Source: Oscillospiraceae bacterium
Lineage (GTDB): Bacteria; Bacillota; Clostridia; Oscillospirales; Ruminococcaceae
Reading direction: 5' to 3'
NCBI GenBank assembly: GCA_015067025.1
Contig: SVNC01000003.1
Location: 1-64,000 of the forward strand
Length of the DNA stretch: 64,000 bases
Positions within the stretch are counted from its first letter, which is position 1, and the number at the start of each line of letters is the position of its first letter. The notes below the pieces were generated by a model. That model saw nothing but the letters and a program-made list of their open reading frames with translations, made no database searches and had not been told where the DNA came from. Positions 1-64,000 of the stretch are shown here, one piece after another. A program made the position numbers and the translations under genes.

Positions 1-2944
1 TGTAACCGTCAGCGGACGTATTTTTGTTCCAAGAGAGTACAAGGCTGTCGCTATACTTGGTAGGATTGCTAAAGCCTGTAATAGCTGATAACGTCAGCTT
101 GTCGACATAATTATCTTTATAGCTGTAATCGCAGTTTTTACAATCGTGCAGAGTATAACCCTGCTCTGCATAAGTGGGAGCTACTACTGTATCAGTGTAG
201 CTGTGACTTTTTTTAGCAATTCTTCCGTCGCTGTTCTTCCACGCAGCAAGGTCAGTAATTTCCGTTTCGCATATAGAATCTGCATAAAATTTACCACACG
301 AACATTTGTAATATGCCTTTACACCATAAGCAGTACAGGTAGCGTCCTTCTGTTCAATAAGGATGCCGGTATGATTATGCTTTTCCACAAGCAGTAATCT
401 GTTAGTTGATAAAGTGTTCTTATTATCAAATTTTATTGTCGGGTTCTTTCCTTTTACAAGCGTGTTATCACTGTCATACATTGCAAGGCAGATTATCACA
501 TCATCATCAAGCGTACCATTATATTCAAACAAAAACGCCTTTTCTGATTCATCCTGGAAAGTACCTTTTTCTATTCTGACAGGCTCACCGAAGGCTTCCA
601 GCTTATTCCCGTCCTTATCCGTAATTTCCGCACAAAGATCTATATTGAAAAATGCTGGAGCAAGTCCTGTGTTTTTTATGGTTACTTTCAGCTTGTTACC
701 GTTTCTTTTTGCCGATGTTACAGTGAAATTATAACCTAACCGATTATTCATTTCTTCTATAAGCTCTTTTTGTTCTCTATAAAATTCATAGCTATGACAG
801 CTATCCTGATCAAATGCATATATGGACAAATGTGAAATCTCTATAGTTTCACGAAAACGCTCAGGCGTCCATCTCAGATAATGTTTATCATAGTCCTTAA
901 CTATGCCCGCCTCTTCTGCAACTTCAGGCGTCAGCATCATTTTATACGGCAAAAAATTTTCGCCGATTACCGGTAAATTTGCTTTATAAGTCGGTCTTAA
1001 ATTCCATTCGTAGTTGTGAGATCCTATCAGTCCGTTAACACGCTTCGGGACACCAAGTGATAATGCGTAATCATACACTTCTCCATACGCACCCGAAGTA
1101 AGACAAAGCCAGGTTTTATCAAAAACTTCACTATAATACTTTATCATATCCTTCTGAATCTCAACGGAAGGCATCGCATTGCCGTTAAATGTAGAAGTAT
1201 GCCATTCGCCCCAATTTCCGAATGTGCTTATATCGATAAATTCAACACGTGGATCTCCGTCATAGCGTTCAGCGAGTGCAGATGCAAAATCCTTGCACGC
1301 CTGCAGGTATATAGGATCATCCCATTTAGGAAGGTCTAACTCAACTGAAGGATCGCTTACAAGAGTTGCACGTTCCTTCTTTGCTCCCTTATCATAAACC
1401 CACTGCGGAACAAAATCGTGTGCCTCTCCGTAATTATCGTGAGAACCCGAAAGATGTGAATATGGAAGAATCCTTATTCCATACGTCATTCCGTACTTTT
1501 CACAGGCCTCAAGCATATCATCTATAGATTCCCAGTTATACTTACCTTCATCTGGATTAAGTTCTTCCCATTTAGGCTCTCCGGTACAAATAGTTGACAT
1601 TTTCCAGGCGGTATTATTCATAGATCCGCCGATTCCGTAGGGATTGCTTGATTCGAACGCCCAAGGATTATATACTGTCATAACATACCCCTTATGTGGA
1701 TTAACAACGGGTGTGCCAGACACTTCCATATCATAATATATTGTTGACGACGTATCAAAATCCTTATAAGGATCTTCAACGATGCCTCCATTTGGTTTTG
1801 CGACTGAAAAAAGCTGTGCATATACAATTTCTGCAAGCATATCAGCACCGGATGCATTCATATGCAGTCCGTCAGTATAGTATTTTTTTGCTACCCTTGT
1901 AGTTTGCTCCATACAAAATTCCAGCCATGGTCTGTATAAATCAATAACTCCAACGTTATGCGTTATAGCCATTGCATCTATTTCTTTGCTAAACCATTTT
2001 TCAGTAAGTAGCGGATACTTCGTACAGTCACCCAGTTCACCCTGCTGTTTTACAAGGTAAACTGTCATTTCCTTTGCCTTTGCACGACAGATCATTTCTG
2101 TCATCCATGTAATATAATCCGAAGAATCAATCGCATCGGGATGCTCCTTATGCTGCTGCACATAGTCGTTGATTCCTACAGCCAAAAGAATGATATCGCC
2201 TTTTTTTCCATAGTGTTCAACGGTGGGAAATAACGAATCGTGCAGTGCCTTTGAAGTGATACCGCTTGCTGATATGTTACGTATATCGTACTTATTCATA
2301 TCAACGTAATTATGTAAATATTCTCCCCATCCACGCTTTGCATCAGACGGCACGTTGTAGTAGCTTGCAACTGTCGAATCACCACAAGTCCATATAGTAG
2401 GCTTTGTAGTTGTACCTGTTGACGTGAGCTGTATTTCAAGTGCACTTATTGAAAATTCGGTTCCTACGCCCGAGCTTGCATATATATTGAGTTGACCGTC
2501 AGTAACCGGAATAGTAAAGGTGTCAACCGCATTATTGCCTGTCATAAAGAAAAGCTGGGGTATCCCCTCTGCTTTAATTGTAGTTGAAGTGACATCACCT
2601 GTTGTAACCGTTATTTTATAAACGCCTTTCGGCAAATCAACATTAAATACATGATTAGGGACGTTTGAATTGAATCGCACTGCATCTGATAACGCCCCTA
2701 TACCACTTGCATCTACATTATCTACCGCAGCGGTATTTGCAAAACCGTATCCAACCTCCGAATCATAACCATCTTCAGCTGATACTCCTATATATCCTTT
2801 TTCAACTCCTGCCCCTCCGAAGTCAAACAGGAGTGTTTCTCCCACATTCAGAATTTCATTTTTCGCTTCTGCTGCCTGTGTTTTTAAAGGCAATAACGGA
2901 AAAATGAAAGCGACTGCGACAATTACTGCCAATATACGTTTCAT
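1..2944 (-). CDS. Secreted multidomain carbohydrate enzyme: SGNH esterase plus DUF4832-like barrel plus FN3-like module (C-terminus off window)
   Basis: Absent from the ORF track because it runs off the left edge; I translated it by hand: 981 codons from an ATG at 2944, preceded by AGGAG at good spacing. Residues 1-24 are a signal peptide (cut near TQA|AEA). Next comes a beta-rich N-terminal domain typical of rhamnogalacturonan acetylesterase-like proteins, then an SGNH/GDSL esterase with GDST (188-191), a GIND block and the DxxH dyad D358/H361. From about residue 420 a glycosidase-like barrel has WxxP-rich strands and a GNWGEWH motif as in DUF4832/DUF4874 proteins, followed by the DUF4832-type C-terminal part. 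A Cys-rich ATCT...YYKCSCGK segment and the start of an FN3-like module (LSWNKNTSADGY) follow. That module matches the ones in the GH5 at 51433. It probably deacetylates and trims pectic or other plant polysaccharide outside the cell; substrate is unknown. Confidence 0.85.
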   Translation of the reverse strand, partial: MKRILAVIVAVAFIFPLLPLKTQAAEAKNEILNVGETLLFDFGGAGVEKGYIGVSAEDGYDSEVGYGFANTAAVDNVDASGIGALSDAVRFNSNVPNHVFNVDLPKGVYKITVTTGDVTSTTIKAEGIPQLFFMTGNNAVDTFTIPVTDGQLNIYASSGVGTEFSISALEIQLTSTGTTTKPTIWTCGDSTVASYYNVPSDAKRGWGEYLHNYVDMNKYDIRNISASGITSKALHDSLFPTVEHYGKKGDIILLAVGINDYVQQHKEHPDAIDSSDYITWMTEMICRAKAKEMTVYLVKQQGELGDCTKYPLLTEKWFSKEIDAMAITHNVGVIDLYRPWLEFCMEQTTRVAKKYYTDGLHMNASGADMLAEIVYAQLFSVAKPNGGIVEDPYKDFDTSSTIYYDMEVSGTPVVNPHKGYVMTVYNPWAFESSNPYGIGGSMNNTAWKMSTICTGEPKWEELNPDEGKYNWESIDDMLEACEKYGMTYGIRILPYSHLSGSHDNYGEAHDFVPQWVYDKGAKKERATLVSDPSVELDLPKWDDPIYLQACKDFASALAERYDGDPRVEFIDISTFGNWGEWHTSTFNGNAMPSVEIQKDMIKYYSEVFDKTWLCLTSGAYGEVYDYALSLGVPKRVNGLIGSHNYEWNLRPTYKANLPVIGENFLPYKMMLTPEVAEEAGIVKDYDKHYLRWTPERFRETIEISHLSIYAFDQDSCHSYEFYREQKELIEEMNNRLGYNFTVTSAKRNGNKLKVTIKNTGLAPAFFNIDLCAEITDKDGNKLEAFGEPVRIEKGTFQDESEKAFLFEYNGTLDDDVIICLAMYDSDNTLVKGKNPTIKFDNKNTLSTNRLLLVEKHNHTGILIEQKDATCTAYGVKAYYKCSCGKFYADSICETEITDLAAWKNSDGRIAKKSHSYTDTVVAPTYAEQGYTLHDCKNCDYSYKDNYVDKLTLSAITGFSNPTKYSDSLVLSWNKNTSADGY

Positions 2945-3054
2945 ACTGATTTTCTCCTTTTGTTAGCATGTTAGTTGTAAAATATACCTGTATTATCCAC
3001 ACGTTGTGCGAACATAGTGACAAGCTGAGTTTTATTGTGTTATTACTAAAACGA

Positions 3055-3085
3055 TTGTTACCAATTACAAAACCAATTGCAACAA
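3055..3085 (-). promoter_or_regulatory. Candidate operator over the start of the edge-gene transcript
   Basis: Just downstream of the -10 box lie two AATTGG repeats 12 bp apart, framed by TTGTT/AACAA. The position overlaps +1, where a repressor would sit. The site is seen in sequence; its role is inferred. Confidence 0.4.
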
Positions 3086-3086
3086 A

Positions 3087-3115
3087 ATTATATCACATTA
3101 TTTTACAATGTGCAA
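3087..3115 (-). promoter_or_regulatory. Sigma-A promoter of the edge carbohydrate enzyme
   Basis: TTGCAC, 17-nt spacer, TATAAT on the minus strand. The start codon is about 140 nt downstream, leaving a long leader. Confidence 0.75.
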
Positions 3116-3180
3116 CAGTTTTTGATGGATAAATCCTGTGATTTCAGTAGTTTTCAATACTTTTTGCACAACATAATTTC

Positions 3181-3469
3181 AGGGCGACTCATACGAGTCG
3201 CCCTCAGCGTGTAGACAAAGTCTTGTCTACACGCTGTCAGACGATGAAAAACGCACGCAGACGAGGAAGCCGTCCTGATAGGCGTACATAAAGTACGTTG
3301 AGGGACGGATGACGAAGTAAGCAAAAATGCTTTAGGGGAGCCGAAAACGGCTCCCCTAAACTTCTGTACATTAATTTTATACTTGCTCATAAAATTCGAA
3401 AAAAATTATGCATTTTTGCGGTGCGTGAGTTTGTCTTCAGTCTGACGGCGACTCATACGAGTCGCCCTC
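3181..3469. repeat. Structured palindromic intergenic element bounded by identical hairpins
   Basis: A non-coding block made of hairpins: GGGCGACTC-atac-GAGTCGCCC at 3181-3204 and a second copy of its core at 3447-3466, a 13-bp stem at 3205-3236, a compound CCGTCC...GGACGG stem enclosing CGTAC/GTACG at 3270-3308, and a 13-bp GGGGAGCC-type stem at 3331-3360. GCAAAAATGC (3321) and its complement GCATTTTTGC (3410) form a further inverted pair. The 78-aa ORF over it is a translation of these stems. It may be a mobile intergenic repeat or a structured RNA. The rest of the 2945-3641 gap holds only the promoter and operator above; in 3470-3641 I see nothing. Confidence 0.6.
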
Positions 3470-3641
3470 TTTCAATTTACTGATTGTTATTCATTTTAAG
3501 CCTTGATTATTCTATAAACAAAACATCTTTAAAGCCTGTTTTACTAAATCTCACAATATAGCCAAGCATCAGGCTTGTCAACTGCTTTTCCGAAAAACTC
3601 TATTACTTACATATAGAGTATTTTTCATATTCCTTTATTTT

Positions 3642-4193
3642 CTATATAAGTTTTTCAAAGCCGTAAATCCTTTTAAAGGCATATTTAAAGGAGATAGCTT
3701 CAACCGTTTTCTTATCGCTGTCCTTTATATAAGTTCCTTGCTTTATAAGCCAGTAATTCTGCCCATATTCATAAAGAGTAAGAGAGTCGCTTTCTGTAAA
3801 AACATATACGTTTTTGCAGGACAAAACGCTGTCGCCAAAGCTTATATCTTCCGCTTTTTCAGCATCTTCATACACTTTGAATTTGCTAAGATATTCCGAA
3901 AATTTTTCAGTATCAGTCACCTGAAAAGCATACTCTTTTATCGTTTCTTTGCACCCGCTCCCTATCGGAATATAAGCCGCCAGTAAATCGGCAGTATCCT
4001 TTCCGATAAGAACAGTATCAAGGATAGCAGTCTTTTCTTCCTCTGTAAACTCGGTTATAACATTCTGAAAAGATTCTTCCTTTACCCTTTCATTAAACAG
4101 ATAATTACACAGAAAAGCAAGACCTGTTACTATGAGCACAAGTATTACAACAGCTACAGTTACCTTTAAACAGCGTTTTTTCTTATCCGTCAT
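3642..4193 (-). CDS. Small membrane-anchored protein of unknown function
   Basis: 183 aa. A lysine-rich N-terminus (MTDKKKRCLK) precedes one hydrophobic segment at about residues 9-29, after which the chain is polar and mixed alpha/beta, so it is probably anchored with the bulk outside. I recognise no catalytic motif; it resembles small exported DUF4358-like proteins only loosely. The ATG begins directly after the ligA stop codon (TAA then ATG) and its ribosome site GGAGGAA lies inside the end of ligA, so the two are translationally coupled. It is the last gene of the run that starts at 11913. Function unknown. Confidence 0.7.
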   Translation of the reverse strand: MTDKKKRCLKVTVAVVILVLIVTGLAFLCNYLFNERVKEESFQNVITEFTEEEKTAILDTVLIGKDTADLLAAYIPIGSGCKETIKEYAFQVTDTEKFSEYLSKFKVYEDAEKAEDISFGDSVLSCKNVYVFTESDSLTLYEYGQNYWLIKQGTYIKDSDKKTVEAISFKYAFKRIYGFEKLI

Positions 4194-6191
<1,998 letters not shown>

Positions 6192-6890
6192 TCAGTTTGC
6201 ATTTGATCCGTAATCATTTATTTTATCTATCGTATCGTCACTCGCCCCGATTACGTGGGTGTAGCTTTCGGGGATCTCGCCTACTATAATAGTTTCTGCT
6301 ATCAGAAAATCCGTGCTGACCGTTGTTTCTACAGTATAAAGCGGAATAAAGGAAACCGCAGTCACAGTCGTTTTCATAACAATTCTGTGCCGCGTCTGAT
6401 TTATACCTGCATCGGTAAATTCGCTTATAAACACAGCATTTGCATAGCCCTTCGGTTCTGAACGCATCTCCACTGCAGGTCCGGAACCCTGCAAAAACGG
6501 TATACCGATAAGTGTGCCTAAGGATAAATAAGTGGTATCCGTTCTGTTTTCCTTTAAGGTTTCGTTTATGACTGTCACAAGATCAGTTTTGAGTCTGTTT
6601 ATAAGAGGAGTGTTGCTTTTTACAGAGGTCACTCTGCCGTTTTCAGAGTAGGTAACCTCTACTAAATCGGAATACTCAATCCGTTCTTCGGCGGTATCAA
6701 GCTCTTCATTTATAGTTTTTAGTATAAGGTCTGTAATTACCGCTTCAGTCGTATATCTGCATATTCTTATAATATTCGGTCTTACGCTCGTATAGGTAAG
6801 CACTGCAACACCGATAAGTATAAAAGCCACACCTATAAGCTTTTTTCCGATTACTTTGCGAAGTTTTGATTTTCTGTCGTTATTTATCAT
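6192..6890 (-). CDS. yunB: Sporulation protein YunB
   Basis: 232 aa. YunB is a sporulation-associated protein made under SigE control in Bacillus; its biochemical role is not settled. The chain has a basic N-terminus and one membrane helix (about residues 14-34), followed by the family's extracytoplasmic domain with the LGTLIGIPFLQGSGP stretch and the C-terminal TEVETTVSTDFLIAETIIVG-like block, as in SpoYunB. The ribosome site (AGGTG, 4 nt before ATG) is close to the start and sits inside the right arm of the hairpin at 6895-6934. Its presence is the best evidence in the window for a spore-forming lineage. Confidence 0.9.
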   Translation of the reverse strand: MINNDRKSKLRKVIGKKLIGVAFILIGVAVLTYTSVRPNIIRICRYTTEAVITDLILKTINEELDTAEERIEYSDLVEVTYSENGRVTSVKSNTPLINRLKTDLVTVINETLKENRTDTTYLSLGTLIGIPFLQGSGPAVEMRSEPKGYANAVFISEFTDAGINQTRHRIVMKTTVTAVSFIPLYTVETTVSTDFLIAETIIVGEIPESYTHVIGASDDTIDKINDYGSNAN

Positions 6891-6894
6891 AAAA

Positions 6895-6934
6895 CACCTG
6901 CTTTGCTCTTTTTACAAGATATTCAAAGCAGGTG
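6895..6934 (-). terminator. 11-bp hairpin ending at the yunB ribosome site
   Basis: CACCTGCTTTG and CAAAGCAGGTG are perfectly complementary arms with an 18-nt loop. On the minus strand the right arm runs into TTTT and the yunB ATG, and it contains the yunB Shine-Dalgarno. It can act as a terminator for the upstream aminopeptidase transcript, as a translational switch, or as both. Confidence 0.6.
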
Positions 6935-6950
6935 ATTTTTATGTTTTGCT

Positions 6951-8366
6951 TTATGCTAACTTATAGAAGGCTGAGAATGCCTTATAAGCCATATACACGT
7001 CGTTCTTTGCTGTAATTTCAAAGGGTGCGTGCATTGAAAGTACGGGAACGCCCACGTCAATCGTATCAATATTGAGGTTTGCGATATATGCCGCTACAGT
7101 TCCGCCGCCGCCGAAGTCAACCTTACCAAGCTCGCCTGTCTGCCATACTACGTTATTCTTATCAAGCATAGCGTGGATAAGTCCTACGTATTCAGCGTTA
7201 GCATCACTTGTGCCTGACTTTCCTCTTGCACCTGTATACTTTGTCACTACGATACCCTTATTCATATATGCACAGTTCTTTCGCTCATAGCCCTCAGGGA
7301 AGGTAGGATCAAAACCTGCATTTACGTCTGCTGAAAGGCACTTTGAGTTTGTCATTACCGTTCTGCCGTCACTGCCGCCGTTTTCTGCAAGATCGTAAAG
7401 GAAGAATTTAAGATAAGATGAGCAAAGACCGGTATTACCGTCACTGCCTGTTTCTTCCTTGTCTGTCAGCACACATACCGCTGTTTTATCAGGAGTACCC
7501 TTTATGTCAAGTAAGGCTGTAAAAGCTGTGTAGGAGCATACTCTGTCGTCCTGACCGTAGGCACCCACAAGGCTTCTGTCAAAGCCTACGTCACGGGATT
7601 TCATCGCAGGCACACATTCAAGCTCTGCACTTAAAAAGTCCTTTTCAACAACACCGTACTTTTCAAAAAGAATATTCATAAGATTAAGCTTTACCGCATC
7701 AGAGGTCTCATCCTCCTTGAAAGGACGAGAGCCGATAAGAATGTTAAGCTCTTCGCCTGTAATAAGCTTGTTTGCAGGACGCTTGTACTGCTCTTCTGCA
7801 AGGTGGGGTAAAAGGTCCGTTACAACAAAACAGGGATCTGCTTCATCTTCACCGATATTTACTGTAATGACTGTACCATCATTCTTTACAATTACACCAT
7901 GGAGTGATAAGGGAATAGCTGTCCACTGATACTTCTTGATGCCACCATAGTAATGAGTCTTGAAATAACCAAGCTCATCAGCCTCATAAAGAGGATTCTG
8001 CTTTAAATCTATACGGGGTGAATCAATGTGTGCAGCTGTGAGATTAACTCCGTTTGCAATATCCTGCTTACCGATAATTGCAAAGATTGCCGCTTTACCT
8101 CTGTTTACTGTGTAAACCTTGTCGCCTGCCTTATATTTTGCATTCTTATCAAAAAGCTTGAAACCTGCCTTTTCAGCCATTTCAACTGCTGTAGCACAAG
8201 CCTCTCTTTCAGTTTTGCCGTTATCTAAGAATTTCTTATAGCCTTCGCAGTACTTGTCAGCCTTTTTCTGCTCCGCGTCAGACATGATAAGAGTTGTGTG
8301 CTTCTTTGTATAAAAAAGCTTTTCCTTAAGTTCCTCTGCCTTTGATTTTTTTGTTTCCTTTGCCAT
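6951..8366 (-). CDS. M18 family aminopeptidase
   Basis: 471 aa from the chosen start. A cytosolic zinc-dependent aminopeptidase of the M18 (aspartyl aminopeptidase/ApeB-like) family that releases N-terminal residues from peptides. Metal-site motifs are visible: TAAHIDSPRIDLK (first metal His), GQDDRVCSY (bridging Asp), and KEETGSDGNTG (catalytic Glu pair), plus a C-terminal SMHAPFEI histidine. The track starts at 8378, but that ATG directly touches the AGAAAGG sequence; the ATG four codons later (MAKETKKSK) has proper spacing, so I use 8366. It follows the lytic transglycosylase by about 30 nt and is followed by a hairpin before yunB. Confidence 0.93.
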   Translation of the reverse strand: MAKETKKSKAEELKEKLFYTKKHTTLIMSDAEQKKADKYCEGYKKFLDNGKTEREACATAVEMAEKAGFKLFDKNAKYKAGDKVYTVNRGKAAIFAIIGKQDIANGVNLTAAHIDSPRIDLKQNPLYEADELGYFKTHYYGGIKKYQWTAIPLSLHGVIVKNDGTVITVNIGEDEADPCFVVTDLLPHLAEEQYKRPANKLITGEELNILIGSRPFKEDETSDAVKLNLMNILFEKYGVVEKDFLSAELECVPAMKSRDVGFDRSLVGAYGQDDRVCSYTAFTALLDIKGTPDKTAVCVLTDKEETGSDGNTGLCSSYLKFFLYDLAENGGSDGRTVMTNSKCLSADVNAGFDPTFPEGYERKNCAYMNKGIVVTKYTGARGKSGTSDANAEYVGLIHAMLDKNNVVWQTGELGKVDFGGGGTVAAYIANLNIDTIDVGVPVLSMHAPFEITAKNDVYMAYKAFSAFYKLA

Positions 8367-8397
8367 TTTGAAAACCATCCTTTCTTAAATTTAAGAT

Positions 8398-8997
8398 TTA
8401 TTTTTCATTATATAATTTACAGTAAACCTCATAAGCATTACTGATCTTATCCACGTAATGTGCCGTGTCGGATTTAGGTATTTTTATAAGCTTGCCGTTT
8501 TCCGAATATTCGCTGTTTTCAAGCCATGCACTTACACTGCCGTTACCTGCGTGATATGCCGCCGCAATTTCTGTAAGTCCTCCGCCGAATTCGTCAGACA
8601 AGTATTTCAGCAGATAACAACCGTAACGGATGTTTGTTTTCGCTTCATACATACTGTCAAAGCTTATTTCGGGGTCGTTTTCTTCATCAAGTCTGTAGCG
8701 TATCCACTCAAAGGTTTCAGGCATTATCTGCATAAGTCCTCTTGCTCCAAGATAGGACTCTGCCTTTTCATCAAAACCGCTTTCAGTCTTTATAAACGCA
8801 TACACAAGAAAACTGTCAAGTCCGTACTCTTTACTGTACTGCATAACGTACTGGTGATATTTCAGCGGATGCGTTTCTCTTTGAAATCTGTCCACACCGT
8901 AACTGATACCGAAAAATGCAAGTACCGCAAGCACTGCAACGAGAAGTATCGCTACCGCGATTTTTGTTTTGCTGTTTTTCTTTCTTCTTGTTCTCAT
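8398..8997 (-). CDS. Membrane-anchored lytic murein transglycosylase (SLT domain)
   Basis: 199 aa. It cleaves the glycan strands of peptidoglycan with formation of 1,6-anhydro ends. After a basic N-terminus and one membrane helix (about 11-33) comes an SLT/goose-lysozyme-like domain: the catalytic Glu lies in KTESGF, followed by GARGLMQIMPET and AAYHAGNGSVSAW, all signature blocks of the Slt70 family. Its ATG overlaps the coaE stop (ATGA), so the two genes are translationally coupled. Short forms like this are common in clostridia and can be associated with spore cortex or division remodelling; that role here is inference. Confidence 0.93.
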   Translation of the reverse strand: MRTRRKKNSKTKIAVAILLVAVLAVLAFFGISYGVDRFQRETHPLKYHQYVMQYSKEYGLDSFLVYAFIKTESGFDEKAESYLGARGLMQIMPETFEWIRYRLDEENDPEISFDSMYEAKTNIRYGCYLLKYLSDEFGGGLTEIAAAYHAGNGSVSAWLENSEYSENGKLIKIPKSDTAHYVDKISNAYEVYCKLYNEK

Positions 8998-9590
8998 ATA
9001 CCTCTTTTAATCTGCCGAGCTATTTCTTCAGCCTTTTTCTGAAGTACGTCAGCAGTATCATTATTTTCTATGCAAAAGCTGCTTTTTTCTTTATAAAAGC
9101 TCTTGTCGTGCTGGGATGAAAGACGGCTTTCTGCCGCTTCTTCCGATATATTGTCCCTTGCCATAATACGCTTTACCGAAAGCTCTTTGTCACACACAAC
9201 GCTTACTACGCCATCACAGATAAAATCTATCCCGCTTTCAAAAAGGGTCGGTGCGTCAAGCAGTACGTAATTGTTATCTGTATTTTCTATCCCTTTTATT
9301 ACTCTGTAGGATATAAAAGGATAAATAGTATCATTCAGCAGTTTAAGCTTTTCTTTATCACTGAACACTATTGAGCCGAGCTTTTTTCTGTCAAGAGTGC
9401 CATCGGGATTTAAAACCCCGTCAAATTTTTCTGCAATTTCTTTAAGGCAGGCAGTTCCCTTTTCGGTAACCTCTCTCGCCACCATATCGCAGTTTATGAC
9501 TTCAAAGCCGTTTTCTTTAAAAACTTCGCTTACTGTAGTCTTTCCTGCACCTGACATACCTGTAAGACCATATATTTTCTTACTGTTCAA
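8994..9590 (-). CDS. coaE: Dephospho-CoA kinase
   Basis: 198 aa, typical length. It catalyses the last step of coenzyme A synthesis: ATP-dependent phosphorylation of the ribose 3'-hydroxyl of dephospho-CoA. The P-loop GMSGAGKTT is at residues 11-19, followed by NCDMVAREV (substrate-binding Asp) and the family's LLDAPTLFESG and RIMARDNISEEAAESRL lid region. It is 12 nt downstream of the sua5-type gene and overlaps the transglycosylase gene by 4 nt, in one minus-strand run. Nothing unusual. Confidence 0.96.
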   Translation of the reverse strand: MNSKKIYGLTGMSGAGKTTVSEVFKENGFEVINCDMVAREVTEKGTACLKEIAEKFDGVLNPDGTLDRKKLGSIVFSDKEKLKLLNDTIYPFISYRVIKGIENTDNNYVLLDAPTLFESGIDFICDGVVSVVCDKELSVKRIMARDNISEEAAESRLSSQHDKSFYKEKSSFCIENNDTADVLQKKAEEIARQIKRGI

Positions 9591-9602
9591 AATATCACCA
9601 CT

Positions 9603-10616
9603 TTAAAGTTTTATGACGTTGAATGCCGCCGCACGAAGCAGTCTGTTATAAACCGCCGTTCCCACTCCCTTTTTCTCAGGACATCGTACGTAGGCTATGT
9701 CAGCACCAAGCTCATCTGTACGACGAAGCACCGCAAAAAGATTATGTGCCTGCTCTTCGGCAGTAATGCCGTAGCTCATCGTTTTTACTTTTATATCCTT
9801 TTCGTTTCCGAAAATGACACCGTAGAGGTTTTCTTCTTCCCTGCTGTTAAGAAAATCAGCAAAGGCTTTGTCATTATCCGTTTCTACTATTACTATTTTC
9901 GCTTTTGGAGAATAATGCTTATATTTTACACCGGGAGAAATAACCTTTTCGTTTTCCATAGGCTTTGCAAACACGTTTTTATCAGTTTCGACTTCGCAAA
10001 AGCGACTCAGCATCTCTTCTGTCACAGCACCGGGACGGAGTATTTTTACGCCCTTGCCGTTATCGGTAAAGCAGATCACTGTACTTTCTACTCCCTTTTC
10101 ACACTCACCGCCATCTATGATAAGCGGTATCCTGCCGTTCATATCCTGAAAAACGTGTGTGGCGGAAGTAGGACTGGGACTGCCCGAAAGATTTGCTGAG
10201 GGTGCCGCCAAAGGAAATCCGCACATCTCAATAAGATTTAACGTATCCTCGTTATCAGGCATACGTACTGCCACCGTATCAAGTCCGCCGCTCGTGGTAT
10301 CCGGAACTATGTCCTTCTTAGGAAAAATCATAGTCAGCGGTCCACTCCAGAAATTATCCGCAAGTATAAGTGCCAAGGGCGGAATTTCTCTTACGGAATT
10401 TTTAAGCATCGTAAGACTGCTGATATGGATTATAAGCGGATTATCCTGGGGTCTTCCTTTTGCTTCAAATATCTTTGCACAGGCGTTACTGTCATAGGCG
10501 TTTGCCGCAAGACCGTATACCGTTTCTGTTGGGATGCCGACTACCTCTCCGTTTTTTATAAGCTCTGCCGCCTTTTTCAGCGTTTCCATAGACGGCTTTA
10601 AAACTTCTGTTACCAA
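9603..10616 (-). CDS. sua5: L-threonylcarbamoyladenylate synthase (Sua5/YwlC type)
   Basis: 337 aa. It makes threonylcarbamoyl-AMP from threonine, bicarbonate and ATP for the t6A37 modification of ANN-decoding tRNAs. The N-terminal YrdC-like domain has IPTETVYGLAANA and KGRPQDNPL, plus the SANLSGSPSPT block. The C-terminal about 120 residues form the extra Sua5 domain (long form, as in YwlC, rather than the short TsaC). The linker PGVKYKHYSPKA is typical. It lies directly after prfA, an arrangement common in Firmicutes, where release factor and tRNA-modification genes cluster. Confidence 0.95.
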   Translation of the reverse strand: MVTEVLKPSMETLKKAAELIKNGEVVGIPTETVYGLAANAYDSNACAKIFEAKGRPQDNPLIIHISSLTMLKNSVREIPPLALILADNFWSGPLTMIFPKKDIVPDTTSGGLDTVAVRMPDNEDTLNLIEMCGFPLAAPSANLSGSPSPTSATHVFQDMNGRIPLIIDGGECEKGVESTVICFTDNGKGVKILRPGAVTEEMLSRFCEVETDKNVFAKPMENEKVISPGVKYKHYSPKAKIVIVETDNDKAFADFLNSREEENLYGVIFGNEKDIKVKTMSYGITAEEQAHNLFAVLRRTDELGADIAYVRCPEKKGVGTAVYNRLLRAAAFNVIKL

Positions 10617-10625
10617 TATATCACC

Positions 10626-11702
10626 TTAATTTTCATTACTTGCCGCAAGCTTTGCCGCTCTGTCTGCGATTGCCAGTGCCTCGAACACTTCGTCGCAATC
10701 GCCGTTAAGCATTGCTTCAAGCTTATATAACGTTAGTCCTATTCTGTGGTCTGTGACACGGCTCTGAGGATAATTATAGGTTCTTATTCTTTCAGAACGG
10801 TCACCCGTACCTACCTGGATTTTTCTCTCTGCCGCGATCTTACTTGTCTGCTCGTTCAGTTTAGCTTCATAAAGCTTACTGTAAAGCATCTTCATAGCTT
10901 TGTCCTTGTTCTTGTGCTGGCTTCTTTCTTCCTGACATTCAACCACAACACCTGTGGGATGATGAATAATGCGGATAGCAGATTCCGTCTTGTTGATATG
11001 CTGACCACCTGCACCGCTCGAACGGAAGGTCTGAAACTCTAAATCAGCAGGATTTATTTCCACGTCCACCTCTTCAACTTCAGGAAGTACCGCTACCGTT
11101 ATGGTTGAAGTGTGAATTCGTCCCTGAGTTTCCGTTTCGGGTACTCTTTGTACTCTGTGTACGCCGCTTTCATATTTAAGCTTTGCATAAGCACCGTCAC
11201 CTTCAACAGAAAAGCTGATTTCCTTATATCCGCCAAGTTCTGTGGGGTTTGCGTTTATCACTTCCATCTTCCAACCCTTAAGCTGTGCGTACATGGTGTA
11301 CATTCTGTAAAGAGAGTTTGCAAAGAGTGCCGCTTCATCACCGCCTGCACCGCCTCGAATTTCAATAATTACGTTCTTGTCGTCGTCAGGATCTTTAGGT
11401 AAAAGCAGAATTTTAAGCTCTTCGGTATACTGTTCGATAAGAGCTTTATTTTCATCGTACTGTTGCTGTACCATTTCCTTGAAGTCCTTATCAAGTCCGC
11501 CCTCTGAAAGCATTGACTTTGCCTCTTCATAATCGTCATTTGCAGCCTTGTATTCTCTGTACTTATCAATTATGGGAGTAAGGTTTTTAAGCTCCTTCAT
11601 AAGATTTTTGTACTGCTCCTGATCATTTATAACGTTTATATCAGTAAGCTTTTCATTTATCTCATCAAATCGGATTTCCATTCCCTTTAATTTATCAATC
11701 AT
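10626..11702 (-). CDS. prfA: Peptide chain release factor 1
   Basis: 358 aa from the chosen start. RF1 recognises UAA and UAG and triggers hydrolysis of the peptidyl-tRNA ester through the GGQ loop, seen here as SSGAGGQHINKTES. The helical domain 1 is intact. The track start at 11747 adds 15 residues (MFQLKQNKSK...) that overlap the upstream gene; the internal ATG at 11702 (MIDKLKGME) has AGGAG about 8 nt upstream and matches the family N-terminus. It follows the DUF951 gene by 16 nt. Confidence 0.97.
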   Translation of the reverse strand: MIDKLKGMEIRFDEINEKLTDINVINDQEQYKNLMKELKNLTPIIDKYREYKAANDDYEEAKSMLSEGGLDKDFKEMVQQQYDENKALIEQYTEELKILLLPKDPDDDKNVIIEIRGGAGGDEAALFANSLYRMYTMYAQLKGWKMEVINANPTELGGYKEISFSVEGDGAYAKLKYESGVHRVQRVPETETQGRIHTSTITVAVLPEVEEVDVEINPADLEFQTFRSSGAGGQHINKTESAIRIIHHPTGVVVECQEERSQHKNKDKAMKMLYSKLYEAKLNEQTSKIAAERKIQVGTGDRSERIRTYNYPQSRVTDHRIGLTLYKLEAMLNGDCDEVFEALAIADRAAKLAASNEN

Positions 11703-11718
11703 TTCTATTCTCCTGTTT

Positions 11719-11913
11719 TTACTCTTGTTCTGTTTCAGCTGAAACAACAGATTTTATTTTTTTCTCACACTTTGATCTGGGTGTCATAAATTCTCTGCCG
11801 CATCCCGTACATCTGAGCTTAAAATCCGCTCCTATACGAAGTACTAACATATCCTTTGAGCCGCAAGGGTGCTCCTTTTTCATCTTAAGGATATCTCCTA
11901 CCTTTATATCCAT
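11719..11913 (-). CDS. DUF951 family small protein
   Basis: 64 aa. Members of DUF951 are short basic proteins conserved next to housekeeping genes in Firmicutes, with no firmly assigned function. The body reads MDIKVGDILKMKKEHPCGS...RIGADFKLRCTGCGRE, with cysteines (HPCGS, CTGC) and an SH3-like strand pattern. AGGAGATGAAACA gives a strong ribosome site. It is the first gene of the minus-strand run down to 3642, directly behind the promoter at 11950-11978. Confidence 0.9.
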   Translation of the reverse strand: MDIKVGDILKMKKEHPCGSKDMLVLRIGADFKLRCTGCGREFMTPRSKCEKKIKSVVSAETEQE

Positions 11914-11949
11914 TGTTTCATCTCCTGTCTGTTAATCATATTCCATATT

Positions 11950-11978
11950 ATTTTACCACATTTTCTATAGTTTTTCAA
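11950..11978 (-). promoter_or_regulatory. Sigma-A promoter of the DUF951-prfA run
   Basis: TTGAAA, 17-nt spacer, TAAAAT on the minus strand, about 37 nt before the DUF951 start codon. Confidence 0.75.
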
Positions 11979-12060
11979 TCTTTAAACTATATTTTATGAA
12001 AAAATTAGCAGGTTTTAAAATTTTTTGACGACAGATAATAAAAGAAAAAGGAGAATTTTT

Positions 12061-12390
12061 ATGTCAGTAAAGATAAAAGCAAGATTTGACAGTACCGATA
12101 AAGCCGAATACGTGGCATCGAAAATAAACGAGAAATATACCGACACTCCTTGTGACGTAACAGCAATGTATGATATCACAGGCTATTACGGATACTGCAC
12201 AGTCGTACCGAACGTTATTGCAAACACAAGCTATCTGTCAGGCGTATTTTGTCCCGTTTTCCCCGAAAATGCCACAAGTGAAGAAGTAAACAGAGCTTCT
12301 TCTGCCCTTTTGCAAATAAAATGCTCTCCCGACAATTCGGAAGAGCTTGGTAGATTTATTTTATCCTGCGGCGGAAAAATAGCAGACTGA
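12061..12390 (+). CDS. Small cytosolic protein of unknown function
   Basis: 109 aa from the ATG at 12061, which has AGGAG seven bases upstream. The track start (TTG at 12025) has no ribosome site. No signal peptide or membrane segment. The N-terminus (MSVKIKARFDSTDKAEYVASKIN) has the beta-alpha pattern of a small ferredoxin-like fold, and the segment with YDITGYYGYCTVV is tyrosine-rich. I recognise no family. Its TGA touches the stop of the convergent phosphoesterase gene. Confidence 0.7.
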   Translation: MSVKIKARFDSTDKAEYVASKINEKYTDTPCDVTAMYDITGYYGYCTVVPNVIANTSYLSGVFCPVFPENATSEEVNRASSALLQIKCSPDNSEELGRFILSCGGKIAD

Positions 12391-13230
12391 CTATATACCA
12401 AGAATTTCGGCAGCATTTTGCCATAATTCTTCATCGCCGAAATCTCTTCCGCTTTGCTGTGACAGCTTTTCCACAAGGGCTATACATTGCTCGTTGTAAT
12501 GCACACCCGTCTCGACTATTGCGATGATAGTCCTTGACCAGACGTTTGCGAAATCAAAAAGCCCGCTTTCGTAAAAGTCTTTTATAGCAGCTTCTCTGTC
12601 ATATGGCAGTTCTACAAGACTTGGAAATATATCATCTGCAAGAAACTCCACCACCGCCATCTGAGCCTTTGTCCTGCCGCTTACCGCCACTCCTACAGAA
12701 CCGGGATTAAGCAGTATCTTTCCGTCTCTTTCATAAATAAACGGCTTGTGGCTATGACCTAAGACGTGAAGCTTTGTTGTCTGATTTTTTATAAACTCAT
12801 CGGCGGTATTATCATAGGGTAATATAATTTCTCTTGAGTTATCATATCCTCCGTGACTGATACCAAAAGGTGCGTAATCCCCGATAGTAATTTCACTATA
12901 AACAGGCAAGGACAGAAACCACTCTATATCCTCTTCTCTAAGGTTTTCGTAGGTGTATAAAAGAGAACCCTGTTGACTGCCCTTTACCCAGGGAACGCCG
13001 TTTCTATAGGCGTTTTCCATATATTCTTCACGGTTACCTTTTATGTAAATGCAGGAGTGATCTCTTGAAAACTCCTTTATCATTTCAAGGGTCTTCTGAG
13101 GATAAGGAAAATCGGAGATATAGTCACCAAGATAACAGATATGATCAACGTCGTTTTCTTCTATATATTGGTAGCAAGCGGATAAAGCATAATAGTTGCT
13201 GTGGATATCGGATAAAAATGCTATCTTCAT
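12391..13230 (-). CDS. Metallophosphoesterase, YfcE/MJ0936-like
   Basis: 279 aa. A calcineurin-type phosphoesterase with all the metal-binding blocks in order: SDIHSNYYAL, YLGDYISD, KGNREEY, ISHGGY and LGHSHKPF, followed by LLNPGSVGV. Family members hydrolyse phosphodiesters or phosphomonoesters; the substrate cannot be told from sequence. The C-terminal about 80 residues (from KDFYESGLFDF) extend beyond the minimal domain. GGAGG precedes the ATG. A terminator at 13248-13277 separates it from the DUF4230 pair. Confidence 0.9.
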   Translation of the reverse strand: MKIAFLSDIHSNYYALSACYQYIEENDVDHICYLGDYISDFPYPQKTLEMIKEFSRDHSCIYIKGNREEYMENAYRNGVPWVKGSQQGSLLYTYENLREEDIEWFLSLPVYSEITIGDYAPFGISHGGYDNSREIILPYDNTADEFIKNQTTKLHVLGHSHKPFIYERDGKILLNPGSVGVAVSGRTKAQMAVVEFLADDIFPSLVELPYDREAAIKDFYESGLFDFANVWSRTIIAIVETGVHYNEQCIALVEKLSQQSGRDFGDEELWQNAAEILGI

Positions 13231-13247
13231 TATTTCCTCCTGTTTTA

Positions 13248-13277
13248 AAAGCCCGAAAGTAAATACCTTCGGGCTTT
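13248..13277 (-). terminator. Terminator after the DUF4230 pair
   Basis: Perfect 10-bp stem AAAGCCCGAA / TTCGGGCTTT with a short loop, followed by T residues on the minus strand. Confidence 0.75.
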
Positions 13278-13293
13278 ACTATATGTTGTTTTA

Positions 13294-13959
13294 TCAGCCT
13301 TCTGCAGCACTTTCAGAAGTTGCGGAGCTGTTTTCCTGACTGCTTGTATCGTCAATTTTTATATTTTCATCCGTTACGTATAACCAGTTGACGTAATATT
13401 TCTTTCCGACCAATTCGCCAAGATTGCTGACATAATCCTCAATAAGCTTCTGTGCTCTCTGCTGAGCATTTTTAAGAAGCGTCATATCGTTTGAAGCAAC
13501 GTTCTGCATTTCCTTCTGTGCTTCCTTAAAGGCGGCTGTCTGATCCTCTGCCGTTACCGCCGCAGACCCGTTTGCAACTATCACAGACTGATACGTAAGG
13601 GTGTTTTCGTCAACCTTACAGCCAAGTACTTTGGCAGGCGGCATTGTAATAGTTACCTTTTCATCTTCTACCATTACATTGACAAGAGAAGCATCTATAC
13701 CTATAGTTACAACACCTGCGTATTCTATCCAGAAATGCTTGTCCTTTGTAAACCACAGAAATGATTCTGCTTTTTCCTCATAGAATTTTGCAACGTTATG
13801 ATAATAGCATTCCATAGTAGCAAGCTCGCAGATAGATCTCATCTTGGTGATCTCAGGCTCAGGTATCTTTTCGGGTACAGAGCTTTCTGATTGGGAACTG
13901 CAGGACGCACATATAATGCACACCGCAAGGGATAAAAACAAAGCAAATACTTTTCTCAT
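13294..13959 (-). CDS. DUF4230 lipoprotein
   Basis: 221 aa. The first 20 residues are a lipoprotein signal ending in the lipobox ICASC, so Cys20 would be lipidated and the protein held on the outer face of the membrane. The body matches DUF4230 (MRSICELATMECYYHNVAKF, GVVTIGIDASLVNV, ITMPPAKVLGCKVD). A Ser/Glu-rich tail ends the chain. Function of the family is unknown. Its ATG overlaps the stop of the upstream DUF4230 gene (ATGA), so the two related proteins are made together, one lipid-anchored and one helix-anchored. Confidence 0.88.
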   Translation of the reverse strand: MRKVFALFLSLAVCIICASCSSQSESSVPEKIPEPEITKMRSICELATMECYYHNVAKFYEEKAESFLWFTKDKHFWIEYAGVVTIGIDASLVNVMVEDEKVTITMPPAKVLGCKVDENTLTYQSVIVANGSAAVTAEDQTAAFKEAQKEMQNVASNDMTLLKNAQQRAQKLIEDYVSNLGELVGKKYYVNWLYVTDENIKIDDTSSQENSSATSESAAEG

Positions 13960-14573
13960 TCCTCCACCTCCGGTAATATTATTTCAAGCGTATATTCTTC
14001 ATCAAGCTGGCTCACAAAGGGATTTATAAGTGCCTTTATAACATTCTCTGCATTCTGCTGAGCAAAGGAATAAATGTCCTTTTGCCTTCTGCTTTCTACA
14101 GTAGCATCCTCTATGCACGCTTTATACGCTTCTTCCGAAACAGATGCATTATTTGCCGCAGCGTTCTGGAATATGTAGTCAAGAGTAGTAATATCGACTG
14201 TCACGTCGGTAATAGTGACCTCAGGAAGTGTTGCTGTTATTTTTTTCGCTTCATTATCAACGCTGATACCAACCTGTTCAAAATCAATACCCGCCTTTAT
14301 CTTTGAGCAATAGCTGACGTAATAATCGATGTTGATGGGTTTTTGTTTGTTGTAGACCTTTGCGACACCGTTATACACAGCTTCAAAGGTTGAAAGCTCG
14401 CTGACGTTTATAACCTCTTCAAGCATAGCTTCGGTTATAATTTCCTTTTTGGGTTCTTCCGGCTTATTTCCGGATACTATCGCTAACACTACAGCTACCG
14501 TTACCAATATAACGATTATGATAAACGTAACTATCGTTTTACCGGAAATATAAAACTTGTTTTTTGCTTCCAC
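13956..14573 (-). CDS. DUF4230 protein with N-terminal membrane anchor
   Basis: 205 aa from a GTG at 14573. The track starts at a TTG at 14615, but that sits at the predicted transcription start; GGAGG lies exactly 8 nt before the GTG, so the protein begins MEAKNKFYISGK. A single membrane helix spans about residues 13-35, then an external DUF4230 domain (ELSTFEAVYNGVAKVYNKQ, AGIDFEQVGISVDNEAK, ITATLPEVTITDV). It is a diverged paralogue of the following lipoprotein. Promoter at 14620-14649. Function unknown. Confidence 0.85.
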   Translation of the reverse strand: MEAKNKFYISGKTIVTFIIIVILVTVAVVLAIVSGNKPEEPKKEIITEAMLEEVINVSELSTFEAVYNGVAKVYNKQKPINIDYYVSYCSKIKAGIDFEQVGISVDNEAKKITATLPEVTITDVTVDITTLDYIFQNAAANNASVSEEAYKACIEDATVESRRQKDIYSFAQQNAENVIKALINPFVSQLDEEYTLEIILPEVEE

Positions 14574-14619
14574 AGGCTTTACCTCCAATAAATAATTGTC
14601 GACATTATCCGACAATTCA

Positions 14620-14649
14620 ATTATAGCACACTATAAACCTAAAAATCAA
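14620..14649 (-). promoter_or_regulatory. Promoter of the DUF4230 pair
   Basis: TTGATT, 18-nt spacer, TATAAT with a TG just upstream of the -10. The predicted start of transcription is near 14613, which rules out the TTG start of the ORF track. Confidence 0.7.
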
Positions 14650-14748
14650 TAACAGAAGGATAATTTTTCAAATTTAAAAATCGTTTCTTTGCTTAAAGAA
14701 ATATATCAAAAAAATGTCGTTTTTCTTAAAATTATAACTTTTTCGCTA

Positions 14749-14777
14749 TTGATTTTTCTCCTCACTTGTGATAGAAT
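14749..14777 (+). promoter_or_regulatory. Promoter of the diguanylate cyclase gene
   Basis: TTGATT, 17-nt spacer, TAGAAT. The leader to the ATG at 14971 is about 190 nt and can fold a CTGAGG/CCTCAG stem enclosing TCCG/CGGA. Confidence 0.65.
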
Positions 14778-14783
14778 GATAGT

Positions 14784-14957
14784 ATGTGTAAGTTATATAC
14801 TGAGGAGTATTCCGGACGGAACGGATTTTACACAACCTCAGAAATGATATATTCAAAAAAGTCGTATAAACATAAAGAAAGAAAAAGAAAAATCAAAAGT
14901 GACAACAGGTCGATTATCATAGTCAAACGGAAGGCCATGATATATCCCTCCTGCTAA
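14784..14957 (+). CDS. Possible 57-aa basic leader peptide
   Basis: Below the length cut-off of the ORF track. An ATG at the predicted transcription start opens a 57-codon frame beginning MCKLYTEEY, rich in Lys/Arg/Ser, that stops 13 nt before the cyclase ATG. There is no Shine-Dalgarno, so it would need leaderless initiation; the open frame may be chance. Reported as a candidate only. Confidence 0.2.
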   Translation: MCKLYTEEYSGRNGFYTTSEMIYSKKSYKHKERKRKIKSDNRSIIIVKRKAMIYPSC

Positions 14958-14970
14958 GGAAGGCATCATT

Positions 14971-16713
14971 ATGAAAAAATCGCTGAAAACCAAATTTGTC
15001 GTAATGACGTTTATATGCGTGCTTCTTGCTGCCATAGCCATAGGCAGTATAAGTCTTATCAGCTCAAGTCTGATCGTTGACAAGAACTCCAGCACCATCA
15101 TCTCTCTTACCTCATCCAAAAACGCACAAAGCATAAATACTATTATGTCAAGTATTGAGCAGTCGGTTAAAATCCCTCACTCCTACGCCGAAAATATGTA
15201 TACGAGTGCAGAGGATTATCAGTATAATCACTATCTTCTTGAAGAATATATAGAAGCTATGAACGTACTGCTGAAAAACGCTGCAGAAAACACCCCGGGT
15301 GCTGTTGCGGCTTACATAAGATTTGCTCCCGAGCTTGACCTTCCCTACGATGGTAGCCTTCTTGTATATAATGAAAATGGAGACCCTAACCCGCCTGAGG
15401 AAAACTCTGATGAAACACCTTCCACCGAACCCGGGTTCTACCCTCACACTATGACAGATCTGACAGACCTTGAAGTGAAAAAGGAAACCATGTGGTATTT
15501 TTATCCCAGAATGACCAATTCAGCTCAGTGGATAGATCCATACACCGATCCCAATCGTTCCAATAATACATATATGATATCTTACGTTATGCCGATAATA
15601 ATAAGCGGAAACTTTGTCGGCGTCGTTGGTATGGATATTGATATGAAGCTTGTCACAAGCACTATCGACAGCATAAAGATCTATGATACGGGCATAGCCT
15701 TCCTTTGCAATGATAAGGGTGATATAATCTATCACAAAAACTATCCCAAGGGTGTATCAAACGAAAATTTCAAATCCTTCTTCGGTGTGGATAAGGAAAC
15801 CCTTGTAAATACCAATTCAGAAAATATTATTTCCGCTCCCACAACTGACGGAGGACACAGAATGTTATCCGTTCAGCGTCTTGCAAATGATATGATACTT
15901 GTTCATTCTATTCCCGCAAACGAAATAGTTGTTGACAGAAATAATCTTATTACCCAGATAGTTTTAGCGTTGTTTATAGTACTCGGTGTAGCATTCATCA
16001 TCACAATGGAAACAGTAACCATCCTCTTCAAACCTATAAAACATCTGACTGAAGTATCAAAACAGATCGCATCAGGTGACCTGGATGTCGAAATAGAATG
16101 TAGATCAAAGGATGAAATAGGTACACTTGCAGACAGCTTCAGAACTACCGTAGGAGAGCTTAAGCGATTTATCGGCAAGATAAATAAACAGGCGTTTACC
16201 GATGCTCCCACCGGTGCAGGTAATAAAGCGGCTTATGCCGATGCAATAAAACGTGTTGAAATCATCACAAAACACCCCGATTCAAGCTATGCGGTTATTG
16301 TTATGGATATCAACTATCTCAAGATGTACAATGACAGACACGGACACGAATTCGGTGATATGCTCATTTCCGATGCTTCTGAACTAATCCGCGGTGTTTT
16401 CGGAGATTACGAAATATTCCGAATTGGCGGTGATGAGTTTGTATGTATAATCATCAACCCTGAGGACGGCGTCTGCGAAAAGCTTAAATCACGTTTCAAA
16501 GAAGCTGTCAATAAATTCAACGAGGGCTCAACAAGATACGAGCTTGGTCTTCACGTGGCTATCGGCTATGCTCAGTACAAGGGCTACGATACCAACGATA
16601 CATATACGGACGTATTTGCCCGTGCAGATAAGGATATGTACTACGATAAGGTCGAAATAAAGAAAAACGTCAAAATGCCTGAAGGCTACGTTGACGACAG
16701 AACAGTTAACTAA
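14971..16713 (+). CDS. Membrane diguanylate cyclase: dCache-HAMP-GGDEF
   Basis: 580 aa. It makes the second messenger c-di-GMP from two GTP at the membrane in response to an external ligand. An N-terminal helix (about 11-32) and a second helix (about 328-352) bracket an extracellular double-Cache sensor of roughly 290 residues (WIDPYTDP, SYVMPIIISGNFVGVVGMDIDM). A HAMP linker follows, then the cyclase domain with DINYLKMYND and an intact GGDEF motif at 486-490, so it is likely active. No RxxD inhibitory site is present ahead of GGDEF. AAGGAAGG gives the start. It has its own promoter and terminator. Confidence 0.93.
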   Translation: MKKSLKTKFVVMTFICVLLAAIAIGSISLISSSLIVDKNSSTIISLTSSKNAQSINTIMSSIEQSVKIPHSYAENMYTSAEDYQYNHYLLEEYIEAMNVLLKNAAENTPGAVAAYIRFAPELDLPYDGSLLVYNENGDPNPPEENSDETPSTEPGFYPHTMTDLTDLEVKKETMWYFYPRMTNSAQWIDPYTDPNRSNNTYMISYVMPIIISGNFVGVVGMDIDMKLVTSTIDSIKIYDTGIAFLCNDKGDIIYHKNYPKGVSNENFKSFFGVDKETLVNTNSENIISAPTTDGGHRMLSVQRLANDMILVHSIPANEIVVDRNNLITQIVLALFIVLGVAFIITMETVTILFKPIKHLTEVSKQIASGDLDVEIECRSKDEIGTLADSFRTTVGELKRFIGKINKQAFTDAPTGAGNKAAYADAIKRVEIITKHPDSSYAVIVMDINYLKMYNDRHGHEFGDMLISDASELIRGVFGDYEIFRIGGDEFVCIIINPEDGVCEKLKSRFKEAVNKFNEGSTRYELGLHVAIGYAQYKGYDTNDTYTDVFARADKDMYYDKVEIKKNVKMPEGYVDDRTVN

Positions 16714-16715
16714 AA

Positions 16716-16758
16716 TATGCTGTGTGTGAATTTTCATACACAGCATAATTTTTTAAAT
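16716..16758 (+). terminator. Terminator of the diguanylate cyclase gene
   Basis: ATGCTGTGT / ACACAGCAT stem followed by ATTTTTTAAATTTTTTT. Confidence 0.85.
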
Positions 16759-16774
16759 TTTTTTATATAAACTA

Positions 16775-16803
16775 TTGATATTAATTTCAAAATAGTATAT
16801 AAT
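16775..16803 (+). promoter_or_regulatory. Promoter of nifS-nifU
   Basis: TTGATA, 17-nt spacer, TATAAT. Directly downstream is GGACTAAATAGG, loosely like an Rrf2/IscR half site (inference), then a GATTTCAG/CTGAAATC hairpin in the leader. Confidence 0.75.
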
Positions 16804-16885
16804 AGAAAACGGACTAAATAGGTGCGATTTCAGTAGAGAAATATAAAAGCTGAAATCCTTCACATAAAGAAAGGACTTGTATAAA

Positions 16886-18082
16886 ATGCTCAAAACAAGG
16901 ATTTATCTTGACAATGCCGCTACCACAAAGGTAAGCGACAAGGTTCTGGACGCTATGCTCCCCTATTTAAAGGAGGGCTACGGCAACCCTTCATCAATCT
17001 ACACCCTTGGCAGAGAGGCGGCAATTGCTGTAAACAATGCCAGAAAGCAGGCTGCAACAGCTTTAGGGTGCGAGGAAAACGAAATATACTTCACAAGCTG
17101 TGGCAGTGAAAGTGACAACTGGGCAATAAAAGGCACTGCAAAAATGATGGCGGCAAAGGGTAAAAAGCACATCATCACATCTGTTTTTGAACATCACGCA
17201 GTATTACACCCTTTAAAGGCACTTGAAAAGGAAGGTTACGAAGTAACCTACCTCCCCGTTTACGAAAACGGTGTTGTAAAGGCTGAGGACGTAGCAAACG
17301 CTATCCGTCCTGATACCGCATTAGTTACTATTATGTACGCAAATAACGAGATAGGTACTATCCAGCCTATCGCTGAGATCGGTGCTATCTGTAAGGAAAA
17401 GGGAGTAATATTCCACACAGACGCAGTTCAGGCTATCGGTAACGTACACATCAATGTTAAGGAACAGAATATCGATATGCTGTCCCTCAGCGGTCATAAG
17501 ATACATGCTCAGAAGGGCTGCGGTATCCTTTATATCAATAAGAAATACCGCCTGCCAAATCTTATCGACGGCGGTGCACAGGAAAGAAACAGAAGAGCCG
17601 GTACAGAAAACGTTCCTGCAATCGTTGGTCTTGGTGTTGCTCTTACAGAAGCCTGCAACAACATTGACGCAAAGAACGCTAAATTAAAGCCATTACAGGA
17701 TAAGATCTATGACGCCGTTATGAAGATCGACAGAGTTCATTTAAACGGCGACAGAGAGAAAAGAATGGCAAGCAACTTAAACTTCTCCTTTGAAGGCGTT
17801 GAAGGTGAAAGCCTTCTGCTTCAGCTTGATCTTCAGGGTATTGCCGCATCCAGCGGTTCTGCCTGCACATCAGGCTCACTCGATCCCTCTCACGTGCTTT
17901 TGTCAATAGGACTCCCCCACGAAATCGCTCACGGCTCACTCCGCATTTCAATGTCCGAATACACAACTGAGGAAGAAGTTGACGCATTACTTCAGGTTCT
18001 TCCTGAAATTATTGCAAAGCTGAGAAGTATGTCACCCTTATGGGAGCATATAATCAAGGGCGAAACCTTTAAAATAAAGTAA
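16886..18082 (+). CDS. nifS: Cysteine desulfurase, NifS type
   Basis: 398 aa from the ATG at 16886; the track's TTG three codons earlier is too close to AAAGG. A PLP enzyme that takes sulfur from cysteine for Fe-S cluster assembly. [11 protein letters not shown] opens the fold, [10 protein letters not shown] carries the PLP lysine, and [10 protein letters not shown] carries the persulfide-forming cysteine in the short-loop NifS/IscS form. It is followed after 27 nt by the scaffold gene nifU; there is no iscR, iscA or mnmA beside them, the minimal arrangement usual in clostridia. Confidence 0.96.
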
Positions 18083-18109
18083 AACATACCGAAAGGAAGG
18101 ACATAAATA

Positions 18110-18541
18110 ATGTTATATTCAGAAAAAGTAATGGATCATTTCGCAAATCCCAGAAATATAGGAGAGCTTGAAAATGCCGACGGCGTTGGTGAAGTCGGTA
18201 ACGCAAAATGCGGAGATATCATGAAGATGTATCTCAAGATCGACGGCGGCATCATAACAGACGTAAAGTTCAAGACCTTTGGTTGCGGTGCGGCTATCGC
18301 TACAAGCTCAATTGCTACAGAGATGATCAAGGGCAAATCCGTAGAGGACGCTTTAAAGCTTACAAACAAGGCAGTTGTAGAGGCTCTCGACGGTCTGCCT
18401 CCTGCAAAAATTCACTGTTCTGTTTTAGCAGAACAGGCAATCAAGACTGCACTTGCAGACTATTACACTCGTCAGGGCATTGATCCTACACCTATCGTTG
18501 GTGTTATCGAAGAGCATTGCGAAACCTGCTGCGAGGAATAA
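18110..18541 (+). CDS. nifU: Fe-S scaffold protein NifU/IscU type
   Basis: 143 aa. The scaffold on which NifS-derived sulfur and iron assemble into [2Fe-2S]/[4Fe-4S] clusters. The N-terminus MLYSEKVMDHFANPRNIGE is the family hallmark, and the three ligand cysteines are present in NAKCGD, FGCGAAI and IHCSVLAEQ. A short C-terminal tail with extra cysteines (EEHCETCCEE) is typical of clostridial NifU-N proteins. Strong AAGGAAGGA ribosome site. A terminator follows at once, closing a two-gene operon. Confidence 0.96.
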   Translation: MLYSEKVMDHFANPRNIGELENADGVGEVGNAKCGDIMKMYLKIDGGIITDVKFKTFGCGAAIATSSIATEMIKGKSVEDALKLTNKAVVEALDGLPPAKIHCSVLAEQAIKTALADYYTRQGIDPTPIVGVIEEHCETCCEE

Positions 18542-18551
18542 CAGAAATCAG

Positions 18552-18576
18552 AAAGCCCCTTATAAAGGGGCTTTTA
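18552..18576 (+). terminator. Terminator of nifS-nifU
   Basis: AAAGCCCCTT-at-AAGGGGCTTTT stem-loop followed by T residues, 11 nt after nifU. Confidence 0.88.
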
Positions 18577-18624
18577 TTACAGAAATTTATCCCACCATCT
18601 TAATCGGAGTGGTCATAAAGAAGT

Positions 18625-18660
18625 AAATCCAGAGAAGCATTGATTTCTTCTCTGGATTTT
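18625..18660 (-). terminator. Terminator of the TraX-like gene
   Basis: 13-bp perfect stem AAATCCAGAGAAG / CTTCTCTGGATTT, T-rich on both flanks, just beyond the stop of the TraX-like gene. Confidence 0.75.
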
Positions 18661-18675
18661 ATTATTCCCTAAAAA

Positions 18676-19458
18676 TCATAATCTGTCCAATGTTATTTTT
18701 ACAATAAATATTATCAGGTAGTGAAGCGGATAAAAGATATAGAAAAACCATTTAGCAAAATTAGGGTGTTTGCCTTTTTTACCATTATAAAATATAGTCA
18801 TGCAAAGATATGCCGCCATAAAAACTGCAAGCATAACGAACATATACAAAATTAACTTGAATGCAGGAACTGTACCCAATGAGAAAAGATTTATTGAAGT
18901 ATGAATAACTATCAGTAAGCTATACGCAATAAATCTTGCTTTCGGTCTGTCCCTTAAGATATGCAGTAATAATATGAATAATACACCAAAAATCATCCAG
19001 TCGGAATAAAGCAAAACAGTCGCAGCATCGCACAGGATAATTAGCAATATTCTCTGCCACAGCTTGAATTTACTTTCCCACGCAATAATGGAAAGCAATC
19101 CGAAAAACAGTGTAAATATCACATTGAACGTCCACCAACCGTATAACGGCTGAAATATAAGCCAGTGAAAAGGCTGTGAAATACAAGCAAACAATAGCAG
19201 TCTTAATGCATATTTCTTTCTGTCCCTTGTATATTTGTATCCGTCGGCTATAAAGAAAAACATAACAGGAGGACAAAAAAGTGATAAGCCCGAAATGAGA
19301 AGCAACGGTAGAGGAAGTTCATATAAAGCAAGTTCGTTCTCCGGATGATTCATAAGATTTATCCAGGCTATCATGTGACCTATAAACATTGGAATATATG
19401 CAAGATATTTCATCATGTCACGATTCAATACCTTGACATTGCTGGTAATAATCTTCAT
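18676..19458 (-). CDS. TraX-family membrane protein
   Basis: 260 aa with about eight hydrophobic helices. TraX (PF05857) proteins are predicted membrane acyltransferases, named for F-pilin acetylation, but they are widespread in Firmicute chromosomes far from conjugation genes. Family blocks seen: KYLAYIPMFIGHMIAW near the start, DGYKYTRDRKKYALRLL, and the terminal FFYIFYPLHYLIIF. GGAAGG precedes the ATG. Single-gene unit with promoter at 19501-19529 and terminator at 18625. No conjugation genes are near, so a role in modifying a surface glycan or pilin is only a guess. Confidence 0.88.
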   Translation of the reverse strand: MKIITSNVKVLNRDMMKYLAYIPMFIGHMIAWINLMNHPENELALYELPLPLLLISGLSLFCPPVMFFFIADGYKYTRDRKKYALRLLLFACISQPFHWLIFQPLYGWWTFNVIFTLFFGLLSIIAWESKFKLWQRILLIILCDAATVLLYSDWMIFGVLFILLLHILRDRPKARFIAYSLLIVIHTSINLFSLGTVPAFKLILYMFVMLAVFMAAYLCMTIFYNGKKGKHPNFAKWFFYIFYPLHYLIIFIVKITLDRL

Positions 19459-19500
19459 AACAAAACGCCTTCCGACAAATTCAAAGATGCTGATAAAATA

Positions 19501-19529
19501 ATTATAACAAGAATATCAGAAATAGTCAA
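19501..19529 (-). promoter_or_regulatory. Promoter of the TraX-like gene
   Basis: TTGACT, 17-nt spacer, TATAAT on the minus strand. Confidence 0.75.
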
Positions 19530-19543
19530 TAACATAAGTAACG

Positions 19544-19580
19544 CAAAGCCACTTTTGACATTTCATCAAAAGTAGCTTTG
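19544..19580 (-). terminator. Hairpin between the purine permease and TraX-like genes
   Basis: CAAAGCCACTTTTGA / TCAAAAGTAGCTTTG, 15-bp arms with one mismatch. It lies between the permease stop and the TraX promoter, so it most likely ends permease transcripts, although the T run is weak. Confidence 0.5.
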
Positions 19581-19631
19581 TAATACTTCTATATAACTAT
19601 CCATCTTATGATGGTGGGATTTGCTTTTTTA

Positions 19632-21041
19632 TCAGTGTGTAAGAAGCAAAAGCACTATAAACATAAGTGCAAGTACATAGGTGCTGATTTTTACCTTTTT
19701 GCTGTTACCTGTGAAAAGCTCGATAACTACGTGGGAAATCATACCGAAGGCAATACCGTAGGAAATGTTGCCCGTAAAAGGCATAACTGCAACCGTCAGA
19801 AATGCGGGAACTGCAATTTCAAGCTTGTCCCAGTCAACGTCCTTTATAGAGCTCATCATAAGAACACCTACGTAAAGGAGTGCGGCAGCAGTTGCACATC
19901 CCGGTATAAGCTGTGCTATAGGGCTTAGAAACATTGCTATAAAGAAGAATATAGCGGTAAATACTGATGTAAGTCCCGTTCTGCCACCCTCGGCTACACC
20001 CGCCGTAGATTCTGCAAAGGTTGTAACCGTTGACGTACCGCAAACAGCACCTACACAGGTTGCAACAGCGTCAGAAATCATAGCCTGATTTACTCTCGGA
20101 ATATCGTCGTCCTTTGTAAGCAGGTTGCCCTTTCGACAAGCAGCATAAAGATTGCCGAGTGTATCAAACATATCAACCATACAAAATGCAAGAGAGGTTG
20201 TAAGAATAACAATAACAAAGTTTGTTATTCCATTTGCTTCTATAAAGTGTGAGAAATCAAAACCCTCTGTGAATACCTTGAACAAGGATTGCTCTGTAAA
20301 CTCACCGAATGCGGCAAAGGGGCTTGTAAGAGAAATACTGAGCTTTTCATAGAACCGGGGTATCGTAAGACCAAAGAGGTAATATACAGCCATACCGATG
20401 AGTATCCCCCATAAAACTGAACCCTTTATGTTCTTCTTTGACATAACTACAATAGCAAAGAAGGAAATGAGGCAGACCACAAGAGGCATAATATCACCCC
20501 ACGCCATATTAAGAATATTGAACGAACCTAATTCCATACCTGATGAGGTTACTGTAACAATGCCTGAATTCTTAAGTCCTAAAAGTGCGATGAAAAGACC
20601 GATACCGGCAGGGATACCTGCTCTTACCATTGCAGGAATAGAGTCGAATATCTTTTTGCGAAGTCCTGTAACCGTAAGCAGGACGAATACGATACCGTCA
20701 ATAAGTACAAGCACCATAGAGTTTGCATAACTGAAGCCAAAGCCTAAACATACCGTATATACACAAAAAGCATTAAGTCCCATACCACTTGCCTGTGCCA
20801 AAGGCAGATTGGCGAGTAATCCGATAAGCAAAGTACCTATGATTGCGGATATCGCTGTAGCGATATAAATTGCACCAAAGGATACACCAAGAGGATTAGA
20901 ACCATCGCTGAGTGGGTCTGAGAAAATATTTGGATTAACCATAAGAATATATACCATCGCAAAAAAAGTTGTGAGAGCTGCAGAAAACTCTGTTCTTATA
21001 TTTGTTTTGCGAGCAGTCATTTCAAAAAATTTGTCCATCAT
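19632..21041 (-). CDS. NCS2 family purine permease (AzgA/PbuG-like)
   Basis: 469 aa, about 13 membrane helices. Members of this NCS2 branch import adenine, guanine or hypoxanthine with protons. The N-terminus (RTEFSAALTTFFAMVYILMVNP), the ASGMGLNAF loop, DMFDTLGNLYAACRKG and the GTSTVTTFAESTAGVAEGGRTGL block are signatures of the AzgA group rather than uracil or xanthine carriers. GGGGAG precedes two adjacent ATGs, so the exact start is uncertain by one residue. No purine riboswitch is visible in the 168-nt leader region. Confidence 0.93.
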   Translation of the reverse strand: MMDKFFEMTARKTNIRTEFSAALTTFFAMVYILMVNPNIFSDPLSDGSNPLGVSFGAIYIATAISAIIGTLLIGLLANLPLAQASGMGLNAFCVYTVCLGFGFSYANSMVLVLIDGIVFVLLTVTGLRKKIFDSIPAMVRAGIPAGIGLFIALLGLKNSGIVTVTSSGMELGSFNILNMAWGDIMPLVVCLISFFAIVVMSKKNIKGSVLWGILIGMAVYYLFGLTIPRFYEKLSISLTSPFAAFGEFTEQSLFKVFTEGFDFSHFIEANGITNFVIVILTTSLAFCMVDMFDTLGNLYAACRKGNLLTKDDDIPRVNQAMISDAVATCVGAVCGTSTVTTFAESTAGVAEGGRTGLTSVFTAIFFFIAMFLSPIAQLIPGCATAAALLYVGVLMMSSIKDVDWDKLEIAVPAFLTVAVMPFTGNISYGIAFGMISHVVIELFTGNSKKVKISTYVLALMFIVLLLLTH

Positions 21042-21074
21042 AATAACTCCCCTTTTTTATAATCTTTTAAATTA

Positions 21075-21102
21075 ATTATAACATATTATTTATAAAATGC
21101 AA
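21075..21102 (-). promoter_or_regulatory. Promoter of the purine permease gene
   Basis: TTGCAT, 16-nt spacer, TATAAT on the minus strand. Confidence 0.65.
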
Positions 21103-21112
21103 CAAAAAATCA

Positions 21113-21135
21113 CCCCTCCGATCAAGTCGGAGGGG
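21113..21135 (-). terminator. Terminator of the pyruvate:ferredoxin oxidoreductase gene
   Basis: CCCCTCCGA-tcaag-TCGGAGGGG, followed on the minus strand by TGATTTTTTG. Confidence 0.85.
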
Positions 21136-21209
21136 CTTTAAACCTATTATGAATTATTCAATTCGGCTTTATTTATATGCCGTTTAAACGTAGCATCAAT
21201 TATTAAAAA

Positions 21210-24200
21210 TTACGCCTGGGGCTTGTAGTATTCTACAAGACCTACGAGGTCTTCGTAACGCTTCTTGGAGTTAGCAACAGCCTTATCAAAGAGTGCGTTA
21301 GCTCTGTCAGGGTTAGCACGCATGAGGGAGTTGTAACGAACTTCTCTCATCATGAATTCCTTGTAATCGCCTGTAGGAGCCTTGCTGTCGAGTGTGAAGG
21401 GGTTTGTTCCTTCGGGAGCAGCAGGGTTGAATCTGAATAAGTGCCAGTAACCAGCCTGTACAGCTTCCTTTTCTACCTTCTGAGCGATTGTAAGACCACC
21501 CTTGATACCGTGGTTGATACAAGGAGCATAAGCAATGATCAGTGAAGGACCGTCATATGCTTCAGCTTCAGCGATAGCCTTTAAGCACTGGTTCATATCA
21601 GCACCCATAGCGATCTGAGCTACGTATACGTAACCATACTTCATAGCGATACCGGAAAGATCCTTCTTCTTAACGTCCTTACCACCTGCAGCGAACTGAG
21701 CAACCGCACCTACGTTTGTAGCCTTGGAAGCCTGACCACCTGTGTTGGAGTAAACTTCTGTATCAAATACGAAGATGTTTACGTTCTTGCCGGAAGCGAG
21801 AACGTGGTCAACACCGCCGTAACCGATATCGTAAGCCCAACCGTCGCCACCGAAGATCCAGTTGGATTTCTTAGCGAGGAAGTCTTTAGCCTTGAGAACT
21901 GCCTTCTTTTCAGCACAATCACAATCGCAAGCTTCGAGCGCGGCAACTAATTCCTTAGTAGCGGCAGCGTTAGCCTTGCCATCGTTTGCTGTTTCAAAGT
22001 AAGCGTCGATCTTAGCCTTAACGTCAGCGTTTTCTGTCTTTTCAGCAATAGCCTTGAGCTGACCCTGAGCTCTTTCTCTTAATGTATCCTGAGCGATGAA
22101 CATACCGAGACCGTATTCAGCGTTATCCTCAAAGAGTGAGTTACCCCAAGCAGGACCCTTACCTTCCTTATTAACTGTATAAGGAGTTGAAGGAGCAGAA
22201 CCACCCCAGATTGAAGAACAACCTGTAGCGTTTGCGATGTACATTCTGTCACCGAAGAGCTGTGTGATGAGCTTAGCGTAAGGTGTTTCACCACAACCTG
22301 CACAAGCACCTGAGAATTCGAGGAGGGGCTGCTTGAACTGTGAGCCCTTAACTGTTGTTTCCTTGAACTTTTCAGCAACTTCAGGCTTTTCAGGAATTGT
22401 CATAGCGTAGTCGAACATAGCCTGTTCAGCCATCTGAGAATCAAGAGACTTCATTTCGAGAGCCTTTGTCTTGGAAGGACAAACCTGTGCACATACGCCG
22501 CAACCTGTACAGTCAAGTACAGATGTAACCATAGCAAACTTCATGCCGGGAAGACCCATAGCATCCTTCATCTTTGCACCAGCAGGAGCCTTAGCAGCTT
22601 CTTCTTCGGAAAGGATGATAGGACGGATTACTGCGTGAGGACATACGAATGAGCACTGGTTACACTGGATGCAGTTTTCAGGAATCCACTCGGGAACGTC
22701 TACTGCGATACCACGCTTTTCGTAAGCTGCTGAACCCTGAGGGAATGTACCGTCAGCCATATCTACGAATGTAGAAACGGGGAGACTGTCACCTCTCTGA
22801 GCGTTTACGGGGATAAGGATGTTGTTAACGAAGTCAACGAGATCCTTTCTGTCACCTGTTGCAACTGCTACAGGAAGTGTACCCTCAGCATCTGCCCAAG
22901 CAGCAGGAACGTCAACCTTAATTACTTCACCTGCACCTCTTTCGATAGCAGCGTAGTTCATATTAACAATTTCTTCGCCCTTCTTAGCGAATGACTTGTA
23001 TGCAGCCTTCTTCATGTAGTCGATAGCTTCATCAGCAGGGATGATGTTAGCGATTGAGAAGAATGCAGACTGTAATACTGTATTTGTCTTGTTGCCAAGA
23101 CCGATTTCCTTAGCAACCTTGATAGCGTTGATGATGTAGAAGTTGATATTGTTCTTAGCGATGTAAGCCTTAACGGGTGCAGGGAGCTTTTCATCGAGCT
23201 CTTCTACTGACCACTGGCAGTTAAGTAAGAATGAACCACCGGGGATAACATCCTGAACCATATCATACTTATCAATGTATGAGGGGTTGTGGCAAGCTAC
23301 AAAGTTAGCCTTGTTTACGAAATAAGTTGACTTGATGGGTGACTTACCGAAACGAAGGTGAGAAATTGTAACACCACCGGACTTCTTTGAGTCGTATGCG
23401 AAGTATGCCTGAGCATACATATCTGTGTGGTCACCGATGATCTTGATGGAGTTCTTGTTAGCACCAACAGTACCGTCTGAACCGAGACCCCAGAACTTGC
23501 AGCAAGTTGTACCTTCGGGAGTTGTGTTGGGGTTTTCACCGATAGGAAGTGAAAGACCTGTAACGTCGTCTTCGATACCGATTGTAAACTTAGCCTTTGT
23601 TGTGTTGTTGTATACAGCGATGATCTGTGCAGGGTTGCAGTCCTTAGAGCCAAGACCGTAGCGACCTGTGAATACGGGAACGTTCTGGAACTTGTCAGCC
23701 TGCTTTAATGCTGCTACTACATCGAGGTACAAAGGTTCGCCGAGTGCACCGGGTTCCTTTGTTCTGTCAAGAACAGTGATCTGCTTAACTGTAGAAGGAA
23801 TAGCGTCTACGAATGCATTTACAGCAAAAGGTCTGTAAAGTCTAACCTTAACGAGACCAACCTTCTTGCCCTGTGCGAGCATGTAGTCGATTGTTTCTTC
23901 GATTGTATCGCAAGCGGAGCCCATAGCTACGATTACGTGTTCTGCATCAGCAGCACCGTAGTAGTTGAACAGCTTGTAATCTGTACCGATTTCAGCATTA
24001 ACCTTGTCCATATACTTCTGTACGATCTCAGGGCAAGCATCATAGTACTTGTTGCTTGCTTCCTTAGCCTGGAAGAAGATGTCAGGGTTCTGAGCTGTAC
24101 CGTGAAGAACAGGGTGCTCAGGGTTTAATGCTCTGTTGCGGAATGCGTCGATAGCATCGTGATCAACCATCTTATCGAGTGTATCATAATCCCAAACCTC

Positions 24201-24749
24201 GATCTTCTGGATTTCGTGAGATGTTCTGAAACCGTCGAAGAAGTGAAGGAAAGGAACTCTTGCTTCAAATGTAGCGAGGTGAGCTACAGCACCGAGGTCC
24301 ATAACTTCCTGGGGGTTTGTTGAGCACATCATAGCGTAGCCTGTCTGACGGCAAGCGTAAACGTCGCTGTGATCGCCGAAGATTGAAAGTGCGTGTGTTG
24401 CAAGAGCACGAGCAGAAACGTGAATTACGCTGGGTAATAATTCGCCTGCGATCTTGTACATATTAGGGATCATCAGGAGTAAGCCCTGTGATGCTGTGTA
24501 AGTTGTTGTGCAAGCACCTGCTGAAAGTGAGCCGTGAACTGCACCAGCAGCACCTGCTTCTGACTGCATTTCTACAACCTTAACTTCCTGTCCGAAAATG
24601 TTCTTTCTTCCGGCAGTTGCCCAAGAATCTGTTACTTCAGCCATAACTGAAGAGGGTGTAATGGGGTAAATCGCAGCAACGTCAGTAAACGCATAGGATA
24701 CGTGACCGGCAGCGTTGTTACCATCCATAGTAAGTTTTTGTCTTCCCAT
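21210..24749 (-). CDS. nifJ: Pyruvate:ferredoxin (flavodoxin) oxidoreductase
   Basis: 1179 aa, the usual single-chain length. It oxidises pyruvate with CoA to acetyl-CoA and CO2 and reduces ferredoxin, the core of anaerobic fermentative metabolism. Domains in order: pyrimidine-binding domain with YPITPSS; transketolase-C-like and gamma domains; two [4Fe-4S] sites (CIQCNQCSFVCPHAV and CTGCGVCAQVCPS); then the TPP domain with a further cluster cysteine pair (SGACAGCGETPY) and GDGWAYDIGYGG...YSNTGGQ. The track start at 24776 is upstream of the AGGAGG site; the ATG at 24749 (MGRQKLTMDGN) is the real start. Own promoter and terminator. Highly expressed-type codon use. Confidence 0.98.
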   Translation of the reverse strand: MGRQKLTMDGNNAAGHVSYAFTDVAAIYPITPSSVMAEVTDSWATAGRKNIFGQEVKVVEMQSEAGAAGAVHGSLSAGACTTTYTASQGLLLMIPNMYKIAGELLPSVIHVSARALATHALSIFGDHSDVYACRQTGYAMMCSTNPQEVMDLGAVAHLATFEARVPFLHFFDGFRTSHEIQKIEVWDYDTLDKMVDHDAIDAFRNRALNPEHPVLHGTAQNPDIFFQAKEASNKYYDACPEIVQKYMDKVNAEIGTDYKLFNYYGAADAEHVIVAMGSACDTIEETIDYMLAQGKKVGLVKVRLYRPFAVNAFVDAIPSTVKQITVLDRTKEPGALGEPLYLDVVAALKQADKFQNVPVFTGRYGLGSKDCNPAQIIAVYNNTTKAKFTIGIEDDVTGLSLPIGENPNTTPEGTTCCKFWGLGSDGTVGANKNSIKIIGDHTDMYAQAYFAYDSKKSGGVTISHLRFGKSPIKSTYFVNKANFVACHNPSYIDKYDMVQDVIPGGSFLLNCQWSVEELDEKLPAPVKAYIAKNNINFYIINAIKVAKEIGLGNKTNTVLQSAFFSIANIIPADEAIDYMKKAAYKSFAKKGEEIVNMNYAAIERGAGEVIKVDVPAAWADAEGTLPVAVATGDRKDLVDFVNNILIPVNAQRGDSLPVSTFVDMADGTFPQGSAAYEKRGIAVDVPEWIPENCIQCNQCSFVCPHAVIRPIILSEEEAAKAPAGAKMKDAMGLPGMKFAMVTSVLDCTGCGVCAQVCPSKTKALEMKSLDSQMAEQAMFDYAMTIPEKPEVAEKFKETTVKGSQFKQPLLEFSGACAGCGETPYAKLITQLFGDRMYIANATGCSSIWGGSAPSTPYTVNKEGKGPAWGNSLFEDNAEYGLGMFIAQDTLRERAQGQLKAIAEKTENADVKAKIDAYFETANDGKANAAATKELVAALEACDCDCAEKKAVLKAKDFLAKKSNWIFGGDGWAYDIGYGGVDHVLASGKNVNIFVFDTEVYSNTGGQASKATNVGAVAQFAAGGKDVKKKDLSGIAMKYGYVYVAQIAMGADMNQCLKAIAEAEAYDGPSLIIAYAPCINHGIKGGLTIAQKVEKEAVQAGYWHLFRFNPAAPEGTNPFTLDSKAPTGDYKEFMMREVRYNSLMRANPDRANALFDKAVANSKKRYEDLVGLVEYYKPQA

Positions 24750-24810
24750 TGGAATCGTCCTCCTTTGTATTTGCATGGGGATATTTTTTGTCCCACGCCT
24801 TCAACATAGT

Positions 24811-24839
24811 ATTATATCACACCTTTAAGAAAATGTAAA
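24811..24839 (-). promoter_or_regulatory. Promoter of the pyruvate:ferredoxin oxidoreductase gene
   Basis: TTTACA, 17-nt spacer, TATAAT on the minus strand, about 60 nt before the start codon. Confidence 0.75.
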
Positions 24840-24960
24840 TATCAAAATCGGCTTTTTTTATTAATTTTTTAACAATCTCCGTGATTTTGCAAATAAAAAT
24901 TTTTCTTAGAAGGGATATTATGTAAATTTTTAAAAAGAAATTTTATTTTATCTTTTTCTC

Positions 24961-24989
24961 TTGCTTTTTTCTTTATTTTGTACTATACT
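24961..24989 (+). promoter_or_regulatory. Promoter of the DUF1846 gene
   Basis: TTGCTT, 17-nt spacer, TATACT. The gap 24750-25071 holds only this promoter, the divergent one and AT-rich spacer. Confidence 0.6.
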
Positions 24990-25071
24990 TAGAAGTGTGT
25001 TTTGGTATACAGAAATTAAAGTGCAGACTCACATTTCAAAGCAAGACGCACAAGAAGGGACGGTAATATAT

Positions 25072-26550
25072 ATGAACGGCAGGAAAATCGGATTTGACAA
25101 CGATAAATATCTGAAAATGCAGTCCGAACACATAAGAGAGCGTATCTCCCAGTTCGGCGACAAGCTGTATCTTGAATTCGGCGGAAAGCTTTTTGACGAC
25201 TTTCACGCTTCTCGTGTTCTCCCCGGCTTTAAGCCCGACAGTAAGTTGCAGATGCTTTTACAGTTAAAGGATGAAGCTGAAGTAGTTATAGTCATAAATT
25301 CAGCCGATATCGAGAAGAATAAGGTGAGAGGTGACCTCGGTATAACTTATGATGCAGAGGTAATAAGACTGCTGAGCATATTCAGAAAGATCGGTCTGTT
25401 TGTCGGAAGTGTCGTTCTTACCCAGTATGAGGGACAGACAAGCGCAAACGTGTTCCAGCAAAGACTTGAAGCACAGGGCGTAAAGGTTTATCATCATTAT
25501 CACATCAAGGGCTACCCTTCTGACCTTGAATATATAATGAGTGATGAAGGCTTCGGCAAGAACGATTATATAGAAACCTCCCACAGACTTGTAATCATCA
25601 CCGCACCCGGACCCGGCAGCGGAAAGATGGCAACCTGTTTATCCCAGCTCTATCACGAGCATAAGAACAATATAAATTCAGGCTACGCAAAATTCGAGAC
25701 CTTCCCTATCTGGAATATGCCGCTTAGCCATCCTGTAAATCTAGCTTACGAAGCGGCAACTTCTGATTTAAACGACGTCAATATGATAGACCCCTATCAT
25801 CTTGAAGCCTACGGCGAAACTACCGTAAATTACAACAGAGACGTTGAGATATTCCCCGTTTTAAATGCAATGTTTGAACGCATTTCAGGAGTATCGCCCT
25901 ACAAATCACCCACCGATATGGGCGTAAATATGGTAGGCAACTGCATTGTTGATGATGAAGTGGTATGCGAAGCCTCCCGTCAGGAGATCGTCAGAAGATA
26001 TTATACCGCATTATGCAACAACCGTTTAGGCACTGTTGCCGATGACGAAGTCTACGGACTGGAGCTTTTAATGAAGAAAGCGAAAGTAACAAAGGACGAC
26101 AGAAAGGTGATAGCCGCCGCACTTCAGAAGGAAGAACAGACCGGCTATCCTGCCGCAGCTATGGAATTACCTGACGGCACTATTATAACCGGCAAGACGT
26201 CAAATCTTCTCGGTGCATCCTCTGCTCTGCTCCTTAACGCACTAAAATATTTTGCAGGAATTGACGATGCGGCATTGCTTATGTCACCGCAGATAATTGA
26301 GCCTATACAAAATCTCAAGGTTCACCATTTAGGTAATATGAACCCACGACTGCATACCGACGAATCGCTTATTGCACTTTCAATATGTGCAAATACCAGC
26401 GAGCAGGCTAAAAAGGCTATAGAGCAGATAGACAAGCTCCGTGGCTGCGAGGTACACTCCACCGTTATGCTGTCATCCATCGATGAAAGAACCTTTAAAA
26501 GACTTGGTATAAACCTCACCTGCGAGCCTAAATATCAGACGAATATGTAA
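25072..26550 (+). CDS. DUF1846 domain protein
   Basis: 492 aa from the ATG at 25072, which follows AAGGGACGG; the track's start at 24961 lies in the promoter. DUF1846 proteins are large soluble proteins of uncertain function, with a nucleotide-binding-like N-terminal part. Family blocks: IGFDNDKYLKMQSEHIRERI, HASRVLPGF, ITAPGPGSGKMATCLSQLYHE (a P-loop-like glycine-rich stretch), GVNMVGNCIVDD and the C-terminal HHLGNMNPRLHTDE. Monocistronic with its own promoter and terminator. A kinase- or ligase-like activity is only inference from the glycine-rich motif. Confidence 0.92.
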   Translation: MNGRKIGFDNDKYLKMQSEHIRERISQFGDKLYLEFGGKLFDDFHASRVLPGFKPDSKLQMLLQLKDEAEVVIVINSADIEKNKVRGDLGITYDAEVIRLLSIFRKIGLFVGSVVLTQYEGQTSANVFQQRLEAQGVKVYHHYHIKGYPSDLEYIMSDEGFGKNDYIETSHRLVIITAPGPGSGKMATCLSQLYHEHKNNINSGYAKFETFPIWNMPLSHPVNLAYEAATSDLNDVNMIDPYHLEAYGETTVNYNRDVEIFPVLNAMFERISGVSPYKSPTDMGVNMVGNCIVDDEVVCEASRQEIVRRYYTALCNNRLGTVADDEVYGLELLMKKAKVTKDDRKVIAAALQKEEQTGYPAAAMELPDGTIITGKTSNLLGASSALLLNALKYFAGIDDAALLMSPQIIEPIQNLKVHHLGNMNPRLHTDESLIALSICANTSEQAKKAIEQIDKLRGCEVHSTVMLSSIDERTFKRLGINLTCEPKYQTNM

Positions 26551-26555
26551 AATAG

Positions 26556-26592
26556 ATCCTGAAAAGAACTGAAATTTCTTTTCAGGATTTTT
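26556..26592 (+). terminator. Terminator of the DUF1846 gene
   Basis: ATCCTGAAAAGAA / TTCTTTTCAGGAT stem followed by TTTT. Confidence 0.85.
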
Positions 26593-26605
26593 CATTTTAT
26601 AAAAA

Positions 26606-26630
26606 TCAGGCGACCAAAAAGGTCGCCTGA
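26606..26630 (-). terminator. Terminator of the lysA operon
   Basis: TCAGGCGACC-aaaaa-GGTCGCCTGA, followed by TTTTTA on the minus strand. Confidence 0.85.
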
Positions 26631-26641
26631 AACTTTATTTA

Positions 26642-27148
26642 TTATTCTTCCGATGAAGATTGCGACGATGAAGTCATCGCATCAACCATTTCTGCCGCCT
26701 GATTTGCAACGCCTTCGGTAACCAGTTCCTGAACGTCCTGCTCTTCTTCATCCTCAAATTCTTTCTTGTACTTTTTCGGATCATCGTTATCGGTACGTTT
26801 CATCATTTCCGCCTGCTTGTAAAGATCAGGCATAGCTTCTGCTAATTTTTTCTTATCGGAAAGCGGAACGTAATCACCGTTCATTATACGCATTGCGATT
26901 TTCAGGAGCTTGCCGTAATCTCTCATCATAGCACCCTGAGTGCTACCATTTTTCTCGTTCTCACGTTGGTTTTGCAGCTCCATTTTGGCGTATTCAAGAT
27001 CGGCACGGCGTTTTTCCTGTAGCTTCTGTAATGGGGAGGTCTTTTCTTCCTGCTGTATCTTTTCTTCTTCTGGAATTTCAGCAGGCTTTCCTTCCATCTT
27101 CAGTCCGTTAAAGCTTGCACTTGAAAATGACACGTTATTAATAGTCAT
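26642..27148 (-). CDS. Charged cytosolic protein of unknown function downstream of lysA
   Basis: 168 aa with a very strong ribosome site (AAAGGAGG). No signal peptide or membrane helix. The first 25 residues are Ser/Asn-rich (TINNVSFSSASFNG), followed by a Glu/Lys/Gln-rich probable coiled coil (about 28-66), a more ordered centre (MMRDYGKLLKIAMRIMNGDYVPLS), and an acidic Ser-rich tail ending SSSQSSSEE. I recognise no family. It lies 33 nt after lysA and before a shared terminator, so it is probably co-transcribed, but nothing shows a link to lysine synthesis. Confidence 0.7.
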   Translation of the reverse strand: MTINNVSFSSASFNGLKMEGKPAEIPEEEKIQQEEKTSPLQKLQEKRRADLEYAKMELQNQRENEKNGSTQGAMMRDYGKLLKIAMRIMNGDYVPLSDKKKLAEAMPDLYKQAEMMKRTDNDDPKKYKKEFEDEEEQDVQELVTEGVANQAAEMVDAMTSSSQSSSEE

Positions 27149-27181
27149 AGAATAACCTCCTTTACAGATTTTTAACGTAAA

Positions 27182-28450
27182 TTACTTTGAGAAATTATAC
27201 TTTTCAGTAAAATCAAAGGTTGCAAAATAATCCTCAGGTGTTTCTGCTCTTCTTATCAGCTTATATGAACCATCGGGCTTTAACATAACCTCTGCTGAAC
27301 GGAGCTTACCGTTATAGTTATAACCCATTGAGAAGCCGTGAGCACCCGTATCGTGGATATAGATGATATCACCCATTTCAATTTCAGGTAACATTCTGTC
27401 AATTGCAAACTTATCGCAGTTTTCGCAAAGACCGCCTGTTACGTCGTACATATGGTCACAGGGAGCGTTTTCTTTGCCCATTACGGTAATGTGGTGGTAT
27501 GAACCGTAAACTGCGGGTCTCATAAGGTTTGCCGCACAAGCGTCAAGACCGATATATTCCTTGTGGATGTGCTTTTCTCTGATCGCTGTTGCAACGAGAG
27601 CACCATAAGGAGCAAGCATAAATCTGCCGAGCTCTGTATAGATTGCCACATCGCCAAGACCGGCAGGAACTAAGATCTCTTCATATGCTTTTCTTACGCC
27701 TTCACCGATAGCTAAGATGTCGTTAGCTTCCTGATCGGGCTTGTAGGGGATACCAACGCCGCCTGAAAGGTTGATAAAGCTGAGTTCAACGCCTGTCTTT
27801 TCCTTTATTTCAACGGCTGTTCTGAACATAATACCTGCAAGTACGGGATAGTACTCATTTGTAAGAGTGTTGCTGGCAAGGAATGCGTGCATACCAAAAC
27901 GCTTTGCACCCTTTTCCTTAAGAACACGGTAGCCCTCGATGATCTGCTCGTGAGTGAAGCCGTACTTTGCATCCTTAGGGGTATCCATTACGTTGCCCTT
28001 TTCGCTGGTCTTGAATTCTCCGCCGGGATTGTAACGGCAGGAAATAGTTTCGGGGATACCTGTCAGCTTTTCAAGAATATCAATGTGTGTAAAGTCGTCA
28101 AGGTTTATAATAGCCCCTAACTTATATGCAAGCTCAAAGTCGCAGTCGGGTGTTGCATTGGAGCTGAACATAATGTCGTGCTGCTTTGCACCTACTCTGT
28201 CAGATAACATAAGCTCTGTGTAGGATGAGCAGTCAAAGCCGCAGCCCTCTTCCTGTAACACTTCCATAATGAAGGGGTTGGGGGTAGCCTTTACTGCAAA
28301 ATATTCTCTGAAGCCCTTGTTCCAGGAGAACGCCTGCTTTAACTTCTTTGCATTTTCTCTTATTCCCTTTTCATCGTAAATATGAAAAGGGGTGGGGATA
28401 TCGCTGATGATCTCTTCTAATTTTTCCTTTGATACAAATGGTGTTTTCAT
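27182..28450 (-). CDS. lysA: Diaminopimelate decarboxylase
   Basis: 422 aa. A PLP enzyme that decarboxylates meso-diaminopimelate to L-lysine. The PLP lysine is in YFAVKATP (K54). Further family blocks are CGFDCSSYTEL, FSSNATPD, NLSGGVGIPY, IYTELGRFM (in place of EPGR), and the C-terminal DIIYIHDTGAHGFSMGYNYNG. It belongs to the fold III decarboxylase group; EPGR to ELGR is a variant seen in the longer clostridial branch. Upstream are a good promoter and a perfect 16-bp palindrome, so regulation by a dimeric repressor is likely. Confidence 0.92.
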   Translation of the reverse strand: MKTPFVSKEKLEEIISDIPTPFHIYDEKGIRENAKKLKQAFSWNKGFREYFAVKATPNPFIMEVLQEEGCGFDCSSYTELMLSDRVGAKQHDIMFSSNATPDCDFELAYKLGAIINLDDFTHIDILEKLTGIPETISCRYNPGGEFKTSEKGNVMDTPKDAKYGFTHEQIIEGYRVLKEKGAKRFGMHAFLASNTLTNEYYPVLAGIMFRTAVEIKEKTGVELSFINLSGGVGIPYKPDQEANDILAIGEGVRKAYEEILVPAGLGDVAIYTELGRFMLAPYGALVATAIREKHIHKEYIGLDACAANLMRPAVYGSYHHITVMGKENAPCDHMYDVTGGLCENCDKFAIDRMLPEIEMGDIIYIHDTGAHGFSMGYNYNGKLRSAEVMLKPDGSYKLIRRAETPEDYFATFDFTEKYNFSK

Positions 28451-28474
28451 AATATTTCTGTCCTTTCTTTTTCG

Positions 28475-28490
28475 GTTAGTCTTGACTAAC
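28475..28490 (-). promoter_or_regulatory. Perfect palindromic operator candidate of lysA
   Basis: GTTAGTCTTGACTAAC is a perfect 16-bp palindrome apart from its central TT, lying just after the -10 over the transcription start. That layout fits a dimeric repressor site; the regulator is unknown. Confidence 0.5.
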
Positions 28491-28497
28491 TAATTAT

Positions 28498-28526
28498 ATA
28501 GTACTACACTTTTACGTATTTGTCAA
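28498..28526 (-). promoter_or_regulatory. Promoter of lysA
   Basis: Consensus TTGACA, 17-nt spacer, TACTAT on the minus strand. Confidence 0.7.
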
Positions 28527-28535
28527 TAGGGATTT

Positions 28536-29345
28536 TTAAACTCCCATATATTTTTCAAGGAATTTAACCGACATATTTATCCACTGTTTGCAATTGTCGC
28601 GGTAGAAATAGTCGTTCCAGCCTGTGACCTTATCGCAGGTGGAAAGTCCGTGAGGGCCTTCGTCAAACATATGAAGCTCACAAGGAACTTTATTTGATAC
28701 ACAAGCCTTAGCCATAACAAGACTATTCTGGGCGGGTACGCAGTCATCGTTTGCGGTGCACCATAAGAATACGGGCGGTGTCTTGGGTGTTACTCTGTTT
28801 TCAATAGAGAGTTTTGAAAGCTCGTCTCTTGTGGCATCTTCACCGAGAAGCACGTCAAAAGAACCCTTATGGGGATTTGTAACGCCGCTTATTACGGGAT
28901 AGCTGAGTATAGCCGCATTGGGTCTTATATCCTCGGGAGTGCAGGATAAGGGTTTATATACCGCAGGATCTCCCCACATTGTAGCCATACAAGCCGCAAG
29001 GTGGCCGCCTGCACTTGCTCCCCATACTGCTATTTTCTGAGGGTCGATGCCGAATTCTTCGCATCTTTGTCTCAGCTTAAGTACTGCATACGCCGCATTG
29101 TGAAGCGCTGAGGGGTAACGTGTGTTACAACTGTAATTAAGGATAAAGGCATTGTAGCCCTCGGCAAGATAACGCATTGCTACAGGCTCACCCTCTCTTG
29201 CGGAGCAGTATTCGTAACCGCCACCGGGGAAAATAAGGATAGCAGGTCTTTTTTCGCAGAACTGAAGACCTTCTACGTTATCCAGCATATAAGCCTTTAA
29301 GTAGACGGTTCTTTCTTCATTTAAATAGTAGGTTTTTATCACCAT
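28536..29345 (-). CDS. Alpha/beta hydrolase, carbohydrate acetyl-esterase-like
   Basis: 269 aa, no signal peptide. The fold has an oxyanion segment FPGGGYEYCS, the nucleophile elbow GASAGGH, the acid in TANDDCVP and the histidine in EGPHGLS, an arrangement close to bacterial Aes/BD-FAE type esterases that remove acetyl groups from imported xylo- or other oligosaccharides. Substrate is inferred from family only. Own promoter at 29396-29424. Its promoter lies about 20 bp from the edge of the repeat element at 29445. Confidence 0.88.
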   Translation of the reverse strand: MVIKTYYLNEERTVYLKAYMLDNVEGLQFCEKRPAILIFPGGGYEYCSAREGEPVAMRYLAEGYNAFILNYSCNTRYPSALHNAAYAVLKLRQRCEEFGIDPQKIAVWGASAGGHLAACMATMWGDPAVYKPLSCTPEDIRPNAAILSYPVISGVTNPHKGSFDVLLGEDATRDELSKLSIENRVTPKTPPVFLWCTANDDCVPAQNSLVMAKACVSNKVPCELHMFDEGPHGLSTCDKVTGWNDYFYRDNCKQWINMSVKFLEKYMGV

Positions 29346-29395
29346 GATATATGATTCCTTTCCGTATGGAATTTTGATTATAGTTACCTATTATT

Positions 29396-29424
29396 ATTGT
29401 ACTACTTTTCTATACAAAAATCAA
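29396..29424 (-). promoter_or_regulatory. Promoter of the acetyl-esterase-like gene
   Basis: TTGATT, 17-nt spacer, TACAAT on the minus strand. Confidence 0.65.
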
Positions 29425-29444
29425 GCGGTAGAACATAATTAAGG

Positions 29445-29642
29445 TAAATTGTTGTTTATAGGGTTGCCGTAGGCATTGTAGCCCCCAACCCCCTTACCCC
29501 CTTCCCCCTTAGGGAAGGGGGATAAATGAGGGGCTACCGCCCCTTGTGACCCTTTGGGGCTACCGCCCCAAACCCCGTGCATATCAAGGCTTGTGGGTTG
29601 TTTGCAAAATGAAATTACAACAACATTGTAGCACCGCCGTTT
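29445..29642. repeat. Left terminal inverted repeat of the 1.09 kb element
   Basis: About 198 nt that reappear inverted at 30344-30536. The outer 41 nt, beginning TAAATTGTTGTTTATAGGGT, match the right end exactly; inside, blocks such as GCATATCAAGGCTTGTGGGT and ATTACAACAACATTGTA are also shared, with small indels in the G/C-rich stretches between. Confidence 0.85.
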
Positions 29643-29648
29643 ACGAGG

Positions 29649-29724
29649 CTGCGACGCCCTTTAGGGCAATAAACCACCGTTTATATCGGCGTTTACGGGC
29701 AATTTACCACCTTGTTTTAATTAT
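29649..29724. repeat. 76-bp direct repeat, copy 1
   Basis: Begins CTGCGACGCCCTTTAGGGCA; by eye identical over 76 bp to copy 2 at 29914-29989, 265 bp downstream. Confidence 0.85.
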
Positions 29725-29913
29725 CACCTTAATGTAGGGGGTGCCCCCCCGGACGCCCGCCGCCGAAGGGAGCAGTCCGATAGGACTGCGTGACTTTATG
29801 AAAATGCAATTTTCATAAAGTTTAGGCTACCGCCCATGTAGCAGTCTGAAAGACTGCGACGGTCTTTAGACCAATGACCCCTTTTGGGGCTACCGCCCCA
29901 GCAGTCCAAGGGA

Positions 29914-29989
29914 CTGCGACGCCCTTTAGGGCAATAAACCACCGTTTATATCGGCGTTTACGGGCAATTTACCACCTTGTTTTAATTAT
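29914..29989. repeat. 76-bp direct repeat, copy 2
   Basis: Second perfect copy of the 29649-29724 unit. Both copies follow a different GCAGTC-type hairpin, which suggests insertion of hairpin cassettes before the unit or duplication of the whole segment. Confidence 0.85.
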
Positions 29990-30343
29990 AATCATTTCCG
30001 TAGGGGCGTCTGTTTCGCAAGAAACAGACGAGGTCTTTAGACCAACGACTACTTAGACGCCCGAAATTATCGCATAAACAAAAACCGCCGTAGGCGGATT
30101 TATTAAAATTTATCCGCCGTAGGCGGATTCCATCATTAGCGAAGCGGCATCATATGCCCGACAGGGCATATATCATTCATCACGTCTGCGAAGCAGATAT
30201 ATCATTGTTGTTTGAACGCTTGGCGTTCAACAAGTTTCCCATTGTTTTTAAAATCAAAGATTTTAAAAACCGTCTCAGTCCCTTGGACTGCTCCCGCTCC
30301 CAATTCCGCCTTTACAAGCCATTGCAATTGGCAAAACATTATG

Positions 30344-30536
30344 AACGGCGGTGTTACAATGTTGTTGTAATTTTTTCAAATAACCCACAAGCCTTGATAT
30401 GCAAGGGGTTTGGGGCGTAGCCCCAAACAAGGTCGCAGGGGCGGTAGCCCCCGTATTTTCCCCCTTTCCTCAGGGGAAAGGGGGTCAGGGGGTTTGGGGC
30501 TACAATGCCTACGGCAACCCTATAAACAACAATTTA
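30344..30536. repeat. Right terminal inverted repeat of the 1.09 kb element
   Basis: Inverted counterpart of 29445-29642, ending ...CTATAAACAACAATTTA. Confidence 0.85.
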
Positions 30537-30556
30537 TCTCTCCCCAAATACAAAAT

Positions 30557-30584
30557 AAAAGAGGAAGTCTGCACTTCCTCTTTT
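30557..30584 (-). terminator. Terminator of the LytTR regulator gene
   Basis: AAAAGAGGAAGT-ctgc-ACTTCCTCTTTT, followed by ATTTT on the minus strand. Confidence 0.85.
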
Positions 30585-30604
30585 ATATATATAATAGTAT
30601 CCGG

Positions 30605-32365
30605 TTATATTGATAATCTTGACTTGAAATCCTCGACGTACTTTCTTGATACCTTTATTTCCTCGTTATTGCTGAGAGTCACGATAATGGTTCTGTCAGG
30701 ACCGGGTCGGAAATTGACTACCTTTTTCATATTAAGCACCATTGACTTTGATATACGTACAAAGCCTCTTGTATTAAGCTGCTCTTCAATTTCAAACAGC
30801 TTTTGCTTTATCTCGTACTTTCCGCTTTTCAGAGCAATATGTATCTTGCTGTTTATAGCTTCAAAATACAGTATATTTTCAACTACCACCTTACACATAA
30901 CGCCGTTTTTATTTGCAAAAATATTAATATCGTCATTTATCGGTGTAGGATTATTAATAACGGTGCTACTTTCTGCATTCTTTTCTGCAGAATATGACTG
31001 TAAAGCGGGCTGCTGCTGGGGGACCGCAGATTTTCTTGCTTCTTCAAGCTGATTTAAACGCTCAATAGCAATTGATACTATCTTGGCAAATTTAAGGGTT
31101 ATTTCATCGTATATTGCAGGGGTATCATACATAACAGTCATAAAGCCGTACATCTTACCATTGAATACAAGCGGCAGTACAAAAGTAAAGGAACTGTCAC
31201 CGCCAACGTCAATGGATATACCGTCCGGAAGAATACGACTTGCAACAAATTCCTTTTCAGGAGTCTTATCATATTGGTCTTCAACAAAGAAAACACAGGT
31301 TGCGTGCAGATTATCTTCATTGATCAGAGAAATGCTGACGCCTTTTCTTCCCGATATAAGATAAACGTTTTTTCTCATAATGTCAACGAACTCATCAAAA
31401 TTCTTTACCGTATAGAGCTTTTCTTCGATATTGCTGTTTCTGAAAAGCATTTCGTTATGCTCCTGCTTTTCTCTCTGTTCAAATTTAAAGCGTGTATTTC
31501 TCTGTGGCATTATACCACAGCCACAGCTTATACCAAGGGACAGTACCGGCTGAGGAGGTCTCTTTTCAGGAGCAGTCAGCCCTGTTATTTTATTATAAAG
31601 CATAGCCATAGCATCATATCCCGATATTTCACCATCAATAATAACTGTTGAAATAGAAAGTATGTTTCCAAGCTTTTCGGGAGATCTTGAAACGCACATT
31701 ACCTTGATATCATCGGGGATACGATAATTGTACTGATACATACATTTAATAAAGGTCCTTGCAATAGGCTCATTGATACATACAACTGCATCGGGTATAG
31801 GGAGTACTTCTCTTGCAATATTATCCGCTAATGTTTCTGCACAATCCGTCCAGTAGCCACCATAGAAAACGTCATTTTCATTAAAGCTAAGACCGTGCTT
31901 TTTCAATGAATCCTTTGCTCCGTTTATCTGAGCGTTGATAGTACTTTTTCTGCCACCGAGTACATATATATGCTGACAATTATGTTTTTCTATCAGATGG
32001 TCAAATATCAATTCCATATACTTTCCGCTTCCGCGGCTCTTTACGTGATCAACGTCCTCAAATTTACCTACAGATACAATAGGGATGTCACATTGTTCTT
32101 TTATCTTTGCAGATATATCCATAAGAACCTCGGTATGAGCACCAAAGCTGGTGGCAATAACTATAACACCGTCATACTCGTTGAAATTGACAAGGTCAAA
32201 TACTTTGTCCTCTCCTCCTGTAATAAGCTCGCAAAGCTGCAACATAGAAAAGGTTGTAGTTGAAAAGCCAAGTGTATTAGCTGACTTTTCAATCCCGAGA
32301 AGATAGGATATGGTATCATTTTCCCTTATGTCTGACATCAGTACACATATTTTGTATTTAAGCAT
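30605..32365 (-). CDS. Hybrid transcription regulator: LacI-type sensor, GAF-like domain, LytTR DNA-binding domain
   Basis: 586 aa. Residues 1-285 follow the periplasmic-binding-protein fold of LacI/GalR effector domains (YDGVIVIATSFGAH, IPIVSVGKFEDVDHV, PDAVVCINEPIA, IKVMCVSRSPEKL, ending ISCGCG), but no N-terminal helix-turn-helix precedes it. Residues about 305-440 look like a GAF domain. A Gln/Ser/Asn linker leads to a C-terminal LytTR domain (485-584: VVVENILYFEAINSKIHI, GFVRISKSMVLNMKKV, IKVSRKYVEDFK). So a sugar-type ligand sensor is wired to a LytTR output. CGGAGG precedes the ATG. It is divergent from a secreted protein gene, the likely target. Confidence 0.88.
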   Translation of the reverse strand: MLKYKICVLMSDIRENDTISYLLGIEKSANTLGFSTTTFSMLQLCELITGGEDKVFDLVNFNEYDGVIVIATSFGAHTEVLMDISAKIKEQCDIPIVSVGKFEDVDHVKSRGSGKYMELIFDHLIEKHNCQHIYVLGGRKSTINAQINGAKDSLKKHGLSFNENDVFYGGYWTDCAETLADNIAREVLPIPDAVVCINEPIARTFIKCMYQYNYRIPDDIKVMCVSRSPEKLGNILSISTVIIDGEISGYDAMAMLYNKITGLTAPEKRPPQPVLSLGISCGCGIMPQRNTRFKFEQREKQEHNEMLFRNSNIEEKLYTVKNFDEFVDIMRKNVYLISGRKGVSISLINEDNLHATCVFFVEDQYDKTPEKEFVASRILPDGISIDVGGDSSFTFVLPLVFNGKMYGFMTVMYDTPAIYDEITLKFAKIVSIAIERLNQLEEARKSAVPQQQPALQSYSAEKNAESSTVINNPTPINDDINIFANKNGVMCKVVVENILYFEAINSKIHIALKSGKYEIKQKLFEIEEQLNTRGFVRISKSMVLNMKKVVNFRPGPDRTIIVTLSNNEEIKVSRKYVEDFKSRLSI

Positions 32366-32412
32366 TATCTTACCTCCGTTTGAAATAGAATTCCAATTTC
32401 TTCTTTAGTTAT

Positions 32413-32441
32413 AGTATAAATAAATTTGTAATTAAAGTCAA
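32413..32441 (-). promoter_or_regulatory. Promoter of the LytTR regulator gene
   Basis: TTGACT, 17-nt spacer, TATACT on the minus strand. Confidence 0.75.
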
Positions 32442-32473
32442 ATATATTCCGACCAGATGCACAAAATAAGGAT

Positions 32474-32813
32474 AAAATGCCGAAATGCCACATTTTTAGC
32501 CTTAGTTTCCACGACAAGTTGCCAACTTTGACAACTTGCCACGCAATATACGCAACAAACAGAATTGCACCTTGTCAATTCAAGATGCCGAAAACAATTC
32601 TGTGCAGGTTGCCTTTTCGTTCCGTTTGTCACTACCAACCTGCCGACCGCTTGTCCGATGCAACAAACCCTCTGTTTAAAAGGGTTTTTGAACGATTGTA
32701 CCACTTGTCGTATTGATAAGCGGTACATTTTTCCGTTTAAGTTGTAATTTTAGTCAAAAAATCTTGTCTTTTCATCACAGAATAAGCGGTCAATTTTATG
32801 TGTACCGCTTATC
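32474..32813. promoter_or_regulatory. Inverted-repeat-rich part of the regulator/secreted-protein intergenic region
   Basis: The 899-nt gap 32366-33264 holds no convincing gene. This part has AAGTTGCC (32516) and CAACTTGCC (32532), ACAGAATTG/CAATTCTGT arms at 32559 and 32594, and two left arms, GATAAGCGGTACA (32715) and ATAAGCGGT (32782), that can each pair with the same right arm TGTACCGCTTATC at 32801. AAAATGCCGAA-type words recur at 32474, 32581 and 33017. These look like regulator sites or a duplicated promoter region; roles are inferred. Confidence 0.45.
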
Positions 32814-32928
32814 CGTCCATCCCCCTTAAACACGCTATATAAAGCGGAATTTCAGCTTTATGTAAACTTCACAAATCAGTTTCACAAAATATAAAAAAAT
32901 CAGAATTTTTGCTCAAAAATGAAAAAAG

Positions 32929-32982
32929 GGCAACTTAATTCAAAAATCGGATTTTGTAATCGTTTACAAAATACAAGTTGCC
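32929..32982. promoter_or_regulatory. GGCAACTT/AAGTTGCC inverted pair around the cre site
   Basis: Arms at 32929-32936 and 32975-32982 flank the cre-like palindrome symmetrically. The AAGTTGCC word also occurs near the regulator promoter at 32516, so it could be the LytTR-protein recognition site; not proven. Confidence 0.4.
32954..32968 (+). promoter_or_regulatory. Catabolite response element (cre) for CcpA
   Basis: TTGTAATCGTTTACA fits the cre consensus WTGNAANCGNWWNCA at every position and sits within a wider palindrome, TTTTGTAATCGTTTACAAAA. It lies about 85 nt upstream of the predicted start of the secreted-protein transcript, a position that could give activation as well as repression. 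Another LacI-family protein could use the same site. Confidence 0.65.
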
Positions 32983-33011
32983 ACAAATTCAGGGATAATA
33001 AAGCAAAAGTG

Positions 33012-33040
33012 TTGCCAAAATGCCGAATATGGGATATACT
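33012..33040 (+). promoter_or_regulatory. Promoter of the secreted-protein gene
   Basis: TTGCCA, 17-nt spacer, TATACT, giving a leader of about 220 nt that is A-rich. Confidence 0.7.
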
Positions 33041-33264
33041 TTAGTCAGACGAGAGAAACCGAGGTGCACATCGGGAGTAGCTCAGACGGAAAGAGAATAA
33101 AAAATACAAGCACAGTATTTAAAACGTCACAGCACTACGTCACACCAACATCTTTATAAAAAACAAAACCTTTTATTCGCAAACTACTAAAACGCAAAAG
33201 TAAAAACCTTAAAAGAAAACAAAAAATTCAAACACAACATTTTAACTAAAAAGGAGTATTTATC

Positions 33265-34395
33265 ATGAACAAGAAATTTAAGGCAATCATCGCCGGCGTA
33301 ATGGCAACAGCTACAGTAGCAACAATGGCTTTCAGTGCATCAGCAACAAACGTAACAAATTCAAATGATGACGGCAATTTCGTTTACTCATCACAGTACA
33401 ACGACTGCAGAACAGGTGCCGCAGGCGGTTATGTATGGAACACAGCAGCAACTCAGGCACTTTATCCTGAATTCACAAAGAGCTATCTGAGCACAAAGCC
33501 CACCTATGTTTCATCCAAGACACACTCCAGCGGAATGATGGTTGCTATGCTTGATAAGTCCATAACAACATGGGAAGACGCTAAGAATTACGTAAAGAAC
33601 CTTACAGTAAAGGATAAGAATGGCAATGTGCTTTTATGTAAGGTAGAACGTGACAGTGCAACAGGCAGATTCGGTCTTCGTGCTTTGAATATAGAACAGG
33701 TTGAATATAAAATCAGTAAAACTGTAGTCAACTCAAGAGTTGAGGTTAAATACACCTTAAAGGGCTTATGGGTAGGTGCAAACTTCAACGTATTTGTATC
33801 CAATGTGACTTATACCGGCGGTGGAGAAAGCTATAAGGCAAACGGCAGAGATGGCTTTGACAAAGCTGATTGGTACACATATTATACGTTCAAGTCAAAC
33901 GAAGCACTTCGCAATGCAAAATACTATCTTGGAAATGGTCTGTCAAAAGAAACCCAGAAATTCACATTCGATGCTATATTAGACAAGGATGGTAAACAGC
34001 GTAATCTTACAAGAGTGACTCATACGAATACAGTAAATAATAAGAGTTACGTAGGTCTTGAAGCTTACTCATTAAACGGTAAGTGCACTGAAAAGGTTGC
34101 TACATACGATTTCGGTAAAAATAATAATTTTGTACTTTTCAAAAAATCAGGCTCCACACTGTATATGTATTATGGTAACGGCAGGGATGTTGACTATGAT
34201 GTTAAATGGCAGAACGACTCAAAAATACTTAGCGTTATTAAGTACCAAAGCGGTTATGGTCTGAAGCGTTCAGGCGATTTGGATGGTATAACCGAAGTAA
34301 AATGCTACGCCGGCTCACAGATTAAGTCATACAACGGCGAATATTATCTTGACGAAGGATTACCTGTAGGCAGCTTCAAGCCCAGCGAAGTATAA
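33265..34395 (+). CDS. Secreted protein of unknown function under cre/LytTR-linked control
   Basis: 376 aa. A clear signal peptide (cut after SASA, residue 27) is followed by about 350 residues rich in Tyr, Asn, Lys and Gly with a beta-strand pattern and no membrane helix, LPXTG or dockerin. I recognise no enzyme or binding family. Aromatic runs such as DKADWYTYYTFKSN and LYMYYGNGRDVDYD would suit a carbohydrate- or surface-binding protein, but this is inference. AAGGAG gives the start. Long leader, cre-like site and the divergent sensor-LytTR regulator suggest an abundant, tightly controlled product. Single gene with a strong terminator. Confidence 0.8.
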   Translation: MNKKFKAIIAGVMATATVATMAFSASATNVTNSNDDGNFVYSSQYNDCRTGAAGGYVWNTAATQALYPEFTKSYLSTKPTYVSSKTHSSGMMVAMLDKSITTWEDAKNYVKNLTVKDKNGNVLLCKVERDSATGRFGLRALNIEQVEYKISKTVVNSRVEVKYTLKGLWVGANFNVFVSNVTYTGGGESYKANGRDGFDKADWYTYYTFKSNEALRNAKYYLGNGLSKETQKFTFDAILDKDGKQRNLTRVTHTNTVNNKSYVGLEAYSLNGKCTEKVATYDFGKNNNFVLFKKSGSTLYMYYGNGRDVDYDVKWQNDSKILSVIKYQSGYGLKRSGDLDGITEVKCYAGSQIKSYNGEYYLDEGLPVGSFKPSEV

Positions 34396-34428
34396 TAATT
34401 ATATTCCCCAAATGATAAAATGATAAAT

Positions 34429-34468
34429 ACGGAGACCCTCAGAGAAATCTGAGGGCTTCCGTTTTTTT
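34429..34468 (+). terminator. Terminator of the secreted-protein gene
   Basis: Nested stem CGGA..CCCTCAGA-gaaa-TCTGAGGG..TCCG followed by seven T residues. Confidence 0.9.
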
Positions 34469-34606
34469 GTTATACGGATATTTACGTATGCTTTTTTTAG
34501 CTTTTTAGCACAGCGTAATTATTGCACAAAAAATCCTTGTCCTATTGCATAAAAAGAGTTAGTTTTTACAATTTTGATACATTTAAGGATAAATTGAAAT
34601 TTTCTA

Positions 34607-34635
34607 TTGACAGTATCTTTTTCTTGTGTTAAAAT
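34607..34635 (+). promoter_or_regulatory. Promoter of the ABC exporter operon
   Basis: Consensus TTGACA, 17-nt spacer, TAAAAT. The rest of the 34469-34779 gap is AT-rich, with a CTGAT/ATCAG plus CGTTTT/AAAACG hairpin at 34721-34750 in the leader. Confidence 0.8.
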
Positions 34636-34779
34636 AGCTGAGCGAATAAAGAAATCGAGACAAAAAGGGACGGAATAAAATAGATTTTTACAATTTATTT
34701 TCTTTTTTGTACAATTACCCCTGATCGTTTTTTGAAAACGTAAAAATCAGCTTTTAGCTTTAAGGAAAGGAAGGATAAA

Positions 34780-36534
34780 ATGTTCCAGTTAAAATGGCTC
34801 TGGGAAAATTTAAAGGGCTATCGTCCCGTGTATGCGGTGGCGCTTACTATGTCTATTATCAATATGTCGTTTTTCCTTGTAGGTCCTATCATTACGGAAA
34901 AAATAATATCTATCTTCATCACCTCCCCTGACGCTCTGTCAAATATCGAGAATCAGAGAGATCTTTTAATAACACTCTGCGTTGCGATGATACTTTTCGT
35001 ATTCGTCCGCACCTGCTTACAGTTTGTTGCAAAGACCCTTTATGAAATAGTATCTCAGGGTGTATTACAGAAGGTAAGAAACGAGCTTTTCCGCCGTATT
35101 CAAAATCAGGATATGCACTTTTATGATACACATACGAGAGGCGACCTGGTTACCCGTCTTACAGGTGACTTAGAGCTTATCCGTCATTCGCTTGCGTGGA
35201 TCATTATGATGGTGGTAGAAAGTCTTGCACTGTTTATCTACACTATCATTTATTTCTTCATTGTTGACTGGCTGATGACGTTATGCATCCTTTCCCTTGC
35301 CCCTATACTCTGCATCGTATCGAGAATGTTCTCAAAGAGAGTAAGACAAAGATACGTGGTACTTCGTGAAAAGCTTTCAAAGCTCAACACAAAGGCACAG
35401 GAAAACATTGCCGCTAACCGTGTTGTAAAGGCTTTTGCAAGAGAAGAATATGAGATGGAGGACTTTGACAAGTTCAACAAGGACTACTGCGAACATAACC
35501 AGAAGGCGGCTATGGTATGGCTCACCTTCCAGCCTTACATAGAAACACTTGCTCAGGGCTTATGGGTAGTACAGATGTTAGCGGGCGGTATCTTCGTTAT
35601 AAACGGAAGAATAACCCTTTCCGAATACACAGTCTTTTCAGGTCTGCTGTGGACTATCTCCAACACTATGAGAAATATCGGTATGCTTATTAACGATATG
35701 CAGAGATTCTTTGCAAGCGTTACAAAGATAATCGAAGTATACTACACAAAGCCTGATATCGTAAACGAGCATAACTGCGACGAAAGACCCAAGATAAAGG
35801 GCGATATCCGCTTTGAAAACGTTTCTTTAAAATTTGGCGAAACTACGGTTCTCCGTGACATAAATCTTGATATAAAGGACGGCGAAACTGTCGTTATAAT
35901 GGGTGCAACAGGCTCAGGCAAGACAACGCTTATGAATCTTATTGCAAGATTTTACGATACCACAAAGGGTAACGTTTTTGTCGGCGGTAAGAACGTAAAG
36001 GATTATGAGCTGGATATCCTACGTTCAAACATCGGTATGACAACTCAGGAGGTACTGCTCTTCTCCGATACCGTTGACGGCAATATCGCTTACGGCGATT
36101 CTGATCTTCCTTTTGAAGAAGTAAAGCAGTATGCACATCTTGCGTCTGCTCACTTTATCGAAAAGATGCCCGAACAGTATGATACAATTATCGGCGAAAG
36201 AGGCGTAGGTCTTTCAGGCGGTCAGAAGCAGAGAATTGCTCTTGCCCGTGCTATGGCGATAAAGCCTGCTATTCTCATTTTAGACGATACAACTTCCGCC
36301 GTTGATATGGAAACTGAGATCGAAATACAGGAAAATCTCACAAACTTAGGTTACTCTTGTACAAAGCTTATCATTGCACAGCGTACCTCTTCTGCCCGTC
36401 ACGCTGACAGAATAGTTATCTTAGAGGATGGAAAGATAAAGGAATGCGGTACTCACGACGAGCTTATGGCATTAAAGGGATATTACCACGAGATATATAC
36501 TCTCCAGAACGGTTTAGAAGAGGAGGCGGTTTAA
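34780..36534 (+). CDS. ABC exporter half-transporter with degenerate nucleotide site
   Basis: 584 aa. Six membrane helices (type IV exporter fold) then an ATPase domain with Walker A GATGSGKTT and signature LSGGQKQRIAL. After Walker B the catalytic glutamate is aspartate (ILDDTTSAVD), and the switch histidine is glutamine (IIAQRTSSAR). Such paired changes mark the non-hydrolysing site of heterodimeric exporters like BmrC/D or TM287/288. The canonical partner starts at the next base. Substrate unknown; drugs, peptides or lipids are usual. AAGGAAGG ribosome site. Confidence 0.93.
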   Translation: MFQLKWLWENLKGYRPVYAVALTMSIINMSFFLVGPIITEKIISIFITSPDALSNIENQRDLLITLCVAMILFVFVRTCLQFVAKTLYEIVSQGVLQKVRNELFRRIQNQDMHFYDTHTRGDLVTRLTGDLELIRHSLAWIIMMVVESLALFIYTIIYFFIVDWLMTLCILSLAPILCIVSRMFSKRVRQRYVVLREKLSKLNTKAQENIAANRVVKAFAREEYEMEDFDKFNKDYCEHNQKAAMVWLTFQPYIETLAQGLWVVQMLAGGIFVINGRITLSEYTVFSGLLWTISNTMRNIGMLINDMQRFFASVTKIIEVYYTKPDIVNEHNCDERPKIKGDIRFENVSLKFGETTVLRDINLDIKDGETVVIMGATGSGKTTLMNLIARFYDTTKGNVFVGGKNVKDYELDILRSNIGMTTQEVLLFSDTVDGNIAYGDSDLPFEEVKQYAHLASAHFIEKMPEQYDTIIGERGVGLSGGQKQRIALARAMAIKPAILILDDTTSAVDMETEIEIQENLTNLGYSCTKLIIAQRTSSARHADRIVILEDGKIKECGTHDELMALKGYYHEIYTLQNGLEEEAV

Positions 36535-38319
36535 ATGGCAAGAAATAAATACGATATTGACGAAACCCTTGAAACCCCATTTAATATCGCCCACTTAAAG
36601 CGTGCTCTCGTATACGTAAAGCGTTATAAATGGAAGATGATAACCGCCTTTACCTTATCGGCAATTTCTGCAGTTGTTGCCTTATTCGCTCCCCTTATCA
36701 CAAAGGAGGTAGTTGACAACGCTATTCCGATGGGTATGAACGGCGATGAAAAGGCTATACCTTATATCATTCTTTTAGCATCCCTCTTCTTACTTACAAT
36801 AGTTGTCAGCGTTATACTCGGTAACATCCGTCAGAGAATAATGACAAAGGCGGGTCAGATGATAATTTATGATATCAGAAAGGATCTTTTCAAGCATCTG
36901 CAGGAGCTTCCTTTCCAGTATTATGACGACAGACCCCAGGGTAAGATACTTGTAAGAGTTGTAAACTACGTAAATAACGTTTCGGATATGCTGACAAACG
37001 GCATTATAAACTTTGTGCTTGAAATATTCAACATCATATTCATCACAGTATTTATGTTTATGGTGGACGTAAGACTTGCTCTCGTTATTTTTGCAGGCGT
37101 GCCGGTGTTCATTCTTGTTATGGTCATCTTAAAGAACAAGCAAAGAAGAGCGTGGCAGCAGGTATCAAACAAGAACTCAAACCAGACGGCTTATCTTGCA
37201 GAAAGTATAAACTGTATCAGAGTAACACAGAGCTTTGCAAGAGAAAACGAGAATCTCGGTATCTTCCGCAGACTTTCAACTGCTTACCGCAAGGTATGGA
37301 TGAAGGCGGTTACTATCAACCACTGCATTCCTTTTGCGGTTGATAATATAAGAGCTACAGTTGACTCGGGACTTTACTTTGTAGGTCTGCTGGTTATCGG
37401 CTTCCCTGCGGTTTCACTCGGTAGCATACTTGCTATGAGCAACTATTCTTCACGCTTCTGGCAGCCTATTATCAATATTGCAAACCTCTATAATAACTTC
37501 ATTAACGCTATAGCTTACCTCGAAAGAATTTTTGAAACTATGGATGAGCCTGTGCCTGTAAAGAATGCAGTAGACGCTTATGAACTTCCTAAAATCACAG
37601 GTAAGGTAGAATTCAAAAACGTGACCTTTGCTTATGAAGAAGGCAAGAACATTTTAGAAAACGTAAGCTTTACGGTAAATCCCGGTGAGAGCGTTGCTCT
37701 TGTAGGTCCTACCGGTGCAGGTAAGACAACTATTATAAATCTGATATCAAGATTTTATAATATCAACGACGGTGCTGTATACATAGACGGTCACGATATC
37801 AGCAAGGTGACTTTACATTCACTTCGTGAGCAGATGGGTATAATGCTTCAGGACAGCTTTATATTCTCAGGCAGTATCGAAAGCAATATCCGTTACGGTA
37901 AGCTTGACGCTACAGAAGAGGAAATTATAAACGCATCCAAAACAGTATGTGCCCACGACTTTATCGAAGGACTTGAAAAGGGCTATCAGACAGAAATGTT
38001 TGAGGGCGGTTCACAGCTTTCAGGCGGTCAGAGACAGCTGGTTTCCTTTGCAAGAACGCTTATCTCCGATCCTAAGATACTTATTCTTGACGAAGCGACC
38101 TCGTCCATTGACGCAAAGACTGAAAAAGAACTGCAAAAGGGTCTGAACGAGCTGTTAAAGGGCAGAACAAGCTTCATTATCGCTCACAGATTGTCTACCA
38201 TCAGAAACTGCGACAAGATAATGTTTATCAACAATAAGGGTATCACAGAGGCAGGTACTCACGAAGAACTGCTCAGCAAAAAGGGAGATTATTATAATCT
38301 CTATATGGCACAGAAATAA
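36535..38319 (+). CDS. ABC exporter half-transporter with canonical nucleotide site
   Basis: 594 aa. Six helices, then an ATPase domain with Walker A GPTGAGKTT, signature LSGGQRQLVSF, Walker B plus glutamate ILDEATSSID and switch histidine IIAHRLST, so this subunit supplies the working catalytic residues. Its ATG follows the partner's TAA without a gap, and its ribosome site GAGGAGG lies inside the partner gene, which keeps the two subunits in equal amounts. Forms a heterodimer with the 34780 product. Confidence 0.95.
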   Translation: MARNKYDIDETLETPFNIAHLKRALVYVKRYKWKMITAFTLSAISAVVALFAPLITKEVVDNAIPMGMNGDEKAIPYIILLASLFLLTIVVSVILGNIRQRIMTKAGQMIIYDIRKDLFKHLQELPFQYYDDRPQGKILVRVVNYVNNVSDMLTNGIINFVLEIFNIIFITVFMFMVDVRLALVIFAGVPVFILVMVILKNKQRRAWQQVSNKNSNQTAYLAESINCIRVTQSFARENENLGIFRRLSTAYRKVWMKAVTINHCIPFAVDNIRATVDSGLYFVGLLVIGFPAVSLGSILAMSNYSSRFWQPIINIANLYNNFINAIAYLERIFETMDEPVPVKNAVDAYELPKITGKVEFKNVTFAYEEGKNILENVSFTVNPGESVALVGPTGAGKTTIINLISRFYNINDGAVYIDGHDISKVTLHSLREQMGIMLQDSFIFSGSIESNIRYGKLDATEEEIINASKTVCAHDFIEGLEKGYQTEMFEGGSQLSGGQRQLVSFARTLISDPKILILDEATSSIDAKTEKELQKGLNELLKGRTSFIIAHRLSTIRNCDKIMFINNKGITEAGTHEELLSKKGDYYNLYMAQK

Positions 38320-38339
38320 GTATTTTCCAAAATGCATAT

Positions 38340-38375
38340 AAAATCCCCTCGGTTTTAACAAACCGAGGGGATTTT
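38340..38375. terminator. Bidirectional terminator between ABC exporter and ddl operons
   Basis: AATCCCCTCGGTT-ttaaca-AACCGAGGGGATT stem with T-rich flanks on both strands. Confidence 0.9.
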
Positions 38376-38382
38376 ATTATAT

Positions 38383-38919
38383 TCACTTTTTATCATCGGG
38401 GAATATATTAAACCACGCTCTGTCCGAAAAATCAAGCTTTTTCGGTGCAGTTACTTCTCCGTCGGCAATGCCTACGGGTAAGAAGCAGATAAGCTCGTAT
38501 TCATCGGGGACACCGAGAATCTGTGCCATTTTATAGCCTATTCTGTCCTCGTCGGTGATATGACCCTCATACCAACAGCTCTGATAACCGAGGTCTGTTA
38601 TCGCAAGCAGCATATTCTCTATTGCCGCTGAATAATCCTGCACCGCAAAGCATTTATCTCTGTAGGCGTTTATCCTTCTTGTTAAAACGCATATCATCGC
38701 AGGAGCGGTTTCAGCAACAGGTGGGTCAATAACGCTACGTAATTTTTTCATTACCTCTTTGTCATCTACCGCAATAAGACTCGTGGTCTGCTTATTACAT
38801 CCTGAGGGGGCGTCGAGTCCTGCTTTCATTATGGTTATAAGATCTTCTCTTGGTACAGGGGTAGATTTGTATTTTCCTCTGTAGCTGTGCCTTTCGCTTA
38901 TAGTATCAATTATACTCAT
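38383..38919 (-). CDS. Nitroreductase family flavoprotein
   Basis: 178 aa. Short FMN-dependent nitroreductase-fold protein. ERHSYRGKYKSTPVPRE has the conserved Arg-Ser-x-Arg-like FMN phosphate contact, with APSGCNKQ, AIENMLLAITDLGYQSCWYEG and a C-terminal PVGIADGE strand in the expected order. Reduces a nitro, quinone or flavin substrate; which one is not visible. Its ATG overlaps the pseudouridine synthase stop (ATGA). Last gene of the run starting at 43712. Confidence 0.9.
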   Translation of the reverse strand: MSIIDTISERHSYRGKYKSTPVPREDLITIMKAGLDAPSGCNKQTTSLIAVDDKEVMKKLRSVIDPPVAETAPAMICVLTRRINAYRDKCFAVQDYSAAIENMLLAITDLGYQSCWYEGHITDEDRIGYKMAQILGVPDEYELICFLPVGIADGEVTAPKKLDFSDRAWFNIFPDDKK

Positions 38920-39884
38920 TTTACACCTTTATTCTTTCCGAAATCCTTTGCAAACTGAGGCTTTGGTGCGGTAAATTCCTTTTTATCAAGGTAGGAAAGA
39001 ATACCCGCATCTGTGCTGAACTCGAAAATCAGCTTATAACTGCAAAGTGCCTGATATTTAAAGCCGTACTGTTTATTAAGCTTATTGCTACCATACTTTC
39101 CGTCACCTAAAAGCGGATGTCCGATATAGGCTAAATGTGCTCTTATCTGATGGGTTCTGCCTGTAAGCAGATCCACTTCTAAAAGCGAATTATTGCCGTC
39201 ATAATCCAGCACCTTATACTTTGTTTTTATAGTAAGATTATCCTTTGTCTTTCTGTCATATATCTTTACTGTATTCGTATTACTATCCTTCTGCAGATAG
39301 GCGGTAAGGGTTGCAGATTTCGGTTCTACCTTACCTGACGCTATGCAAAGATACAGCTTTTTAAGCTCTCTATCCCTTATCTTCTGACTCATAACACGGA
39401 GCGCTTCGGCGTTTTTTGCCGCTATCACTATTCCGCAAGTGTTACGGTCAATTCTGTTACAAAGGGATGGGACAAAGGTATTTTCCTTTTCGGGAATATA
39501 CTCACCCTTTTTATAAAGATAGCTTTTTATTCTGTTTATAAGGGTGTCAGGGTCTTTTGATTCATCTTCATGAACCACCATGCCCTGAGGCTTATTTATA
39601 AGCAGGATGTTTTCATCCTCATAGACGATATCAAGCTCTGATGAAACGGTTGTGAAGTCTTCGTCCGCTTGTTTTGGTTCGAGTAATTCATCCTTTACAA
39701 AAAGTTTTATGATATCATTTTCTGCTATATGTGTTTTAGGGTCGCATTTCTTACCGTTAAGCTTTATGCAGTTCTTTCGGGAAAGCTTGCAGATATTGCC
39801 CATAGTAAGAGCAGGAAAACATTTTATCAAAAATCTGTCAAGTCTTTGTCCACCATCGTTTTTAGATACTTTTATCTCTCTCAT
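38916..39884 (-). CDS. RluA-family pseudouridine synthase with S4 domain
   Basis: 322 aa. Converts specific uridines in rRNA or tRNA to pseudouridine. An N-terminal S4 RNA-binding domain (GGQRLDRFLIKCFP) precedes the catalytic domain, with INKPQGMVVHEDE and the catalytic aspartate in NRIDRNTCG (usually HRLDRETSG, so a variant loop). The later RTHQIRAHLAYIGHPLLGD block is family-standard. RluC/RluD-type specificity cannot be assigned. Overlaps neighbours on both sides by 4 nt. Confidence 0.93.
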   Translation of the reverse strand: MREIKVSKNDGGQRLDRFLIKCFPALTMGNICKLSRKNCIKLNGKKCDPKTHIAENDIIKLFVKDELLEPKQADEDFTTVSSELDIVYEDENILLINKPQGMVVHEDESKDPDTLINRIKSYLYKKGEYIPEKENTFVPSLCNRIDRNTCGIVIAAKNAEALRVMSQKIRDRELKKLYLCIASGKVEPKSATLTAYLQKDSNTNTVKIYDRKTKDNLTIKTKYKVLDYDGNNSLLEVDLLTGRTHQIRAHLAYIGHPLLGDGKYGSNKLNKQYGFKYQALCSYKLIFEFSTDAGILSYLDKKEFTAPKPQFAKDFGKNKGVK

Positions 39885-40105
39885 TTTTGTATTCTGTCAA
39901 AGCCGAAGGATGCGAAATGCTCTATAGCTTTAGTAAAAAAGTCAGAACTGTTCTGGCTGTTTTCTGCCACTTTGGTCAGCCCGTTTTTCGCCTTTTCAAA
40001 GGCAAGCTGCATAGCAGGAGTATCCTGTGCTTCAAGCCAGAGCTGATTTTCCCATATTCCGTATTTAAGATTTATTATATAAGCCTTAGTTTTTATATTT
40101 TCCAT
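39881..40105 (-). CDS. Small protein of unknown function between ddl and the pseudouridine synthase
   Basis: 74 aa. GAGGAAAAG precedes the ATG, and its stop overlaps the next start (ATGA), so it is very likely real. No membrane segment or known motif; composition is ordinary and helical (AMQLAFEKAKNGLTKVAENS). Conserved position in the operon would need to be checked elsewhere. Function unknown. Confidence 0.65.
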   Translation of the reverse strand: MENIKTKAYIINLKYGIWENQLWLEAQDTPAMQLAFEKAKNGLTKVAENSQNSSDFFTKAIEHFASFGFDRIQK

Positions 40106-40122
40106 AATCTTTTCCTCAGAAA

Positions 40123-41316
40123 TTACAGCTTGCTTCCCTTTGCACCGCCAAGCTTACCGCCTGTAAATCCGTCTAAGATATTACTTTCAAAGCTGAAGGT
40201 CAGTGCCTTTATTTCTCTTTCTCTTTTAAGAGCTAAAGATATCATCTCGCTGAGGAGCTCTGAATACTTTACTCCCACAGGCTCCCATAAATAGAAGGAT
40301 AAACTGCCGGGGATAGTGTTTATTTCGTTAAGATAAACGTTCCCGTTTGATTTATCGATCATAAAGTCAATACGTGAAACGCCGCTGCAACCAAGGCACT
40401 TGAACGCCTTTACTGCAAGTGTTCTTATTTTCTCTCTCGTTTCATCATCTATATCAGCAGGTATCTTTCTTTTGAGTGTCGCCATACCTGAAGATTTTCC
40501 ACCCTTATCACCTGAAATATACTTATCCTCAAAGGAAAGGATATCATCGCTGTTTACAGGCTCTTCACACTCAGAGGCACGGGCAGTTGCATAGTCACCG
40601 CATACAGAGCAGTTAATTTCCTTAAGCTCTGTGATAGCGTGCTCTATAAGAAGTCTTGAAGCGTAAGTAAAGGCGTTATCCAAAGCCTCGTCAAGCTCTT
40701 CTTCGTTTCTTGCAAGCTCTATGCCAACGCTGGAGCCTAAGTTTACAGGCTTTACTATAAGGGGGAAGCCTATCTTTTCCTTGATCTTAGCCTTTATTCC
40801 CTCTTCATCCTTTGCATAGTCACTGATGTGAGCTACCATACAATCAAGTACAGGGATATCGTTATCCTTGAAAACTGTCTTCATAACGTACTTATCCATA
40901 CCAACAGCAGAGGATAATACGTCGCAACCTACGTAAGGCAGACCAAGTGTCTGCAAATAACCCTGAAGTGCACCGTCCTCTACGTTTGTACCATGTACTA
41001 TAGGGAATGCAACGTCAATGTAATCAATAGTATTATTACCGAATTTCTTTGCAGGATAACGGGATAAAATCACCTTGTTGCCGTCGTTAATGAGTATAAC
41101 TCTTGTGCTTTCCTTAAGTAATGCAGATATGCTCTTATAGGATGCGATGTTGCCTATCTTTTCGCCCACGTACATTTCGCTGTTTTTTGTAATGTATATC
41201 GGGATAACGTCATACTTTTTCTTGTCAATAGAATTTATAGCCTGAATAGCGGAGATTATTGATACCTCGTGTTCTACACTCTTTCCGCCGAAGAAAACAC
41301 CTACTTTTATTTTCAT
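40123..41316 (-). CDS. ddl: D-alanine--D-alanine ligase
   Basis: 397 aa from the ATG at 41316 (MKIKVGVFFGGKSVEHEVS), with AAAGGA upstream; the track start at 41373 overlaps murF. ATP-grasp enzyme making the D-Ala-D-Ala dipeptide for peptidoglycan. Blocks present: FPIVHGTNVEDGALQG, KPVNLGSSVGI, and the omega-loop FEDKYISGDKGGKS with the Lys-Tyr pair of D-Ala-D-Ala rather than D-Ala-D-lactate ligases, so no vancomycin-type specificity. Longer than the 306-aa DdlB form, as in many clostridia. Confidence 0.95.
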   Translation of the reverse strand: MKIKVGVFFGGKSVEHEVSIISAIQAINSIDKKKYDVIPIYITKNSEMYVGEKIGNIASYKSISALLKESTRVILINDGNKVILSRYPAKKFGNNTIDYIDVAFPIVHGTNVEDGALQGYLQTLGLPYVGCDVLSSAVGMDKYVMKTVFKDNDIPVLDCMVAHISDYAKDEEGIKAKIKEKIGFPLIVKPVNLGSSVGIELARNEEELDEALDNAFTYASRLLIEHAITELKEINCSVCGDYATARASECEEPVNSDDILSFEDKYISGDKGGKSSGMATLKRKIPADIDDETREKIRTLAVKAFKCLGCSGVSRIDFMIDKSNGNVYLNEINTIPGSLSFYLWEPVGVKYSELLSEMISLALKREREIKALTFSFESNILDGFTGGKLGGAKGSKL

Positions 41317-41344
41317 AGTGTCTGTTCCTTTCTTTACGTCTTTA

Positions 41345-42910
41345 TTAATAATTGTCAGGCAGATCGTTTTCAAGAAGGATTATCTTCTTTTTGCCGCCTG
41401 TTTTAAGAGTATCAGCCTTTGCAAGAGCATCCTTTAAATCCTTTGCAACGTATATCTTATCTTCAGGATAACCTGCCTTTAAAAGACCTGCCTTTATCGG
41501 TACTGCCTGACGTTCGCCGACTGCTATACAGAAGTCGCAAACTTCTGCCGCCTGCATACCGAATTTTTCGTTAAGCTCGTATTCCTTTTCGCCAAGCTCA
41601 ACCATACCGGGAGATACTAAAACCTTGTAGCCGTCAAATACCGCAAGAGTATCAAGTGCCGCCTTTGCACCACTGGGATTTGAGTTAAAGGCATCGTCTA
41701 TAATAATGGAATTTGTTCCCTTTATTATCTGTAATCTGTGGGGTACACATTCAAGTCTTTTTACAGGGAGTGCAAGCTCGTCAAAGGACACACCGAGACG
41801 ATGAGAAATTGCAATTGCACCGACAATATTCTGAACGTTGTTTTCGCCGATAAGCTTCGTCACAAATTCTTTACTTTCATCACCGTGACGAACAATGAAC
41901 TGTGTTCCCTTTTCGCTGACGGAGAGGACTTCCGCTGTGTAATCGGCATCGCCTTTAAGTCCGTAGGTCACCTTTATCTTACTGCAAGGTTTGTTTCTGA
42001 TATAGTCATTATCATAGTTCAGCACTATCATACCGTCATCGGGCAGGCTGTCAGCAAGCTCGAACTTTGTCTTTACGATATTTTCCATAGACTTGAACAT
42101 TTCAAGATGTGCAGGACCTATAGAAGTAATAATACCGTGCTTAGGATGTACGATATCGCAGATTTCCTTTATTTCGCCAACACCCTTTGCTCCCATTTCG
42201 CAAAGGAATATTTCGTGGGTCGCATTAAGACTGCCTCTTACAACCTTTACAACACCCATTGTGGTATTATAGCTTTCGGGGGTCATAAGCACACGATATT
42301 TTGCGGAAAGAAGCTTTTCAAGATAGAACTTTGTACTTGTCTTGCCGTAGCTGCCTGTAAGACCTACTACCGTAAGGTCGGGCAGTTCCTTTATAATTCT
42401 CTTTGCATCATTTATATAATGACGGTTTACGCCTGCTTCTATCGGCTTATTGATAACGTTTGCGATAATTGTGCCGAAGAGATTTACTATCTGCATAAGA
42501 CAGAGAATTATCATCGAAAGGGGTGTAAAGCCCATAAAGAGCGGTACAAGCACCATAACTGCGGTAAAGATTATTCCCCAGGTTACACACATACGGATAA
42601 CTCGGGGTGTGAAAACTAACTTTTTCTTTGCTTTTTTTGCTTTTATAAAAACACAGTTAAAGCACATAAAGCCTGAAGCAATAAAAAGTGTAGACGCCTT
42701 TACGTCATTGCAGATAAGAAGCGTCACTATCGAAGCGATAGTAAATATATGACGGACAATAACACTTCCGATATTTATTCCCATCCACTTTAACTGCTCA
42801 TTTGCGTGGTAGGAATTAAGTTGGAACATATGCATATAGTGTTTGAAATTTATCACACACACCGCTGTGAGAACGATATAGAAAATCACTATGGATATAA
42901 TCTCTAACAT
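41345..42910 (-). CDS. Mur ligase (MurF-like) with N-terminal membrane domain
   Basis: 521 aa. The first about 155 residues contain five hydrophobic helices (starting IISIVIFYIVLTAVCVINF), then come a Mur-ligase ATP-binding domain (GLTGSYGKTSTK), ESYNTTMGV, the FLCEMGAKGVGEI motif, and a C-terminal domain with DDAFNSNPSGAKAAL. These match the MurF branch (addition of D-Ala-D-Ala to the UDP-MurNAc-tripeptide), and ddl is next. Soluble MurF lacks the membrane part, so this is a membrane-tethered form found in some Firmicutes. It may be the main MurF or a second ligase; the rest of the genome decides. Confidence 0.85.
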   Translation of the reverse strand: MLEIISIVIFYIVLTAVCVINFKHYMHMFQLNSYHANEQLKWMGINIGSVIVRHIFTIASIVTLLICNDVKASTLFIASGFMCFNCVFIKAKKAKKKLVFTPRVIRMCVTWGIIFTAVMVLVPLFMGFTPLSMIILCLMQIVNLFGTIIANVINKPIEAGVNRHYINDAKRIIKELPDLTVVGLTGSYGKTSTKFYLEKLLSAKYRVLMTPESYNTTMGVVKVVRGSLNATHEIFLCEMGAKGVGEIKEICDIVHPKHGIITSIGPAHLEMFKSMENIVKTKFELADSLPDDGMIVLNYDNDYIRNKPCSKIKVTYGLKGDADYTAEVLSVSEKGTQFIVRHGDESKEFVTKLIGENNVQNIVGAIAISHRLGVSFDELALPVKRLECVPHRLQIIKGTNSIIIDDAFNSNPSGAKAALDTLAVFDGYKVLVSPGMVELGEKEYELNEKFGMQAAEVCDFCIAVGERQAVPIKAGLLKAGYPEDKIYVAKDLKDALAKADTLKTGGKKKIILLENDLPDNY

Positions 42911-42932
42911 AACATAAATCTCTTTTCTTTGT

Positions 42933-43712
42933 TTATTTTATTTCTAAAAAGGATGCAAGCACCCGTGAAAAGGTGTACCAGCCCTCTAAAAAGGCGTAGT
43001 GTCCTGTGCCCTCGATAACGACAAGACCACTATCAGGGATAAGCTTTTCCATAAGCTGACCGTCTGATAAGGGGGTAGCGTCGTCCTTATCGCCCCATAC
43101 TAAAAGTGTGGACTGCTTTATTTCTGACAGCAAGTGAGTCAGATCCTCGTTCACCACGTTTACAAGTGTGGCTCTCATTACGGGAGAAGCGGTGCGATAA
43201 TCGGCACTGCCTCTTTTGTTTCTCATATTTTCAACGGCATCGGGAAAGAGCTTTTTCATAGGAGCTGTACTCATAACCGCTCTGCCCATTTTATACATTT
43301 TGGTATTTACCTTTGATTTAAGGCTTTGCTTAGGCTTTATACCTGCACTGTCGGTAAGGATTATTTTGGGCGGATTTATCGTTGGGTTCTCCCCTGTTAC
43401 AGATTTTATAATTACTCTGCCGCCAAAGCTGTGACCTAATACAATAGGGTCTTTAAGGTCAATTTCCTTACAAAATTTTGCTACGAATGTTACATAGTCG
43501 TCTACACACCAGGGCTCTTTAGGCTCATCACTTTCGCCAAAGCCCGGCATATCGGGTGCTACTACTCTCATTGAGGGGCTTACCATATCAATTATCTTCT
43601 GAAAAAGGGTGATATTTGATCCCCAGCCGTGAAGCAGTAAAATCGCATTTTTGCTGTTTTTATTACCGATATCAACGTAGTTTATATTAAGTCCATCTAT
43701 ATTTATAAACAA
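42933..43712 (-). CDS. Alpha/beta hydrolase
   Basis: 259 aa from a TTG at 43712, which has AGGAG seven bases upstream; the ATG of the track at 43748 sits at the predicted transcription start. Canonical fold: LLLHGWGSN oxyanion loop, GHSFGG nucleophile elbow, acid in GDKDDATP and histidine in GTGHYAFLE. Substrate unknown. First gene of the hydrolase, murF-like, ddl, small protein, pseudouridine synthase, nitroreductase run. Confidence 0.88.
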   Translation of the reverse strand: MFINIDGLNINYVDIGNKNSKNAILLLHGWGSNITLFQKIIDMVSPSMRVVAPDMPGFGESDEPKEPWCVDDYVTFVAKFCKEIDLKDPIVLGHSFGGRVIIKSVTGENPTINPPKIILTDSAGIKPKQSLKSKVNTKMYKMGRAVMSTAPMKKLFPDAVENMRNKRGSADYRTASPVMRATLVNVVNEDLTHLLSEIKQSTLLVWGDKDDATPLSDGQLMEKLIPDSGLVVIEGTGHYAFLEGWYTFSRVLASFLEIK

Positions 43713-43752
43713 GGCTTTTCTCCTTATCTTTCGTTTTTGAGCATACATATAT

Positions 43753-43781
43753 ATTATATTATTTTTATGCTATGATGTCAA
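43753..43781 (-). promoter_or_regulatory. Promoter of the murF-like/ddl operon
   Basis: Consensus TTGACA, 17-nt spacer, TATAAT on the minus strand; the start lies near 43746, supporting the TTG at 43712. Confidence 0.85.
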
Positions 43782-43880
43782 GAAAAAGAGCGTAAAATAT
43801 GACGATTCCTGACGACAAATATTGATTTTCCGACAGTTTTTTCGTGACAAAAAAACGTAGATGTATTAAGATATGAAAAA

Positions 43881-43909
43881 GGCTGTAACAGTCATAAACC
43901 ATTACAGCC
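43881..43909 (-). terminator. Terminator after the ECF S-component gene
   Basis: GGCTGTAA / TTACAGCC stem, followed by TTTTTCA on the minus strand. Confidence 0.8.
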
Positions 43910-43916
43910 GTATTTT

Positions 43917-44450
43917 TTATTTTGTTATCTTACTGAGTACACCCGTTTTGGCAACTGCCGTAGACATTATCACTCCGCTTATCACACCGAATATACCCTG
44001 AACGAGATTTCCGGGGATAGTGAGAAAAGCACCTGTCACATTTCCACCAAGTAAAATTATGCTATAGCAGAAGTAACCGACCGTCATAACAAATTCTGCC
44101 GCAAAAGCTCCTGTTGCCCTGCCCGCAAACTTTGCATTCGGTTTTGCTTTCGTTACCGCCTTATAACAGTAAAAAGCCGCTATTGCCATAAATCCCTTGA
44201 TAATAAAAGTTCCCGGAACGTATATGGCGTAGCCTGTAAGTAAATCTGCAAGGGCTGATCCTACCGCTCCTGCTATCGCCGCATAAGGCATACCAAGCAT
44301 GAAAGTTCCTGCTACAATAAAGCCGTCGCCTAAATTCACGTATCCGCCCGTCACGGGCACGGGAATCTGTATAAGCATTGTAGCTACACAGATAAGTGCA
44401 GTAAGTGCTGAAGTTAAAACAATGTTTTTTATCTTTTTATCGTTTTTCAT
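43917..44450 (-). CDS. ECF transporter S component
   Basis: 177 aa, six hydrophobic helices. The substrate-binding subunit of an energy-coupling-factor vitamin importer; it would share a general EcfA-A'-T module encoded elsewhere. The N-terminus NIVLTSALTALICVATMLIQIP, GGYVNLGDGFI and the GSALADLLTGYAIYVPGTFIIKG stretch match the group. Vitamin specificity is not readable, and no riboswitch lies in the 30-nt gap upstream. It ends the run led by the FliK-like gene, a linkage with no clear functional logic. Confidence 0.88.
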   Translation of the reverse strand: MKNDKKIKNIVLTSALTALICVATMLIQIPVPVTGGYVNLGDGFIVAGTFMLGMPYAAIAGAVGSALADLLTGYAIYVPGTFIIKGFMAIAAFYCYKAVTKAKPNAKFAGRATGAFAAEFVMTVGYFCYSIILLGGNVTGAFLTIPGNLVQGIFGVISGVIMSTAVAKTGVLSKITK

Positions 44451-44479
44451 AAAGTCACCTTCTTTCTTTTGTCTGAATC

Positions 44480-44773
44480 TTACATTTTACCTTTTTTCAT
44501 ATCGTTTGCGGAATATACTACTTCGGCATAGATAGCCGCGATAACCTTGTAAAGCTCTACGGGTATACATTCGCCGCTGTTAAGCATGACGAGAAGGGCG
44601 GCCGTACTGTCGTCACGATATACGGGTACGCCGTTTTCATCCGCAATATTTATAATCTTTTTAGCAAGCTCTCCAAGTCCTGAGGCTACTACTACGGGAG
44701 CATAGCTCATTTCAGGATTGTATTTTAAGGCTGCCGCCGCCTGCTGACCAAAATTTCTGCTACGCTTGGACAT
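44480..44773 (-). CDS. FlhB C-terminal-domain homologue (YlqH type)
   Basis: 97 aa. It corresponds to the cytoplasmic C-terminal domain of FlhB/YscU, the export-switch protein of flagellar and type III secretion, without the membrane half: AAALKYNPEMSYAPVVVASGLGELAKKI then GVPVYRDDSTAALL. The self-cleaving NPTH motif is NPEM here, so cleavage is not expected. Such stand-alone proteins (YlqH in Bacillus) usually follow a FliK-like gene, as they do here. Overlaps the end of that gene by 14 nt. Confidence 0.9.
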   Translation of the reverse strand: MSKRSRNFGQQAAAALKYNPEMSYAPVVVASGLGELAKKIINIADENGVPVYRDDSTAALLVMLNSGECIPVELYKVIAAIYAEVVYSANDMKKGKM

Positions 44774-46631
44774 TAAGACCTTTCCTCCTGTCTACTATTT
44801 TCGGAAATACCTCGGTAAGATTATGAGGCTTTCTCAGTACTGCCGTTTCCATTTTTACAGGCTTATAGCCTATATTTCTTATGATAAGATCGATCTTGTC
44901 GGTAAAACGCTTCACCCTGTAGTCAAAACCTTCGGGATAAAGGAAGGACAGACTGATATTTTCGCCTAATGCGTACATATCTACTTCAAATCTGCCAACG
45001 GATTCTATATCAAAAGTCAAAAAGAGATGATAGTTCTTCTGCCCTACGGGTGTATTGTTAGGGTTGTTTTCATCGTTATCCACCCAAAGCTCGCCGAATG
45101 CCTTTGTATCTTCAAACTGTAAAGGAAGAACGTAGTGTGCAAGGGGTGTAAATACACCGGGGGCATTTAAAAGGCTCTGCAGAAGATTTGACGCATTGAA
45201 GTTATCAAGAGACTGTATAGCCTCGTGATTTATATTTTTTGCGATAAAGTCTGTCAGCTTATCAAGAGTTGAGGGCGATGAAGGAATGTTGCTGGTGGCA
45301 GGAAGCTCTTTACGCTGTGCCATCGTATTTACGATTTCGGTAAAGGTTCTGAACACGTCCTCACGCTGATCTATATCGGGCATTTCCTTTAAAATATTGT
45401 TGAGATACTCGACAAGCGTCGTCATATCGGCGATACCTTGGATTTCCTTATGTATAACGGGTATCATCTGACGGGACTCAGTGCCGCCAAGCATAGACAT
45501 CAGGATATTCTTGATGGTCTGAAGACCCGACTGCTCTCCGTCCATAAAAGGATTTGACAAAAATTCCAGCTTTTCGGGGGATAAATCTATACCCTCAAGA
45601 TATTCTTCACTGCTTAAATGTGACTTTATGAACAAAGAAAGGGAAGAATTTTCGTCTTTATTGTCAAAAATGCTAAAAAACTCTTGATTTTCTTTTTGAT
45701 TTAGTGTATTATTATAAGTATCAGAATTATCTTCCATTTCACTAAGCTGCTTTGGACTGAAAAGTTTCTGAAGCAGATTATTGAAGGCAGTAGATAACTC
45801 CTTTCGCATCTCGTTTGACGGTATGTAGGTCAGCAGATTTGCGAAGCTCTCCTTCAGCATATACCTGTTGGTGTTATATCGAGAAAGATTATGTACTATA
45901 AGAGGAATAAAGGTCTGGGTTCTCTCATCGTTGAGAAGACTCGCTGATACGTCCTTTAAAAGTGCAAGAGTTTCACCTTTGAGCGGTTCAAACATATGCT
46001 CCGCATCCTCAGCACCCCACTGGTTAGAAAGCTTTGTAAGCTTTGCGGAAAGAGAAGCATTCGGAGAAAAGTATTCAGACAGGAATTTGAGATTTGCACT
46101 GAGTGCGTTAAGTATCTCTTCCTTATTGCTTGAAAAGTTCAGAGCCTTTAAAAGATTTCCTATATTGTCCTTTATTTCAGGGCTTGTGGTAGTTTTTAAA
46201 ATTCCGTGGAGGAGCTTATAGAACTCATCTCCGCTGAACATGGTGTTCTGCTTTTCCTGATTACGTATTTCTTCAACAAGTTTTTCAGGACTTAAGTAAA
46301 AGCTTTTGATAAGCTCATCCATATCACCGTAAAGCTCGGTGTATCCGCTTATCATAGTCTGCTCTAAAATATCGGAGCTTAAGAGGTTTTTAAGGGTCTC
46401 AACAGCCATTGTGGGATCTTTTATCTGTACCGTAAGCGGTGCAAGATTCTTTCTTCCCATCATCATAGCGGCGGCTGAGCCACTATCCTCCTGAGACGTA
46501 CCTGCAGCCTTTAAGGGCTGGGTAAGCTCGACCATATCAAAGGGTTCTATATTACCATCATACTGACGATTAGTAAAAGAATAGCTTTTGTTATTCGATA
46601 CAGGGGATGTCAGCTGTGGGATATTAGGCAT
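44760..46631 (-). CDS. Large FliK/YlqG-like protein
   Basis: 623 aa from the ATG at 46631 (MPNIPQLTSPV), which has AAAGGA upstream; the track start at 46673 lacks a ribosome site. Mostly helical, acidic and without signal peptide or membrane helix. The last about 100 residues (LFLTFDIESVGRFEVDMYALG...YRVKRFTDKIDLIIRNIGYKPV) have the pattern of the FliK hook-length-control C-terminal domain. Coupling to the FlhB-C homologue mirrors ylqG-ylqH. Role unproven; an export or motility link is inferred, and the chemotaxis operon is divergent from it. Confidence 0.75.
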   Translation of the reverse strand: MPNIPQLTSPVSNNKSYSFTNRQYDGNIEPFDMVELTQPLKAAGTSQEDSGSAAAMMMGRKNLAPLTVQIKDPTMAVETLKNLLSSDILEQTMISGYTELYGDMDELIKSFYLSPEKLVEEIRNQEKQNTMFSGDEFYKLLHGILKTTTSPEIKDNIGNLLKALNFSSNKEEILNALSANLKFLSEYFSPNASLSAKLTKLSNQWGAEDAEHMFEPLKGETLALLKDVSASLLNDERTQTFIPLIVHNLSRYNTNRYMLKESFANLLTYIPSNEMRKELSTAFNNLLQKLFSPKQLSEMEDNSDTYNNTLNQKENQEFFSIFDNKDENSSLSLFIKSHLSSEEYLEGIDLSPEKLEFLSNPFMDGEQSGLQTIKNILMSMLGGTESRQMIPVIHKEIQGIADMTTLVEYLNNILKEMPDIDQREDVFRTFTEIVNTMAQRKELPATSNIPSSPSTLDKLTDFIAKNINHEAIQSLDNFNASNLLQSLLNAPGVFTPLAHYVLPLQFEDTKAFGELWVDNDENNPNNTPVGQKNYHLFLTFDIESVGRFEVDMYALGENISLSFLYPEGFDYRVKRFTDKIDLIIRNIGYKPVKMETAVLRKPHNLTEVFPKIVDRRKGLNVQA

Positions 46632-46692
46632 AAGGTTCATTCCTTTCATACATATTATGTAAAGGGTGACCACTGGGAGTGGCTATACATAT

Positions 46693-46721
46693 AGTTTAGC
46701 ACACTTTTTCGGATTTATCAA
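46693..46721 (-). promoter_or_regulatory. Promoter of the FliK-like/FlhB-C/ECF run
   Basis: TTGATA, 17-nt spacer, TAAACT on the minus strand. I find no convincing sigma-A or SigD promoter for cheA in the same 148-nt gap. Confidence 0.6.
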
Positions 46722-46779
46722 TATCAATCTTCAGAGATTGTACAAAAAACAAGAAATTTTCAGAAAGGCGGTTTTCTAT

Positions 46780-48843
46780 ATGGCAAAGGTTGAAGCAGGC
46801 ATGGAATCCATGCTCGAGGCGTACATATTCGAAACCAACTCGCTGCTTGAGCAGCTCGACGAAATTTTACTGAGAACGGAGGACGCAGGCTTCTTTGTAG
46901 AAGAGGACATTAACGAAATTTTCCGTATAATGCACACCATTAAGGGCTCTTCTGCAATGATGGGATTTGAAAATCTTCAAAATCTCGCTCACAAGGGCGA
47001 AGATATGTTCTTCGTAATCAGAGAAAAACCTGAAATTGCAAAGGATGCTCCCTTTGTATACGAACTGATATTCGAAGTTTCAGACTTATACAAGGCGGAG
47101 ATCGAATATATCCAGACCAGCGACGATGACGATTTCACTCCTACTGATTTCTCTGAAAACTACACAAAGCTTATGGATGCCACTAAAAAGCTGAAGGCAA
47201 TGGCGGCAGGCGAAGCAGTTCCTGCTGACGCTCCTGCAGCAAGCACGACCGCTGCAAAGGATGCACCCGTTATCGTAAGCGGTGGCGAAGGCTCAATGAC
47301 AGTAAGAGTATTCTTTGAAGAAGGCTGCGGAATGGAAAACCTCCGTGCATTCCTCTTACTCACAAAGATAAAGGAAGAGGGACAGATAATCTCTCATATT
47401 CCCGCAGACGTAGAAACTAACGCTGAAGCTGCAAAGGTAATTGTAGACAGCGGCTTTATCATTACCTTTAAGGGCTTTGACGGCAATAACGATGCCGTTA
47501 TCAAGGCTATCGAAACAGCACTTAACGTTGCTTCCTACGAAATAGTTGAAACTGTAAGTGAGGAAGAAGCAAAGAAGGAAGAAAAGAAGAAAGAAGCTTC
47601 CTCCGGTGCAGCCGCTCCTAAGAGCAGTGCAAAGACTGATGACGCTAAGAAGTCCAGCGGCGGCGGACAAAAGCAGAGCCTTATCAGCGTAAACCTTGCT
47701 AAGCTCGACCAGCTCCACGATATCGTTGGCGAGATAATAACAACAGAATCAATGGTTATCGCTAACCCTGACCTTGAAGGTCTCAGACTTGAAAGCTTCT
47801 CCAAGGCTGCAAGACAGCTCAGAAAACTTACTGATGAGCTTCAGGACGTTGTAATGTCTATCCGAATGGTTCCTCTTGCAGGTGTATTCCAGAAGATGGG
47901 ACGAATCGTCCGTGATATGAAGATGAAGCTCAACAAAGACGCTGAGCTTATCCTCGAAGGTGAAACAACAGAAGTTGATAAGAGCATCGTTGATAGCTTA
48001 AACGATCCTCTTATGCACCTTGTAAGAAACTGTATGGACCACGGTATTGAAACCGACGTTAATGAAAGAATTGCACTCGGCAAGCCGGCAAAGGCTACTG
48101 TAAAGCTTGCCGCAAAGCACTCTTCAAACGAAGTTATCATTACAGTATCTGACGATGGTAAGGGTATCAATTGCGAAAAGATACTCGCAAAGGCTGTTAA
48201 GAACGGTCTGCTCACAAAGCCTGAAAGCGAATACACAAATAAAGAAATCCAGAATATGATCCTTCTCCCCGGCTTCTCCACAAACGAACAGGTTACAGAG
48301 TACAGCGGCCGTGGTGTTGGTATGGACGTTGTTAAGTCAAGCATCGAACAGGTCGGCGGTACACTTACCGTTGACAGTGAAGAAGGAAAGGGTACAAGCT
48401 TTATCATCAAGATCCCTCTGACACTTGCAATCGTTGAAGGTATGAAGCTTAAGGTTGGTACTACAATATTTACAGTTCCGATCTCCTCTATAAGAGAAAG
48501 CCTTATGGTTGGCAACAATAAGCTGATAAACGACACTCAGCAGGGCGAAATGATAATGATCAGAGGTATCTGCTATCCTATTTTAAGACTCCACGAAAAG
48601 TTCAAGATGCCCACAGACGTTACAGATCTCAACGAAGGCATTCTCCTTCTTGTTGACGTTGACGGCAAGTCGGTATGCTTATTCGCAGACAGACTTATCG
48701 GCGAACAGCCTGTAGTAGTTAAGCCCTTCCCCAAGTATTTAAGCCAGTACAATATCAAAGCAGAGGGTCTGTCAGGATGTACTGTTATGGGTGATGGTAC
48801 AATTTCACTTATTATAGATGTAAACACACTTATAAACAGCTGA
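46780..48843 (+). CDS. cheA: Chemotaxis histidine kinase CheA
   Basis: 687 aa from the ATG at 46780 (MAKVEAGMES); the track start at 46666 lies in the divergent promoter region. P1 phosphotransfer domain with H52 in MHTIKGSSAMMGF; a P2-like response-regulator docking domain at about 165-260; an Ala/Lys/Ser linker; P3 dimerisation; P4 kinase domain with the N-box HLVRNCMDHGIE and SGRGVGMDVV; and a P5 CheW-like domain. All catalytic parts are intact. First gene of a cheA-cheW-cheR-cheB-GH5 run; no cheY, cheC, cheD or receptor gene is beside it. Confidence 0.97.
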   Translation: MAKVEAGMESMLEAYIFETNSLLEQLDEILLRTEDAGFFVEEDINEIFRIMHTIKGSSAMMGFENLQNLAHKGEDMFFVIREKPEIAKDAPFVYELIFEVSDLYKAEIEYIQTSDDDDFTPTDFSENYTKLMDATKKLKAMAAGEAVPADAPAASTTAAKDAPVIVSGGEGSMTVRVFFEEGCGMENLRAFLLLTKIKEEGQIISHIPADVETNAEAAKVIVDSGFIITFKGFDGNNDAVIKAIETALNVASYEIVETVSEEEAKKEEKKKEASSGAAAPKSSAKTDDAKKSSGGGQKQSLISVNLAKLDQLHDIVGEIITTESMVIANPDLEGLRLESFSKAARQLRKLTDELQDVVMSIRMVPLAGVFQKMGRIVRDMKMKLNKDAELILEGETTEVDKSIVDSLNDPLMHLVRNCMDHGIETDVNERIALGKPAKATVKLAAKHSSNEVIITVSDDGKGINCEKILAKAVKNGLLTKPESEYTNKEIQNMILLPGFSTNEQVTEYSGRGVGMDVVKSSIEQVGGTLTVDSEEGKGTSFIIKIPLTLAIVEGMKLKVGTTIFTVPISSIRESLMVGNNKLINDTQQGEMIMIRGICYPILRLHEKFKMPTDVTDLNEGILLLVDVDGKSVCLFADRLIGEQPVVVKPFPKYLSQYNIKAEGLSGCTVMGDGTISLIIDVNTLINS

Positions 48844-48885
48844 TAAACGGCTTATCACAAAATCTAAGATCGGGAGGATAATACT

Positions 48886-49413
48886 GTGGCAACAGTAAAC
48901 TATAACGAAAAACTTCAGGCACTTTTAAGCAGCCAGGCTGAAATCGAGGCTGCTAAGAAGGACGCCTCAAATCAGGAGATAACCAAGGTTCTTACCTTTA
49001 ATATAGGCGAACAGGTATATGGTATTGAAATCCCCTATGTTGTTGAAATCATAGAGGTTTCTCCCATTACGGCTGTACCCGGAGTTCCTGAATACATAAA
49101 GGGTATCATCAACGTACGAAGCAAGATCGTGCCTGTAGTAAACATAAGAAGCAGATTCGGCAAGCCCGAAATTCCCTTCACAGAACGTACCTGCGTAATC
49201 CACGTATCAACCGGTGATACATCCGTAGGTCTTATCGTTGACAGTGTTGCTGATGTAATTTCTATTTCAGAAAAGCACATCTCAAGAACACCTGAATTAA
49301 ACAATATAAACCAGAGCAAGTTCATTAAATTTATTCTTGAAATGAACGATGGCATCAAACTTGTTCTTGATGTAGCAAAGCTTATTGACGATCAGATCCG
49401 CGAGGACACCTGA
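48886..49413 (+). CDS. cheW: Chemotaxis coupling protein CheW
   Basis: 175 aa, starting at a GTG with GGGAGG upstream. CheW links receptors to CheA. A roughly 32-residue helical N-terminal extension (MATVNYNEKLQALLSSQAE) precedes the normal beta-barrel core: LTFNIGEQVYGIEIPYV, VPGVPEYIKGIINVRSKIVPVVNIRSRFG, and the C-terminal FILEMNDGIKLVLDVAKL. Lies between cheA and cheR with short gaps. Confidence 0.95.
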   Translation: MATVNYNEKLQALLSSQAEIEAAKKDASNQEITKVLTFNIGEQVYGIEIPYVVEIIEVSPITAVPGVPEYIKGIINVRSKIVPVVNIRSRFGKPEIPFTERTCVIHVSTGDTSVGLIVDSVADVISISEKHISRTPELNNINQSKFIKFILEMNDGIKLVLDVAKLIDDQIREDT

Positions 49414-49435
49414 TTTAAAGAAAGACGGTGCTTAA

Positions 49436-50251
49436 TTGTTAAAGATAAACGATAAGGAATTCGAGCGTCTTGTATCCTATATGCGTGATAATTACGGTAT
49501 AAACCTTACTCATAAAAGAGCACTCATTGAAGGCAGACTCAGCAATGCACTCATCGAGCGTGGTTTTAAGAACTATAACGACTATATGGATATGTGTTTT
49601 TCCGATAAAACGGGAAAGGAAATCGACAAGCTGATAATAAAGCTCACCACTAATCATACGTATTTTATGAGAGAGCCTGAGCATTACAGCTTTCTTACTT
49701 CAACCGTCCTTCCCTTTATAAAGGAAGTAAACAAGACAAAATCTATGAGGATCTGGAGTGCCGGCTGTTCAAGCGGCGAAGAAGCCTATACAACAGCAAT
49801 GCACATAAATGAATTTTTAGGTATCGAAAAAAGAAATTGGGATACCAGAATTCTTGCAACGGATATTTCCCTGAAAATACTTTCAAGTGCTCAGGAGGGC
49901 AAATATGCAGCCGCAGGTATGCAGGACCTGCCTGACGCGTGGAAGACAAAATACTTCGACAAATGTGAAGATGATAAATACAAGGTTAAACCGTTTCTTC
50001 GTGATGAGGTAATCTTCCGTACCTTCAACCTTATGGAAGAAATACCTTTCAGAAAAGCCCCCTTTGATCTTATCTTCTGTCGCAACGTAATGATCTACTT
50101 TGAGATGGAAACCAAGATTGAGCTTGTAAAACGCTTCTACGACGTACTCCGTCCCGGCGGATATCTCTTTATTGGTCACGCAGAAAGTATTCCGAGAGAT
50201 ACCACGAACTACGAATACATAAAACCTGCAATCTACAGAAAACCGCTATAA
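49436..50251 (+). CDS. cheR: Chemotaxis methyltransferase CheR
   Basis: 271 aa, starting at TTG. It methylates receptor glutamates with SAM. An N-terminal helical domain (YGINLTHKRALIEGRL) precedes the SAM fold with RIWSAGCSSGEEAYTTAM, ILATDIS and FDLIFCRNVMIYF. The beta-subdomain (KIELVKRFYDVLRPGGYLFIGHAES) is normal. No C-terminal extensions. Followed by a strong hairpin before cheB. Confidence 0.95.
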   Translation: MLKINDKEFERLVSYMRDNYGINLTHKRALIEGRLSNALIERGFKNYNDYMDMCFSDKTGKEIDKLIIKLTTNHTYFMREPEHYSFLTSTVLPFIKEVNKTKSMRIWSAGCSSGEEAYTTAMHINEFLGIEKRNWDTRILATDISLKILSSAQEGKYAAAGMQDLPDAWKTKYFDKCEDDKYKVKPFLRDEVIFRTFNLMEEIPFRKAPFDLIFCRNVMIYFEMETKIELVKRFYDVLRPGGYLFIGHAESIPRDTTNYEYIKPAIYRKPL

Positions 50252-50260
50252 TCTGAAATA

Positions 50261-50290
50261 ATATTTCCGCCACATTTGTGGCGGAAATAT
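50261..50290 (+). other. Intercistronic hairpin between cheR and cheB
   Basis: Perfect 13-bp stem ATATTTCCGCCAC / GTGGCGGAAATAT with a 4-nt loop and no T tract. It could mark mRNA processing or partial termination that lowers cheB-GH5 expression relative to cheA-R. Confidence 0.65.
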
Positions 50291-50314
50291 GTATATACTA
50301 AGGAAAAACCTACT

Positions 50315-51415
50315 ATGAACAAAAAGAATGTCCCTCTTAATGTTGTTGTAACAGGCTCAAGTCCTGCAATCAATCACATAATAACAGACATTATAAACCG
50401 CAGTAATATGGACTTCACAGCCGTCATTTCTGACTCGGCTGATATTGCTATGTCGGAATGTGGTTGCGTAGTAATAAGTGAATATATTCTGAGCAACGAT
50501 TTCGCTATTCCTGATGCCATAAGGGATAAGCCTGTGATACTTGTAACAGGCAATAAAGATGCTTTGGAAAGGCCCTCTGCCTTTGGTGCTTACAAAGTCA
50601 TCAAAAATGCCGATGGCGGTATTGAAGGTCTTGAACGCTTTAAAAAAGCGTTGCTTTGCTCTCTTGATGAGATAAGAACAAAGCCTCAGAAAAGTCACGA
50701 AAAACCAAAAGCGATAAAGCCTGAAAAAGTGAAGAAAGTTCCGCCATGTGCTGAAACAACCGAAAAAGCAGAAGCAGTAAAACCTGCTCCCCAGGTGACG
50801 ACACCTAAAAATATAACGACAAAAATTCCTGCTGATATAAAGGAAAGGGATATAAAACTCATTGCTATCGGGGCAAGTACAGGCGGCACAGATGCTATAA
50901 TTGAAGTCGTCCAGAACCTCCCTGCCGATACTCCACCCGTAGTTATCGTTCAGCATATGCCCGAGGGCTTTACTAAAATGTACTCAGAAAGGCTTAACCG
51001 AATTTGTATAATGGACGCTAAGGAAGCGGAAGACGGCGACAGACTCCGCAAGGGTCTTATAATCCTTGCTCACGGTGCAAAGCAGATGCGAGTTTATAAA
51101 GACGCTCTCGGTTATTACATAAAAAGTGAATTCGGGGAAAAGGTATCGGGACATTGTCCGTCGGTAGACGTGCTTTTTGATTCTGTATCAAAAATTGCAG
51201 GAGAGGAGGCACTCGGCGTTATTCTAACAGGAATGGGCAGAGACGGTGCAAGAGGTATGAAAGCTATGCATGACGCCGGTTCATTCACGATAGGTCAGAA
51301 TAAAGAGACCTGTGTTGTATACGGTATGCCAGCCGTAGCATATGACGAAGGCGGTGTATCGATACAAGCACCCCTTGATGAAATCGGTGATATTATAATT
51401 CAGATAACAAAGTAA
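50315..51415 (+). CDS. cheB: CheB-type methylesterase with degenerate receiver domain
   Basis: 366 aa from the ATG at 50315 (MNKKNVPLNVVVTG); the track start at 50276 lies in the hairpin. The C-terminal catalytic domain is complete: S188 in GASTGGTDAI, H214 in VQHMPEGF and D310 in TGMGRDGA, so it should remove receptor methyl esters. The N-terminal about 120 residues keep the strand pattern of a receiver, but the acidic pair is TG (VVVTGSS), the phospho-acceptor is Ser55 (VVISEYIL), and only the lysine near 97 looks kept. A Lys/Pro/Ala linker joins the halves. So phosphorylation control by CheA is probably lost or replaced. Confidence 0.9.
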   Translation: MNKKNVPLNVVVTGSSPAINHIITDIINRSNMDFTAVISDSADIAMSECGCVVISEYILSNDFAIPDAIRDKPVILVTGNKDALERPSAFGAYKVIKNADGGIEGLERFKKALLCSLDEIRTKPQKSHEKPKAIKPEKVKKVPPCAETTEKAEAVKPAPQVTTPKNITTKIPADIKERDIKLIAIGASTGGTDAIIEVVQNLPADTPPVVIVQHMPEGFTKMYSERLNRICIMDAKEAEDGDRLRKGLIILAHGAKQMRVYKDALGYYIKSEFGEKVSGHCPSVDVLFDSVSKIAGEEALGVILTGMGRDGARGMKAMHDAGSFTIGQNKETCVVYGMPAVAYDEGGVSIQAPLDEIGDIIIQITK

Positions 51416-51432
51416 CAGAAAGGAAATTTTTT

Positions 51433-53442
51433 ATGACAAAGGCAAGAAAATCACTTTCCGTAGTTTCTGCTTTAGTTGCGGTATTTTTCGCATTACTTTT
51501 GGTATGTAATATGCAGACACCCGCTTCAGCAGCAGTTACGGGCAAAACGGCAAATCAGATAGTATCAGAAATGGGTGTAGGCTGGAATTTAGGCAATACC
51601 CTTGACGCAACAGGCGGCAGCGGACTTAACACCGAAACCTCCTGGGGTAATCCTAAAACCACAAAGGCAATGATCGACGCTGTAAAGGCTCAGGGCTTCA
51701 ACACGGTACGTGTTCCTGTTTCCTGGGGCAAGCATATGTCTTCAGATCTCACAATCGACTCTGCCTGGATGGCAAGAGTAAAGGAAATCGTTGATTACTG
51801 CATAGATAACGATATGTATGTAATTTTAAACATCCATCACGATAACGATATCAGAACAGACGGTTACCCCTTCTTCTATCCGAACAGCACCTACAAGGAT
51901 CAGTCAATAAAGTTTGTAAAGGCTGTATGGACTCAGGTTTCTGAAACCTTCAAGAACTACGACCAGCATCTTGTTTTTGAAACTCTTAACGAACCCAGAC
52001 TTATCGGCACAAGCGATGAATGGTGGTTCCCTGTAAACAGCCCCAGTGCTACTGTAGCGGACTCGATCGCTGTTATAAATGAACTTAACCAACAGGCTCT
52101 CAACGTTATCAGAGCTTCCGGCGGCAACAATGCAGAAAGATGCGTTATGATCCCCGGTTACGGCGCGTCGATCGACGGATGTACAACACCCGGATATAAG
52201 CTCCCTACGGACACAGCGTCAAACAGACTTATCGTATCTGTTCACGCTTATACCCCTTATAACTTTGCCCTTAACGCAAGCGGAACGTCTTACTTCTTAT
52301 CCAGCGGCAAGAACGAGATAAACAATCTTTTCAACACTCTGAAGTCAAAGTTCATAAACAATGGTATACCCGTTGTAATCGGTGAAACAAGTGCCTCCAA
52401 CAAGAAGAATTCTGCCGAAAGAGTAAAATGGGCAGAATACTATATGGGTATGGCGGCTGAACTTGGTATCCCCTGTATGCTCTGGGATAACAACGTAGAA
52501 TACAGCGAAGATAATCTTGGTGAAAACCACGGTCATCTCAAACGTTCTACCCTCAAGTGGACAGACCAGGCCTTTGTTGATGCAGTGGTAGAGCCGTTCT
52601 GCAATCTCAAAAAGGTAACAGGCTTTGAGGTCGGCGGTACGACTTCTACTGCACTCAGACTGAACTGGGATAAAAACACATCTGCAGGCGGATATATCAT
52701 TGAACAGTACAAAAATGGCAGCTGGACAAGAATAGCAAGAATAGCAGGTAATTCTACAACAACATACAGAGTTTCAGGTCTTACAGCAGGCGAAACTTAC
52801 AAATTCAGAATTAAGGCATACAAGATAGAAAACTCCGTTGCAATATATAGTAATGAAACTGAGCTTTCTGCACGTACAAAGCCTACAAACGTAACAGGAT
52901 TTTCACTTAAGGGCAAGTCAGGTACAGCTCTCAGACTCGGCTGGAACAAAAACACCTCTGCCGATGGTTACATTATAGAGCAGTACAAGGACGGCAAATG
53001 GACAAGAATAGCAAAGATAACAAACAATGCAACCACGTCATACAGGGTAACAGGTCTTAAGGGCTTTACAGAATACAAATTCAGAATGCGTGCATACAAT
53101 ATGAGCGGCACGACGCCTCTTTACACAGCATATACCGAAGTAGGAACGTGGAAGACAAATCCCTCAGCGATATCAGGCCTTGAAATAGGCGGCAGAGCTT
53201 ACAGTGCGCTCCGCCTTAACTGGGAAAAGAATGATTCTGCCAAAGGCTACATCATCGAAATGTACGAGAACGGCAAATGGACGAGAATAGCAAAGATAAC
53301 CTCAAACGCTACTCTAACATACCGTAAGGCAGGTCTTAAAAACGGTACTACCTACAAGTTCAGAGTTATGACCTACAACTTTGAAGGCAACACACCTGTT
53401 TACAGTGCATATACAGAAATAAGCGGAAAAACAACCGGATAA
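51433..53442 (+). CDS. Secreted GH5 endoglucanase with three FN3-like modules
   Basis: 669 aa. Signal peptide cut near ASA|AV (residue 36). The GH5 domain (about 40-390, subfamily 4-like) opens with GVGWNLGNTLDA, has HHDN, the acid/base glutamate in LNEPR (E187) and the nucleophile in VIGETS (E318). Three FN3-like repeats of about 90 residues follow (about 395-485, 488-577, 580-669), each with LRLxWxKNxSAxGYIIE and WTRIAKI. There is no dockerin, CBM or LPXTG. Likely cleaves beta-1,4-glucans such as cellulose, xyloglucan or lichenan. It starts 17 nt after cheB with no promoter in the gap. AAAGGA gives the start. Confidence 0.95.
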   Translation: MTKARKSLSVVSALVAVFFALLLVCNMQTPASAAVTGKTANQIVSEMGVGWNLGNTLDATGGSGLNTETSWGNPKTTKAMIDAVKAQGFNTVRVPVSWGKHMSSDLTIDSAWMARVKEIVDYCIDNDMYVILNIHHDNDIRTDGYPFFYPNSTYKDQSIKFVKAVWTQVSETFKNYDQHLVFETLNEPRLIGTSDEWWFPVNSPSATVADSIAVINELNQQALNVIRASGGNNAERCVMIPGYGASIDGCTTPGYKLPTDTASNRLIVSVHAYTPYNFALNASGTSYFLSSGKNEINNLFNTLKSKFINNGIPVVIGETSASNKKNSAERVKWAEYYMGMAAELGIPCMLWDNNVEYSEDNLGENHGHLKRSTLKWTDQAFVDAVVEPFCNLKKVTGFEVGGTTSTALRLNWDKNTSAGGYIIEQYKNGSWTRIARIAGNSTTTYRVSGLTAGETYKFRIKAYKIENSVAIYSNETELSARTKPTNVTGFSLKGKSGTALRLGWNKNTSADGYIIEQYKDGKWTRIAKITNNATTSYRVTGLKGFTEYKFRMRAYNMSGTTPLYTAYTEVGTWKTNPSAISGLEIGGRAYSALRLNWEKNDSAKGYIIEMYENGKWTRIAKITSNATLTYRKAGLKNGTTYKFRVMTYNFEGNTPVYSAYTEISGKTTG

Positions 53443-53450
53443 AAAAGCAA

Positions 53451-53485
53451 AACGCCTATGCTTATACAGTTTAAGCATAGGCGTT
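53451..53485. terminator. Terminator of the che-GH5 run and of the glycosyltransferase gene
   Basis: AACGCCTATGCTTA / TAAGCATAGGCGTT stem, followed by AATTTTATTTT on plus and a weaker A/T-rich flank on minus. Confidence 0.85.
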
Positions 53486-53489
53486 AATT

Positions 53490-54326
53490 TTATTTTCTGA
53501 GCATGATCTTATATACAAGGCCTGTGATGCAGCTGGGAGTTATAAAAAGCATAAACTGTCCTATACAGGGCAGAATGTAATCCCAGAAGCTTGAAAAGCC
53601 CATCTTATATATCTTTTTTCTCACCGCAAAAAAGCTCTTCGTATTCTTCCAGTTGCGTCTTCTTTTAAGATTATCCTTGTTTACCCTGTAGCGTACAAGC
53701 ACTTCAGGAATATTTGCCGATTTTGCACCTGCCATCAGCATACGCACCATAAAGTCATAATCCTCACAACGGATAAGCTCGTTCGAGTATCCGCCTATCT
53801 TTTCAGCAATGGACTTTCTATACACAAGAGTCTGATTGTTGAAGGGGGCTCTTCTCTTTGCAAATTCAACTATTCCCTCGTGAGTTGTAGGAGTCTGTCT
53901 TATACCTATCGATGAATTGTCAGCACTCTTGAATTCTTCGATATAGCTGCCTAAAATATCAGTATCAGGGTTTTCTGATAAAAAGCTCATCTGTTTTTCA
54001 GCCCTGGTTTCAACGCATACATCATCCGAGTCCATTTTCATAACGAACTCATTTTTACAATGCTTTAAGCCTTCGTTTGCACAGTAGGCTGTTCCTTTAT
54101 TTTCAGGGAGCTGTATTACCTTAAGCACATCACTAAGCTTGTCCTTATATTCGGATATTGACTTATTAAGTTCTTCGCTGAGCGGCCCGTCGCATACAAG
54201 CACTATCTCGTCAGCGGGATAGGTCTGACTGCACAGGCTGTCCATGCTTGCCTTAAAGTATTCGTTATTTTCGCCCTTATACACAGACATAAGGACGCTG
54301 TACGGTTTTAATATTCTTTTTTCCAT
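53490..54326 (-). CDS. Family 2 glycosyltransferase
   Basis: 278 aa from the ATG at 54326 (MEKRILKPYSVLMSVYKGE), with GGAAGGA upstream; the track start lies in the promoter. GT-A fold: YSVLMSVYKGEN, the nucleotide-binding Asp in VLVCDGP, ENKGTAYCANEGL, and the metal site KMDSDDVC. A C-terminal hydrophobic stretch (FWDYILPCIGQFMLFITPS) may dock it to the membrane. Likely adds a sugar to a surface glycan; donor and acceptor unknown. Single gene. Confidence 0.92.
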   Translation of the reverse strand: MEKRILKPYSVLMSVYKGENNEYFKASMDSLCSQTYPADEIVLVCDGPLSEELNKSISEYKDKLSDVLKVIQLPENKGTAYCANEGLKHCKNEFVMKMDSDDVCVETRAEKQMSFLSENPDTDILGSYIEEFKSADNSSIGIRQTPTTHEGIVEFAKRRAPFNNQTLVYRKSIAEKIGGYSNELIRCEDYDFMVRMLMAGAKSANIPEVLVRYRVNKDNLKRRRNWKNTKSFFAVRKKIYKMGFSSFWDYILPCIGQFMLFITPSCITGLVYKIMLRK

Positions 54327-54369
54327 ACTGTTCCTTCCGTCTGTCGTGATTGTAAAGCAATTATAAACT

Positions 54370-54398
54370 ATTTTATCATATTTATGATTTATTGTCAA
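54370..54398 (-). promoter_or_regulatory. Promoter of the glycosyltransferase gene
   Basis: Consensus TTGACA, 17-nt spacer, TAAAAT on the minus strand. Confidence 0.82.
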
Positions 54399-54460
54399 CC
54401 CGAAGAAAGTATGTTATTTGCCTTTGTTATCAAGTTGTAATCGTTTTTTCGACACAAAAT

Positions 54461-54489
54461 AATTCCCTGCTATTTTATAGCAGGGAATT
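54461..54489 (-). terminator. Terminator of the zinc-ribbon membrane protein gene
   Basis: AATTCCCTGCTAT-ttt-ATAGCAGGGAATT, followed by ATTTTG on the minus strand. Confidence 0.82.
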
Positions 54490-54506
54490 ATATCCAGATA
54501 CCGGTT

Positions 54507-55172
54507 TTAAAAGTTTTCACCACATTTACTGCAGAACATCTGATCATCAGGAACAGATGCACCGCAATGTGGACATATAGCAATCCTGCCTATATCCTCA
54601 CTGCTGACTGTTTCATAATCAACCACTTCATCAAATACGTCGCTTCTTTTTCTGAAATAGATAAAATTGATAACAAAGTAAATGCCCATCTGAATAAATG
54701 TAACGATTACTGACGTCACTACCGTTTCCTGATTTATACCGTATGCCTCCATCGCCATTACATCATTTATGTAAGCCGATAAAGCAGAACTTACAACACT
54801 TACCGCATAACCTGATACAAAACCGATAATCAGTTGCTGGTAACCGCTTTTGGGAAGATATGTCATTACTATATATCGCCACACGCAGACACCAATGTCA
54901 AGAAGGATAAGAATTACACTCATAACACAATACATTGTGAAAGCGTTGCGGCAGCCCACTGATATTTTTTCAGCGAAATCCGGATGATTAAAAGTAGAAG
55001 ATATGTTCATCATAACGTAAAGCAATCCGAGCGTATTTATAGCGGCAAGCACCAAAGATGCGTATTTTACAAGCTTAAACCACGTGAGTGGAAGCGGGCA
55101 ATTAATTTCCTTTCGCTTTGCTACTGCCAGTATCTTTTCCTTTTTTTCTTTTAGTGTTTTACGTTTAGACAT
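54507..55172 (-). CDS. Membrane protein with C-terminal zinc ribbon
   Basis: 221 aa. A basic N-terminus, four hydrophobic helices (about 32-52, 78-98, 112-132 and 148-170) and a C-terminal zinc ribbon CPHCGASVPDDQMFCSKCG. The ribbon is of the double-CxxC zinc_ribbon_2 class common in Firmicute membrane proteins of unknown role. GGAGG precedes the ATG. Own promoter and terminator. Confidence 0.8.
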   Translation of the reverse strand: MSKRKTLKEKKEKILAVAKRKEINCPLPLTWFKLVKYASLVLAAINTLGLLYVMMNISSTFNHPDFAEKISVGCRNAFTMYCVMSVILILLDIGVCVWRYIVMTYLPKSGYQQLIIGFVSGYAVSVVSSALSAYINDVMAMEAYGINQETVVTSVIVTFIQMGIYFVINFIYFRKRSDVFDEVVDYETVSSEDIGRIAICPHCGASVPDDQMFCSKCGENF

Positions 55173-55203
55173 ATCAGCACCTCCGATATACTTTGTTCTG
55201 CTT

Positions 55204-55232
55204 AGTATATCATTATTTCAAATATATGTCAA
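55204..55232 (-). promoter_or_regulatory. Promoter of the zinc-ribbon membrane protein gene
   Basis: Consensus TTGACA, 17-nt spacer, TATACT on the minus strand. Confidence 0.82.
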
Positions 55233-55254
55233 GATATTCCCGACTAAATTAATT

Positions 55255-55278
55255 TCCCCCACCGCAAGCGATGGGGGA
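55255..55278 (-). terminator. Hairpin after the AraC-GGDEF gene
   Basis: TCCCCCA..CGC-aa-GCG..TGGGGGA stem 6 nt beyond the stop; on the minus strand it is followed by AATTAATTT, a weak T tract. Confidence 0.6.
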
Positions 55279-55283
55279 TCATA

Positions 55284-56105
55284 TCAGATATTAAAAACAT
55301 CGGGATCAAGACTTGCCGCCGAAATCAGATCAGTGAACAGCGTGCTGTAGTGCTTACAATTATCGCCGATAAGCATTGCACCCGATCTTACATAAACAGG
55401 GATATCCGTACCTTTGAAATCAATAGGATCGCCGTTCTGTGACAGAACGCCTTCAGCGAAATCTATCACCTGCTGTTTATCGGATAAACCGGTAATAACT
55501 GCAAATTCATCACCACCTATACGGAACATTACCATATCGTCGGTAAGCTGTTCCTCCACCCTTCTTACCGTTTCACGGATATAGCAGTCGCCTGCCTCGT
55601 GGCCGTAATTTTCGTTTATTGCCATAAGCCTTGCAGAATCAAAGGTAACGATATACGTACCCTTTCTTTCTCTTATAAATTCATATAGATCTGAAACATC
55701 AAACTGTCTTCTCATAACGATTTCTCCTTCGTACTGTACCGCTACAGGCATATTCAGTTTTGGACATATACCTGTAAAACGGCGGTTTTTCTTGAATTTT
55801 GAGGGCGTTTCTCCCCACACACGTGTAAAGGCTCTTGTAAAAGCCTCTGAGGAGCTGTAGCCGTAATTTAGTGCAGTATCAAGTACAGACACACCGCTTT
55901 GTATATCCCTTGCCGCAAGGCTCATACGCCTTTTGGTAATATACTCTCCGACGCTGAAATGAAAGACGTATCTGAAAAGCTTCTGAAGGTTTGATAATGA
56001 ACAGAATGCCGCCTTTGCACAGTCCTCCTGCGTCATTTCTTCATTTATATGCTCTTCTATGTAATTGAGCACCGTTGTCAGAATTGTAAGTCTGCTGTTT
56101 TCCAT
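55284..56105 (-). CDS. AraC-type DNA-binding domain fused to a GGDEF domain
   Basis: 273 aa, soluble. Residues 8-106 are a full AraC double helix-turn-helix (NEEMTQEDCAKAAFCSLSNLQKLF, DTALNYGYSSSEAFTRAFTRVWGETPSKF). Residues about 125-270 are a GGDEF domain with the metal-site region TFDSARLMAINENYGHEAGD and an intact RIGGDEF at 195-201. So it could bind DNA and make or sense c-di-GMP/GTP. The usual phenylalanine-rich DFDxF strand is altered (TFDSAR), leaving activity open. A perfect palindrome overlaps its own transcription start. Confidence 0.88.
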   Translation of the reverse strand: MENSRLTILTTVLNYIEEHINEEMTQEDCAKAAFCSLSNLQKLFRYVFHFSVGEYITKRRMSLAARDIQSGVSVLDTALNYGYSSSEAFTRAFTRVWGETPSKFKKNRRFTGICPKLNMPVAVQYEGEIVMRRQFDVSDLYEFIRERKGTYIVTFDSARLMAINENYGHEAGDCYIRETVRRVEEQLTDDMVMFRIGGDEFAVITGLSDKQQVIDFAEGVLSQNGDPIDFKGTDIPVYVRSGAMLIGDNCKHYSTLFTDLISAASLDPDVFNI

Positions 56106-56125
56106 ACTGTTTCTCCTGCTTATAT

Positions 56126-56137
56126 TAACGATCGTTA
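56126..56137 (-). promoter_or_regulatory. Palindrome at the AraC-GGDEF promoter
   Basis: TAACGATCGTTA, a perfect 12-bp palindrome about 3 nt downstream of a -10 box (TATAAT at 56140-56145, minus). A possible operator; the regulator is unknown. Confidence 0.4.
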
Positions 56138-56196
56138 CAATTATAGTATATCACAGATTTAAATAATTTCCTGATAATTTGAGTAAAGTTAAAATA

Positions 56197-56223
56197 ATTC
56201 CCCGAAGGATATCTTCGGGGAAT
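56197..56223 (-). terminator. Terminator of the coiled-coil zinc-ribbon gene
   Basis: ATTCCCCGAAG / CTTCGGGGAAT stem 6 nt beyond the stop, followed by TATTTT on the minus strand. Confidence 0.8.
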
Positions 56224-56229
56224 CTGATA

Positions 56230-56643
56230 TTATTCTTCATTTGCCTCGGGTACAAAGCTGTAATCATCAGGTTCTTCGTCTGTTGCCACAAGTCTGTTTG
56301 CACAGCTACGGCAATAGGTATCGGAAAACTTGTTCTTTGTTCCGCATACGGGACAGGTAAGTATCTTCCTTGCAGTTTCGATTTCAGCATAAACCTTACG
56401 CATTTTAGCATAGAGTGCTTCTATCTCCATAACCGATTCAGAGATTTTTGTAGAATCTGCGCTGTCGTGCTTTACCATACCGTAAACTGTCTTACCAAGC
56501 TCGGTATACTTTGCCTTTATCTGATTATCAAGCTGAACGCATTTTAACTTAAGCTTTGAGATGCGATAGATCTCGTCTGCCTTTTTAAGTCCGGCGTCAG
56601 CAATATCCTTTGCCTTGTTCTTTAAATCGTCCTTAAGTTCCAT
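56230..56643 (-). CDS. Coiled-coil protein with zinc ribbon
   Basis: 137 aa. Residues 1-95 are strongly helical (LKNKAKDIADAGLKKADEIYRIS, VMEIEALYAKMRKVYAEIETA), a likely coiled coil; then a zinc ribbon CPVCGTKNKFSDTYCRSC and an acidic tail. Similar small proteins are common and uncharacterised in clostridia. Own promoter and terminator. Confidence 0.8.
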   Translation of the reverse strand: MELKDDLKNKAKDIADAGLKKADEIYRISKLKLKCVQLDNQIKAKYTELGKTVYGMVKHDSADSTKISESVMEIEALYAKMRKVYAEIETARKILTCPVCGTKNKFSDTYCRSCANRLVATDEEPDDYSFVPEANEE

Positions 56644-56680
56644 TTACGGTAAGTCCTTTCAGTTTAATTTTGATATCATT

Positions 56681-56709
56681 ATTGTATCATAATCTGTAAC
56701 TTTTTTCAA
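56681..56709 (-). promoter_or_regulatory. Promoter of the coiled-coil zinc-ribbon gene
   Basis: TTGAAA, 17-nt spacer, TACAAT on the minus strand. Confidence 0.72.
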
Positions 56710-56726
56710 GTATGACAGCGGGCATT

Positions 56727-57368
56727 TCAGAACATATCATACATATTACTGCTGCCAAGATACATATTATACTTTTTTTCGTCCTCTAAAGTTGTTGCAC
56801 CACCGTGCCCCGGGTAGAGAGTGTAATTTTCTCTGAGGGCAGAAATTCTCTTAAGAGTTTCTCTCTGAGCTTTTATATCTCCTGAATAGAAATCGGTTCT
56901 TCCTACTGAACCTTCAAATATAGTGTCACCTGTAAAAACGCTGTTATTTACAAAGTACATAACGCTGCCTTTTGTATGTCCGGGAGTGTGCATAACTGAT
57001 ATTTCAAGCTCGTCAAGGAATATCATATCACCGCCTGAAAGCAATACGTCTGCTTCAAAGGGCTTATAGGTATATCCGGGAACTAAGTATGCTACGTTCT
57101 TTATGGTGTCGTTCAGCATACATTCATCGTCAGCGTGGATATATACCTTTGCCCCCGTTATCTCCTTAAGCTCTGCCACAGCACCCGTATGGTCAAAATG
57201 GCCATGAGTAAGCAGTATCTTTGTCAGAGTGAGAGAATTTCTCGAAAGCTCTTCGATTATTTTGTCACATTCTCCTGCAGGGTCTATCATCGCCGCATTT
57301 CCTTCATCGGACACTAAAAGATAGCAGGATGTATCAAGCTCGCCTAAATTCATTGTGATTATCTGCAT
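56727..57368 (-). CDS. MBL-fold metallo-hydrolase, glyoxalase II-like
   Basis: 213 aa. Metallo-beta-lactamase fold with THGHFDHTGA, HTPGHTKGSVMYFV, FTGDTIFEGSVGRTD and LYPGHGGATT, the full di-metal ligand set of the YcbL/GloB-like group. Substrate is probably a thioester or other small ester; true glyoxalase II activity is unproven because the C-terminal glutathione domain is missing. The start overlaps the rel stop by one base (TAATG). Confidence 0.92.
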   Translation of the reverse strand: MQIITMNLGELDTSCYLLVSDEGNAAMIDPAGECDKIIEELSRNSLTLTKILLTHGHFDHTGAVAELKEITGAKVYIHADDECMLNDTIKNVAYLVPGYTYKPFEADVLLSGGDMIFLDELEISVMHTPGHTKGSVMYFVNNSVFTGDTIFEGSVGRTDFYSGDIKAQRETLKRISALRENYTLYPGHGGATTLEDEKKYNMYLGSSNMYDMF

Positions 57369-59542
57369 TATAACTTACCTGCTCTTTCTGCATTGATAAC
57401 GCCTGCGACCTTTTCAATTCTCAGGATTATATTCTTAAGCTGTTCCGCGCCGCTGACTTCAACTGTTACTGTAATATTAGCGTTACCGTTCTTAAGCTTA
57501 TGGGCGTTTATTTCATAGATCGGCAGACGATTTGCGGCAATAAGAGTGGTAACGTCCGCAATGAGTGCGGTTCTGTCTTCGGCAATTATATCGATAGTTG
57601 CTCTGAAAAAGCTACTCATACTGCCTGCCCACTGGGCTTTTATCCATCTGTCTTTGTTTTCGCTTTCAAGACCGATCGATACGTTTTTACAGTCGCATTT
57701 GTGAATCTTTACACCGTAGCCTCTTGTGATAAAGCCTATGATCTCATCACCCGGAAGTGGCGTACAACACTGGGCAAAATTTACTACACAGTCATCAATG
57801 CCGTCAAGGACGACTCCGCCCTTCTGTGCCTTTTTATTATAATGAGAGATCGTTTCTTCAACATCGACGGGCTGAGATGCCTGCATCAGTTTCTGTTGCT
57901 TTATCTGTTCTTCCTTAAGTCTTGTGATAATTTTAGAAAGCTGAACACCGCCGTAACCGATAGCCGCATACAGATCTTCTACCGTATTAAGTCTTTGGCG
58001 ATGGGCTATCTGAAGGAGCAAATCATCATCGTGGGTAAGCCCGTTACGACGAAGCTCCTTCTCAAGAAGGAGAGTACCGCATTCGATATTCTCTTCTCTT
58101 CTTTCACGCTTGAACCAGGCTCTTATCTTTGCCTTTGCTTCATTGGTTCTTGCAATGTCGCCCCAGTTTCTGTTAGGGCCGTAGTTTTCGCTGTTCGTGG
58201 TTATAATCTCTACGATTTCACCTGTAACAAGCTTATGGTCAAGGGGTACCATTCTGCCGCCGACCTTCGCACCCGTCATATGGTTTCCGACCTGGGTGTG
58301 TATTGCATAGGCAAAGTCGATAATATTTGCACCTACGGGGAGTGTAATAACATCGCCCTTTGGGGTGAATACGTATACGTCATCGGGAGCAAGGTCAATT
58401 TTGATAGCTTCGGAAAGCTGTTCTACATCGTCTGCTTCCTGCTGTTGTTCAAGTAACTGTCTTATCCAGTCAAAACGCTTTTCACCGGCTACACTGCCGT
58501 TTATACCAGCCTTGTACTTCCAGTGTGCCGCGATACCGTACTGAGCGGTATTGTGCATTTCTACCGTTCTTATCTGCACCTCAAAGGGTATACCCTCTCT
58601 GCCGATAACGGTGGTATGCAAGGACTGATAGCGATTGGGCTTTGGCATTGCGATATAGTCCTTGAAGCGATAAGGCATGGGTCTGAATATATCGTGGATT
58701 ATACCAAGTACGTTATAGCACTCGATAACCGACTGTAAAATTACTCTTACCGCATAGATATCGTATATTTCGGAGAAATTCTTACCCTTTACGTATACCT
58801 TTTTATAGATACTGTAGATACTCTTTACTCTGCCTTCGATTATCGGCGGAGGCTGGATATCGGAGATACGGTCGGTAATCATTGTCTTGATCTTGTTTAT
58901 AAATGCATCACGCTCATCCTTATGGAGTGCTAACTGCTCTTCTATATCCTTAAAGCCGAAGGGATCAAGGTAGCGGAGCGATAAGTCCTCCATCTCCTCT
59001 TTGACGTCACTGATACCGAGTCTGTGAGCTATAGGAGCATAGAAATTCATAGTTTCAAGAGAAGTCTTGCACTGCTTTTCAGGAGGACGGCTCTCTAAAG
59101 TACGCATATTGTGAAGTCTGTCTGCAAGCTTTATAATAATTACACGAAGGTCCTTTGACATAGCGATAAGGATCTTTCTGATATTCTCTGCCTGCTGTTC
59201 TTCCCTCGTATTAAGGGGTACCTTACCGATCTTTGTAACGCCGTCTACAAGGCGTGCCACGTCCTCGCCGAACTTTTTCTGAAGTACGTCAAGTCCTATG
59301 TCGGTATCTTCAACCACGTCGTGTAAAAGTGCCGCACAGATAGTATCTGTATCCATGCTGAATTTGTCAACAAGGATATAAGCAACCGCTACGGGATGGG
59401 AAATGTACGGGTCGCCTGAGCTTCTTTTTACGCCTTCGTGAGCCTTGTCAGCAAGCTCATAAGCGGCTTTTATTTTTGGAATATCATAACTTTTATCAAG
59501 ACTTTCTATCTTTTCTATAAGCATTTCGATTGTGTAAACCAT
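57368..59542 (-). CDS. relA: Bifunctional (p)ppGpp synthetase/hydrolase (Rel)
   Basis: 724 aa, full length for the Rel/Spo class that makes and degrades the stringent-response alarmone. The HD hydrolase domain (SHPVAVAYILVDK, ALLHDVVEDT) is intact, the synthetase domain has YDIYAVRVI and MPKPNRYQSLHTTV, and TGS (VYVFTPKGDVITLPVGA), a Cys/His region (FAQCCTPLPGDEI) and a C-terminal ACT domain follow. AAAGGAGG ribosome site. Lies between recJ and the MBL hydrolase, a common Firmicute order. Confidence 0.97.
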   Translation of the reverse strand: MVYTIEMLIEKIESLDKSYDIPKIKAAYELADKAHEGVKRSSGDPYISHPVAVAYILVDKFSMDTDTICAALLHDVVEDTDIGLDVLQKKFGEDVARLVDGVTKIGKVPLNTREEQQAENIRKILIAMSKDLRVIIIKLADRLHNMRTLESRPPEKQCKTSLETMNFYAPIAHRLGISDVKEEMEDLSLRYLDPFGFKDIEEQLALHKDERDAFINKIKTMITDRISDIQPPPIIEGRVKSIYSIYKKVYVKGKNFSEIYDIYAVRVILQSVIECYNVLGIIHDIFRPMPYRFKDYIAMPKPNRYQSLHTTVIGREGIPFEVQIRTVEMHNTAQYGIAAHWKYKAGINGSVAGEKRFDWIRQLLEQQQEADDVEQLSEAIKIDLAPDDVYVFTPKGDVITLPVGANIIDFAYAIHTQVGNHMTGAKVGGRMVPLDHKLVTGEIVEIITTNSENYGPNRNWGDIARTNEAKAKIRAWFKRERREENIECGTLLLEKELRRNGLTHDDDLLLQIAHRQRLNTVEDLYAAIGYGGVQLSKIITRLKEEQIKQQKLMQASQPVDVEETISHYNKKAQKGGVVLDGIDDCVVNFAQCCTPLPGDEIIGFITRGYGVKIHKCDCKNVSIGLESENKDRWIKAQWAGSMSSFFRATIDIIAEDRTALIADVTTLIAANRLPIYEINAHKLKNGNANITVTVEVSGAEQLKNIILRIEKVAGVINAERAGKL

Positions 59543-59566
59543 ATAAAAGCCTCCTTTTCTTTCAGT

Positions 59567-61588
59567 TTAATCGGTGCAGGATTTCTTTATCTTTTTAACC
59601 ACAGCACTTTGTTCGGGAGCTATCTTCTTATCTCCCTTTATAAAGTTCATTCTGCCATTCACTCTGTCCAGCTCCAGATAGCCGAATTCAGAAAATATAT
59701 GCAGACACATCATAAACAGACAATAATTTACTCCCTTTGATAGTGCCATCTGCACTGCACTGTTTATATCGTTTGTTTTTCTTATAATATCAAAGGGTAT
59801 CTTCATATTCTGAGGTGTTGGAACGATGCGGTCGTAAAGCTTTTTATCCACTTTTTCGCCTCGTAAGATCTTTTCATAGATGTTTTTTGCCGCTAAATAC
59901 TTATCCTGACTGAAATCAGATAGTCTTATATCCTTTACTCTGACGCTTACGTTCTTTGTGTTATTATATTCATTCACCTCTAAATTTGCAAGCACATCCA
60001 CTTTATCACCGATAAAGTAAGCAAATTTATCGTAGGAAAGCGTAAAGCATAAGAATTTAAGCTGTTTTCCCTTATATTCCGCTGTAAATGAAGTGTACTT
60101 ACCATCCTTTAAAGGTCTTGATGAAGTGATAACGCACTCTTTCATAAGGAATAAGGGTGCAGTATTCTGTTCGCCAAAGGGCTGCATATACTGAAGGTTT
60201 TCTATCTCGCTTATTGAAATATGCTCTGCATCAGGTTCAATATCAGCTTCAATAGTCATTGCAGGCATTGATGGAAATTTTTCCGCCGCATATATGTACA
60301 TTCTCTGTCTGAATTCTTCAATGAATTCTTTTTTTATCGAAAAACCTGCCGCCTTTACGTGACCGCCGAATTTTGTCAGCAGTTCACTACAGCTTTCAAG
60401 AGCTGAGTAAATGGAAAAGCCCTCTACACTTCTTGCTGAGCCTCTCGCTTCATTACCTTCAATACCGATAACTATGCAGGGCTTTTCATAAAGCTCTAAA
60501 AGTCTTGCACTGACGATGCCGATTATTCCGCGATTCCAGCCTTCGCCGCAGACTATAAGCACTCGTTCGTTGAAAATACGTGGATTTTCCTGAAGGCTCG
60601 CTATCGCCTTTTCGAGTATATCATTTTCCGTTGTCTTGCGGCTTGTGTTAAGGTCACAAAGCTGTGTTGCAAGCATGTCAGCGGTTTTTCTGTTCTGGGC
60701 AAGTAAAAGCTGTGCCGCCACATCAGGACTGCCATATCTGCCTGCCGCATTTATTCTCGGACAAAGCCCGAAAGCGATACCTGTAGAAGTCATATCCTCA
60801 GGGTCAAGTCCTGCCGCTGATATAAGGGATAAAAGTCCCTCGTTCTCACTGTACTGCATTTCGGAAAGTCCTCTGCGGACGATTATTCTGTTTTCGCCTG
60901 TAAGGGGTACAACGTCTCCTATTGTGCCTATTGCCGCTAAATCAGCATATTGTTCAAGCATACCATCTATGTCCTGCTCCATTGCCATAATAAGCTTCAA
61001 TGCTACTGCACAACCTGCAAGGTGCTTATAGGACGAAAAATCATCCTGTCTGTGAGGGTCAACGACTGCTTCTGCCTGCGGCAGTTCCTCAGGCGGCTGA
61101 TGATGGTCGGTGACAACAAGCTTCATACCCAGTTCGTATATAAGCTTTGCTTCTTCTACCGCAGAAACGCCGTTATCCACAGTTATAATAAGGCTTGTAC
61201 CTCTGTCTGCAAGCTTTCTTACGCTATCACAGCTAAGCCCGTAGCCTTCGTCACGGGATGGAATATACCAGTCCACGTCTGCACCGAGTGCGTCAAGATA
61301 GCTGTAAAGCATCACTGTAGCGGTAACGCCGTCACAGTCGTAGTCACCGTATACCGTTATTTTTTCTTCATTCTGTATAGCTTCGTCTATAGCTTCTACC
61401 GCCTTGTCCATATCCTTTATAAGAAAAGGATCAGAAAGCGTATCGCCGTTAAAATATTCCTGTGCCATAGCTGACGTCTGTATACCACGGGACACCAGCA
61501 GGTCGCAGATAACAGCAGGAAGCTTTGTTTCCAGCATAAGGCGGTTTGATATTTGTTTGTCTATGCTTTTTACAAGCCACTTTTTCAT
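59567..61588 (-). CDS. recJ: Single-stranded-DNA exonuclease RecJ
   Basis: 673 aa. 5'-3' ssDNA exonuclease for recombination and repair. DHH domain with VYGDYDCDGVTAT, ITVDNGVSA and VTDHHQPPEELPQAEAVVDPH, then DHHA1 (GIIGIVSARLLE, GSARSVEGFSIY, FGGHVKAAGFSI) and an OB-like C-terminal domain with a RecJ_C-type region. All metal-binding motifs are present. Between hslO and rel in one direction. Confidence 0.95.
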   Translation of the reverse strand: MKKWLVKSIDKQISNRLMLETKLPAVICDLLVSRGIQTSAMAQEYFNGDTLSDPFLIKDMDKAVEAIDEAIQNEEKITVYGDYDCDGVTATVMLYSYLDALGADVDWYIPSRDEGYGLSCDSVRKLADRGTSLIITVDNGVSAVEEAKLIYELGMKLVVTDHHQPPEELPQAEAVVDPHRQDDFSSYKHLAGCAVALKLIMAMEQDIDGMLEQYADLAAIGTIGDVVPLTGENRIIVRRGLSEMQYSENEGLLSLISAAGLDPEDMTSTGIAFGLCPRINAAGRYGSPDVAAQLLLAQNRKTADMLATQLCDLNTSRKTTENDILEKAIASLQENPRIFNERVLIVCGEGWNRGIIGIVSARLLELYEKPCIVIGIEGNEARGSARSVEGFSIYSALESCSELLTKFGGHVKAAGFSIKKEFIEEFRQRMYIYAAEKFPSMPAMTIEADIEPDAEHISISEIENLQYMQPFGEQNTAPLFLMKECVITSSRPLKDGKYTSFTAEYKGKQLKFLCFTLSYDKFAYFIGDKVDVLANLEVNEYNNTKNVSVRVKDIRLSDFSQDKYLAAKNIYEKILRGEKVDKKLYDRIVPTPQNMKIPFDIIRKTNDINSAVQMALSKGVNYCLFMMCLHIFSEFGYLELDRVNGRMNFIKGDKKIAPEQSAVVKKIKKSCTD

Positions 61589-61623
61589 ATTCTATCCACG
61601 CTTTCAATGATCCTTAATAGAAA

Positions 61624-62502
61624 TTATATCTGACTGATAAGCTCCTTAAGCTCTTCTCTTGTAAACTTATATTTCTTGTCGCAGAAATGACAGCATACCT
61701 CTGTTTCAGGATCTTCCTCTGCAAGCTTTGTAAGCTCTTCCTTACCGAGTGCAACAAGCACCTTTTCGGTTCTTTCTCTTGAACAGTCACATCCGTAAAC
61801 TGCGTCCCAGCTGTCAAGTATCTCGCCACCAAGTCCCTTGAGTCCTTTAAGGGCAATCTCATCAGGCGTCATACCATCTTCAAGCATAGTAGTCACCGAT
61901 TGCATATCCTTGATGTTTTCTTCAATAAAATCTATAGCAGCCTCATTTACGGGAGGTACAAGCTGAATTATATATCCGCCTGCTCTTTTAATGGTAAGGT
62001 CGGTATCCACAAGTACGCCTAAAGCACATACTGTAGGTATCTGCTCACTTACTGCATAATACTGGGTTATATCAAAGGCGATCTCACCGCTTACTATCGG
62101 TATCTGTCCCATATAAGGCTCTTTAAGACCAAGGTCCTTTATTACCGCTAAGTAACCGTCTCTGCCGACGATGCCACCCACATTCAGCTTGCCGTTAGCT
62201 TCGTTCAAGGGCAGGTCTGCAAAGGGGTTATCCATACAGCATTTTACGTTGCCCCAGCAGTCTGAAACTGTGGTTATTGTACCGATACTGCCTCCGCCGT
62301 TTATTCTGAGCGTCAGTCTGTCGCCCTCGTTTTTCATAAGTGCACCCATCATACAAGCCGCAGTCGCGAGTCTTCCCGCCGCCGCTGAGGCTGTAGCTGA
62401 CGTGCCGTGTATTCTGTGTAATTCGTTTACTATATCAGTTGTATCTATAGCTGTACATAAAGCACTTCCGTCATCGGATAATGCTCTTACTATTCTTCCC
62501 AT
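61624..62502 (-). CDS. hslO: Redox-regulated chaperone Hsp33
   Basis: 292 aa. A holdase switched on by oxidative unfolding. The N-terminal domain has SATASAAAGRLATA and GGSIGTITTVSDCWGNVKC, and the C-terminal zinc switch has the CxC (GCDCSRE) and CxxC (CCHFCDKKY) pairs. In an obligate anaerobe this protects against air exposure. 15 nt from the methyltransferase gene and 35 nt before recJ. Confidence 0.96.
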   Translation of the reverse strand: MGRIVRALSDDGSALCTAIDTTDIVNELHRIHGTSATASAAAGRLATAACMMGALMKNEGDRLTLRINGGGSIGTITTVSDCWGNVKCCMDNPFADLPLNEANGKLNVGGIVGRDGYLAVIKDLGLKEPYMGQIPIVSGEIAFDITQYYAVSEQIPTVCALGVLVDTDLTIKRAGGYIIQLVPPVNEAAIDFIEENIKDMQSVTTMLEDGMTPDEIALKGLKGLGGEILDSWDAVYGCDCSRERTEKVLVALGKEELTKLAEEDPETEVCCHFCDKKYKFTREELKELISQI

Positions 62503-62517
62503 ATTACTACCCTTCTT

Positions 62518-63264
62518 TTATTTTCTCTTTCTGCAACAAAAAAGCACCTTTTCGCTGTTTTCATCGCCCTTTTTTTCTGTCAGATATTCGTATCTGTCCA
62601 TAACCTCAAAACCTGACTGTAATAAAAGCTCCTCTATTTCTGACAAAGGAAGAGCTATCTCTGAAAAATCCTCTGCAAAACGGATATAGCTTCCGTCCTC
62701 CTGCTCGGTAAAGATATCAAGACAGATATCCACTCTGTCCTGTTCTTCTTCTGATGTGTAATAGTTCTGCCATACACAGTAGACCTTTTCAACATCATAG
62801 ACGTAAGTGTTATCCGAAAGTATCTCTCTGTGCTTTTTTACAGTATTCATGTCAAACAAAAAAAGTCCGTCAGGATCTGTAAAAAGCGAAACGGATTTAA
62901 AACAATCAAGTATATCTTCCTTGCTGTCAAGGTGATTTATGCTGTCCAGTACGCATATAGTAGTATCTATCGTACCGTACATATCGAGATTACACATATC
63001 CTGACATAAATACTCTATGCCGTCGTGATCTTTTTCCTTAGCAACGGACAGCATATCGACGCTTAGATCAACACCGATAACGTCGTAGCCAAGCTTTTTC
63101 ATCTCACGGCTGACGCTGCCTGTACCGCAGGCTAAATCAAGTAATATCCCACGCTTACCGCCGTGGGATATATTAACTCTGTCATAATATGTTGCAAGCT
63201 CTTTATAGTCTATATTTTCAGTAAGTGCGTCATAAACCGACGCAAACTGTCCATATGCCGCCAT
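62518..63264 (-). CDS. Class I SAM-dependent methyltransferase
   Basis: 248 aa. Rossmann-type fold with the SAM motif LLDLACGTGSVSREM, the acidic residue in VIGVDLSVDML and the LCQDMCNLD motif. The opening YGQFASVYDALTENIDYKELA matches small-molecule methyltransferases of Firmicutes. Substrate unknown. Overlaps yerC by one base. Confidence 0.9.
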   Translation of the reverse strand: MAAYGQFASVYDALTENIDYKELATYYDRVNISHGGKRGILLDLACGTGSVSREMKKLGYDVIGVDLSVDMLSVAKEKDHDGIEYLCQDMCNLDMYGTIDTTICVLDSINHLDSKEDILDCFKSVSLFTDPDGLFLFDMNTVKKHREILSDNTYVYDVEKVYCVWQNYYTSEEEQDRVDICLDIFTEQEDGSYIRFAEDFSEIALPLSEIEELLLQSGFEVMDRYEYLTEKKGDENSEKVLFCCRKRK

Positions 63265-63557
63265 TATTCTTCTTCCTTCATTCTGTCGAAGACGATGGAA
63301 TATCCGTCGTTGCCACCCTGAAGCGAGCGGTTTACACGGCTTATCGTTGCGGTGCTTGCACCTGTGATATCAACAATATCGCTGTATACGTTGCCGTTTA
63401 TTAAAAGCTTTGCAACGTGTAATCTCTGTGCCATTGACTCAAGCTCTCTTATCGTGCAGAGATCCTCAAAAAAGTCATAACATTCTTCCACAGTCTGAAG
63501 CTGTAATATAGCCTTGAAAAGCTCGTCCTTATCCTTTGAAATAAGCTTTGTATTCAT
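63264..63557 (-). CDS. yerC: YerC/YecD family TrpR-related protein
   Basis: 97 aa. A TrpR-like helical DNA-binding fold: the helix-turn-helix lies in NVYSDIVDITGASTATISRVNRSL, and ECYDFFEDLCTIRELESMAQRL is the family signature. Regulon unknown in general. First gene of the run down to 56727, behind a strong promoter. Confidence 0.92.
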   Translation of the reverse strand: MNTKLISKDKDELFKAILQLQTVEECYDFFEDLCTIRELESMAQRLHVAKLLINGNVYSDIVDITGASTATISRVNRSLQGGNDGYSIVFDRMKEEE

Positions 63558-63610
63558 AGTGTGTTTCCTTTCGTGAAAAACATTTTATGATTAAGGTTAT
63601 TGCTATATCT

Positions 63611-63639
63611 ATTTTACCACTCTAAAGTATAAAAGTCAA
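63611..63639 (-). promoter_or_regulatory. Promoter of the yerC-hslO-recJ-rel run
   Basis: TTGACT, 17-nt spacer, TAAAAT on the minus strand. Confidence 0.8.
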
Positions 63640-63704
63640 GCATATTTGGTTAAATTGAGGTAATTTCAGAAATCCCGACACTATATGTAGCTTTTCCGAA
63701 AAAA

Positions 63705-64000
63705 TTATTCCTTTACCGCCTTGTTATCGTTAAAGATATCAAATACTCTTTTGTGGGTCTTACTTACTCTTATAGGCTTTAAATCGGGAGTTACAAAAAA
63801 GTGTCTTGTCTTACCCACAGCCTTTAGCTGACCATTCTCCTTGCCCGTTACCGTATAGGTGATAGTCATTTTAAAGCCGTTGAACTCTGTAATTTCAAGG
63901 TCGATAAGTACGGTTTCATCAAATCTTACTGCGTTCTTATACTCACATTCTGCGGATAAAACGGGTATCATAACACCGTCGGCTTCCATTTCGGAATAGG
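63705..64000 (-). CDS. Acyl-CoA thioesterase, YbgC/FadM-like hotdog (N-terminus off window)
   Basis: The track gives 94 aa from an internal Met at 63989, but the frame stays open to the edge (YSEMEADGVMIPV), so the gene begins beyond the window. The visible part is the hotdog-fold core with ADGVMIPVLSAECEYKNAVRFDE, as in 4-hydroxybenzoyl-CoA thioesterase-like proteins that hydrolyse acyl-CoAs. The catalytic N-terminal Asp region is not in view. Confidence 0.8.
   Translation of the reverse strand, partial: YSEMEADGVMIPVLSAECEYKNAVRFDETVLIDLEITEFNGFKMTITYTVTGKENGQLKAVGKTRHFFVTPDLKPIRVSKTHKRVFDIFNDNKAVKE

Follow-up and report, generated by a model that had tools for sequence, protein, structure and literature searches.

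A GH5 glucanase gene at the end of a flagellar-type chemotaxis cluster, in a lineage where the Che system outlived the flagellum

Does a chemotaxis gene cluster that runs directly into a gene for a putative secreted endoglucanase couple sensing to beta-glucan cleavage, and on what do its chemotaxis proteins act? The question is raised by a 64-kb stretch of DNA (the window), in which cheA, cheW, cheR and cheB are followed by a gene of glycoside hydrolase family 5 (GH5). In the open literature we found neither a description of a glycoside hydrolase as the conserved last gene of a che operon nor one of a che-cellulase operon. The reading that we consider fairly probable is that of a flagellar cheAWRB operon in a gut bacterium of the Eubacterium siraeum group, with GH5 as a last cistron that was acquired once and is expressed partly by read-through.

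Gene order and transcription signals

The locus and its flank contain the following features.

44480..44773, minus strand: small FlhB C-terminal-like protein (FhlB-like), 97-aa ORF, divergent from cheA
44760..46631, minus strand: 623-aa protein, in a FliK-like position beside the FhlB-like gene
46666..46695, plus strand: GTGACC-18-TATAGT, candidate sigma-A promoter of cheA; does not exceed shuffled sequence when the window is taken by itself
46780..48843, plus strand: cheA, 687 aa (ORF and Pfam: Hpt (P1), P2, dimerization, HATPase and CheW, i.e., P1-P5)
48886..49413, plus strand: cheW, 175 aa (ORF and Pfam)
49436..50251, plus strand: cheR, 271 aa (ORF and Pfam)
50261..50290, no strand assigned: perfect 14-bp inverted repeat or hairpin in the cheR-cheB gap
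50315..51415, plus strand: cheB, 366 aa, alternative TTG start at 50276; Pfam match to the methylesterase domain only
51416..51432, plus strand: cheB-GH5 junction of 17 nt, containing the ribosome-binding site AAAGGA
51433..53442, plus strand: GH5 (subfamily 4-like) putative secreted endoglucanase with three fn3 domains, 669 aa (ORF and Pfam)
53451..53485, no strand assigned: terminator-like hairpin 3' of GH5, 14-bp stem and T-rich tail, bidirectional and common to a convergent glycosyltransferase gene

The core of a flagellar-type pathway is thus encoded at one site: a CheA with Hpt, P2, dimerization, ATPase and CheW domains, its motifs intact on sequence comparison, together with CheW, CheR and CheB. 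On the other strand, the FhlB-like protein was assigned from its sequence and its neighbors rather than by a profile search; its orthologs adjoin the che cluster in flagellated relatives. The 623-aa protein has no Pfam matches and is probably flagellar. Its gene lies beside che in the flagellated genus members inspected (with noted exceptions) and not in non-flagellated loci.

The original prediction had described four che genes followed by GH5 after a 17-nt gap, with no room for a promoter in between and the next terminator after GH5, and in this the ORFs, Pfam matches, and hairpin and shuffle tests all agree. No sigma-70-like site exceeded shuffled sequences in the 150 nt 5' of GH5 (P = 0.66), and no terminator was found in the cheB-GH5 junction region. 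Upstream of cheA, TTGACC-18-TATAGT occupies the position equivalent to the candidate promoter in two relatives (genomes G104 and G106). Sigma-28 sites (TAAA-N16/17-MCGATA) were also considered 5' of cheA and of GH5 and rejected, as only one-mismatch matches occurred and none was well placed.

The further claim that the five genes form one transcription unit stands in part. It gains from the conserved linkage described below and from the clean cheB-GH5 junction, where the genes share a strand across a short gap with neither a terminator nor a promoter above chance; it had, however, overlooked a stable hairpin in the cheR-cheB gap. This inverted repeat, which occurs once in the 64-kb window, has a dG of -22.2 kcal/mol (z -6.75), a stability equal to that of the final terminator. 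It is kept in five species (the window's and G039, G104, G106 and G025), in which two base pairs are altered on both arms of the stem. A clean T-run is missing, so the repeat may serve as an attenuator, a processing site or an operator, and it could set cheB-GH5 partly apart as a unit of its own. A single transcription unit through GH5 is plausible from the sequence, and co-expression of che and GH5 is likely, because 12 or more species share the arrangement, among them relatives whose flagella are gone. Co-transcription and co-regulation are inferred from the sequence, and a coupling of sensing to beta-glucan cleavage may bring a benefit.

The catalytic domain of the GH5 protein matches Cel5C (PDB 4nf7; E-value 5.8e-125) and a GH5-4 broad-specificity endoglucanase (PDB 6xsu; E-value 3.1e-108) end to end, and by these PDB matches appears closest to GH5_4 enzymes. 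Residues E187 and E318 are invariant among 14 aligned sequences and are taken as the catalytic pair (acid/base and nucleophile Glu). Inspected by eye, the N-terminus shows a signal peptide, and the predicted activity is that of an endoglucanase on beta-glucans (cellulose, xyloglucan or mixed-linkage glucan). The protein thus resembles the subfamily 4 endoglucanases over the full length of the catalytic domain and in its catalytic glutamates, and differs from 4nf7 and 6xsu in that three fn3 domains make up its C-terminal part, no dockerin was matched, and its gene stands at the end of a che cluster.

Conservation of the che-GH5 linkage

Conservation was assessed in a genus set of 71 genomes, including the window's own (individual genomes are given as G numbers), and for CheB in a wider set of 99 related genomes, 59 of which encode it. 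GH5 orthologs (66-80% identity) were present in 14 of the 71. The original prediction had named a lack of conserved linkage as a refuting outcome; this is not what the genomes show, for 12 of the 14 have GH5 directly 3' of the che cluster, with gaps of about 15-62 nt. It follows cheB in G000, G039, G104, G106, G031, G026, G014, G019 and G025, a receiver-less cheB in G009, and cheR in G018 and G029, where cheB is absent. In G035 one extra gene stands between cheB and GH5. In G013 the che block and the neighboring flagellar pair are gone and GH5 remains, adjoining an ECF-transporter gene that resembles the one flanking the che block elsewhere. Because it persists there after deletion of che, GH5 does not depend on che. 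The other che loci of the genus that were inspected had no such GH5 after cheB. In a collection of 84,980 species, che genes were found in the flanks of five of 80 GH5 loci, all five in this clade, and in none of the remaining 75 related loci. The linkage, recurring in 12 species and absent from those 75 loci, exceeds chance.

GH5 and the che cluster have stayed adjacent while the GH5 proteins diverged by as much as a third, synonymous sites came near saturation and the genes beyond GH5 changed in several species. In a PilB tree the GH5-linked species form one group of 15 rows (support 100/99), most simply explained by a single origin. Where close relatives of the GH5 locus bear names, they are MAGs labeled Ruminiclostridium sp. 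or Eubacterium sp.

A first alternative is that GH5 is a passive neighbor: it would have landed 3' of cheB once and been inherited in a slowly rearranging region, with a promoter of its own inside cheB or past the hairpin. The solitary GH5 of G013, the inserted gene of G035 and the conserved hairpin before cheB all favor such independence, as do sites resembling promoters immediately 5' of GH5 in G014 (P = 0.05) and G019 (P = 0.09), which are weakly suggestive. The window's own species, however, has no promoter above chance at that place, and the adjacency has outlived the loss of cheB, the loss of the flagellum and changes in the outer neighbors. We regard this alternative as possible but on balance doubtful. 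What does speak against strict coupling is the combination of G013, the extra gene in G035, the cheR-cheB hairpin, and nine other GH5 matches in the window's genome, none of them reported near the che locus.

Chemotaxis genes with and without a flagellum

The genome to which the window belongs (2.41 Mb, 98.5% complete), covered here by searches and by selected stretches, carries a flagellar operon on contig C6, in which the ORFs encode FlgD, FlgE, MotA, MotB, FliM, FliY, CheY, FliO, FliP, FliQ, FliR, FlhB, FlhA, FliA, two FlgF/G-like proteins, CheC and CheD. FliM, FliY, CheC and CheD were read from ORFs, FliG and FlhA were confirmed by profile and CheY by search; the CheC and CheD counterparts in G035 match Pfam. 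A second flagellar locus has FlgN-, FlgK-, FlgL-, FliW-, FliD- and FliS-like genes. The genome has one CheB, six MCP-domain matches above the cut-off, all away from the che-GH5 locus, and type IV pilus ATPases, so that the search for flagellar and type IV pilus genes which had been proposed as a check returned both. The earlier observation that cheY, cheC and receptors are missing is accurate for the locus but not for the genome, which has cheY, cheC and cheD in the flagellar operon and the receptors elsewhere. The suggestion built on it, that Che might act on something other than a flagellar motor, is incorrect for this genome, given cheY, cheC, cheD, fliM, fliY and flhA in one operon, with FliG and MotAB. 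The operon places fliA behind flhA and has cheC-cheD toward its end, which is the order published for E. siraeum V10Sc8a (PMC3720852). This order, with the names of the relatives, places the window, by inference, in the E. siraeum group. Beyond the FlgL-like gene no flagellin was found in this assembly, and flagellated relatives have one; we count this against the preferred reading.

In the preferred reading, then, a single acquisition would have brought GH5 into the ancestor of a clade from which about 15 species are sampled. CheA would pass its phosphoryl group to the CheY of the flagellar operon, with the flagellar motor as output, and CheC, CheD and FliY from that operon would provide signal termination and adaptation. 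CheB would act as a methylesterase that CheA phosphorylation can no longer switch. Transcription reading through from the che promoter would account for at least part of GH5 expression, and cells assembling the sensory array would thereby also secrete an enzyme freeing soluble beta-glucan oligosaccharides.

The proposed role of CheB follows its receiver. In the window's CheB, which has no Response_reg Pfam match, the receiver is devoid of the acidic pair and the phospho-Asp, while the methylesterase domain is intact. The same combination, a receiver without phosphorylation residues and a retained methylesterase domain, was found in all nine flagellated GH5-linked species. Genus members outside the GH5 clade have the phospho-Asp motif, mostly with the usual DD pair. 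CheB has no receiver in G009, G035 and G030, and G018 and G029 have no cheB. Along the lineage CheB decays stepwise: the phosphorylation site goes first, the receiver next, and in the end the cheB gene. A reading of G009 cheB as a pseudogene was rejected; its premature stop lies upstream of the likely start, and the gene is read as encoding a receiver-less CheB.

The five species G009, G018, G029, G030 and G035, monophyletic in the PilB tree (support 99/100), are non-flagellated: FliG, FlhA and flagellin were not found in them at 96-99% completeness, and for this reason the Che output of this sister clade cannot be a flagellum. Without these flagellar markers they still have a complete Che core. 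Their CheY shares 62-64% identity with the CheY of the window's genome, CheC and CheD are retained (in the short contig of G030, CheD was read), each species has three or four MCP matches, and CheW and CheR are present at the che loci of G009, G018, G029 and G035. GH5 is near che in every one of these species whose contig reaches that far (4/5), in G035 with one gene between. dN/dS of their che genes is about 0.1-0.3, against 0.02-0.05 in flagellated species, which indicates genes not free to decay yet less constrained than their flagellated counterparts; the cheA comparisons with G000 and the comparison of the cheB catalytic domain with G106 were left out of these values because of frame errors. 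The cheY-C-D island also retains the gene of a secreted repeat protein, which follows cheD in G014 and in the window's genome too. Divergent to the island is a dCache-PAS-GGDEF gene, whose GGDEF protein has no receiver.

Type IV pili and c-di-GMP are candidates for the output in this clade, and on them rests the second alternative: that Che has been re-used for attachment to and degradation of plant fiber via type IV pili or c-di-GMP, and that GH5 is expressed alongside as one of its arms. Such re-use would add to flagellar control in flagellated species and replace the flagellum in the sister clade. It would account for the retention of CheA, CheR, CheY, CheC, CheD and MCPs under purifying selection in five non-flagellated species, and it is consistent with pilB and pilT in 20 of the 20 genomes checked and with the position of the dCache-PAS-GGDEF gene. 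The che genes are, however, unlinked to pil genes, CheY is a single-domain protein, and pili occur in genomes without che as well, and we consider this alternative unlikely. That the Che genes of the non-flagellated clade, and to some extent those of the clade as a whole, are instead functionless, decaying leftovers, with GH5 as the part still useful, we find quite improbable: stepwise CheB loss, the higher dN/dS of cheW and cheR (about 0.19-0.23 vs. 0.02-0.05 in flagellated pairs) and the loss of the whole Che system in G013 fit such a relic, but the domains and motifs of CheA are intact in all five species despite near-saturated synonymous sites, and the matching cheY-C-D island and receptors are retained.

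Implications and comparison with known systems

The locus is best read as a flagellar Che operon that has taken up a glucanase gene, and its lineage is one where Che outlived the flagellum. The species of the clade form a natural series of losses, of flagella, of the CheB receiver, of cheB and in the end of the entire che block, through which GH5 persists. It makes testable what role a flagellar Che system has after loss of the motor, and whether gut fiber degraders co-regulate glucan cleavage with glucan sensing. Should the re-use reading prove true, the flagellum would be one output discarded by the sister clade, with receptors, Che proteins and GH5 retained.

Among known systems, the window's genome is most readily set beside the F1-type flagellar pathway with CheC/CheD of Bacillus subtilis and many Firmicutes, a label that here rests on gene and domain content. 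It shares the P1-P5 architecture of CheA, along with CheW, CheR, CheB, CheC, CheD, CheY and FliY, and has cheY, cheC and cheD within the flagellar operon. It differs in that cheAWRB stand apart from that operon, the CheB receiver has no phosphorylation residues, and a secreted glucanase gene comes last. With the motility loci of E. siraeum it has in common a flagellar locus with only cheC and cheD, fliA between flhA and the flgF/G-like genes, and flagellin away from the flgK-fliD locus; the positions of cheA, cheW and cheB and a GH5 neighbor are not described for E. siraeum in the part of that study considered here (Neville et al., 2013; PMC3720852). The sister clade, with its Che core and no flagella, resembles the Tfp and ACF chemosensory classes as summarized in PMC3447774. 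Unlike those classes it has a single-domain CheY with CheC and CheD, and neither linked pil genes nor a multidomain regulator, and it looks like a flagellar pathway that has outlived its flagellum.

Che proteins with and without a flagellum

Five sister species (genomes G029, G018, G009, G035 and G030) are non-flagellated, with FliG, FlhA and flagellin all missing, and they retain CheA, CheY, CheD and receptors; CheW, CheR and CheC are also present wherever the contig shows them. In these species cheY-cheC-cheD lie in one island, which also includes the gene of a secreted repeat protein and, divergently oriented, a dCache-PAS-GGDEF gene. This large repeat protein, for which no Pfam match was found, is also encoded 3′ of cheD within the flagellar operon; the island has retained it after flagellum loss. 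In the CheB receiver, the acidic pair and the phospho-Asp are gone in all nine flagellated GH5-linked species (9/9), the receiver is absent altogether in three relatives, and the whole of cheB is absent in two more. Across these species CheB shows a graded decay.

Loci (L, stretches of related genomes) compared
L138, L139, L136, L100, L240-L245: loci of the five non-flagellated species
L338 8636-10660 (-); L339 9917-13057 (+); L243 4478-7186 (-): large secreted repeat protein
Window 50315-50850: CheB receiver region, compared with relatives

Inverted repeat between cheR and cheB

The cheR-cheB gap (window 50261-50290) holds a 14-bp perfect inverted repeat, kept in five species with compensatory changes. 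Its stability is like that of a terminator but it lacks a T-run, so it may be an attenuator, processing site or operator.

Neighboring genes and flagellin

In three genomes an additional secreted fn3 protein accompanies the che-linked GH5: a tandem GH5 duplicate in G104, a second, different GH5 in G025, and a BspA-type LRR protein in G009. An inserted gene for a 576-aa lipoprotein-like protein separates cheB from GH5 in G035. Within the window, an unusual fusion joins an AraC-type helix-turn-helix to a GGDEF domain; its orthologs occupy the equivalent position in G104 and G106.

L134 8220-13009 (G104); L089 4833-9032 (G025); L136 5510-10507 (G009): extra secreted fn3 proteins
L100 8227-9957 (G035): lipoprotein-like gene
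Window 55284-56105 (-): AraC-GGDEF fusion, 273 aa

The hook-filament locus of the window's genome (L103, G000:C12:22001-42000) carries flgN, flgK, flgL, fliW, fliD and fliS-like genes; no flagellin gene was found there or elsewhere in the assembly. Flagellin is known to be encoded away from the hook-filament locus in E. siraeum (PMC3720852).
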